Source of the DNA: Cyanobacteria bacterium J069 | Lineage (GTDB): Bacteria; Cyanobacteriota; Cyanobacteriia; Elainellales; Elainellaceae | Direction of reading: 5' to 3' | NCBI GenBank assembly: GCA_003695655.1 | Contig: RFIF01000535.1 | Span: forward strand, 1-45,687 | DNA: 45,687 bases | Shown here: piece by piece, positions 1 to 45,687 of the stretch | Numbering within the stretch: position 1 is the first letter of the stretch | How the letters are laid out: every line of letters begins with the position of its first letter | Notes under the pieces: generated by a model | Told to the model about the DNA's origin: nothing | Seen by the model: the letters and a program-made list of their open reading frames with translations, nothing else | Database searches by the model: none | Translations under genes and position numbers: made by a program

Positions 1-194
1 CTGCGGAGGCGATCGCGCGCCTGGTTAATTTCCTTGATCTTTTCTTGAGCTTTTTGGTGCAGTCGCTCGTTGTCGGTGGGGATGCGATCGGGATGCCACA
101 CAAACACCATATCCTTATAAGCCTGGTTCACCTCTTCGAGGGACGCGCCAGGCTCTAAATCAAGGATGCGGTAGCAGTGCTCAAGATCTTTCAT
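1..194 (-). CDS. J-domain (DnaJ-like) protein, N-terminal part, truncated by window edge
   Basis: Reverse strand reads MKDLEHCYRILDLEPGASLEEVNQAYKDMVFVWHPDRIPTDNERLHQKAQEKIKEINQARDRLR, with the HPD motif and J-domain helices. Confidence 0.85.
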   Translation of the reverse strand, partial: MKDLEHCYRILDLEPGASLEEVNQAYKDMVFVWHPDRIPTDNERLHQKAQEKIKEINQARDRLR

Positions 195-501
195 CTAGAT
201 CAAGATATCATTTCCCCGACGGCGTGAGGATGGCGGAAATCCACTCCACATCATTGATTGATTCCCCTGGTAGAATCCCGACTAAGCTGCCAGCTCAAAT
301 GGCTAACAGGGTTGCTGCCAAACGGGTTTAGCAGTTCCCAGGGGCAGCTTTCAGAGGCGCGATCGCCTTGCAGATCAGCATCAAATCAGGGCTAAGGAGA
401 GGCGATCGCCTAATTTCTGGCTCAGCAGACCTACGGAAAATCTAAACAATTCCCGTGTACTTCGCTTCATCTAGCTTTCAGATCTGACCGCTAAACTGTG
501 G

Positions 502-2115
502 TTGATGAATGCAAAGGTTAAAAGCAATATGGATGCCACTGCACTCTGGCAACGCTATCAAGACTGGCTGTATTACCACAGCGGGCTAGGACTCTACGTC
601 GATGTCAGTCGGATGCGCTTTGCCGATGACTTCGTGGAAAGCATGAAACCTAAATTTGACAAGGCTTTTAAAGATGTGGCGGCGCTAGAAGCAGGGGCGA
701 TCGCCAACCCCGACGAAAACCGCATGGTCGGTCACTACTGGCTGCGCAATCCTGACCTGTCGCCCAGCCCAGCGATCAAAGCCGAAATCGTAGACACCCT
801 CGCCAGCATCAAAGACTTTGCAGCCAAGATTCACGCAGGCGAAATTCGCCCCGTGCAAGCGCCCAAGTTCACCGATTTGCTATCCGTGGGCATCGGTGGC
901 TCTGCCCTCGGCCCGCAGTTTGTGGCCGAAGCGCTGGGGCCCGAACCTGCCCCCCTCAAGATTCACTTCATCGACAACACCGACCCCGCTGGTATCGACC
1001 GCATACTGAATCGCCTCAAAGACCGACTAAACAGCACCCTCGTGGTGATCACCAGCAAGTCTGGCGGCACGCCTGAAACCCGCAATGGCATGTTGGAAGT
1101 CAAGCAGTTTTATGAAAAGCACGGGCTAAATTTTGGGCAACATGCGATCGCCGTCACCATGCCCGGCAGCAAAATGGACAGCGTTGCTAAGGCCGAGGGC
1201 TGGCTGGCTACCTTCCCCATGCAAGACTGGGTGGGCGGGCGCACCTCCGAACTCTCCAGCGTGGGCTTGTTGCCCGCTGCGCTGCAAGGCATCGATATCC
1301 AGGCCATGCTCGACGGGGCCCGAGAAATGGACGACGCTACCCGCGTCCCCAACCTTTACCAAAATCCCGCCGCGCTCCTCGCCCTCAGTTGGTACTACGC
1401 GGGCAATGGCAAGGGCGAAAAGGACATGGTGGTGCTGCCTTACAAAGACAGCCTGCTGCTGTTTTCGCGCTATTTGCAGCAGCTTGTGATGGAGTCGCTG
1501 GGCAAGGAAACCGACCTAGACGGCAACACGGTCTATCAGGGCATCGCCGTTTATGGCAACAAGGGTTCCACCGACCAGCACGCCTATGTGCAGCAGCTCC
1601 GTGAGGGCGTACCTAATTTCTTCGTCACCTTTATTGAAGTGTTGGGCGATCGCCAGGGCGAGTCGATCGAGGTAGAACCCGGAGCCACCAGCGGCGACTT
1701 TCTCTCCGGCTTGCTGCAAGGCACCCGCCAAGCGCTCTACGAAAACCATCGAGATTCGATCACCGTCACCATCCCCCACGTAACACCGCGTATCGTCGGT
1801 GCACTCATTGCTCTATACGAACGAACGGTCAGCCTCTATGCTTCCCTGGTGAATATTAACGCCTACCACCAGCCCGGCGTAGAAGCGGGCAAAAAAGCCG
1901 CCGCGTCAGTGCTGGATCTCCAGCGGCAGATCGTCGCTACCCTCAAGGCCACCGGGCAACCCCTCTCGCTGGCGGAACTGGCCAGCAAAATCGGCGCACC
2001 CGAACAAGTGGAAACGGTTTATCTGATCGTTCGCCACCTCAGCGCCAACGACCGCAGCGTGACGCTGACCGGCGACCTGAGTCGGCCCAGCACTCTGATG
2101 GTTTCTGACCACTGA
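502..2115 (+). CDS. pgi: Glucose-6-phosphate isomerase
   Basis: 537-aa ORF with PGI signatures ([45 protein letters not shown]). Start could be slightly downstream. Confidence 0.95.
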
Positions 2116-2127
2116 GGTGTGTCGGCA

Positions 2128-2161
2128 TTAGGGGTTGTTGCTCCACAGCAGCCACCCCTAA
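2128..2161 (+). terminator. Stem-loop after pgi
   Basis: TTAGGGGT ... ACCCCTAA perfect 8-bp arms with inner TGCT/AGCA, 12 nt after the stop; no strong T-run. Confidence 0.5.
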
Positions 2162-2271
2162 CCTTGGAAATCTGACTTATCACAAAAAGTACCAGTTCTG
2201 CCATTTCAGCAACAATCTTTTTATAGTGGATCTATAGGCTAAAACTACACGTCCACAGATGAGGTGCTGCT

Positions 2272-2712
2272 ATGGGTCTGAAAGGTCGCGTTGAAGTTCG
2301 CCCGTTGACCTCGATCAAGGGCGGCATGGCTGAGTTTTATACCCCCCAGTCCAGCAACGAAACAATGCTGGTCAGCATTCCCGCTGGCATGGTGGACGAC
2401 TTGTTTGTACACCACTTCCAAACCGACCAGCTTTTGGTGGTGCGCGGCAGCTTTGTGCTGGTGGTGCTGCAAAATCGGGAATACCAATACATTCCTCTGA
2501 GCGATCGCCATCCGACGGTCGTCACCATTCCCCCCGGCATTCCCCACGCTGCGATTCACCTCGGTTCTGAACCCTGTTTTTTGGTGAACGCGGTGCTGCG
2601 CCATGGCGATGCGCACCCCAAAGACTATCGTCCAATGAAGCCGCTGATGCCGTTTGATTTTGTCAAAGCCCGCGCGGCTCTGGCCGAACTGGAATATCCC
2701 ATTGCGAGTTAG
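2272..2712 (+). CDS. Cupin-fold / RmlC-like protein
   Basis: 146-aa ORF; beta-rich pattern with PPGIPHAAIHLG, cupin-like. Confidence 0.6.
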   Translation: MGLKGRVEVRPLTSIKGGMAEFYTPQSSNETMLVSIPAGMVDDLFVHHFQTDQLLVVRGSFVLVVLQNREYQYIPLSDRHPTVVTIPPGIPHAAIHLGSEPCFLVNAVLRHGDAHPKDYRPMKPLMPFDFVKARAALAELEYPIAS

Positions 2713-2831
2713 GGATCAGGGGTTAGGGGTCAAGGGTCAGGGGCTTAGTCGTGCATGTCCCACTAATCCTGAAACCTGTCCCCTGAAACCTGTCCCCTGA
2801 AACCTGTCCCCTGACCCCTGAAACCTGATCC
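2713..2831. repeat. Facing heptamer (STRR-type) arrays in the convergent cupin/gloA gap
   Basis: 2768-2830 parses as nine 7-mers: CCTGAAA CCTGTCC x3, then CCTGACC CCTGAAA CCTGATC. 2713-2747 carries the complementary type (GATCAGG GGTTAGG GGTCAAG GGTCAGG GGCTTAG). Confidence 0.85.
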
Positions 2832-2833
2832 CT

Positions 2834-3259
2834 CTAAACCGTCGCCGCCGCTTCCTGCTTCTGCGTCGATCCTTGCGTGCCCAGTTGAATTAGCTCGACT
2901 TTGTAGCCGTCGGGATCTTCTACAAAGGCGATGACCGTTGAGCCATGCTTCATGGGGCCGGGTTCCCGCGTCACCTTGCCGCCCAGTTCCCGAATGCGAT
3001 CGCATGTCCCATAAATATCCTCGACACCCAGCGCAATGTGCCCATAGCCATTGCCCAGGTCATATTGATCCGTGCCCCAGTTGTAGGTCAGCTCCAGTAC
3101 GGTGTGATCTGACTCGTCGCCATAGCCCACAAACGCCAGGGTAAATTCCCCGCCCGGATAGTCCTTCTGGCGCAGCAGCGTCATACCCAGCACGTTGCAA
3201 TAAAACTCCAGCGATTTTTCCAAATTGCCCACACGCAGCATCGTATGCAGCATTCTCAT
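2834..3259 (-). CDS. gloA: Lactoylglutathione lyase (glyoxalase I)
   Basis: 141 aa; [26 protein letters not shown]...[11 protein letters not shown]. Confidence 0.93.
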
Positions 3260-3319
3260 CGGTTTCGCCTCCTGAGGTTTGACAGTTACTCATTCCTCTT
3301 TATTTTATGGCGTGGGAAT

Positions 3320-3422
3320 GGGGTGACGGGGTGACGGGGGATGGGGTGACGGGGTGACGAAGTTTTGCTAGAAACACTTTCTCCCCCTCTCCCCCTCTCA
3401 TCATCACTTCCTCTCATCATCA
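3320..3422 (+). repeat. Dispersed intergenic repeat, copy 1 (G-rich half, hairpin centre, C-rich half)
   Basis: GACGGGGTGACGAAGTTTTGCTAGAAACACTTTCTCCCCCTCTCCCCCTCTCATCATCACT is nearly identical to the reverse complement of about 15635-15700. Confidence 0.85.
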
Positions 3423-3522
3423 CTCCCACCCTCCACACTCCAACACTCCCCGACCCTTGCCCACACCCGCGTCTCAGGCTACAGTCAGCTAATATTTGCC
3501 CGTTTCTGGATAGTTTCGCTAT

Positions 3523-4602
3523 ATGACTGACGCGCTCTGCAAAACGCCGCTCTATGACCTGGCGATCGCCCAAAAAGCCCGCATGACACCATTTTCGGGT
3601 TGGGAGATGCCCGTGCAATTTGGCGGCATCACTCAAGAACATCAGGCGGTGCGGCAGAGTGTGGGGATGTTCGATATTTCCCATATGGGCAAGTTTCGGC
3701 TGCGGGGCGACGATCTGTTAGCCCAGCTTCAGCGGCTGGTGCCGACCGATCTCAGCGGGCTGCAACCCGGTGCCGCGCAATACACGGTGTTGCTCAATCC
3801 TCAAGGCGGCATCGTAGACGACTTCATCATCTATGCGCAGGAGCCGGGGCGGGTTGACCTGATTGTGAACGCGGCGACGACCGAAAAAGACAAGGCGTGG
3901 CTGCTGGAACACCTATCCGGCGTGGATCTGGAAGATTTATCGGGCGATCGCGCTTTGCTGGCCGTGCAGGGCCCCGCTGCCGTCGCCACATTGCAAAAAT
4001 TTGTGCCAGAAGATTTGTCTCAAGTCCCTAAGTTTGGGCATCTGGAAGGCACGGTGTTGGGCAGTCCTGGCTTTTTGGCCCGGACAGGCTATACAGGCGA
4101 GGACGGCTTTGAGGTAATGGTGGAACCGGAGACGGGGCGAGACCTGTGGCGATCGCTCCTCGACGCAGGCGCAGTTCCTTGCGGACTTGGGGCCCGCGAC
4201 ACCCTGCGGCTGGAAGCGGCAATGGCGCTCTATGGGCAAGACATCGACGACACCACCACGCCGCTCGAAGCGGGACTTGGCTGGCTGGTGCATCTGGACA
4301 AAGTGCCCGACTTCATCGGCCGCGAGGTGCTGCTGCAACAAAAGCAGACTGGGGTGTCTCGGCGGCTAGTCGGCTTGCAGCTTACCGGACGCAACATTGC
4401 CCGCCACGACTATCCCCTACTGCACAGCGGCGAACCCATCGGCAAGGTCACTAGTGGCACTCTCTCGCCCACGCTGGGCTATCCCATTGCCCTGGCCTAT
4501 GCGCTGGTCGATCTGGCTCGCATTGGTCAAATTCTAGAAGTCGAAATTCGTGGCAAAAGCTACCCGGCAACGGTCGTCAAGCGCCCCTTCTATAAGCGCT
4601 GA
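3523..4602 (+). CDS. gcvT: Glycine cleavage system T protein (aminomethyltransferase)
   Basis: 359 aa; [34 protein letters not shown], typical GcvT. Confidence 0.95.
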
Positions 4603-4687
4603 GCGATTTCAGCAATCAATCCTAAAATCCTAATCAACCCCGAAAATTACGCTAATCTTTTCCTGTACGCCTCATCGCGCCCAACCT

Positions 4688-5077
4688 ATGAGCCTGGAAT
4701 ATCCCGAAGATCTGAAATACACAGACTCCCACGAATACATCCGCCTGGATGGAGATACTGCCACCATTGGCATTACCGCCTTTGCTGTCGATCAGTTGGG
4801 CGACATTGTGTTTCTAGAGTTGCCCGAAGTAGGAGAAGCGTTAGAAAAAGGCGAAACTTTTGGCACTGTGGAATCGGTTAAAGCGGTCGAAGATTTGAAA
4901 GCGCCCCTCTCTGGCAAGGTTGTCGAGCGTAACGACCCCCTGCTTGACACGCCAGAACAACTGGCCGACGATCCATACGGCATTGCCTGGCTGCTCAAGA
5001 TCGAAGTTAGCGATGGGGCCGAGCTAGACGACACGCTGTCAATGGAGGAGTATCTGGCGCTGGTTGAGGGGGAGTGA
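4688..5077 (+). CDS. gcvH: Glycine cleavage system H protein
   Basis: 129 aa; lipoyl-lysine region [24 protein letters not shown]. Confidence 0.95.
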
Positions 5078-5251
5078 GGAGAAGGAAAGGGCGAGAGATA
5101 AGGGATGAATCGGGCTGGGTTTTTGAAGGTTATGCGCTGCCCTCTCTCTGCGTAATCTAATTCATCCCTCCGCCTTCATCCTTCATCCTTTAATGAATCC
5201 CTTTAGAATGGACAAATAGCGAAATTTAACAGTAGTAACTCAGGCTTGCTT

Positions 5252-6343
5252 ATGTCGGTTTTGGCGGCGATCGCAGTTCTTGCACTCCTTATCTTTGTTC
5301 ATGAGCTGGGCCACTTCCTGGCGGCGCGACTTCAGGGGATTCATGTGAATCGGTTTTCCCTGGGCTTTGGCCCGATTCTCTGGAAATATCAGGGCCCCGA
5401 AACGGAGTATGCGATTCGCGCCATTCCGCTGGGTGGATTTGTTGGCTTTCCCGATGACGATCCCGACAGCGACATCCCCCCCAACGACCCCAACTTGATG
5501 CGCAACCGCAAGGTGCTCGATCGGGCGATCGTCATTAGCGCTGGAGTGATTGCCAATTTGCTGTTTGCCTATCTGGTGTTCGTGACACAAGTGGCAGTGG
5601 TTGGCGTACCACAAGCATTTAACTATGAGCCGGGCGTATTGATTCCGCAGGTTGTGTCGGCCGATTCACCCGCAGCCCTGGCTGGGGTTCAGGATGGCGA
5701 CATCGTGGTGGCAGTCAACGGGCAAGACGTTGGTGAGGGCGAAGCAGCCCAGCAAGCATTGATGAAGGCCATCACGGGCAGCCCCGACCAGCCGATTAGT
5801 TTAACCGTGCAGCGGAGCGCTGGACAGGTCAATCTCAACGTTACTCCCAAACCCGATGCGGATGGTGTGGGCAAGATCGGCGTTGTGTTAAATCCCAATG
5901 GCAAGGTCGAGTTTCGTCGCCCCAACGGTGTATTTGAGGTTTTTAGCCTCGCCGCCAGAGAATTTCAGGATATGTTCTCGCGGACGGTACAGGGGTTTGT
6001 GTCGCTGATTACAAACTTTTCGGCGGTGTCGGGTCAGGTGGCTGGCCCAGTCAAGATTGTGGAGCAAGGTGCAAATCTGGCGGCAAATGACTGGATCAAT
6101 CTGTTCCCGTTCACGGCCATCATTAGTATTAATCTGGCAATTATTAACATCCTGCCGCTGCCAGCGCTGGATGGCGGTCAGTTGGCATTTCTGCTGATTG
6201 AGGCGCTACGCGGCAAGCCCTTGCCAACCCGGTTCCAAGAGAGTGTCATGCAAACAGGGCTGATGCTGCTGCTGGGGTTAGGCGTGTTTCTGATTGTGCG
6301 GGACACCACGCAACTGTCCTTTTTCAAAAACTTGCTCCAATAA
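5252..6343 (+). CDS. Site-2 protease family zinc metalloprotease (RseP-like, M50)
   Basis: HELGH near the N-terminus, a PDZ region, and LPLPALDGGQLAFLLIE near the C-terminus. The listed ORF starts at TTG 5246; ATG at 5252 is preferred. Confidence 0.9.
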   Translation: MSVLAAIAVLALLIFVHELGHFLAARLQGIHVNRFSLGFGPILWKYQGPETEYAIRAIPLGGFVGFPDDDPDSDIPPNDPNLMRNRKVLDRAIVISAGVIANLLFAYLVFVTQVAVVGVPQAFNYEPGVLIPQVVSADSPAALAGVQDGDIVVAVNGQDVGEGEAAQQALMKAITGSPDQPISLTVQRSAGQVNLNVTPKPDADGVGKIGVVLNPNGKVEFRRPNGVFEVFSLAAREFQDMFSRTVQGFVSLITNFSAVSGQVAGPVKIVEQGANLAANDWINLFPFTAIISINLAIINILPLPALDGGQLAFLLIEALRGKPLPTRFQESVMQTGLMLLLGLGVFLIVRDTTQLSFFKNLLQ

Positions 6344-6363
6344 GAAAGTAAGGAAGACCGCGC

Positions 6364-7068
6364 GTGCCTAGACGGGCTGGCAAGAAGCAGCGATCGCTGG
6401 AAATTTTGGTGCGGCTGAAGCGGCTGTATCCAGACGCAACTTGCTCGCTGGATTATGAAACGCCGGTACAGCTTTTGGTGGCGACGATTCTCTCGGCGCA
6501 GTGCACCGATGAACGGGTAAATCAGGTAACACCGGAGCTATTTCGCCGCTTCCCGGATGCCCCATCGCTGGCCAGCGCTGACCCAGACGAAATCGAAAAT
6601 CTGGTGCGCTCTACAGGGTTTTATCGCAACAAGGCGAAAAATATCCAGGGAGCTTGCCGCAAGATCGTAACTGATTTTGGCGGACAGGTGCCGCAGACGA
6701 TGGAGGAGTTGCTGACGTTACCCGGAGTTGCCCGCAAGACTGGGAACGTCGTGCTGGCTCATGCGTTTGGCATTAACGCGGGCGTGACCGTGGATACGCA
6801 TGTCAAGCGCCTAACCTATCGGCTGGGGTTAACTACTCATACTGATCCAGTGCGGATTGAGCGCGACCTGATGAAGCTACTGCCCCAGCCCGACTGGGAA
6901 AACTGGTCGATTCGCCTGATTTATCACGGGCGAGCGGTATGCAATGCGCGAAATCCAGCGTGCGATCGCTGCCAGTTGGCCGATCTCTGCCCCTCCGCCG
7001 ACCCGACAAAAGTTGCGCTTGCGGCAGTGCCTGCACTTGTAAAGGAACCTGCGATCCTCGAACCCTAA
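6364..7068 (+). CDS. nth: Endonuclease III
   Basis: 234 aa, GTG start; helix-hairpin-helix LPGVARKTGNVVL and [4Fe-4S] cysteines CNARNPACDRCQLADLC. Confidence 0.95.
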   Translation: MPRRAGKKQRSLEILVRLKRLYPDATCSLDYETPVQLLVATILSAQCTDERVNQVTPELFRRFPDAPSLASADPDEIENLVRSTGFYRNKAKNIQGACRKIVTDFGGQVPQTMEELLTLPGVARKTGNVVLAHAFGINAGVTVDTHVKRLTYRLGLTTHTDPVRIERDLMKLLPQPDWENWSIRLIYHGRAVCNARNPACDRCQLADLCPSADPTKVALAAVPALVKEPAILEP

Positions 7069-7128
7069 CGCCTCATCTGTCCGTTTCCCAAAACTTCCGC
7101 CAGAATAAAGACAGCCTCCAGCCCCCGT

Positions 7129-10100
7129 GTGTCTATGCCCCCAGATGCCTCTGCGCCGCTGACGCTGTTCGTGTCCTATTCCCACCGAGATGAAGCGCTG
7201 AAGGATGAACTGATTGTTCATCTGGCCAATCTAAAGCGCCAGGGGAAAATTGCCGCCTGGCAAGACCGCGACATCGAAGCGGGCACCGAGTGGGATGCTG
7301 AAATCAAGCAGCAGCTCGAATCTGCCGAAATCATCCTGCTGCTAATCACGCCTCGGTTTCTCGCGTCGGACTATTGCTATGACCTGGAAATGCAGCGGGC
7401 CGTGCAGCGCCACAACGAAGGCACCGCCCGCGTCATCCCCATCATCCTCAAACCGTGCGACTGGCAGGGCAGCCCCTTTAGCAAGCTCCAGGTCTTGCCC
7501 AAAGATGCCAAAGCTGTTACCCAGTGGCCCGATCAAGACGAAGCCTTTTTGAACGTGGTGCAGGGCATCCGTCGCGCTGTGGAGTCGCTCCACGCAAAAA
7601 AGCATCTGGGGGCAACGCCTGATTCTGCGAATGCAGCGGACGTTGCCCCGCCGCAACCCCTAACTCCTCAATTTTCAACTTATAATCCAGCTACTTTTAC
7701 GGGTCGCGAAGCCGAAACCGCAGACCTGACCCAAGTCCTGGTGGGAAGCTGCCGCATTCTCGCCATTGTGGGCATGACGGGTATCGGCAAAACCGCCCTG
7801 GCAGAGCGAGTTATCGCCAGTCTGATAGAAACGACCGACGCTGCGACGCTACCTTACATCCGCTTTAGCCTGGACGATCGCAGCCTGACGCCGGACTTTT
7901 CTAGCAGTGGCGCGGCGCTGCTCCGTACGCTGGGCGAAGAACCAACCCTGGCCGATCAGCAAGACCCCGCCAACCTGCTGGCTCACCTGTTTCGCCGATT
8001 GCAAAGCCACCCCTGCCGTCTGCAAATCGACTCGCTGGAGCGGCTGCTGCGGGGTAACGAGCAAGAGGGCTGGAGCGAATTTTGCGATCCGCTGTGGCTG
8101 GATTTGCTGCATCAGTTTTTGGCGGCTGCCGACACCCGCAGCCAACTGCTGCTGACGAGCCAGGATATCCCCGCCGATCTGGATACCGTCGCCTCGCGCT
8201 ATCCGCAGTTTTGGCATTGCGAGGCGCTCCAGGGACTGTCCGCCGCCGAACAGCTTGAGCTATTTGCCAAGTTAGGGCTGCCCCAGGACGCGGCAGCGCA
8301 GGAAACGCTGCGGCAGATTGGGCAGTTTTATGATGGGCATCCGCTGGTGTTGCAGGTGATGGCGGAGGAGATGCGCCAGCCGCCGTTTTCAGAAAATGTC
8401 GCCCGCTATTGGCAGCACTACGCCGCCGAGTTTGCCGCCTCATCCACCGCGCCCGCCGCTGCTGGCAACAAGCTCGATCGTAGCCGTCTGTTTCGGCGTC
8501 GCGTGCGGCAGCGAGTCGAGCAATCCATCCAGCGTTTGCCCGACCCCGCCCGCCAGATGCTCTGCGCCAGCGCCGTTTTCCGTCGCCCCGTGCCTACCGA
8601 GTTTTGGCACGCGATGCTGCCCGACGGAGATCCCTACGCCGCCTTCGACACGCTGCAAGATGGCCACCTGGTAGAGTATGCACCCTCAGAAGGCGACACG
8701 CTACTAATTCGACAGCACAACCTGATTCGTGCTGTCGCCTACGCGCTGCTAAAAGCTGACCCCGCAACATGGGAGGCAGCCGAACGCAAAGCGGCTGATC
8801 TGTGGCTCACGAACTACGAACCTGCTCCTAACGCAGAACGGCTGGAAACCGTACGCGGATATCTAGAAGCCTTTGACCACTATTGCGAAGTGAGCGATTG
8901 GGAACAAGCCAGCGAGATTTATACTTGTCAACTGGTGTCCACAAATCAGGCACTGCACTGGCAGTTATTGATGTGGGGATATTACAAAGAATTAATTGAG
9001 GTCAGCCGTAGGCTCGTTAATCGAATTGCGTCTCAAACTAAAAGGCTTTGCCTCAACCGGATAGGCAACTCCTATAGCAATCTTGGCAATGTTGAAAGGG
9101 CAATCGATTATTATCAGCAGGCGTTGCAGTTTGCTCGTGAAACTGGCGATCGCCAAGGTGAAGGCCGTGTCCTGGGCGATCTGGGGAATGCATATGACAA
9201 TCTAGGGGAATATGAACAGGCGATCGACTTCCATCAGCAATACCTGACCATTGCACGGGAAATTGGCGATCGCCGGAGTGAAGGCAATGCCCTTGGTGAT
9301 CTGGGGAATGCGTATAGCCATTTGGGGCAGCATGAGCGGGCGATTGACTTCTATCAGCAAAGCCTAAGCATTGCGCGGGAGATTAGTAATCGCCATGGTG
9401 AGGGCGTTGCCTTAGGCAATCTGGGGGTTGCCCACAGAAACTTAGGGCAGTATGAGCGGGCGAGTAATTTTCATCAGCAATATCTGAGCATTGCGCGGGA
9501 GATTGGCGATCGCCGGGGTGAAGGCATTGCCCTATGTCATCTGGGGATTGCACACCATATCCTGGGGCAGTATGAGCAGGCGATCGACCTCTATCAGCAA
9601 TATCTAAGCATTGCGCGGGAGATTGGCGATCGCCAGGGTGAAGGCAGTGCTTTAGGCTGTCTAGGAATTGCCCACAAGAGTCTAGGGCAGTATGAGCGGG
9701 CGATCGACCTCTATCAGCAATATCTAAGCATTGCGCGGGAGATTGGTGATCGCCAGGGTGAAGGCAATGCCCTGGGCAATCTGGGGAATGCGTACGACAG
9801 TCTGGGGCAGTATGAGCGGGCGATCGATTTCCATCAGCAAAGTCTGAGCATTGCGCAGGAGATTGGCGATCGTCGGGGTGAGGGCGCTGCTCTAGTCAAT
9901 ATGGGTGAAACTCAACTCAAGCTGGAGCAATACGCAGAATCGCTGACTAATAACCAGGCGGCATTAGAAATTTTTCGAGAGATTGGCGATCGGGCTAACG
10001 AAGCCGAAGCGCTCAAAAATTTGGCAGAGGTGCATCAGGCGCTGGGCGAGGGGGCGGTGGCGCGGCATTATGGTGAGCAGGCGTTGGCGCTGGCGACGGA

Positions 10101-10170
10101 GTTGGGCATTCCGCTCCAGGCGGAGTGCGAGGCGTTGCTGTCAGAGTTGGAAAAGGGCGACAGTGAATGA
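7129..10170 (+). CDS. TIR domain / NB-ARC-like STAND NTPase / TPR protein (predicted immune sensor-effector)
   Basis: 1013 aa (GTG 7129 or ATG 7135). N-terminal TIR (LFVSYSHRDEALKDELIVHL...IAAWQDRDIEAGTEWDAEI...ITPRFLASDYCYDLEMQRAV). FTGREAE followed by P-loop GMTGIGKTAL. C-terminal 40-aa TPRs (EIGDRRGEG-ALG-LG-AY--LGQYERAIDFYQQ-LSIAR). Confidence 0.92.
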   Translation: MSMPPDASAPLTLFVSYSHRDEALKDELIVHLANLKRQGKIAAWQDRDIEAGTEWDAEIKQQLESAEIILLLITPRFLASDYCYDLEMQRAVQRHNEGTARVIPIILKPCDWQGSPFSKLQVLPKDAKAVTQWPDQDEAFLNVVQGIRRAVESLHAKKHLGATPDSANAADVAPPQPLTPQFSTYNPATFTGREAETADLTQVLVGSCRILAIVGMTGIGKTALAERVIASLIETTDAATLPYIRFSLDDRSLTPDFSSSGAALLRTLGEEPTLADQQDPANLLAHLFRRLQSHPCRLQIDSLERLLRGNEQEGWSEFCDPLWLDLLHQFLAAADTRSQLLLTSQDIPADLDTVASRYPQFWHCEALQGLSAAEQLELFAKLGLPQDAAAQETLRQIGQFYDGHPLVLQVMAEEMRQPPFSENVARYWQHYAAEFAASSTAPAAAGNKLDRSRLFRRRVRQRVEQSIQRLPDPARQMLCASAVFRRPVPTEFWHAMLPDGDPYAAFDTLQDGHLVEYAPSEGDTLLIRQHNLIRAVAYALLKADPATWEAAERKAADLWLTNYEPAPNAERLETVRGYLEAFDHYCEVSDWEQASEIYTCQLVSTNQALHWQLLMWGYYKELIEVSRRLVNRIASQTKRLCLNRIGNSYSNLGNVERAIDYYQQALQFARETGDRQGEGRVLGDLGNAYDNLGEYEQAIDFHQQYLTIAREIGDRRSEGNALGDLGNAYSHLGQHERAIDFYQQSLSIAREISNRHGEGVALGNLGVAHRNLGQYERASNFHQQYLSIAREIGDRRGEGIALCHLGIAHHILGQYEQAIDLYQQYLSIAREIGDRQGEGSALGCLGIAHKSLGQYERAIDLYQQYLSIAREIGDRQGEGNALGNLGNAYDSLGQYERAIDFHQQSLSIAQEIGDRRGEGAALVNMGETQLKLEQYAESLTNNQAALEIFREIGDRANEAEALKNLAEVHQALGEGAVARHYGEQALALATELGIPLQAECEALLSELEKGDSE
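9120..9990 (+). repeat. 120-bp in-frame tandem repeats encoding TPRs
   Basis: The GATTGGCGATCGCC-like element recurs at exact 120-nt spacing (about 9145, 9265, 9385, 9505, 9625, 9745, 9865, 9985) with strongly conserved flanks. Confidence 0.95.
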
Positions 10171-10433
10171 GCCAGCGAGACAAACTACTGATCAAAATTT
10201 TGCTGGGAACTGCGGATGCCAATATTCCTTTTGAATCGCTGTGTCAATTGCTGCGTACTCTTGGTTTTGATGAACGAATACGCGGGAGTCACCATATTTT
10301 CTCCAAATCAGGGGTTGAAGAGATTCTCAACCTTCAGCCAAAACAGGGAAAAGCCAAAGCCTATCAGGTGAAACAAGTTCGCACTGTAATCTTGAAATAT
10401 CAGCTTGGAGGGGACGATGGAAATTCGCTATGA
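10167..10433 (+). CDS. hicA: HicA/YcfA-like mRNA interferase toxin
   Basis: 88 aa; LCQLLRTLGFDERIRGSHHIFSKSG...LNLQPKQGKAKAYQVKQVRTVILKY; ATGA overlap with the upstream STAND gene. Confidence 0.85.
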   Translation: MSQRDKLLIKILLGTADANIPFESLCQLLRTLGFDERIRGSHHIFSKSGVEEILNLQPKQGKAKAYQVKQVRTVILKYQLGGDDGNSL

Positions 10434-10629
10434 ACTGATTATTTATTGGAGCGAAGACGATCAGGCATTCATTGTCGAAGTGCCCGAACTTGCAGGCTGC
10501 GCTGCTGATGGTGCAACCTATCAGGAAGCGGTACAGAATGTCGAAGTTGTGATTCAGGAATGGATGGAGACTGCGAAGGAATTGGGCAGACCCATCCCCG
10601 AACCCAAAGGGAGGCTGATGTTTGCTTAA
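10417..10629 (+). CDS. hicB: HicB-like antitoxin
   Basis: MEIRYELIIYWSEDDQAFIVEVPELAGCAADGATYQEAVQNVEVVIQEWMETAKELGRPIPEPKGRLMFA; preceded by GGAGGGG. Listed ORF starts upstream at TTG 10405. Confidence 0.88.
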   Translation: MEIRYELIIYWSEDDQAFIVEVPELAGCAADGATYQEAVQNVEVVIQEWMETAKELGRPIPEPKGRLMFA

Positions 10630-10852
10630 TGCCACACTATCCACTCTTTTGACAGAGCTAGGGGAAGAATGCGAGAAATTCGTGTTTCTCCTTAGTCAGC
10701 TCAAACTTGCCAACTTAACTAATGACCAAAAAGGCGATATTCTCGCTGAACTTACAGGTTCAGTGAGCCACCTTCATGTGCATACAGAGAACCTTTCAGA
10801 ACTGATTGAGGACGAAATTCTAATACTCCCTGATGAGCCAGACAGTTATTAG
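10622..10852 (+). CDS. Small alpha-helical protein of unknown function overlapping the hicB 3' end
   Basis: 76 aa, TTG start, overlaps hicB by 8 nt; no recognised motif; start uncertain. Confidence 0.5.
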   Translation: MLNATLSTLLTELGEECEKFVFLLSQLKLANLTNDQKGDILAELTGSVSHLHVHTENLSELIEDEILILPDEPDSY

Positions 10853-10854
10853 TT

Positions 10855-10990
10855 ATTGGCGATCGCTAGGGTTAAGGCAATACTCTAGTACGGTGAGCAG
10901 GCGTTGGCGCTGGTGATGGAGTTAGGCATTCCGCTCAAAGCCGAGTGCGAGGCGTTGCTGTCAGAATTAGACCAAGATCACAAATCATGA
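10855..10990 (+). pseudogene. Remnant of a STAND/TPR gene 3' end, paralogous to 10070-10170
   Basis: TACGGTGAGCAGGCGTTGGCGCTGGTGATGGAGTTAGGCATTCCGCTCAAAGCCGAGTGCGAGGCGTTGCTGTCAGAATTA encodes YGEQALALVMELGIPLKAECEALLSEL, versus YGEQALALATELGIPLQAECEALLSEL at the end of the intact gene. Preceded by a degenerate TPR fragment (ATTGGCGATCGCTAGGGTTAAGGCAATACTC). Confidence 0.88.
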
Positions 10991-11007
10991 AGGAGAACTT
11001 TTCACCC

Positions 11008-11206
11008 ATGCGTGGTGTTCAATTCGTTGTGGATGAAGATGGTGAAAAAACGGCCGTTCTGCTGGATTTACGCGAATGGGGAAGAACTTTGGGAAGATTT
11101 TTATGACGTTTTAGTCTCCCACTCCAAGGCAAAGGAGAAATCAGACAGTTGGGCAGAACTAGAATCTGAATTGGATGCGGAACGCCCCAACCATGGCTCA
11201 GTATGA
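11008..11206 (+). pseudogene. RelB/Phd-like antitoxin disrupted by a +1 frameshift
   Basis: MRGVQFVVDEDGEKTAVLLDLREWG in one frame continues as ELWEDFYDVLVSHSKAKEKSDSWAELESELDAE in the next. Removing one A from GGGGAAGAAC (11078-11087) restores a single frame. Confidence 0.75.
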
Positions 11207-11384
11207 GATTCAGTCCAAAACATTGGCAGCCAAAGAGTTTCGTAAACTTCCTCAAGACATTAAATCTCGCATTTGTAAGGCCATTAATGCTCTTAAAACA
11301 ACTCTCGCCCAGTCGGAAAACAAAAAAGCCGGGAGTTCCTACATGGGGATTCCCAGCTTTGCTGAATGGATTCAGTTTATCTAA
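11193..11384 (+). pseudogene. RelE/ParE-like toxin, 3' truncated
   Basis: MAQYEIQSKTLAAKEFRKLPQDIKSRICKAINAL resembles RelE N-termini; the core and C-terminus are absent and replaced by hairpin-rich sequence. Confidence 0.65.
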
Positions 11385-11387
11385 ACG

Positions 11388-11420
11388 GCTCAGGCTGTCG
11401 AGATGAGGTCAAGCCTGAGC
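11388..11420. terminator. Perfect 9-bp stem-loop near the 3' end of the island
   Basis: GCTCAGGCT-15 nt-AGCCTGAGC; preceded by a second hairpin CTGAA-TGGA-TTCAG. Confidence 0.5.
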
Positions 11421-11649
11421 GCAAATCAGTCTGCTAGTTTGGTTTCGGTAGCAACATCTAGCCGATGTGTTCCACAGCCTTGTTGCTCACACTGGACAGG
11501 GCTGGTTGCGGCAAGGCCGCTCTAGCCGGAGTCCATTATTTTTAAGCGTGCGTACCAATGAGCGCGCGTACCAAAAGGGGCTTTCCAAACTGCATTTATA
11601 TTATATAGAGGCCATGCAGGCCAATAAAACAGCGTGGCGTCCTCTTACG

Positions 11650-12906
11650 CTAGCGCGAGGCCGTGCGGCTCCGCCCCACAACCTCCAGGCTGACGGGTGC
11701 CACACCGCTGCCCATCATGCCAATCACGCGGGCTGCCCCCGCCGACAGGTCAATCACCCGACCGCGCGAGAAGGGACCCCGGTCGTTAATTCGCACAACG
11801 ACCGATTGCCCCGTGTTGAGGTTAGTCACCCGTACCTGAGTGCCAAAGGGGAGATAGCGATGGGCAGCGGTCAGCGCGTTTTGGTTAAACACTTCACCAC
11901 TGGCGCTGCGGTTGCCGTGGAATCCTGGGCCATACCAGGACGCCATCCCCGACGCTACTCTAGTGCCCCCAGAGCCTTGGGCTGGAGACACCGACACGCG
12001 CACAACCGGACGGGGACGGTCTTGAATATCTTGTAGCGGTGGAGCGCTTCCCAGTAGTCGCCGCAGGCGGTTTGTCGCCTGCAACGCATCTTCGGCAGGA
12101 TTGCGAGTTGTATCTGGAAGGATGGTGTCAGGACTCATCTCAATCAATTCTTCGCTGCCGACTTGGATGACGTAGCGCTCTCGCTGAGCATCCCAGCGGA
12201 CGGTAATCGTTTCGGCGTTGGTGCCATCCCGGTGGAGCTGGCGTAATCGAGCGGCGATCGCCCCGGCTCGCTGCATCGGATCAGCAGGAGATTCACCAGT
12301 CGCACCAGGGCTTGAAGTTGCACCAGGGCTTGAATCTGGCTGTCCGGGCACCACCGCAGACGCATCTGCTTCGGGTGGAGTTGGGCGCTTGACCGCTTCT
12401 GATTCGTCGGACGAAGCAGGCTCAACCGTGCCACCGGGGGCGGTCGTCGCAGGGACAGGCGGAAGATCGGTCTGGGTGACGGCACCCAAAAACGTGAAGA
12501 CAGGAATGCTCTGAATGCGGAGCGTGGCTGATGAGCGGTCGTTCACCACATGCGGAATGATGCTGACCGTCAGGTCTTCAGCGAGGTCTGTTTCTTCCTG
12601 ATCTTGGTACTCGCCCACTTTCCGAACTTCGCCGAGGGCGGCGATGACGCGGGTAGTGGACGGGGTTTCCGAAACGACACCTGGCTGAGCTGTATCTGCT
12701 TCTGAGGGGTTGCCTGGAGGAGCAGAGATTTGCGCAGCAGAAGTTGGCTCGGTCGAGTTGTCCAGGTTGGGAACATTTGCCTGGGGAACCTCGTCACCCT
12801 CGCTAGCTAGGTCTGTCTTGACTTCTGCAAGTGCAGCAGGAACAGGTACTAGAGCTGTGAGCAGGAAGGCGGCAGTTGTAAAGCCGCTCCAAAGTTTCTG
12901 AGACAT
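11650..12906 (-). CDS. rlpA: RlpA-like septal ring lytic transglycosylase (double-psi beta-barrel)
   Basis: [60 protein letters not shown]. Signal peptide follows M at 12906; frame is open to 13056. Confidence 0.88.
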
Positions 12907-13678
12907 ACACTCCATAGTGAAGGACATTGTGAGCCGAGACTGTGAATCAGAGGAGCGATGGCTATCGTCGCAGACGCACGCTGCAAGCCACCCCAACCTC
13001 AAACCCATCGGGCTGATGTAGCCAAGCCGGGTCTTAGAGAGATTCAACTGGAGCAATGATCCCCAGAGCAGAAAATAAAGGTTCCACCAAAAGGTAGACA
13101 GCCTTTTTATCAGCTCAGCAAAAACCTGCTCAACTCGTACTCATTTCGTGTTCAACTTATGGCTGTGGAACTGACTTACACTAACACATGAAATTTTTCC
13201 TGGGGATCAGGGTGCTTGGGCAAGCATGAAAAACTTTACACAAGCTTCATACGGACTTGCCGGCTAAATCCTTTTCCCCAGGAGTATTTGAGCGTTTATT
13301 CGCGCAAACTTACTTCATGGAAACTTTACATAAATTTCGTTTTCCTTAGAATTTTCTTTCGTCAGCTCCAATTCTTTAATCTTCAAGTAGCCGCCAAAGT
13401 CTGGGGATCGCAAATTTGAAAGCTGAATTATGTTGAGGGAGAAGCAAAAGGGCAGAGATAGCTTCTCTCGTCATCGTCGATCAATTTTGACAAACGACCT
13501 GAAGTGCTTATTAGTCAATATATTGAGACGTATTGAGACGCTAAACCCTGACTTTTTAGCTTGACTTGCGAACTTTAGACTTTCAAGCCTTGACTTTTAG
13601 ACACAAGTGTCCCGTCTTGACCTAAATTTTTCTGAGCACGATTTTTTCTGAACGTAGCTGAGGCGATCTTCTAAGGGC

Positions 13679-13741
13679 AATCTTTTGAGTCAATCCGGCA
13701 ACTTTATCCGATATCAAAAGATTAAAGCTATCATACGATAG
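13679..13741. promoter_or_regulatory. Stem-loop plus palindrome upstream of the ABC exporter
   Basis: AATCTTTTGA (13679-13688) / TCAAAAGATT (13714-13723) perfect 10 bp; CTATC-ATAC-GATAG at 13728-13741. Confidence 0.45.
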
Positions 13742-13751
13742 TATCACATTA

Positions 13752-15617
13752 ATGGGTGACATGCCAAAACGTGCAAAATCTCTGCCGCGAAATTCTGTAA
13801 AGCCCTCACCGCGCGATCGCTTTTGGGCTGTGGTTGCCAACACACCACGCCTGGTTCAGCTAGTCTGGCAAGCAGCGCCGGGGCTATTGCTCCTGCAACT
13901 GGGGATTACGCTGGGCAGCGCCCTGATTCCTGTGGCCCAGCTTTACATCAGCAAGCTAATTGTGGATCAGGTGGTGCTGGAACTGGCACAACCCGGCGTA
14001 GACTGGAGCGTGCTCAGCCGACTTGTAGCCTTGGGGCTGGGCATTACGCTCGTGCAAGTGGGACTCAACCAGACTGAAACCTATACCACCCAAGTCTTAA
14101 ACGATCGCTTTACGCTTTATGCCAACCAGCTCTTGCTCAAGCAGGCGATTCGCCTTGACCTGGCTCATTATGAGCTGCCAGAGTTTTACGATACGCTCAA
14201 CCGCGCCCAGCAGAGCGGCAGCGCCTACCCGGTGCGGGTGTTTGAAACCCTCATCGACCTCGCGGGTCAGGTCATCACCTTTACGGGTCTGCTGTCACTG
14301 CTGGTGGCGTTTAACCCATTACTGCTGCTGCTGCTAGTGCTGACCTCGATGCCAGCGCTCTGGGTCGGCATTCGCTTTTCGGGAGTGCGGTTTTGGATGA
14401 AGCGCCGCCAAACTGAGAGCGGCCGTCTAGCGGAATATTTGCAGGAAGTGCTGACCACGCAGGAATTTGTCAAAGAGGTGCGGCTATTTAACCTGGGAGA
14501 CTACCTGCTGCGGCAGTGGCAAGATATCCGCCTCCAGTTCAACCGAGAAATGGCTGAAGTGATAGCGCGCAATGCGTGGCTGCGCTTTGGCGTGGGGCTG
14601 ATTGCCAATCTCGGCTTTTATGCTGCCTATGCCTGGGTAATTGTGCGGACGGTGCAAGGGGCGATTTCCCTCGGCGACCTGACGATGTATTCCGGCGCGT
14701 TTCAGCAGGCGCAGGGGCTGATTCAGGGCATTTTGTTTCAAATTGCGCTGGTGTATGAGTTTAATCTTTATGTGTCGCAATATTTTGAGTTTTTGAACCT
14801 GGAGCCTCAGGTCGTGACTCCGCCTGCGCCAATCGCCTTTCCCAGCCCGATGCGGCGTGGACTGGAACTGCGGGACGTGCACTTTCGCTATCCGGGGGCC
14901 AGTGAGCCAACGCTACGTGGAATTAACCTGACGGTGAAACCCGGCGAGAGCATTGCCCTGGTGGGCATGAATGGCGCGGGCAAAACAACGCTGCTAAAGC
15001 TGCTGACCCGCTTCTATGATGTAGAGTCGGGAGAAATTACGATCGACGGTATTCCGCTGCCCGCCTTTGATTTGGAAGACTTGCGGCGGAATGTGGGCGT
15101 GGTGTTTCAGGACTTTTCGCGCTATCACCTCAGCGTGCAAGACAATATCGGCTTTGGCGACCTGCGCCACCGCGACAACCTGGCACAAATCGAACGGGCT
15201 GCCCAAAATGCCGGCGCAACGGGCGTGATTGCGGCGCTCGATCGGGGCTATGAAACAATTTTGGGCAAAACCTTTTCCGACAGTGCCGAACTTTCGGGCG
15301 GGCAGTGGCAGAAGCTGGGACTGGCGCGAGCGTTTATGACCCCGGCCCAAATCTTGATCCTGGACGAGCCGACTGCTGCCTTGGATGCGATCGCCGAATA
15401 TGACCTCTTCCAGCGCTTTCGCCAGCTCACCCAGGACAAAATGACCTTTCTGGTCAGCCACCGCTTTTCCACCGTGCGCATGGCCGACCGCATCGTGGTG
15501 CTAGAGCATGGGCAAATTGTGGAACTGGGCAGCCACGAAGACCTGATAGATCTGGGTGGAAAATATGCGGAGATGTTTCGGCTCCAGGCGTCGAGCTATG
15601 CGGGGGTTGGGGAGTGA
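13752..15617 (+). CDS. ABC transporter, fused permease and ATPase (ABCB/MsbA-like exporter)
   Basis: 621 aa; Walker A GMNGAGKTTLL, signature LSGGQWQKLGLARAF, Walker B ILILDEPTAALDA, H-loop LVSHRFST. Confidence 0.92.
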   Translation: MGDMPKRAKSLPRNSVKPSPRDRFWAVVANTPRLVQLVWQAAPGLLLLQLGITLGSALIPVAQLYISKLIVDQVVLELAQPGVDWSVLSRLVALGLGITLVQVGLNQTETYTTQVLNDRFTLYANQLLLKQAIRLDLAHYELPEFYDTLNRAQQSGSAYPVRVFETLIDLAGQVITFTGLLSLLVAFNPLLLLLLVLTSMPALWVGIRFSGVRFWMKRRQTESGRLAEYLQEVLTTQEFVKEVRLFNLGDYLLRQWQDIRLQFNREMAEVIARNAWLRFGVGLIANLGFYAAYAWVIVRTVQGAISLGDLTMYSGAFQQAQGLIQGILFQIALVYEFNLYVSQYFEFLNLEPQVVTPPAPIAFPSPMRRGLELRDVHFRYPGASEPTLRGINLTVKPGESIALVGMNGAGKTTLLKLLTRFYDVESGEITIDGIPLPAFDLEDLRRNVGVVFQDFSRYHLSVQDNIGFGDLRHRDNLAQIERAAQNAGATGVIAALDRGYETILGKTFSDSAELSGGQWQKLGLARAFMTPAQILILDEPTAALDAIAEYDLFQRFRQLTQDKMTFLVSHRFSTVRMADRIVVLEHGQIVELGSHEDLIDLGGKYAEMFRLQASSYAGVGE

Positions 15618-15629
15618 TGGAGTGATGGA

Positions 15630-15715
15630 CTGGTGGAGTGATGATGAGAGGGGGAGAGGGGGAGAAAGTGTGTCTAGCAAAACTCTGTCACCCCGTCGCC
15701 CCGTCATTCCGTCAC
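15630..15715 (-). repeat. Dispersed intergenic repeat, copy 2 (inverted relative to copy 1)
   Basis: Reverse complement: GACGGGGTGACAGAGTTTTGCTAGACACACTTTCTCCCCCTCTCCCCCTCTCATCATCACT. Confidence 0.85.
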
Positions 15716-16101
15716 TCGACTAATCTCGTCTCGATCGCCAAACTGCCGCTGAGCAGCTTGTGAACCGGGCAGCGATCGCCAATTTCTTGGAGCCGCTGGC
15801 GCTGTTCGTTGGTGAGGTCGCCTTCTAGGGACAGCAGCGCGTTGACCCGATTGCCGTCTGGCGTTTTTTCCAGCGTCACATCGACGGAGATTTTGCTAAC
15901 GGGCCAGCCTTTCCGTTCGGCATACATCTGAATGGTCATAGTTTTACACGCGCCCAGACCCGCCAGCACATATTCCGTTGGCGTGGGGCCGGCGTCTGCA
16001 CCGCCCACTTCTACGGGTTCGTCGGCGGTTAGCTGAAATTGGCGAATGCCGATAGTTTGCTGATAATGTGAGCCAGTGGAAGCAACCCGAATGGGCAACA
16101 T
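15712..16101 (-). CDS. OsmC family peroxidase-like protein
   Basis: MLPIRVASTGSHYQQTIGIRQFQLTADEP...GPTPTEYVLAGLGACKTMTIQMYAERKGWPV. Confidence 0.88.
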   Translation of the reverse strand: MLPIRVASTGSHYQQTIGIRQFQLTADEPVEVGGADAGPTPTEYVLAGLGACKTMTIQMYAERKGWPVSKISVDVTLEKTPDGNRVNALLSLEGDLTNEQRQRLQEIGDRCPVHKLLSGSLAIETRLVE

Positions 16102-16157
16102 GGTGACGCTCCTAAAGTGGTCTGAATCGGGACTGGGACTTCTTGCCGGCAATAGCG

Positions 16158-16952
16158 CTAGGGCGAATCAGGAGCAGGCTTGAGGTGGTGCTGGAGAAAC
16201 TGGAGCGGGTGGCTCATGGTTTCGGCAAAGCCCAGAATGGCGCGATCGCGGTGTTCGTATAACAATTCTCCCTGAGCGTTGAATAAGAAGGTGGCACCGC
16301 GCTGGGTGAGATAAGCGGAGTCGGGCACGTAGGTTTTCCAGTGGCTCAGCACTTCGCCCATGTTGCGCAGACGCAGAGTCGCCAGCTCAAACGGGCGCTG
16401 AAAGCCTTCTCCACCCGCCCAACGAAAGAAGGAACCCTTGAGGGGCGGCAGTGGTGGCGCTTGAATTTCGGCGTCGTTGGCGATGAGCTGGGGAGCGCGG
16501 CGATCGCCCCGATAGCCCCGAAACACCTCCGCCAGCGTGCCCGGACTGCCGATGCCTGCACACATTAGCAGCAGATTGAGCCAGCCATTTTGCCCCGGCG
16601 ACAGGCCAGGCAGCTTTAGCGACAGCCCCGAATAAAGTCCCAGCGACTGATGCAGAGCGGCCGTTGGGTCTACGAATAGCTGGTCTTCGGGAAACCCGGT
16701 GTAGCGGCAAAACTGCTGTCCGGAGGCGCGATCGCCAATCCCCACTGCCCGCACCGCCACGCCCGCTGCCTGAAGCTGCGCCGTCTCCCGCTGCAACCAC
16801 CAGGCATACTCCAGGCTGTCGAAATCGCCCAACTGCGGCCACAGCAGCACCAGTTGCCGCGTTGCCGACTCACAACCGCTGAGGATAGGCACCACCTCGC
16901 CATCGCGGACGCGCTCGCGGGTGGTCTGGCTGAGGTGGGAGTAGAGGGGCAT
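16158..16952 (-). CDS. Peroxiredoxin-like (AhpC/TSA-related) family protein
   Basis: 264 aa; VLLWPQLGDFDSLEYAWWLQRE...GFPEDQLFVDPTAALHQSLGLYSG thioredoxin-fold pattern. Confidence 0.7.
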   Translation of the reverse strand: MPLYSHLSQTTRERVRDGEVVPILSGCESATRQLVLLWPQLGDFDSLEYAWWLQRETAQLQAAGVAVRAVGIGDRASGQQFCRYTGFPEDQLFVDPTAALHQSLGLYSGLSLKLPGLSPGQNGWLNLLLMCAGIGSPGTLAEVFRGYRGDRRAPQLIANDAEIQAPPLPPLKGSFFRWAGGEGFQRPFELATLRLRNMGEVLSHWKTYVPDSAYLTQRGATFLFNAQGELLYEHRDRAILGFAETMSHPLQFLQHHLKPAPDSP

Positions 16953-16962
16953 AAGGTGTTAA

Positions 16963-16997
16963 GGGCTAGGGGTTGGGGGTTAGGGGTTAGGGATTGG
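16963..16997 (-). repeat. Heptamer array upstream of the peroxiredoxin-like gene
   Basis: + strand GGGCTAG GGGTTGG GGGTTAG GGGTTAG GGATTGG; C-rich in the sense orientation of the 16158..16952 gene. Confidence 0.8.
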
Positions 16998-17119
16998 GAA
17001 GCTAGCTGAGTCCAGGATGCTGATTTTCATTGTCCCAAATTTTTGTTTTGAGGGCGATCGCCCGATCGCGCTAAATCTTTAGGGCAGGCTGAGCGTTGTT
17101 GCAGGTTGCTAACGCCGGA

Positions 17120-17662
17120 CTAGCGCAATAGCTCCTGGGGAAGCTGCTGCATCGCCCGCTGAAAGGGTGACGGATTGCCCAGGCCCTGCGCCAGGATCAG
17201 CGAACCTTGGATGGCGATCGCCGCGTCTTCTCCCCGCTGTTGGGCGGTGTTCTCGTCTATCCCCGATTCGACCAAGACTTGAGCGATCGCCCCGATCCAG
17301 GCTTGATAAATCGCTTGTACCCGGTCGTGAAAGACGTTGCGGGCGGAGCCTAAGAGCAAGATTGCGGACAGGCAGGGCTGGCGGCCGTCATCGTAGACTT
17401 CACCGAGGCGATCGCACATCCGTTGGAGGCGATCCTGTGGGTCACCTGGCTGGCTTAGCGCTTGCAGAATATTCTGATCCAGCCAGTGGTCAAGATAGTC
17501 CAACACTGATACCACCATCTCCTCTTTGCCGCCCGGAAAGTGATGATATAGGCTGGCTTTACCCAGACCCGTCGCTTCCGAGATTTTGGCAAGGGTGGCC
17601 CCATCATAGCCATGCTGCCGAAACAGGCTCAGCAGGCTAGGGACATAAGTTTCTTTGGGCAT
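17120..17662 (-). CDS. TetR/AcrR family transcriptional regulator
   Basis: 180 aa; N-terminal HTH LFRQHGYDGATLAKISEATGLGKASLYHHFPGGKEEM. Confidence 0.93.
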   Translation of the reverse strand: MPKETYVPSLLSLFRQHGYDGATLAKISEATGLGKASLYHHFPGGKEEMVVSVLDYLDHWLDQNILQALSQPGDPQDRLQRMCDRLGEVYDDGRQPCLSAILLLGSARNVFHDRVQAIYQAWIGAIAQVLVESGIDENTAQQRGEDAAIAIQGSLILAQGLGNPSPFQRAMQQLPQELLR

Positions 17663-17708
17663 GGGTCAACCGTTAAGGGCGATCGCCTGAATTTTTTTAG
17701 ATGTTCTG

Positions 17709-17764
17709 TTGACATTATACCGAACGAACGGTACAGTCCGATTATACCGAATGAACGGTACAGT
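17709..17764. promoter_or_regulatory. Divergent promoter with two tandem TetR-type operators
   Basis: ATTATACCGAACGAACGGTACAGT (17714-17737) and ATTATACCGAATGAACGGTACAGT (17741-17764), one mismatch in 24 nt, each with TACCG-N6-CGGTA. TTGACA (17709) -17 nt- TACAGT (17732) toward the GST gene. Confidence 0.85.
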
Positions 17765-17795
17765 TTTCCCCACTATTTTTTTAGAGAATTAAGCC

Positions 17796-18413
17796 ATGAT
17801 TCAGCTCTATGGTCACGAACTCTCTGGCAACAGCTATAAAGCCAGGCTGTTGCTGTCGCTGCTCCATTTGGATTACGAGTGGCACAAGGTCGATTTGCTG
17901 CAAGGGGCGCACAAGCAGCCCGACTTTCTCGCGCTCAATCCCTTTGGGCAGGTGCCTGTCTTGGTAGAAGGCGACCTGGTGTTGGCTGACGCGCAGGCGA
18001 TTTTGGTTTACCTGGCTCGGCAATATGGCGGCGAAGCCTGGCTGCCGCTGGAGCCGGAACCGATGAGCCGGGTAGTTCGCTGGCTTTCGACCACTGCTGG
18101 CGAAGTGCGCCAAGGGCCAGAATCTGCTCGCCTCTATCATCTGTTCAAAGCCACCAGCATTAACCTGGAGCGAACCCTACAAAAATCAGAGTTTATTTTG
18201 GGACAGCTCGATCAGCATTTGGCAACGCGCATCTGGCTAGAGCTAGACCGTCCGACGATCGCCGATGTGGCGGTGTTTCCCTATGTGGCGCTGGCTCCAG
18301 ACGGACAGATTGACTTGACGCCCTATCCCAACGTCCTCGCCTGGATCGATCGCGTAAAGCAGCTTCCGGGCTTTATCGGTATGACTGGGATTGAGCAGGC
18401 GATCGCCGCATAG
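17796..18413 (+). CDS. Glutathione S-transferase
   Basis: MIQLYGHELSGNSYKARLLLSLLHLDYEWHKVDLLQGAHKQPDFLALNPFGQVPVLVEGDLVLADAQAILVYLARQYG. Confidence 0.95.
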   Translation: MIQLYGHELSGNSYKARLLLSLLHLDYEWHKVDLLQGAHKQPDFLALNPFGQVPVLVEGDLVLADAQAILVYLARQYGGEAWLPLEPEPMSRVVRWLSTTAGEVRQGPESARLYHLFKATSINLERTLQKSEFILGQLDQHLATRIWLELDRPTIADVAVFPYVALAPDGQIDLTPYPNVLAWIDRVKQLPGFIGMTGIEQAIAA

Positions 18414-18616
18414 CATCAGTGGCATGTCCACAGAAATTGTTATGCAAGATTTTTTTGCAACGCTCTGACATATGAAATGCTCTTGCAGACTGTAGGAGCG
18501 TTGCAACGGCTTGTGATTTCTGCACTTTGCTTCGCCATAGCGCCCGAAGAGGAGGTTAGGAAAAATTGGACACCGCTCAAGCTCTACCTCAAGCCCCATA
18601 TCGCTTGACGTTCAAA

Positions 18617-18658
18617 CCTGACCTCTAACCCTTGATTCCTAAACCTTGCCCCCTGCCC
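18617..18658 (+). repeat. Heptamer array upstream of the PNPOx-like gene
   Basis: CCTGACC TCTAACC CTTGATT CCTAAAC CTTGCCC CCTGCCC. Confidence 0.75.
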
Positions 18659-18673
18659 TATCAGGAGAACACT

Positions 18674-19291
18674 ATGCCACGCAAGTTTGGAGAGATTGCC
18701 TTTACGCCCGAAGTCAAAGCGGCCCAGACGCAGCGCGGCTCTCGGCAGACCTATGAGCGCTATATCGCCAACGGCCCCGCCCATGACACCCTCACACCCC
18801 AACTCAGCGACTTTATTGCTCGGCTTGATGGATTCTATTTGGGAACTGTCAGTTCCAATGGCTATCCTTATATCCAGTTCCGGGGTGGCCCCCCAGGCTT
18901 TTTGAAAGTGCTGGATGAGAAAACGCTGGGCTTTGCAGATTTTTCAGGAAACGTGCAGTACATCACCGTGGGTAATCTGGCGGGCAATGACCGAGCATTT
19001 CTGTTTTTGATGGACTATCGTCATCGCCAGCGCGTGAAGATTTGGGGACGGGCAGAGTATCGAGAAGCGGATGTGAATGTGAATGCAGAGTGGATTGAAA
19101 AAGTGCGTGTGCCGGACTATGCCGCCGCAGTAGAACGGGTGATCTTATTTCACGTTGAGGCGATTAGCGAGAACTGTCCTCAACACATTCCCATCCGCTA
19201 TTCGGAACAGGAAGTAGAGGCAATGATGATGCCTTTGCGCGATCGCATTACCGACCTGGAACAACAGTTGCTGGCTTTACAAGCTGAGTGA
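18674..19291 (+). CDS. Pyridoxamine 5'-phosphate oxidase family (FMN-binding split barrel) protein
   Basis: MPRKFGEIAFTPEVKAAQTQRGSRQTYER...FYLGTVSSNGYPYIQFRGGPPGFLKVLDEKTLGFADFSGN. Preferred ATG is 18674, after AGGAG. Confidence 0.82.
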   Translation: MPRKFGEIAFTPEVKAAQTQRGSRQTYERYIANGPAHDTLTPQLSDFIARLDGFYLGTVSSNGYPYIQFRGGPPGFLKVLDEKTLGFADFSGNVQYITVGNLAGNDRAFLFLMDYRHRQRVKIWGRAEYREADVNVNAEWIEKVRVPDYAAAVERVILFHVEAISENCPQHIPIRYSEQEVEAMMMPLRDRITDLEQQLLALQAE

Positions 19292-19458
19292 CAAGCTGAG
19301 CGACAACCGTGAGCATTCACCATATCAGGCTGGGTAGAAAAGCAAAGGCACAGGCGCTAGATCGATAGAAACAGAAGAAGCGTCAAGACCGAATAAACCC
19401 TTGTGCAATGGGTGATTGCCGTCCTTTCGGCAGGGATTCCCGATCAGTTGTGCTAGGA

Positions 19459-19583
19459 TTTAAGTATTCCGATAGAGTTGCGTTCACGCCTGTGCTTCTT
19501 CACTACTCCTTTTGTAGGAGTTAGCTGATTTACACAAGGAGTATGAGCAACTCTGATTGAAATGCTTGAATCAGATACTTAAA
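19459..19583 (+). ncRNA. Candidate structured RNA of unknown class
   Basis: Nested perfect inverted repeats: TTTAAGTAT/ATACTTAAA, AGAGTTGC/GCAACTCT, TACTCCTT/AAGGAGTA, plus hairpin CTGATT/AATCAG. Expression and strand unproven. Confidence 0.5.
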
Positions 19584-19630
19584 CTGTCAATCGTTGATTG
19601 ATTGCTCTACCTATGCGCCTGGGTTGAATT

Positions 19631-19677
19631 ACAGGTGTCTATGCGTTATGGGCACCTTATATGCCAGAAACACCTGT
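19631..19677 (+). ncRNA. Second stem-loop in the same intergenic region
   Basis: ACAGGTGT/ACACCTGT perfect 8 bp with inner GGCA/TGCC. Confidence 0.4.
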
Positions 19678-19881
19678 CTACCTTAATTTGCTCGTGCTGG
19701 CTCCTGACTTCAGCCTTATTGATTGAGCTAGTCCTTGAAGTTATATCGCCTTTTCAAACTTTTATTGAATCAGGTTATTGAAGCAAAGCTGTTAGGCAAA
19801 TACTCATCTTGCTTTTTGGATTTTGCTTTTTGATCAAGTGTTTCGCGCGCTGTCCCTTTGTACGCCAGTGAGGATCATCGA

Positions 19882-20331
19882 GTGATCGCAATCACACCTC
19901 GTCCCAATGGGCGAAAGTGGGGTACTGTGAGCTTTGCCTCTACTCTGCACCTGAGTCCGGTTCTGGACTTGCTGCTGGCGGATGTGCCGCCACGCTGGAG
20001 ATCGGACTTGCGTTTGGGGCTTCAAGAGGCGCTGGTTAATGCGGCCAAGCACGGCAATAATTTAGATCCTCACAAGACTGTGTTGGTTGAGTTCTATATC
20101 GTTAATAACGAGCATTGGTGGATTATTTCGGATCAGGGTTGCGGGTTTGACCCAGCGGGCCCCTGTGGCAGCGATTGTGTAGGGCGATCGCCCCAGGAAC
20201 AGCGAGACTGCGGACGCGGACTTTACATCCTCCACCAAATCTTTGATCAAGTTCATTGGAATGCAGACGGGACTGAGCTACGCCTTTGTAAACAGGTACG
20301 CAGTCGCGCCCGCCTGCCACTCCTGCCCTAG
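19882..20331 (+). CDS. Anti-sigma-factor-type serine kinase (HATPase, RsbW-like)
   Basis: LRLGLQEALVNAAKHGNN (N box) and DQGCGFDPAG (G1 box). GTG 19882 preferred; listed ORF begins at TTG 19858. Confidence 0.85.
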   Translation: MIAITPRPNGRKWGTVSFASTLHLSPVLDLLLADVPPRWRSDLRLGLQEALVNAAKHGNNLDPHKTVLVEFYIVNNEHWWIISDQGCGFDPAGPCGSDCVGRSPQEQRDCGRGLYILHQIFDQVHWNADGTELRLCKQVRSRARLPLLP

Positions 20332-20357
20332 CAATAGCAAGTCTAATGCAAGCAAGT

Positions 20358-22043
20358 CTAATGCGTGGCTTGGGGATTTTGGATCTGCCAGGCGTCGAGT
20401 GCTGCTTGATGAACCGCCGTCCAGGCTACCTGGCGATCGCGCGCAATCCGGGCACAGTCTTCGTACTCTGGCTGCACATTGAGCAGTTCGCCCGTCAACG
20501 GGTTTTTTCCCAATTTGATAGTTACCAGACCATAGTCCGTCGGGATGGAATGAAACTCGCGGTCGAGAATGGTGCGCTGCTGCACCGACTCGCGTATTCC
20601 CAGCGTTGTGGTTTCTCGAAACAGAATAGCTCTACAGTCTTCCGCCAGAGCCGTTGAACAAATAACCGTGATTAGCGTCCCCAAACGCGATTTTTTCATC
20701 GTTACAGGTTGCATGAAGACATCCAGCGCGCCCGCTGCCAGCAACGCCTCTAGCGTGTAGGCGATCGCCTGAGGATTGGCATCATCGATCTGAGTTTCTA
20801 AAACAATAACCTGTGCTTCAGTCGCAGGTTGGGCTGGCTGTGGCACGGAAACGGCTCCAGAGGTCTGCGGATCAGGCAGGCTGGGGTTGGGGAGCGGAGT
20901 GGCGCTGATAGGGGTCACAGCAGATACGGCTTGGGCGTGGCGCTGTCCTACCACTGCCAGCGAATTGGCAGACCTGTGGGTAGACCAGTTGGCAACGGTT
21001 TCTCCAATCCACAGCCTCAAAATATTGGGAATCGGCAACTCTCGACCGCCCGCCCCCAGCCCTACGCAGGTGAGGGTCATGGCAGGCGGCGGGCCAAAAT
21101 CGGCGGCCAGGGTTGTGGCGATCGCCGCGCCCGTCGGGGTCACGAGTTCACGCTCGATGCCGTTGCTGTAGATCGGCACTTGGCGCATCTCCCAAAGTTT
21201 TAGCACTGCTGGTGCTGGCACTGGCAAGCGCCCATGTGCGGCCCAAATAGTGCCGCCACCCGTAGGCATAGCCGAGCAGTAAAGCTGCTCAACACCCAAC
21301 CAGTCCAGCCCCAGACAGGTGCCGACGATATCTACAATGGCGTCGGTTGCGCCAACTTCGTGAAAATGCACAGACTCTAGCGGGATGCCATGAACCGCAC
21401 TTTCGGCGATCGCCAATTGCCGAAACACAGCCAGGCTCCAGGCTTCTGCTTTTGGCGGCAGTCCCGCCGCTATAATCAATTGCTCAATGTCTGATAGATG
21501 ACGGCTGCCAGAATGATGCGCTGATTTAGAAGGGTGCGATCCAGTTTTAGGCAGGGGAGCATGATTAGCCACATTGTTTGCAGAATCGCTTGAAAGATGC
21601 TGCTGGTCATGTGAATGGTCATGTGAATGATCATCCTGATAAGAATGCTCATGAGTATGACTGTGACCGATTGTGAGCGGCTGACTGTGACTTCCAGAAT
21701 GATGCGACTTTGAATGCTCAGCAACCGTCTTTGATGCTGTTGATATGCTGTTTTGGGGTTTCGGTAAGCGAACAGCCTGAAAAGTCGAATGCACGTCAAC
21801 GCCAGGTTCTTGATTGACCAATGCATCCGGATCGGCGGGCTGTGTCAGGTCAACGTGGAGCTTTGTGGCAGACTGCCCATTTCTATAAACCGTTTCCACT
21901 CGCAGCGTATATTCATCCTCAATTCCGAGCTGCCGGAGCTGCGTTTGTAAATACTCAAGTGGCAGTCCTGCGTGAATCAGCGCACCCAGGCACATATCTC
22001 CTGCAATGCCAGTTGGGCATTCTAGATACGCAATTTTTGTCAT
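20358..22043 (-). CDS. larC: LarC-type nickel pincer cofactor biosynthesis protein (formerly DUF111)
   Basis: [28 protein letters not shown]...[17 protein letters not shown]...[42 protein letters not shown]. Confidence 0.93.
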
Positions 22044-22250
22044 GTTTGAGTCGTAGATTCAGGTGGGCAGCGATGTCAGCCTCATTTCAGAAAATTTCTA
22101 GAAACTGCGATCGCTTCCAACTACTCTACCTGCTCAGACTTGACTTCTGCACGCTTCAAGCAACACTAAAATCGGCTGCAAGCGCAACTTCTGCACTTAC
22201 AGCCGATAGCTAAGAATGACTCAACGAATGAGCGCTACAAACCAACGCTA

Positions 22251-22730
22251 CTATTGGGCGGGTGGGGTGGTGCCATCCGGAGCAGTCATTGGGTCGGCAT
22301 AGGTTGAGTCAGGCGTGTCAACGCTTGGATCTTGGGGCGCGCTCAGGCTCGGATCTTGGGGTGCGCTCTGGGGGGGCACGGCTTGGGGTGCGCTGATTTC
22401 AGGCAGCGTGATATTGACATCAGGCGGGGGGGCTTGCTGCACGTTGACATCGGGAGGCTGCACATTTACTTCCGGAGCAGGCTGCACCTGAGGCTGCACC
22501 TGGGGCTGCGTTTCGCTGCGCTGGGCCAAAGCGATAAATAAAGTTGTAAAACCTGCGATCGCCGCTAGCATCAGTCCTAGAAACAGTCCGTTTGAAGTAT
22601 TGGCGTTATCTCGCGCAATTTCTGCCTGCCGACGAGACTCGTAGGCATTGAGGTCACGGTTTCGCAATTCACGCTCTTGTAAATTGCGATTCTGAAGTTC
22701 GGTTTCTCGAGGGTAATTGGGATTGCTCAT
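22251..22730 (-). CDS. Single-pass membrane protein with Pro/Gln-rich low-complexity tail
   Basis: GLFLGLMLAAIAGFTTLFIAL TM segment; tail with repeats (QPQVQPQVQP; SAPQDPSLSAPQDPS). Confidence 0.65.
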   Translation of the reverse strand: MSNPNYPRETELQNRNLQERELRNRDLNAYESRRQAEIARDNANTSNGLFLGLMLAAIAGFTTLFIALAQRSETQPQVQPQVQPAPEVNVQPPDVNVQQAPPPDVNITLPEISAPQAVPPQSAPQDPSLSAPQDPSVDTPDSTYADPMTAPDGTTPPAQ

Positions 22731-23097
22731 CGCTTGTCACCTCAGCTCATAAATGGATATTACTTGTGGTCTAAAATCGTTCAAAACTTCATGCAATGAT
22801 CTTGCCAAGAGTTATAGAAAAGACATTCGCCTTGGCTGGGTGAATCTATTCTTAACTTTGTTCAAAAGTCATTCCAGTAAAGCTCTGAAACATACTCACT
22901 AAAGTAACCGTTTTGATAGGGCGAATAGCTCTACCGCAGGCCAGGAAGCTTACTTGTTCTCAAGGCAGAGGCTGGTGTCTAGAAAATTCAATCAATGCGC
23001 TGTTTTGCTTTTTTAAAGCATGGCTGCATGGGGATTTGAAAAATTGCCGGATTCTATAAAGACAAACTGAGGCAAGCGACCCGATCTGGGTTTATGG

Positions 23098-23646
23098 TTA
23101 GCTCGTTTGATTCTCTAATGGGTCTGATGAAGCGGCGGCTGGTCGAGCAACCGGAGTAGCTGACACAGGAGAGCTAAAAGGCTGCGGTAGAGAGTCAAGC
23201 TGAAAATATTGAAAGAACTTGTCGGTAATTTGCAGCCAGGAGGAGCGGCTATCGGCCTTGCGGCGCTTGCGGACAAATCCTAGCTCCACTAGCTCTTGCA
23301 CATGCTGATAGGCTCCCGATCCGCGCAGCTCTACCAGATCAGACAGGGTCAGAGGGCCGCGTAGGGCGATCGCCGCCAGGGTTCTCAATGCGCCCACGCC
23401 CAAGTCCACAGGCACTAGCTTTTGCAGTAGCGGTTGATACAGTTCACGGAGCTGTAAGCAGTATCCTTCGGGCGTCTCCACAACTTCCAAGGCGCTCTCA
23501 CGCTGGGCATAGTCGGTCATCAGCTCGATCAGCCCTTCTTCGGCGCTGGGGCGATCGCACCCGGCATATTCGGCGATTTTGGCCAGCGTTAACGGCTGCC
23601 CCTTGAGATAAAGAATAGCTTCAATCGTGCTGGCAAGTCGGGGCAT
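23098..23646 (-). CDS. scpB: Segregation and condensation protein B
   Basis: MPRLASTIEAILYLKGQPLTLAKIAEYAG...GPLTLSDLVELRGSGAYQHVQELVELGFVRKRR. Confidence 0.9.
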   Translation of the reverse strand: MPRLASTIEAILYLKGQPLTLAKIAEYAGCDRPSAEEGLIELMTDYAQRESALEVVETPEGYCLQLRELYQPLLQKLVPVDLGVGALRTLAAIALRGPLTLSDLVELRGSGAYQHVQELVELGFVRKRRKADSRSSWLQITDKFFQYFQLDSLPQPFSSPVSATPVARPAAASSDPLENQTS

Positions 23647-23663
23647 GAAGGGGGCGACAAAAC

Positions 23664-24173
23664 TTATGAAACGGCAGGCAGGCTGGCAAAAATCTGCTCG
23701 ACCAGTTGAGCGGTTTTTGCATCAAGCTGTTGCCAGTCTACATCGCCAGTGTCGTCCAGCAGACTGGTGTCTACCTCCACCAGCACGCTGTCTGCCAGGC
23801 TGAGAATCGGGCTGTAGTTGCGAAAGCAGACTTGATAACACAGTTGCCAGAGGTCAATATTGACCTGATGCGTCTGGTGTTCCAGGCACAGTACATAGCC
23901 AGGGTGGGGCTGGGGCAGTCGCGATAGTTCTGCCTGGAGGGCGGGCGCGTCTTCTGCGGTCGCCGTGGTCAATTGCTGCTGAAGCTTGAGCACCTGCTGC
24001 TGGGTTTCGGCGGATACACCCTCTGGCCAAATGGGGTCGTTGCGGTAGGTGCTCTTCCAGGGCGATCGCTCTATGGCCTTGCGGAGATTATCCAGCACCC
24101 GAATAAATACCGGTTGCATTAGCAGGTTTGCCTGTTCCCAGGCGGCACGACTGGCAAATTTGGGTTGCGTCAT
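23664..24173 (-). CDS. Conserved hypothetical protein
   Basis: 169-aa ORF without antisense competition, 17 bp upstream of scpB on the same strand. Confidence 0.7.
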   Translation of the reverse strand: MTQPKFASRAAWEQANLLMQPVFIRVLDNLRKAIERSPWKSTYRNDPIWPEGVSAETQQQVLKLQQQLTTATAEDAPALQAELSRLPQPHPGYVLCLEHQTHQVNIDLWQLCYQVCFRNYSPILSLADSVLVEVDTSLLDDTGDVDWQQLDAKTAQLVEQIFASLPAVS

Positions 24174-24540
24174 GGGGTCATTTCAGCAGCGTGCAGGCTA
24201 AGTCTGTCTATCTTCACACGAGTCTTATGGGGTTCTACTGAAACTCTACAGTTCCTTTATGAACTGGATGGGGCGATCGCCCTACGATAAAACCATAAAC
24301 GGTGTTGCCTACGCAAATCCGCTGAATCTTGCTTCAGAGCTTTCAGGGTGCTTGCTTGCACAACGTTCATGGTTAGCTGAGAGGGTGCAGATGGACTTTG
24401 ATCCTGAGTCGTGAATTCTGTCTGCACTCTTTTTCTTGAGCTTTTTCCTTGAGCTTTTTCCTCGAGCCTTTTATCCTGTCCTCACTTTTGCGTCGTGCCC
24501 CTGCTAAACGGAGACTGCTAGACGCTAATTTTCACTCATT

Positions 24541-25638
24541 CTAAGGCTCCATTGATTCCAACGCTGCTCGAATCACTTGGGGAGTTGCCTGCTCTGTCTC
24601 AATCACAGCGCCAATTTGGGTTGGAAGAATAAAGCGGACTTGTCCGGCTTTCACTTTTTTGTCGGTTTGTAGGGCGGCAATGATCTCATTCAGATCAAGC
24701 CCAGAGGGTAAATCGGTGGGAAGTCCGGCTTTTTGAATCAGCGCGGTTTGGCGGCGGTTAGATGCGGCATCCCACAGGTCGAGTTGCTGGGCGATCGCTC
24801 CCGCAGCCACCATGCCGATGCCCACTGCCTCGCCATGGTTGACCACTTTATAGCCCGTCAGGCTTTCCACGGCGTGGCCAATCGTGTGACCGTAGTTAAG
24901 AATCGCCCGCAGCCCCGCCTCTTTTTCATCCTTGCTGACGACATGGGCCTTCGCCTGACAGGAGCGGGTCAGAATGGTTTGCATCAAGTCTGGTGCAACA
25001 TAGCGCTGCTGATCTAGCCGCTTGGCTTGTTCTAGCTGCTGGAACAGGTCGGCATCCCAAATCACACCATATTTGATGACTTCGGCCATGCCCGCTCGAA
25101 ATTCGCGGGGCGGCAGCGTTGCCAATAGGTCTGGGTCGATCAGCACGAGGCGCGGCTGGTGGAATGCGCCAATGAGATTTTTGCCGTGGGGATGGTTGAC
25201 GCCGGTTTTGCCGCCGATAGAAGCATCGACCATAGCCAGCAGCGAAGTGGGCACCTGCACAAACCGGATGCCTCGCAGCCAGGTGGCCGCCGCAAAGCCT
25301 GCCATGTCGCCCACTACGCCGCCGCCCAGCGCTACAATCGTTGAGGAGCGCTCTAGCTGGTTCTCTAGCGCCACGTCGTATAGCTTTTGGATGGAGTTCA
25401 GCGTTTTATAGCGCTCTCCGGCAGGCAGCAGGGCATGGCACGCTTGGAAGCCCGCTGCGGTGAGAGAGGCGATCGCCGCTTCACCATAGCGCCGAAAGAT
25501 CATCGGGTTCGACACCAGCATGACCTTGTGACCCAGCTTGAGCGGCTGGAGCCAGGTGCCGAGCTGGGCTAAGCTGCCAGCGGCGATCGCTACGTCATAG
25601 GACTGCTGCGGCAACTCAACCGGAATCACAGATTTCAT
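24541..25638 (-). CDS. aroB: 3-dehydroquinate synthase
   Basis: [60 protein letters not shown]. Start [12 protein letters not shown] at 25638. Confidence 0.95.
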
Positions 25639-25785
25639 AAGGCGTCGGCTCCAAACTGGTGTAATCGAACTCGTAGACCATTCAGCTCCTCTCCACCATT
25701 CAACCAAATTTAAGGCGATCTCTGGAGCCAATGATGATTCAATGAGAAGGGGAACCCCAGTTAGACTGTGAAGGAGACTTGAGTT

Positions 25786-25878
25786 ATGGGACTTGTTGCT
25801 TACGCGCTGATGCTAGCGGTTGCTTTTGGTGGAGCGATTGGGCTGTACTTTGTGCTGCGGACGGTCAAGCTGATCTAG
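25786..25878 (+). CDS. petL: Cytochrome b6f complex small subunit, PetL-like
   Basis: 30-aa ORF absent from the ORF track: [36 protein letters not shown] 10 nt upstream; single TM with a KLI end. Confidence 0.6.
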
Positions 25879-25918
25879 GCGATCGCGCTGCCTCGCAGGC
25901 GTCATCAAGCGCCATACT

Positions 25919-25963
25919 AAAGCTGGACTTTCAGCCCCTTACGGCTCGAAATGCCAGCTTTTC
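25919..25963 (+). terminator. Stem-loop followed by a T-run, downstream of the petL-like gene
   Basis: AAAGCTGG...AGCC-CCTTAC-GGCT...CCAGCTTTT. Confidence 0.6.
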
Positions 25964-26067
25964 CATGTTTGGCGGCGCTCACCTGCTGGCCCTGACTTGC
26001 CCCAGCACCCGACGACCCACTAAGGACAAATTGACACCACCTAAGCCGTGCAAAGCTTGACATTAGA

Positions 26068-26095
26068 CCTGCCACCTGCTTCCTGACCCCTAACT
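26068..26095 (+). repeat. Heptamer array abutting a start codon
   Basis: CCTGCCA CCTGCTT CCTGACC CCTAACT then ATG at 26096. Confidence 0.75.
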
Positions 26096-26773
26096 ATGCG
26101 TGCATTCAAGCATCTGGATACTATTACCGCTCTATTTGTGGCGGTGCTGCTGATTTCCAATATTGCCTCTAGCAAAATCTTGACCTTGGGGCCCTTCACC
26201 TTTGATGGAGGCACGATCCTGTTTCCTTTAAGCTATATCTTTGGCGACATTCTGACGGAGGTATACGGCTATGGGCGATCGCGTCGGGTCATCTGGCTGG
26301 GCTTTGTGGCGGCGCTGGTCATGGCCACCACGCTGGCGATCGTCGGAGCATTGCCGCCGGCTGCCGATTGGAGCAACCAGTCTGCCTATGAAGCGATCCT
26401 GGGGCAAACGCCGCGTATTGTTGCCGCCAGCCTCATCGCTTACCTCGCCGGAGAATTTTCCAATTCCTTAATTCTGGCAAAGCTCAAGGTTCGTACCGCC
26501 GGACGCTGGCTGTGGCTCCGCACCATCAGCTCCACCCTAATTGGGCAACTGCTGGATACGGGATTGTTTGTGTTGATTGCTTTTGCTGGAATGGTGCCCA
26601 ATTCCCTGCTGGTGCCGCTGATCCTGTCCAACTATGTCTTTAAGTGCGGCGTGGAAATTCTGTTTACGCCTGCCACTTACGCCATTACTGGCTGGCTAAA
26701 GCAGGAAGAGCAAGAAGATTTCTACGATCGCCATACTGATTTCAACCCGTTCCATCTGCCCCAGACGCGGTAA
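26096..26773 (+). CDS. Queuosine precursor transporter (YhhQ/VUT family)
   Basis: LLISNIASSKILTLGPFTFDGGTILFPLSYIFGDILTEVYGYGRSRRVIWLGF. Confidence 0.88.
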   Translation: MRAFKHLDTITALFVAVLLISNIASSKILTLGPFTFDGGTILFPLSYIFGDILTEVYGYGRSRRVIWLGFVAALVMATTLAIVGALPPAADWSNQSAYEAILGQTPRIVAASLIAYLAGEFSNSLILAKLKVRTAGRWLWLRTISSTLIGQLLDTGLFVLIAFAGMVPNSLLVPLILSNYVFKCGVEILFTPATYAITGWLKQEEQEDFYDRHTDFNPFHLPQTR

Positions 26774-26949
26774 ATCCTAGGGACACAGGAAGGTAGTTTC
26801 CGGCTTTAAAGCTGATAATTTTGGGGACTTATAACTACGCCGATCCATCCAGGGCGATCGAAAAAGCGCGATAGATGAGTCGTTTTCTGCGTACAGCAAA
26901 AAGACTATCGATCGCGCTAAAGGGTATCTACAAAAGTCACCGGGTCTAT

Positions 26950-27360
26950 TTAGACCATGCCTCCGGAGGCTTGAAATCGAGCGCGGGCCCGCTTATAGGC
27001 TTGGTTTGCCCGGAGCTGGTCTTGGCGAGAGCCAGCGCTCTGAACCTGATTCAGCTTGGTCTGTGCTTCGGTAAACGCAGTCCGCGCCTGCTCCAGATCG
27101 ATGGCATCGCCCCGCTCAGCAGCATTCACCAAAACCGTCACTTCATCTTGATCGACTTCGGCAAAACCACCCATCAAGGCGATCGCCACCCAGTCTTTGC
27201 TGGCACGAACCCGCATCACACCAGTATCCAGAGCGGTTAGCATGGGAGCATGGCCGCTCAGCACACCAAGCTGACCCGTCGTGCTAGGCAGAATTACTTC
27301 TTCTGCTGGAGAATCCCAGACCGTCTTGTCTGGCGCAATCACTCGAACAGTTAGCGGCAT
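26950..27360 (-). CDS. atpC: ATP synthase epsilon subunit
   Basis: [52 protein letters not shown]. Confidence 0.95.
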
Positions 27361-27491
27361 AACGTTTAGTTAGGGTTGAAGAATTCAGGGCTACAGCGCC
27401 ACAAAAGCGCTACAAGTTGTCCTTACAGTTGAGTATGCACAATCCTGGGCATTCACAACCCAAGTTCATGCATACCCAACCTGCTCAGTGG

Positions 27492-29027
<1,536 letters not shown>

Positions 29028-29076
29028 TTATCACTAAACCTGTCACAAAAAGTCCTTAAAATTTTTAGCCTGCTCT

Positions 29077-29676
29077 ATGCTGGCTCCTTCCTGCTGTTCG
29101 GATGGTGCTTCGGCTGATAGTATTTCACTTTCTATATCCGCTTCCCAGACTCAATCAGTTGCCAAAATAGCCAATAATGGAACAGGGATTGCCTGGAGCA
29201 GTCTGAGGTTTCTTTTTCTAGTTGTCTCAGGTTTTGATTTGAATCTTCCGTCTTTTCTCTGGCTCTGGCGGATTGCGGCTTGGTCAATGGGGCTATCGCT
29301 ATTGACCTATAGTCTGCTGGGCGTGAGTGGACTCTGGATGCGCCGCACTCGTAGCCAGGCTCTGGAGGTACCAGACTGGCTGCGGCCGCTGCACATGGTT
29401 TTGGGCGGTGTGCTGGTGCTGTTAGTGCTGCTGCTGTTGACGGTAGGCCTGGTGGGGACGCTGGGCTATTACGGCAGTCTGGGGCATTCAGTTCATTTGG
29501 TGGCGGGGCTGGTCGTGGTGGGGTTGGTGCTGCTGTCGGCAGGCAGCGCGACGCAGATTGGGTCCGGTCGTCCCTGGGCGCGATCGCTCCATGTGGGAAC
29601 GAATCTGGTCTTGCTGCTGGGCTTTATTGCCGTGTCTCTGTCTGGTTGGAGCGTCGTGCAAAAGTACCTGCCCTGA
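29077..29676 (+). CDS. DUF4079-like multi-pass membrane protein
   Basis: LPSFLWLWRIAAWSMGLSLLTYSLLGVSGLWMRR plus several TMs; start uncertain, probably downstream of 29077. Confidence 0.65.
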   Translation: MLAPSCCSDGASADSISLSISASQTQSVAKIANNGTGIAWSSLRFLFLVVSGFDLNLPSFLWLWRIAAWSMGLSLLTYSLLGVSGLWMRRTRSQALEVPDWLRPLHMVLGGVLVLLVLLLLTVGLVGTLGYYGSLGHSVHLVAGLVVVGLVLLSAGSATQIGSGRPWARSLHVGTNLVLLLGFIAVSLSGWSVVQKYLP

Positions 29677-29733
29677 GGTGCGCTCGAGTTTTTCTGATGG
29701 AGCCTCTTAGGATTTAAGATTTCCTCTTCATTG

Positions 29734-29754
29734 CTGACTTCTGAAACCTGACTT
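29734..29754 (+). repeat. Short heptamer array upstream of the 29765 start
   Basis: CTGACTT CTGAAAC CTGACTT. Confidence 0.55.
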
Positions 29755-29764
29755 TTATCTCAAC

Positions 29765-30355
29765 ATGTCTGTCTCACACTCTGAACCGCAGCCGACCAAT
29801 CCGCTCCCAGTCGTTCCCCAAACTTTTCGGATTTCGCCGCTGATTCGCCTGACGCTGCTGCTGTTTTACATGGCGCTGACGGTGCCGCTGCCTTTTTTAG
29901 CAAAGACCACGGCTGCTCCTGTACCGCCGCTTTGGCTAGCTGTGGGGTTGGGGCTGGGGGCGATCGCCCTCTATGCCGCCCTCAGTGAACAGGTCATGCT
30001 TACAGAAGACAGGATTCAGGTGAGCTACCCCCGCTGGGTGCCCGATTTATGGCGCAAGGGCTGGAGTCTTTCCTGGGCAGAGATTGCCGCCCTCAAACCC
30101 CGTTCGACTGGGCAGGGTGGAATTGTCTACTATTTCCTCACTCAAACGGGAGAAGCGCGACTGTTACCTATGCGGGTAGCAGGCTTTTCTCGCCTGGTTA
30201 ATGCGGTGCAGGCAAAGACGGGCATTGACACGACCGACGTGCGTCCGCTGTCGCAGCCCTGGATGTATCTCATTTTGCTGGGGCTGACGCTGCTGCTGTT
30301 GTTGATTGATGGCTGGACGATCTGGACTGCTACCAGCGTTGGAATGCTTCTATAA
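29765..30355 (+). CDS. Conserved membrane protein, PH-domain-like middle region
   Basis: 196 aa, N- and C-terminal TMs, soluble middle VMLTEDRIQVSYPRWVPDLWRKGWSLSWAEIAALKP. Confidence 0.65.
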   Translation: MSVSHSEPQPTNPLPVVPQTFRISPLIRLTLLLFYMALTVPLPFLAKTTAAPVPPLWLAVGLGLGAIALYAALSEQVMLTEDRIQVSYPRWVPDLWRKGWSLSWAEIAALKPRSTGQGGIVYYFLTQTGEARLLPMRVAGFSRLVNAVQAKTGIDTTDVRPLSQPWMYLILLGLTLLLLLIDGWTIWTATSVGMLL

Positions 30356-30425
30356 TCAAGCCTCGGAAACAGAAAAAGAATTCTGGGTAGAGCCGCAGAG
30401 TCTGGTCTTTTTACGTCTGGTCTTT

Positions 30426-31094
30426 TTACTCTTCGGTTTCAAGCACTTCGCTAGAGGGCATTTCCAAAGCGAAAGCGTCTGCGTCTTCATCTTGCCAATC
30501 GGCGATCGCCTGCACCACAAACGGCAGCCCTGCACCCCGCAGCCCCCGCCGAATGCGCTCTGGTGTATCGCGAAACACCACAAACAGCGGGTGCGTTTCT
30601 TCGGCAGCTTCGCTAAGAATGTGCTTGTAGCGCGGCGGCATCAGCCACTCATAACCTTTGTCCAAAAGAACCTGGGTTTGTCGCCAGCGGGTTAGCAGAT
30701 CTGAAAAGTCTTCGTTGGGACGATAGATAAACACAAAAATCTCTGGACCGGTTTTCACCTGCCATTCTGGGTCACACATCAAAATGGCCACATCACAGGG
30801 TAGCCGCAGTACCTCCCCAGCCGAGACGGTCGCGCCACCTGACTCGGCAGAGACGCCCGCCTGGCGCACGCGCACTACGGGCAGGGGAATCGTGATCAGA
30901 CTGTCGTCTGGGCGGCGCATACTGGGCACCGTTTCCAGATAGGGACGGTATTGTTTCAAGAGGGCGATCGCCCCTCGATGGTCGCTATATTCAGCCAGCA
31001 GTTCTTCGTAATGCAATTGCAGGTTCGCCATAGGTTTCAGTTGCAAAGGCATCGGGCCTAGGAAAGTAAATCCTTTTCGCTGAAAGTTGCTCAA
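30426..31094 (-). CDS. Conserved hypothetical protein
   Basis: 222 aa; likely start MANLQLHYEELLAEYSDHRGAIALLKQYRPYLETV within the listed ORF. Confidence 0.7.
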   Translation of the reverse strand: MSNFQRKGFTFLGPMPLQLKPMANLQLHYEELLAEYSDHRGAIALLKQYRPYLETVPSMRRPDDSLITIPLPVVRVRQAGVSAESGGATVSAGEVLRLPCDVAILMCDPEWQVKTGPEIFVFIYRPNEDFSDLLTRWRQTQVLLDKGYEWLMPPRYKHILSEAAEETHPLFVVFRDTPERIRRGLRGAGLPFVVQAIADWQDEDADAFALEMPSSEVLETEE

Positions 31095-31271
31095 TACTGC
31101 GCCTATTCAGGCTGCTAGTCAGACTACCGTGTTGCGTCCACTTAGAAGCGCCTCGCTTTTTCTTTGAGTGCGATTGCGCCTATTGATTGTGCCTATTGAT
31201 CACGCCTACTAAACTACGTCCAAGTAATATTGCGCCAATATTACGCTAGGATTGCGCCTCTAGTATTGCGC

Positions 31272-32507
31272 TTACTTAATATTGTCCATCACCGCAAACA
31301 TCGGCAGATACATCGCTACCAGAATCGAACCCACCATGCCGCCTAGAAACACGATCATAATAGGTTCCATAATGCTGGTGAGCGCCTTCACTGCCTGCTC
31401 CACTTCATCTTCATAGAAATCAGCCACCTTCATCAGCATGGTGTCGATCTCTCCAGTCTCTTCGCCAATGCTAATCATCTGAATCGCCATGATAGGAAAC
31501 ACCTGCTCTCGCTGGAGCGCCAGGCTAATCATGCCACCTGACTGCACTTCCTTGCGCGCCTCGTCTACGGCGTTAGCAATCACCTGATTTCCTGCCGTGT
31601 CTCGCACAATTTCTAGCGAGGTTAAAATCGGCACGCCAGAGCGAGACAGTGCTCCAAAGGTGCGGCAAAAGCGAGCCGTCGAGCTTTTCTGTACCAGGTC
31701 GCCAAACAGGGGCATCTTCAGAAAGAAGCGATCCATGGTCTCACGACCAACGCGGGTTTTGTAGTACTGGCGGTAAGCAAAAACACTCAGAACGATGATA
31801 ATTGCGAACGCAACCAGATAAATTGGCGTCCTGAGAAAATTGCTGATATTCAGCATCAATTGAGTAAAAGCAGGCAACTCGGCATCTAGCTCGTCAAAAA
31901 TACCGGCGAAGATGGGCAGCAGAAAAATCGTCATACCCAAAAACACCAGCACTGCAATAATGCCCACCGTCACCGGATAGGCCATTGCTGATTTAATCTG
32001 GTTTTGTAGCCGAGCGATATCTTCCAGCAGCTTAGAGAGTCGATTTAACACATCATCTAGCACCCCGCCCACTTCTCCGGCTTGCACCATGCTGACGTAC
32101 AAGTCATCAAAGCATTCTGGATGCTTACGCATTGAGTCTGACAGGTTGGTGCCCTGCTGCACATCTGCGCTGATAGCCTGAAGCGACTTCTTGAGTTTCG
32201 GATTCGGGCATTGATCTGCGAGCACTCCCAGCCCCCGCACCAGAGCTACGCCTGCATTCACCAGTGCCGCAAACTGGCGCGAAAAGACAGCCTTGTCTTT
32301 GACGGTTACTTTGGCAAAAGAGTTTTGAATATCTTTGAGATCAAGTGTGTTGAGCTTTTCAAACAGGCTCCGGTCTTCAGCTAGCTCCTGCACAAACAAA
32401 CCCTGCTCCCGAAGTGAGGTTCTCGCTTCAGCGGGAGATGCAGCGCTGATCTTGCGTTTGACCGGGTTGCCCTTAGAGTCGCGGGCGCGCACAACGTAGG
32501 TTTGCAT
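31272..32507 (-). CDS. pilC: Type IV pilus inner-membrane platform protein PilC
   Basis: 411 aa; two T2SSF regions (FSRQFAALVNAGVALVRGLGVL; FCRTFGALSRSGVPILTSLEIV). Confidence 0.95.
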   Translation of the reverse strand: MQTYVVRARDSKGNPVKRKISAASPAEARTSLREQGLFVQELAEDRSLFEKLNTLDLKDIQNSFAKVTVKDKAVFSRQFAALVNAGVALVRGLGVLADQCPNPKLKKSLQAISADVQQGTNLSDSMRKHPECFDDLYVSMVQAGEVGGVLDDVLNRLSKLLEDIARLQNQIKSAMAYPVTVGIIAVLVFLGMTIFLLPIFAGIFDELDAELPAFTQLMLNISNFLRTPIYLVAFAIIIVLSVFAYRQYYKTRVGRETMDRFFLKMPLFGDLVQKSSTARFCRTFGALSRSGVPILTSLEIVRDTAGNQVIANAVDEARKEVQSGGMISLALQREQVFPIMAIQMISIGEETGEIDTMLMKVADFYEDEVEQAVKALTSIMEPIMIVFLGGMVGSILVAMYLPMFAVMDNIK

Positions 32508-32717
32508 AGCAGGTAGGGAAGAGGGATGGGACGAGATAAATCAGGAATTTTGCGGGTTGAGGATTCTGTTGATGCCAGTGCGAATCATGTGCCGCACTTC
32601 TATCCTGGTTTGATACCTAGAAGTTTAGTGAAATTCAGCCAAAATGGCACAGTTCATCTCAAAACCCCAACCATGCTCTATGAAGCGATCGCCAAAGCTG
32701 GAAAGCCTCAAGGCAGT

Positions 32718-32771
32718 TGAGTTGTTGCGACCGGAGCAATGTGCTGCGATCGCCTCTGTCGCAACAACTCA
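32718..32771 (-). promoter_or_regulatory. 14-bp perfect stem-loop in the pilT-pilC gap
   Basis: TGAGTTGTTGCGAC (32718-32731) / GTCGCAACAACTCA (32758-32771), loop containing GCGATCGC. Confidence 0.65.
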
Positions 32772-32832
32772 GCAGATCCATGAACGCTGCTCTATACACC
32801 TATAGCAGTATCTATGGCAATCGGCGATCGCC

Positions 32833-33960
32833 CTATCGACTGCCAACGGGTGCGCCCGGGCGTGCGCCTGGGGATGGCTGCTGCATCGCCCCCCCAATCA
32901 AGCGTTGTAGTTCATCAGGACGAGAGGTCTTAGACATCGCTGACTCAAAAGAAATAGTTCCAGCCTTATACAGGTCTGCCAACACTTTCTCCAGGGTGAC
33001 CATTCCCAACTTGCCGCCAGTCTGGATAGCAGAATAAATCTGGGCTGTTTTCCCTTCGCGAATCAAGTTGGAGATCGCAGGGGTGACCACCATGATTTCT
33101 TGCGCCATTGCTCGTCCAAATTCGCCCGGCTTGGGGTTTTTCTTGGAAACTAGCGTCTGACTGAACACGGCGACTAGCGAGTTGGAAAGCTGCACCCGCA
33201 CCTGCTGCTGGCGTTCTGCCGGAAACACGTCAATCATCCGGTCTACCGTCTGCGAAGCGGAACTCGTGTGCAGGGTGCCCATGACTAAGTGCCCCGTTTC
33301 TGCCGCCGAGATAGCGAGCGAAATAGTTTCCAGGTCGCGCATCTCACCCACCAGAATCACGTCTGGATCTTCCCGCAATGCTGCTTTTAGGGCGTTTGCA
33401 AAGCTTTTGGTATCTTCCCCAAGCTGGCGCTGGTGGATCAAGCTCTTCACGGGTTCATAAACGAATTCAATTGGATCTTCAACCGTCAAAATGTGCTCAG
33501 CACGGGTGCGGTTAATCAGGTCGATGATGGCTGCCAGCGTCGTGGTTTTACCTGACCCGGTGGGACCTGTCACCAGGATCAGCCCTCTGGGTTTTTCAGC
33601 CATCTCGCGGACGACATCGGGCAACCCGAGTTTTTCAAAACTCGGAATCTTGGAGCTGAGCGCCCGCAAACAGGCGGCATAGGTACCCCGATCTTTATAC
33701 ACGTTGACCCGAAACCGGGCCAGCCCCTTTACCCCGTAGGAGCAGTCCAACTCCCAGTTTTGCTCCAGGTTTTTGCGCTGGGTGTTGTTGAGCATGCTGA
33801 AGATGAGCCGCTGACACTGTTCTGAGGTCATTGGCTCATCATTGATGGGGGCAAGATGTCCATTGATGCGGAAGTAGGGAGGCAACCCAGCAGACAGGTG
33901 CATGTCTGACCCGCCCATTTCGATCAGTTGCTCCATCAGGTCTTCGATCATTAGTTCCAT
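32833..33960 (-). CDS. pilT: Type IV pilus retraction ATPase PilT
   Basis: GLILVTGPTGSGKTTTLAAIIDLIN; AIRAED-box region ALREDPDVILVGEMRDLETISLA; GTLHT. Confidence 0.95.
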   Translation of the reverse strand: MELMIEDLMEQLIEMGGSDMHLSAGLPPYFRINGHLAPINDEPMTSEQCQRLIFSMLNNTQRKNLEQNWELDCSYGVKGLARFRVNVYKDRGTYAACLRALSSKIPSFEKLGLPDVVREMAEKPRGLILVTGPTGSGKTTTLAAIIDLINRTRAEHILTVEDPIEFVYEPVKSLIHQRQLGEDTKSFANALKAALREDPDVILVGEMRDLETISLAISAAETGHLVMGTLHTSSASQTVDRMIDVFPAERQQQVRVQLSNSLVAVFSQTLVSKKNPKPGEFGRAMAQEIMVVTPAISNLIREGKTAQIYSAIQTGGKLGMVTLEKVLADLYKAGTISFESAMSKTSRPDELQRLIGGAMQQPSPGARPGAPVGSR

Positions 33961-34077
33961 GTGGGTGGCTCCTTTAATGCGGGTTCAATGATTGCCAGAA
34001 AAAGTTGATCAGAGGTTGAGTGCTTGCCTCAAGAACGCCAGGACTGGGGCAGGGCGGCGATGTGCTAACCCGTGGCT

Positions 34078-36081
34078 TTAATCCTGGAAGCGAGGCGTTG
34101 TGCAAAAAGGACAATCTAACCATTCGGGACGCAGCTCTGCGGTGCAGTTGCGACAGGTGAGCGAACTCTTGCGCTTGGCTTTGAGTTCGGCTTCCAGTCC
34201 TGTGTCGGTAAAGGTCACCCGCTCTACTTCTTCGAGCGTGGTGTTGCCCTGGCGCACCAGATTAAGGCTGTAGGCTAACAGTGTTTTCATGCCTTCCTCC
34301 ACGGCGACCTCTTTAATACGTTCGGTCGGCGCGCCTTCCGTTACCAAGGTTTGAATCTGCTCCGTAACTCGCATCACTTCATAAACCCCGCAGCGTCCTT
34401 TATAGCCGCTGCCTTTGCAGGTGGGGCAGAGTGTGTTTTGGGCGCGGGCTGCCTGCATTTCGTCAGCCGTTAGCTCGTTGGCTTTGTAGAAAGTAACCTC
34501 TGCTTCACGCGATGCCGATAGGCCAAAGCGGGCCAGGTCTTCGGGGCTAGGGTTGTAGGGCACACGGCAGTCGGGACAGACACGGCGCATCAAGCGCTGA
34601 GCCAGCACGCCAATCAGTGAGCTGGATACCATGAACGACTCTACGCCCATTTCTTCTAGGCGGGCGATCGCACTAGCGGCATCGTTTGTATGCAGGGTTG
34701 TTAACACCAGGTGCCCCGTCAATGCAGCTTCGATCGCTGTTTTTGCAGTTTCCTTATCGCGCGTCTCACCCACCAGAATCACATCCGGGTCTTGCCGCAG
34801 GAAGGCACGCAGAATGGAAGCAAAATCCATGCCCTTTTCCCGAATCACCTGCACCTGAGTAATCCCAGGCAGCGAATATTCAATCGGGTCTTCAGCGGTG
34901 CTAATGTTGACGCCGGGGCTGTTTCGCTCCGACAGCGCCGAGTAGAGCGTTGTGGTTTTACCCGAGCCAGTTGGCCCCGTCACCAGGATCAGCCCAAAGG
35001 GGCGAGACACCATCTCCTGAACAATTTGCAATGTGTCAGGGTCAGTAATTAGCTTATCCAGTCCTAGCTGGGTGGCAGAGTTGTCTAGAATCCGGAGCAC
35101 CACTTTTTCGCCATAGCGGCTGGGCAGCGTGTTGACCCGGAAGTCTACCTTACGCCCATCGAAGATACGGCGAATTCTGCCGTCTTGGGGCATCCGACGT
35201 TCGGCAATGTCTAGCTCAGCAATAATTTTGAAACGAGCCGTGACGGCAGGAACGATCTTCTTGGGCAGCGGCTCCAGCCCCTCTCTCAGCACCCCATCCT
35301 TGCGGAAGCGGATGCGGAGGTGCTCTTCCTGCGGTTCAACGTGAATATCAGACACTCCTTCTTGCAGAGCTTTCACCAGGATCTTGTTGACTAGCGCGAT
35401 CACTGGTGCTGCATCGGCATCCTGAAGAGCTGCATCCAGGTTGGCCTCAATGTCATCGGGTGGCTCTTCCAAGTCGAGATAGTCTAGCCCTTCCAAATCG
35501 GCTTTCACATCGACTTTGGACTGAAACTCTAACTGTTTCTGGCGCTCAACCTGCTCATCAAGGTACTGAGAAATGATCCGCTGATAGTCTTCAACGGTAA
35601 TCACCATGCGCAATAGCCCTAGTCCCTGGGGGCGCAGGATGCGGTTGAGGTCATCCTGGGCAGACAAATCGTCTGGATCGACCATGGCGATCAGGACGGC
35701 GGGCGGTGTGCCTTCGGTGCGCGACAGCGGCACGAGGCGATAGCGGCGGCATAAATCGACAGGAATCAGGCTGTCAATAAGCTGCCCGACTTGGCTGGTC
35801 GAAATTTCATTGAGTTCCGGATCAAGAGACTCGACGCCGTAGAGAATTTTAAGTTCAAAGAGCTGTTGCTTTTTATATTGACGCAGCAGGTCGGGCGGCA
35901 ACTGCTGCCCCGTGATCATCTCCAGCACATCTGTCAGCGGTCGCCCAGTTTTGCGGCTCTCCACAAGGGCTTGCTGCATCTGGTCGTTGTTAACGTAGCC
36001 GGCCTGGATGAGCTTGTTGCTGAAGGGCGAGAAATTATGCTGGACAACGAGGGCACGACGTTGAGATGAAGAGTTAGCCAT
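34078..36081 (-). CDS. pilB: Type IV pilus assembly ATPase PilB
   Basis: MshEN-like N-terminus, GLILVTGPTGSGKTTTLYSALSE, FLRQDPDVILVGETRDKETAKTA, tetracysteine CPDC...CPTC. Preferred ATG 36081. Confidence 0.95.
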   Translation of the reverse strand: MANSSSQRRALVVQHNFSPFSNKLIQAGYVNNDQMQQALVESRKTGRPLTDVLEMITGQQLPPDLLRQYKKQQLFELKILYGVESLDPELNEISTSQVGQLIDSLIPVDLCRRYRLVPLSRTEGTPPAVLIAMVDPDDLSAQDDLNRILRPQGLGLLRMVITVEDYQRIISQYLDEQVERQKQLEFQSKVDVKADLEGLDYLDLEEPPDDIEANLDAALQDADAAPVIALVNKILVKALQEGVSDIHVEPQEEHLRIRFRKDGVLREGLEPLPKKIVPAVTARFKIIAELDIAERRMPQDGRIRRIFDGRKVDFRVNTLPSRYGEKVVLRILDNSATQLGLDKLITDPDTLQIVQEMVSRPFGLILVTGPTGSGKTTTLYSALSERNSPGVNISTAEDPIEYSLPGITQVQVIREKGMDFASILRAFLRQDPDVILVGETRDKETAKTAIEAALTGHLVLTTLHTNDAASAIARLEEMGVESFMVSSSLIGVLAQRLMRRVCPDCRVPYNPSPEDLARFGLSASREAEVTFYKANELTADEMQAARAQNTLCPTCKGSGYKGRCGVYEVMRVTEQIQTLVTEGAPTERIKEVAVEEGMKTLLAYSLNLVRQGNTTLEEVERVTFTDTGLEAELKAKRKSSLTCRNCTAELRPEWLDCPFCTTPRFQD

Positions 36082-36290
36082 AGCTGCTGCTGAGGGGTTT
36101 GTAGCCTGTATAGAGTTATTTTCCCAGCATCTGTACCAGAAGGTTTCTGGGGCTGCTGGAGAGAGCAAAGTATGGATCTGCCGCTGATACAAGCCTTGGG
36201 GTGGGTCGGTTAAGCTCGGTCAAGCGCCGACTCAGACCCCTTGGGCGCTGGCTGAATCCGTCCATCGGGGCGATCGCCAGCTATTTCCGC

Positions 36291-36346
36291 CTGATTAATC
36301 AGATTAATCTTAATTAAGCTGATTAACCAATAAGCTGATTAACCAA
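36291..36346. promoter_or_regulatory. Palindromes and 16-bp tandem repeat in the pilB/grpE divergent region
   Basis: CTGATTAATCAG, CTTAATTAAG, and TAAGCTGATTAACCAA x2 (36315-36346). Confidence 0.6.
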
Positions 36347-36889
36347 ATTAAGCAGTGCGGCAGGTTGGGCAAATCGCTACAATGGCGGGCGAATGCCTTA
36401 AGCTAACGCGGGATGCCAGGAATGCCCCCAGTATTCCCCGCAGAGGTCAATAAACTATCGTCAGTGGGGTAGTCTGGATTAGGTAACTGGGGGGCTGGTG
36501 ATCGATGCATTCTGTATAGCACAGCCAGAACTCATCCGCTCAAGAAACTGCCTGGCTCAAGAAACTGCCTAACTTAAGTGGGCATTGCTCCGCTCTGTAA
36601 CCCGTCTGTCGTGTCAGAAGTTCTGGGACTTGAGGCACAATACATAAAAGTAGAAGAATAAAAAGAAGAGGCCTGGCGGTAAAGCAGGGGAATCTGGTAG
36701 ACGAGCACTCAAGCGGCTGAAGTCGCTACTATCGATTTAAGTACGATCGACTAGAATCAGTCCCTACTTAAAGCTCAGCGAGTTTAAACCTGATCAGTCA
36801 GAATTGGCACTAGACGTATTAAATCTGTTTTGCTCATCAATTTTTGTTCAGCTTTGTCCAGTTCGTAAAACGGCAGCCGTTAAGGAAGA

Positions 36890-37582
36890 ATGATCGAAGA
36901 AGAGAAACAACCGATGGAGGGTGATGACGTGTCCGCTGAAAGCAATGGGGTTGAAAGCGAAGCCATGAACACAGAGGCGGTCGAGACATCTGCGACGACG
37001 GTTGAGGTGTCAACCGAACCTCAAGCTGAGGGCATAGCTGAGATGCCCAGCGGAGACTCTTCGGCGCTCGTCGATGAGCTAAATCAAAAGGTGGCCACGC
37101 TAGAGCAGCAGCTCGAAGAATGGACGAATCACTGCAAGCGCATTGCAGCCGACTTTGAGAATTTTCGCAAGCGCACCCAAAAGGAAAAAGAAGACCTGGA
37201 GCAGCAAATTAAGTGCAACACGGTTGTTGAACTGCTGCCTGTGGTCGATAACTTTGAACGAGCGCGATCGCAAATTAAGCCCCAAGGCGAGGAAGGAATG
37301 GCTATTCACAAGAGCTATCAGGGCGTCTATAAAGACCTGGTAGAGCGTCTCAAGCGGATTGGCGTTTCTCCGATGCGCTCGGAGGGCAAAGACTTTGATC
37401 CCAACTTACATGAAGCGGTCATGCGCGAACCTTCAACAGAGTATGCAGAGGGTGCAGTAATTGAAGAACTGGTGCGGGGCTACATGCTGGGCGATCGCGT
37501 GTTGCGCCACGCCATGGTCAAAGTTGCCGCTGCTGTTGAGTCTACCGATGGAGACGATGGCTCAGGCTCATCAGACGGTTAA
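36890..37582 (+). CDS. grpE: Nucleotide exchange factor GrpE
   Basis: [22 protein letters not shown]...[41 protein letters not shown]. Confidence 0.95.
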
Positions 37583-37830
37583 ATCCGCTAACTCAGCAGC
37601 GCGGCGAGCGCTATCGATATCCGCTCAGCCTGCGGTTACTCTATCGAATTTCGGCAATCTTACGCTTTCGGTTGGGCAAGTCTCCTGTATTCTGCTGAGC
37701 CTGTGGAAATATTTTTTAAGCCTGACTGATTAAATTCCCGAACAATTGCGGAATACTTGCTAAGAGTTGAATCAGCTTCTGGATCTCCGACTCATTCACT
37801 TGAAATCTGATAGCCGCTAATAGCTAAATT

Positions 37831-39819
37831 ATGGGAAAAGTCATTGGCATCGACCTAGGCACAACGAATAGCTGTGTTGCTGTCCTAGAGGGCGGTCAAC
37901 CCGTTGTCATTTCCAGCTCAGAAGGAGGACGGACTACTCCTAGCATTGTTGGTTTTGGCAAAAGCGGTGAGCGGCTCGTAGGGCAACTCGCCAAACGTCA
38001 GGCTGTGACCAACGCCGAAAATACCATTTTCAGCATCAAGCGGTTTATCGGGCGGCGCTGGGACGACACGACTGACGAACAGGGACGAGTCCCTTACAAC
38101 TGCGTCCGGGGCAAAGACGACACCGTGGATGTGCAGATTCGGGGACGCTCCTACACGCCCCAGGAAGTGTCTGCCATGATCCTGCAAAAGCTGAAGCAGG
38201 ACGCTGAAAACTATCTGGGAGAACCCGTGACTCAGGCGGTCATTACGGTTCCCGCCTACTTTACTGATGCCCAGCGTCAGGCCACCAAAGATGCCGGCAC
38301 GATCGCCGGACTGGAGGTGCTGCGCATTATTAATGAGCCGACGGCGGCTGCCCTTTCCTATGGGCTAGACAAGCAGGATCAAGAGCAAAGCGTCCTTGTG
38401 TTTGACCTGGGTGGCGGGACGTTCGATGTGTCGGTGCTGCAACTCGGCGATGGTGTGTTTGAGGTGAAGTCCACCTCCGGCAACAACCATCTGGGTGGCG
38501 ATGACTTTGACAACGTGCTTGTGCGCTGGCTGATGAGCAGCTTCCAGGAGCAGGAGGGTATCGACCTCTCTAGCGATAAAATGGCGTTGCAACGGCTGCG
38601 GGAAGCGGCGGAAAAAGCCAAGATTGAGCTTTCCAGCATGCTGAACACCACTATTAATTTGCCCTTCATTACGGCAGATGAAACGGGGCCAAAGCACCTG
38701 GAGATGGAGCTGACCCGTGCCAAGTTTGAAGAACTGGTCAGTGACCTAGTCCAGAGCACTATTGAGCCAGTTACCCAGGCGCTCAAAGACTGTGGACTCA
38801 GCCCGGACGAGCTAGATCGAATTCTGTTGGTGGGCGGCTCTACCCGGATTCCGGCTGTGCAAGAGGCGATTAAGCAGTTTTTCAACGGTAAGTCCCCCGA
38901 TCGCTCGGTGAACCCGGATGAGGCAGTGGCGCTGGGTGCCGCGATTCAGGCGGGCGTGCTAGGGGGCGAGGTCAAGGATCTGTTGCTGCTGGATGTGACG
39001 CCACTGTCGCTAGGGATTGAAACCTTGGGCGGCGTGTTTACCCGCATTATCGAACGCAACACTACCGTTCCCACCAGCAAAACCCAGACCTTTTCTACGG
39101 CGACAGATGGACAGACTTCGGTCGAGATCCATGTGTTGCAGGGTGAACGGGCCATGGTGAAGGATAACAAGAGCCTCGGCAAGTTTCAGTTGACAGGCAT
39201 TCCCCCGGCACCGCGTGGGGTGCCGCAAATTGAAGTGTCCTTTGAAATTGACGCAGACGGTATTTTGCAAGTGAGCGCCCGTGACAAAGGCACCGGCCGC
39301 GAACAAAGCATCCGGATTACCAATACGGGTGGTCTGAGTGATGTTGAAGTGGAACGGATGCGTCAAGAAGCGGAAATCTATGCAGAAGAAGACCAAAACC
39401 GCCGTCTGCTGGTGGAATACCGGAACCAAGCGGATATCCTGTTCAACAACTATGAAACGACGCTACGAGAAAACGGCGACCTGATTCCTGAGGACTACAA
39501 GGTGCAGGCGGCTGAGAAGGTAGCGGAACTGCGGGCGGCGATCGCCGATCGAACGCTCGATGTCGAAAGCGTGAAGGTTCGCCTGGATGCACTTCAACAT
39601 GCGCTGTTTGCCATTGGTTCGACCATCTACCAGCAGGCTACTGCCGAGCAAACGGGTTATGGTGAAACAGGTTACAGCAGCGAATTTAGTGACATTGACG
39701 ATCCCACGATTGCCTGGACAAATGGCAATGGTACGGACGACCTGACGGAAAGGCTGGAAGATGATTTCAGCTTTGAAACCGATGAGACTGTCACGGCTGA
39801 TTATGAGGCAGTTGATTAG
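37831..39819 (+). CDS. dnaK: Chaperone DnaK (Hsp70)
   Basis: [22 protein letters not shown]...[17 protein letters not shown]...[11 protein letters not shown]. Confidence 0.97.
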
Positions 39820-39873
39820 AGTATCCGAAGAGAGTCGATGATTGGTCGATGATCAGTTGCTGAGCATTGGCTT

Positions 39874-39901
39874 GGTGGGCATTGGTTCGGTAATGCCCAC
39901 C
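39874..39901 (+). terminator. 10-bp stem-loop between dnaK and dnaJ
   Basis: GGTGGGCATT-GGTTCGGT-AATGCCCACC; no T-run. Confidence 0.5.
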
Positions 39902-40040
39902 CGATGACCAGCGTGCGATCGCAAACAATTCGTTACGATGTAGGATGTGGGGAATCGGTCGTTCGGCCGCTTGTCTGCACTGCGCTTGCCAAGCCCTCCC
40001 TACCGTTTTTACTTCTATTACTTACCCCCAGTAGCGCTCT

Positions 40041-41171
40041 ATGGCCCGTGACTACTACGACATTCTGGGTGTCTCTCGCGATGCCGACAAAGAGGACATC
40101 AAGCAAGCCTATCGACGGCTGGCCCGCAAGTACCACCCTGATGTCAATAAAGAGGAAGGCGCTGAAGAACGCTTCAAAGAAATTAATCGCGCCTACGAAG
40201 TGCTTTCAGAGCCAGAAACGCGTGCCCGTTACGATCGTTTTGGTGAAGCAGGTGTCGGCTCAGCAGCCGGAGCAGGTTATCAAGACTTCAGCGATCTGGG
40301 CGGGTTCGCTGATCTGTTTGAAAGCTTCTTTAGCGGCTTTTCAGGTGCGGCCCCTGGCCAGCAAACCCGACGGCGCAGCGGCCCGGCGCGAGGCGAAGAC
40401 CTGCGGCTCGATCTAAAGCTAGATTTTCGTGAGGCTATTTTTGGTGGCGAGAAAGAAATCCGCATTAGCCATCTAGAGACTTGCACCACCTGTACGGGTT
40501 CCGGTGCTAAGCCGGGTACCCGTCCCAAAACTTGCACCACCTGCGGCGGCGCGGGGCAGGTGCGACGAGCTACACGCACCCCGTTTGGCAGTTTTACTCA
40601 GGTTTCGACCTGTCCAACCTGTAACGGCAGTGGGCAGATGATCGAAGATAAATGCGATGTTTGCGGCGGCAGTGGGCAAAAGCAGGAAGCCAAGAAGCTG
40701 AAAATCACCATTCCAGCGGGCGTTGATAATGGCACCCGGCTGCGAATTTCCTCGGAGGGCGATGCTGGAATGCGGGGTGGCCCACCCGGCGACCTCTATG
40801 TATTCTTGTTTGTGAATGATGATCCTGAGTTTCAGCGGGATGGTATTAACATTCTGTCTAACTTGAAGATTAGCTATTTGCAGGCGATTCTGGGATCGAA
40901 GCTAGAGGTGAGCACGGTGGATGGCCCGCTGGAGACGATGATTCCGCCTGGAACTCAGCCTGGAACCGTGATTACGCTTGAAGATCGAGGAGTGCCCCGT
41001 CTGGGCAACCCCACGAGCCGGGGCGACCAGTTGATTACAGTTCAAGTAGATATTCCCACTCGCATCTCAGCAGAAGAGCGCAAGCTGCTGGAAGATCTGG
41101 CAAAACTGCGGGGCGATCGCATTGGTAAGGGCGGCATGGGCTTCCTGGACAATCTGTTCCATAAGTCTTGA
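40041..41171 (+). CDS. dnaJ: Chaperone DnaJ
   Basis: J-domain with HPD, G/F region, CxxCxGxG-type zinc repeats. Confidence 0.96.
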
Positions 41172-41182
41172 GCCTGATCTAC

Positions 41183-41437
41183 ATGACTGAATCTTTTCTT
41201 GCACCGGATGTCCAGCTTGATCTGCGCGGCACTCCCTGTCCGCTAAATTTTGTGCGAACCAAGCTGCGCTTAGAAAAAATGCCGGCTGGATCGCTTTTAG
41301 AGGTGTGGCTTGATCCGGGAGAACCGATGGAGCAGGTGCCTGATAGCTTGCAGATGGAAGGGTATCCGATTGAGCAGGTTGAAGAACGGCAGAGTGGAGA
41401 TGGCGCTTATTTTGCTCTTAGCATTCGTCGTCCCTAG
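41183..41437 (+). CDS. TusA/SirA-like sulfurtransferase
   Basis: VQLDLRGTPCPLNFVRTKLRLEKMPAGSLLEVWLDPGEP. ATG 41183 preferred over TTG 41168. Confidence 0.88.
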   Translation: MTESFLAPDVQLDLRGTPCPLNFVRTKLRLEKMPAGSLLEVWLDPGEPMEQVPDSLQMEGYPIEQVEERQSGDGAYFALSIRRP

Positions 41438-41439
41438 TT

Positions 41440-42564
41440 ATGGGTACAGACCGTCAGCCTCAGCCTGATGTGGAGTCCGCAGTTCCTCTTCAAGCGGAGC
41501 TGGAAAAACTGATTGGCACTGTGCTGGCGGTACAGGCAAATTATTATTTTGTGCGGCTAGACCCCGGCTGCTATCCTGTGGGGTCTACCGACATGCTGCT
41601 ATGTACGCGGCGATCGCGGCTTAAGAAAATTGGGCAGCGGGTCTGGGTGGGCGATCGCGTCGAAGTTGAAGAACCCGACTGGGCCGGTCAGCGGGGGGCG
41701 ATCGCCCAGGTCTTGCCCCGTCGCTCTGAGCTAGACCGTCCGCCTGTCGCCAATGCCGATCAGATTCTCCTGGTGTTTGCCCTGGCGGAACCCACGCTAG
41801 ACCCGGTTCAACTGAGTCGATTTTTGATCAAAGCGGAATCGACGGGACTGGGCGTTGTCCTTTGTCTCAACAAATGCGACTTGCTATCGGCAGCAGAACT
41901 GGCAGAGTGGAGCGATCGCTTGAAACAGTGGGGCTATCCCCCGCAGATGATTAGCGTCCATAAAAAGCAAGGACTGGATGCTCTCGCACCGCATTTAGCG
42001 CATCAAATTACCATTGTCTCTGGGCCTTCGGGCGTGGGCAAATCTAGCTTGCTAAATGCGCTGATTCCTGCTGTAGACCTGCGAGTCGGGACGGTATCCG
42101 GCAAGCTCCAGCGAGGCCGTCACACCACGCGCCATGTTGAGCTATTTGAGCTGCCTGGGGGCGGACTGCTGGCCGATAGTCCCGGTTTTAACCAGCCTGA
42201 TTTGGACTGTGCTCCTGTGGAGTTGGCCCACTATTTTCCCGACGTCCGTCAGCGGATGGCAATCGCAGCCTGTCAATTTAGCAACTGCCTGCACCGCGAG
42301 GAGCCAGCGTGCGCTGTGCGGGGAGACTGGGAGCGCTACGAACATTACCGGATTTTTTTGGAAGAGGCGATCGCCCGCCAAGAAACGCAAGAACGAACCC
42401 GCGATGCCGAAGCCACAACCAAACAAAAAAGTCGCCAACACGGTCAAACCGAAATCGAACCAAAGCTAGAGCGCAAAAAATATCGCCAGCCCTCCCGCCG
42501 AGTTGAAAAGCAGCGCCTCCAGGAATGGCAAGCAGAAGTAGATACAGAGGATACATTAGACTAG
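41440..42564 (+). CDS. rsgA: Ribosome small subunit-dependent GTPase A
   Basis: Circularly permuted GTPase: NKCD before GPSGVGKSSL; zinc motif CQFSNCLHREEPACAV. Confidence 0.94.
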   Translation: MGTDRQPQPDVESAVPLQAELEKLIGTVLAVQANYYFVRLDPGCYPVGSTDMLLCTRRSRLKKIGQRVWVGDRVEVEEPDWAGQRGAIAQVLPRRSELDRPPVANADQILLVFALAEPTLDPVQLSRFLIKAESTGLGVVLCLNKCDLLSAAELAEWSDRLKQWGYPPQMISVHKKQGLDALAPHLAHQITIVSGPSGVGKSSLLNALIPAVDLRVGTVSGKLQRGRHTTRHVELFELPGGGLLADSPGFNQPDLDCAPVELAHYFPDVRQRMAIAACQFSNCLHREEPACAVRGDWERYEHYRIFLEEAIARQETQERTRDAEATTKQKSRQHGQTEIEPKLERKKYRQPSRRVEKQRLQEWQAEVDTEDTLD

Positions 42565-43237
42565 CCAGAGATTAGACTATCCAGAGATTAGCCAGACACC
42601 CAGGCTGCACCCACGAAAAATCCTCCTCCCACATCAGCCTATCCCCCTTGGGCATACAAGCGCAGTCAGCAAGAGGCCATGCAAAAAATAGAAGAGCGCT
42701 GCAAATACTATCTACCTTCTTATTTAAAGTTCATTTACTTACACTTTCGTTAACAAACTTAACACAACGGCAGACTTTCGCAACCTAAACTAAGCATAAA
42801 GTCGTAAAGTCCACCTCTAAGTTGCTTAATTTGCATGTTGATTTTGCAAAGATTCTTGGGAAACCTTAAATTTAAGTCCTGCTCAGCCAAATACCGTCCT
42901 TTTGCGAACGGTTGCAAATCCTAACAAAGATCTTTCTGTTGGTTCCTCCAATAACCTGTTCTATATAATGAAGAGCCTTAATTAATAGCCGCATTGCGAA
43001 ATAAATCACGGTATATAGCATGTTCTTGCAGGACGAGACACGCACAGTCTTGGCAAGGCAAGCGCATCTTGACCATCCGTACACCTCACTAACTGCAAAA
43101 ACGCCGTATCCAGCTTTTCTCAACACTTTTCTCAACAAGCGTCTCTATTGTTCGAGGTTTTCTGGGGCTAGGGTATTCGAGCCTCGTGCCACGTCCTCCT
43201 AACATTTTGTAGAAACTTATATTTCGTCAAAATTTCT

Positions 43238-45421
43238 ATGGATCAACAACAACTAGAACATCTTAAAGCTATTTGCAACAATGATGCCACCTTCGAGCAG
43301 ATCCAGCAGTATCTTTCGGTCGAGATAGATAGTCCGAAAACAGGGCAACAGAAAGCCCTATTTCGAGTCATTACAAAAATTCGTGAATCCTTAGACCTAA
43401 AAGCAATTTTTAAGACAACTGCAATTGAAGTCCGGCAACTGCTAAATGCAGATCGCGTCGCGCTTTTTTGCTTTGCTCCCAATTCTGGTTGGAATGATGG
43501 CGAGTTTGTCGCAGAAGATGTCTCCCTCGAATTTAAGTCAGTTTTATCGGAAAAAGTTCATGATCACTGCTTCGGTGATCAGTATGCGATTGATTACCAC
43601 AAAGAGCGAGTACAAGCCGTTAGTGATATTCAAACAGCAGGGCTGAAAGACTGTCATATTGAGGTTTTGACTCGCTTTCAAATCCGTGCCAATTTGGTTG
43701 TACCGGTGCTAGAGGAGCAGACACTTTGGGGACTACTTTGCATTCATCAATGTTCTGCTCCTCGCGTTTGGGCACCTCATGAAATCGAGTTTATTCAGCA
43801 AGTTGCAACTCATCTTGGTATTGCGCTTCAGCAAGCAAAACTCCTGGAGAAAGTGCGCTTTCAGACAGAGCAGCACAAAGCCTTGTTTAAGGTTATTACT
43901 CGAATTCGAGAGCCAATGGATTTGGCAACGATTTTTAGAACGGCTGCAACTGAATCTCGACAATTGCTCAAGTCTGATCGGGTTGCAATTTTTCGGTTTG
44001 CGCCTGATTCCAATTGGAATGATGGGGAGTTTGTGTCGGAGAGTGTTGCACAGGGTTACACTTCAGTACTGGCAGAGAGAGTTCACGACCATTGTTTTGG
44101 CGATCGCTACGCTGCGGCCTATCATCAAGGACAAATTCAGGCGGTTGCTGATATTTACTCATCTGGTCTTCAGGCGTGTCATATCGAAGTATTGTCGCGC
44201 TTTCAAATTCGAGCCAACTTGGTAGTACCTCTTTTGCAGGGAACGTATTTGTGGGGATTGTTGTGCATTCATCAATGCGCTGAGCTACGTTTCTGGGAAG
44301 CAGAAGAAATTGAATTCGCCAGGCAAATTGCAGCTCATCTCAGCGTTGCGCTCCAACAAGCAGAGTTGTTAGCCAAAACTCAACAACAAACTGTTGAGCT
44401 TGGTCTTGCATTAGATCATCTCAAAAAGGCACAAACTCAGTTGATTCAAAGCGAAAAAATGTCGAGCCTAGGGCAACTTGTGGCTGGAATTGCTCACGAA
44501 ATTAACAACCCTGTCAACTTTATTCATGGCAACATCAGTTACGCCCATCGCTACGCTCAAGATTTAATGGGATTGGTCAAACTTTATCAGCAGCATTATC
44601 CAGAACCTGTTTGCGCGGTGGGCGATCGCGCCGAGGAAATTGACATCGATTTTTTGATGAAAGACTTTCCACTAATGCTAGCATCTATGCAAATCGGAGC
44701 TGAACGAATTCGCAACATTGTGTTGTCTCTTCGGAATTTCTCACGGCTCGATGAAGCAGAGATGAAAGTTGTGGACTTGCACGAAGGACTAGAAAGTACG
44801 CTGCTGATCTTGCAATATCGTCTCAAGCCCAAGTCGATTTCTAATCTTGCTCAAAATATTCGATTGGTCAAAGAGTATGGACAATTACCGCTGGTGGAAT
44901 GCTATCCAAGCCAACTTAATCAGGTATTTATGAATTTGCTCAGCAATGCCATTGATGCCTTAGAAGAGCAAATTGTATCGCGAGAAAAAATGCTTCAGCA
45001 GTCAGGGAGTGATAGCGTCAATAACTTGCCCCAACCTACCATTACGATTCGGACTGAACTATGCGATCGACACGATCAGTCTGATGATCTAGGCGATTAT
45101 GAGGACGATCGCCCAGCTTTAGAGCGTGCAAGAGAGCGTGCAATCCTGGCGAGCGATCGCTCCCAAGATGCCTCCACTCAATACGTTGCGATCCGGATTG
45201 CCGACAACGGCCCTGGAGTACCCGAAAAACTCCAAACCAAACTATTCGATCCCTTTTTTACAACCAAGCCCGTCGGCAAAGGCACAGGTCTAGGACTTTC
45301 AATTAGCCAGCAAATTATTTGCGAACGGCATCACGGCACACTGAAATGCATCTCGCACCCCGGCAGAGGCACGGAATTCCAGGTTTTAATTCCAATCCGT
45401 CAACACGAACTAGTAGGATAA
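43238..45421 (+). CDS. Sensor histidine kinase with two cyanobacteriochrome-type (DXCF) GAF domains
   Basis: GAF1 HDHCFGDQYAIDYH...GLKDCHIEVLTRFQIRANLVVP; GAF2 HDHCFGDRYAAAYH...GLQACHIEVLSRFQIRANLVVP; H-box GQLVAGIAHEINNP; ATPase NGPGVPEKLQTKLFDPFFTTKPVGKGTGLGL. Confidence 0.92.
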   Translation: MDQQQLEHLKAICNNDATFEQIQQYLSVEIDSPKTGQQKALFRVITKIRESLDLKAIFKTTAIEVRQLLNADRVALFCFAPNSGWNDGEFVAEDVSLEFKSVLSEKVHDHCFGDQYAIDYHKERVQAVSDIQTAGLKDCHIEVLTRFQIRANLVVPVLEEQTLWGLLCIHQCSAPRVWAPHEIEFIQQVATHLGIALQQAKLLEKVRFQTEQHKALFKVITRIREPMDLATIFRTAATESRQLLKSDRVAIFRFAPDSNWNDGEFVSESVAQGYTSVLAERVHDHCFGDRYAAAYHQGQIQAVADIYSSGLQACHIEVLSRFQIRANLVVPLLQGTYLWGLLCIHQCAELRFWEAEEIEFARQIAAHLSVALQQAELLAKTQQQTVELGLALDHLKKAQTQLIQSEKMSSLGQLVAGIAHEINNPVNFIHGNISYAHRYAQDLMGLVKLYQQHYPEPVCAVGDRAEEIDIDFLMKDFPLMLASMQIGAERIRNIVLSLRNFSRLDEAEMKVVDLHEGLESTLLILQYRLKPKSISNLAQNIRLVKEYGQLPLVECYPSQLNQVFMNLLSNAIDALEEQIVSREKMLQQSGSDSVNNLPQPTITIRTELCDRHDQSDDLGDYEDDRPALERARERAILASDRSQDASTQYVAIRIADNGPGVPEKLQTKLFDPFFTTKPVGKGTGLGLSISQQIICERHHGTLKCISHPGRGTEFQVLIPIRQHELVG

Positions 45422-45687
45422 ACTCTAGTAGGATAAACTTCTAAACCTCCAGAGTCCGCCCAATAATACCATCTGATTAATGGCTAGTGCAGTGTCACGG
45501 TTTAGTTTTAGGGGGATGCCCTAGGGCGCGTCATTAATTAGGCTCAGAAACCTTAAGAGGATGTTTAGGAAGTAGCTGAGAATACCAGTAAGAGCTAATT
45601 TATTAAGTCGCTGAAACTCCCATCTGGCAGGGCTTTCAGAAAAACTGCTTAATGCAGTTCCCGGAAGCCAAAACCCCTGATATACAA

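Follow-up and report, generated by a model that had tools for sequence, protein, structure and literature searches.

Why should the 3' end of a STAND gene occur twice in one cyanobacterial contig, each time ahead of a different toxin-antitoxin (TA) pair? Cyanobacterial chromosomes abound in TA pairs, and why these exist is disputed. The window, meaning the whole 45,687-nt stretch of DNA analysed here, carries on its forward strand a STAND gene of 1013 aa with a GTG start (7129..10170, +), whose product matched TIR_2 (1e-15), NB-ARC (1.7e-7) and TPR_12 (2e-69) of Pfam, all above the cut-offs, and the ThsB-type TIR of PADLOC (2.4e-60). A TIR domain, an NB-ARC P-loop NTPase and TPR repeats are all found in one chain, as in NLR-like STAND proteins; this domain make-up is defence-like, and a cytosolic protein is predicted from it. 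The gene ends in a conserved C-terminal tail recognized by a tail profile (attached copy, 10039..10170, +), and its stop codon overlaps the start codon of a HicA-type toxin gene in the ATGA at 10167-10170. The HicA assignment (10167..10433, +; Pfam HicA_toxin, 3.8e-5 and 24.1 bits, slightly below the 27-bit gathering cut-off) relies on a GSHH motif with the conserved His and on the adjacent HicB-type antitoxin gene (10417..10629, +; HicB_lk_antitox, 3.4e-9, above the cut-off; UPF0150, 6e-8). This HicA/HicB pair is kept in 5 loci, and the overlap of HicA with the STAND stop is conserved, being the same in L053 and in the orphan L138 and reading TTGA in L034.

Downstream, the last ~33 STAND codons are repeated where they had been predicted to recur (10889-10970): alignment of 10069-10151 with 10889-10971 gave 83 nt at 89% DNA identity (attached copy, YGEQALALATELGIPLQAECEALLSELEKGDSE-stop; orphan copy, YGEQALALVMELGIPLKAECEALLSELDQDHKS-stop), and an ATGA is present at both ends, the second at 10987-10990, where the remnant ends. 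The tail profile matched this orphan, displaced tail (10889..10990, +) at E=2e-16, so that the similarity is not due to chance. Directly upstream lies a TPR scrap with in-frame stops (10853..10888, +), in which the 'GDRxGxGNTL' stretch at 10855-10888 has 85% identity over 34 nt with a TPR unit, indicating that the remnant derives from a STAND 3' end by decay and internal deletion. Its best relative is found in another genus, in L032 (genome G026), where the tail is joined to an intact RelBE pair; the orphan tail is nearer to that tail (91/100 nt) than to its own neighbour in the window (74/83). Local slippage, unconnected with TA genes, had been named as a reading that would overturn a link with TA cargo. 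No point in favour of it or of chance similarity was found, and the 83-nt match at 89%, the RelBE-linked best relative in another genus and the same architecture in many genomes make such a reading close to impossible.

A RelB/Phd-like antitoxin and a RelE-like toxin had been proposed to follow the remnant; such a pair is indeed there, but both genes are broken when compared with L032. The RelB-like antitoxin pseudogene (11008..11206, +) bears a 1-nt frameshift near 11080, seen in the nucleotide alignment; aa identity to L032 is 90% for its one half and 87% for the other. The RelE/ParE-like toxin remnant (11193..11384, +) is homologous only over its N-terminal ~36 aa (89% aa identity, residues 1–36), its C-terminal part being diverged or deleted. 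Lacking intact frames in this way, the second pair is, as judged from its reading frames, dead and no longer functional cargo. The antitoxin also has an alternative in-frame ATG at 10987. However, the same joint in L032 and L051 reads ...CACAAATCATAA-AGGA(G/A)..ATG, that is, a TAA stop, a Shine-Dalgarno sequence and the antitoxin ATG 15–20 nt further on, so that the true start of the window antitoxin is probably 11008, and the ATGA overlap of the remnant is a change private to this lineage. The window shows one state of a stack, with an intact HicAB pair followed by a displaced, broken RelBE pair. A diversity-generating retroelement was considered as a source of the differences between the tail copies and rejected, since most of them fall on synonymous third codon positions and bases other than A differ as well.

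The survey suggested by the original prediction, of TA genes behind STAND genes, gave a clear enrichment. Of 92 cyanobacterial STAND tails, 36 were followed by a gene of type II TA or TA-like kind whose start lay −80 to +250 nt from the tail stop; the same held for 1/216 genes of the control set (Fisher p about 1e-20) and for 3/292 neighbouring genes (p about 5e-22), the rows not being fully independent. By locus, the count was 27/75. By class, 17/59 attached tails, 17/31 orphan tails and 2/2 tails at contig edges had a TA gene, where the 31 'orphan' candidates include some contig-edge or decayed intact genes (e.g. L046, L066, L143 and L144). Many matches in a first set of 77 loci lacked the tail, and only part of that set was used. 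Because the TA seeds were drawn from genes found behind tails, the control was repeated with an unbiased Pfam scan, in which TA families dominated behind tails and none occurred among the 25 commonest families behind control genes. The architecture of a STAND 3' end followed by TA genes is therefore general in cyanobacteria and repeated, as the original prediction had it, and its cargo is exchangeable; the ATGA overlap is not supported as the shared principle, being kept for HicA but private in the remnant, with TA starts ranging across loci from −30 to about +230 nt relative to the tail stop (median, +10.5).

In several genomes the tails form serial arrays with different TA pairs, some having two or three orphan tails, each ahead of a pair of its own: STAND-DUF6883/DUF4926-tail-RelBE-tail-HicAB in L033, tail-VapBC-tail-DUF4258-like/DUF2283-tail-DUF4258/DUF2283 in L128, STAND-DUF4160/DUF2442-tail-DUF433/DUF5615 in L129 and tail-RelBE-tail-DUF6883/DUF4926 in L130. 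The pairs DUF4258/DUF2283, DUF6883/DUF4926, XisH/XisI and DUF4160/DUF2442 are called TA-like on account of their pairing and position. Between the window and L034, HicA and HicB share 84% and 80% aa identity, but NB-ARC only 40%; conversely, L031 has 81% of TIR and 56% of the whole protein in common with the window, yet its cargo is DUF4258-like/DUF2283. A similar HicAB occurs with a distant NB-ARC and a similar STAND with other TA genes, indicating that the cargo is decoupled from the host gene. When each of the 36 tail-TA joints was compared with its nearest tail at a different locus, the TA type agreed in 6 cases versus 4.0 expected (p=0.23); given no excess, the notion of tail and TA as one travelling unit holds only for the recent RelBE case. 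Serial cassettes of 650–900 bp with one tail copy apiece would also be expected from a dedicated, integron-like site-specific system in which the tail served as the recombination site, but this is very improbable, because the 5' boundaries of orphan tails are spread over at least 80 nt, the tail copies diverge freely and no recombinase gene was noticed in an unsystematic look beside the mapped arrays. An integron-type array was accordingly rejected, the joints having no fixed boundary or core site.

How the cargo arrives can be approached by comparison with sites that lack it. The whole STAND-TA block (7065..11437, not assigned to a strand) is absent as a unit from a complete genome of the same genus, G001: in blastn of the window against L218, the match stopped at 7064 and restarted at 11438, and 111 bp stand there in place of the 4.4-kb block. 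Neither a target-site duplication nor a long terminal repeat was seen at the block edges. A search of the window's own genome for a second STAND copy returned nothing besides a 96-nt TPR match, and among plasmids the sole match was 56 nt of TPR-tail in Tolypothrix and Microchaete plasmids, one of which was inspected and had no TA genes behind it. Viral contigs held no relative of the tail region, giving no sign of phage carriage. An artefact of this metagenome assembly was rejected, the same arrays being present in complete or long contigs (G146, G271, G085 and G043).

A finer view came from genus g44, where L131 and L168, compared with L170/L173, carry inserted DNA behind the STAND-joined tail; this is followed by a second tail, which retains the original downstream DNA. 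The duplicated tail is 133 bp and 67 bp, and the right junctions are not fixed (−26, −15, +29 and +58 nt relative to the tail start), with no diagnostic signature at the illegitimate junctions. In these with/without pairs, the cleanest available, new cargo enters upstream of the resident tail; the cargo is a DUF3800 gene and not a TA pair. We consider it probable, at roughly 0.7, that new DNA made of a tail and its cargo repeatedly inserts at the conserved STAND 3' end and pushes older TA pairs downstream. The best reading of the whole is that the STAND tail in many cyanobacteria is a docking point where unrelated TA pairs are swapped and stacked, each leaving a short tail copy. The original prediction had left open whether two tandem STAND paralogues each carried a coupled TA pair or cassettes were replaced behind a conserved 3' end, and the second fits better. 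If a complete STAND-TA gene had been duplicated in tandem and the second STAND then largely deleted, down to its 3' end and TA genes, this could account for the TPR scrap ahead of the window orphan tail, and tail-bearing STAND paralogues do stand in tandem in L167 and further apart in L184. Such an older tandem state is nevertheless unlikely: the orphan tail is nearer to a RelBE-linked tail of another species than to its neighbour, the ~20 orphans seen in many genomes are all short (at most ~40 codons), with no long STAND stub ahead of TA genes among them, the cargo differs at each step, and the g44 relatives without the insert have a single STAND gene followed directly by the DNA found downstream of the orphan.

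Under the insertion reading, an incoming fragment consisting of a STAND 3' end and another TA pair would pair with the resident STAND gene through TPR or tail homology, while its far side would be joined illegitimately a short way within the 3' end of the resident STAND gene. A complete STAND frame would be rebuilt with the incoming tail and adjoin the new TA pair (HicAB in the window), and the old tail stub with its own pair (RelBE) would be shifted downstream as an orphan. This route, with homology at one end and an illegitimate joint at the other, would probably involve DNA uptake. Addiction would counter immediate loss of the old TA pair and may thus be what causes stacking, and co-expression may be had from the tight spacing to a translated upstream end, which would offer each new pair ready-made transcription; HicA would additionally gain translational coupling to the STAND end. 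Displaced pairs may decay later, like RelBE in the window.

Orphan cdiA-CT/cdiI, rhs-CT and T6SS effector-immunity arrays are likewise displaced 3' ends (PMC4927057, PMC6336857). In these as in the present arrays, a conserved gene body is followed by variable 3' cargo that combines a toxic protein with its neutralising partner, older cargo lies downstream with a host-gene stub in stepwise 5'-to-3' stacking, and recombination is proposed to rely on the homologous gene body at one end and on illegitimate joining at the other; here, too, a host-gene stub precedes each displaced cargo, which is different every time. In those systems, however, the host gene encodes a secreted toxin instead of a cytosolic STAND immune NTPase, and the CDI/Rhs cargo is part of the host protein itself, as its C-terminal domain, and is delivered into other cells, whereas the cargo here is unfused, being made up of whole type II TA operons, unrelated to one another, whose start is at the STAND stop or shortly behind it, and the displaced stub comprises only the last 20–40 codons. 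The cargo belongs to HicAB, RelBE/ParE, VapBC and PIN-DUF433, type II families treated in the parts of PMC2701414 and PMC4963859 consulted, or to TA-like pairs; STAND-linked arrays or tail repeats were not found in those parts. STAND/NLR-like NTPases with rapidly exchanged effector domains are described for multicellular prokaryotes, including cyanobacteria, in the NTP-dependent conflict systems of Kaur et al. 2020 (PMC7159879), but in the sections consulted diversity concerns effector domains of the system proteins or diversity-generating retroelements, and TA pairs stacked behind a gene do not appear there.

As to function, the TA pairs are suggested to be chiefly hitchhikers and not parts of the STAND immune mechanism. 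That they are selected parts of an immune operon, acting as a guard or addiction module that punishes STAND loss or poisoning or as a second effector layer, is possible but doubtful: in four loci HicA begins within the STAND stop, a STAND of this make-up is defence-like and there are known cases of a TA module guarding a defence system, as CreTA does for CRISPR-Cas (PMC9458426), but 42 of the 59 related, intact STAND genes have no TA genes behind them, STAND lineage and TA type are unrelated, displaced pairs decay and tail-TA units also occur away from any STAND gene (L138, L142). CreTA is alike in that a TA beside a defence gene could enforce its retention; here, by contrast, the TA pairs are protein-based, come from many unrelated families, can be interchanged, are missing from many relatives and, as far as known, are not regulated by the defence gene. 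This reading concerns function and is compatible with the insertion mechanism. It is rather doubtful that docking itself is functional, with the coupled TA pair serving the immune receptor as a guard or second-layer effector that can be exchanged, and the 3' end a general joint; if so, a pair swap would reset the death circuit that punishes receptor loss or sabotage.

Two usually separate fields, prokaryotic NLR-like immune genes and chromosomal TA turnover, are hereby tied, and it becomes testable whether immune receptors are guarded by TA pairs or only carry them along. The defined joint with its orphan fossils records the order of acquisition, making TA gain, displacement and decay readable and datable. 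The tail also serves as a TA finder, as a small gene pair directly behind it is a TA candidate (DUF6883/DUF4926, XisH/XisI and an unnamed 76-aa family). In the window this family is represented by a third gene, not named in the original prediction, between HicB and the remnant (10622..10852, +). It had no match in Pfam, NCBIfam or PADLOC, and its predicted structure has three helices at a mean pLDDT of 72, too uncertain for a fold claim. The family is well conserved and present in several such cassettes, with homologues 70–83% identical in L031, L037, L042, L064 and L152.

The TIR-NB-ARC-TPR (STAND) gene of the window (7129–10170, 1013 aa) ends in ATGA, within which the HicA gene starts (10167–10433), followed by HicB (10417–10629) and a 76-aa ORF (10622–10852). 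Directly behind a TPR-unit scrap with in-frame stops (10855–10888), a second copy of the conserved STAND 3′ end, hereafter the tail, was located (last ~33 codons, 10889–10990). It shares 89% DNA identity over 83 nt with the attached tail, so that the original observation of a repeated STAND 3′ end before two different toxin-antitoxin (TA) pairs was correct. The second tail does lead into RelB-like and RelE-like genes as proposed, but both are pseudogenes: comparison with intact relatives placed a frameshift near 11080 in the RelB-like antitoxin, and homology of the RelE/ParE-like toxin was limited to its first ~36 residues. In domain make-up the STAND protein matches NLR-like defence proteins, and its TIR is of the ThsB type.

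A 41-position tail profile was searched in 291 cyanobacterial genomes and matched 56, several of which had additional tail copies in tiny reading frames spaced 650–900 bp. The tail regions were retrieved and every tail was placed with a refined profile, giving 59 attached tails, 31 orphan candidates (displaced stubs) and 2 at contig edges. TA or TA-like genes starting at −80 to +250 nt of the tail stop were found behind 17/59, 17/31 and 2/2 of these, respectively, versus 1 of 216 control genes (200 aa or longer, drawn from 400 kb of these genomes) and 3 of 292 other genes in the same loci, which bore out the expected enrichment behind cyanobacterial TPR-STAND tails (Fisher p about 1e-20 and 5e-22, with rows not fully independent). 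The per-locus count was 27/75, and more than 10 of the tails lacking TA come from one single genus. An independent Pfam scan agreed, with no TA family in the control's 25 commonest families.

TA starts lay −30 to about +230 nt from the tail stop (median +10.5), showing that close spacing is the general rule and start/stop overlap a special case. The predicted ATGA coupling held for HicA (window, L053 and behind the L138 orphan tail; TTGA in L034), whereas for RelB the overlap is private to the window: in L032 and L051, a TAA stop is followed by AAGGA(G) and the RelB ATG 15–20 nt on.

Arrays of such cassettes were found, among others, in L033 (STAND, DUF6883/DUF4926, tail, RelBE, tail, HicAB), L128 (tail, Phd/PIN, tail, DUF4258-like/DUF2283, tail, DUF4258/DUF2283), L129 (STAND, DUF4160/DUF2442, tail, DUF433/DUF5615, tail) and L130 (tail, RelBE, tail, DUF6883/DUF4926, XisI), and in L138 and L142, which lack a nearby STAND gene, a tail precedes HicAB or DUF433/DUF5615. 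A further VapBC-like pair lies on the opposite strand just upstream of the three-cassette array (L128:844–1541, minus strand). In Okeania, an orphan tail stands ~54 nt past the attached one with no intervening gene (L061:6262–6527), perhaps the loop-out product of a lost cassette.

The direction of insertion could be read in genus g44, where a single STAND gene directly abuts certain downstream DNA in L170 and L173, while in L131 and L168 a DUF3800 gene is inserted behind the STAND gene and is followed by a second tail (duplicated over 133 and 67 bp) on this very downstream DNA (95% and 97%), indicating that new cargo enters between the STAND gene and the resident tail. Right-hand joints were scattered at −26, −15, +29 and +58 nt relative to the tail profile start, and the insertion site is therefore not fixed. 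DUF3800 is also the inserted cargo of L132; in L131 and L132 the attached tail continues into a CCCCCTTTA-type repeat, lengthening the C-terminus (DLDPPQSPL).

In G001, a complete genome of the same genus as the window, nth adjoins an rlpA-like gene that precedes an ABC transporter, and these two genes flank the block in the window. Alignment stops at window position 7064 and restarts at 11438, G001 having 111 bp where the window has the 4.37-kb block; neither a target-site duplication nor a long terminal repeat could be detected. L032 (genome G026) has the same tail, ending LEQDHKS, in frame with at least 120 more TPR residues and followed by an intact RelB/RelE pair 87–90% identical to the broken one. 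The window orphan tail is closer to that of L032 (91/100 nt) than to its own attached neighbour 820 bp upstream (74/83). RelBE thus does occur directly behind a STAND gene, and in the lineage of the window the two are now separated by HicAB. The DHKS ending recurs in a STAND gene of Spirulina (L051), again with RelB behind. The dead RelBE of the window shows the end of this displacement path.

Across loci, tail similarity was no predictor of TA type, indicating long-term reshuffling of cargo behind tails. Window and L034 share 84% in HicA, 80% in HicB and 40% in the NB-ARC region; L031 has a TIR domain 81% identical to the window's and carries DUF4258-like/DUF2283, not HicAB. The window STAND gene is itself a mosaic, with 79–81% identity to L031 and L048 in TIR and only 40–42% in NB-ARC.

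The simplest account would be that incoming DNA pairs by homology with the STAND body or tail at one end and is joined illegitimately at its far end. This route has been proposed for Acinetobacter CDI loci (PMC6336857), and it has been demonstrated both in naturally competent bacteria and in E. coli conjugation (PMC3240628). Stubs may remain short as longer direct repeats would go by recombination, and old TA pairs may be retained through addiction. We favour the view that TA pairs ride on the receptor rather than serve as guard or second effector, because most tails have no TA, TA is decoupled from STAND lineage and displaced pairs decay. Full-text searches of open-licence papers turned up no account of TA arrays following STAND genes. 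This mode of growth is already known from CDI/Rhs arrays (PMC4927057); what is new here is the host gene, the cargo and the unfused joint.

Among loci with other contents, L167 carries a tandem pair of tail-bearing STAND paralogues, which are separated by 3.6 kb and lack TA genes, and in L151 (at 5776), L157 and L165 a trypsin-like gene of >1200 aa stands in place of a TA pair at about −6 to +13 nt behind a tail-bearing STAND gene. An unnamed, well conserved, predicted helical family (76–119 aa) without a Pfam entry, a candidate TA component, occurs among cassettes and elsewhere, its members including the 76-aa ORF of the window, L031:9602–9868, L037:758–1114, L042:9651–9896, L064:467–790 and L152:5170–5412.
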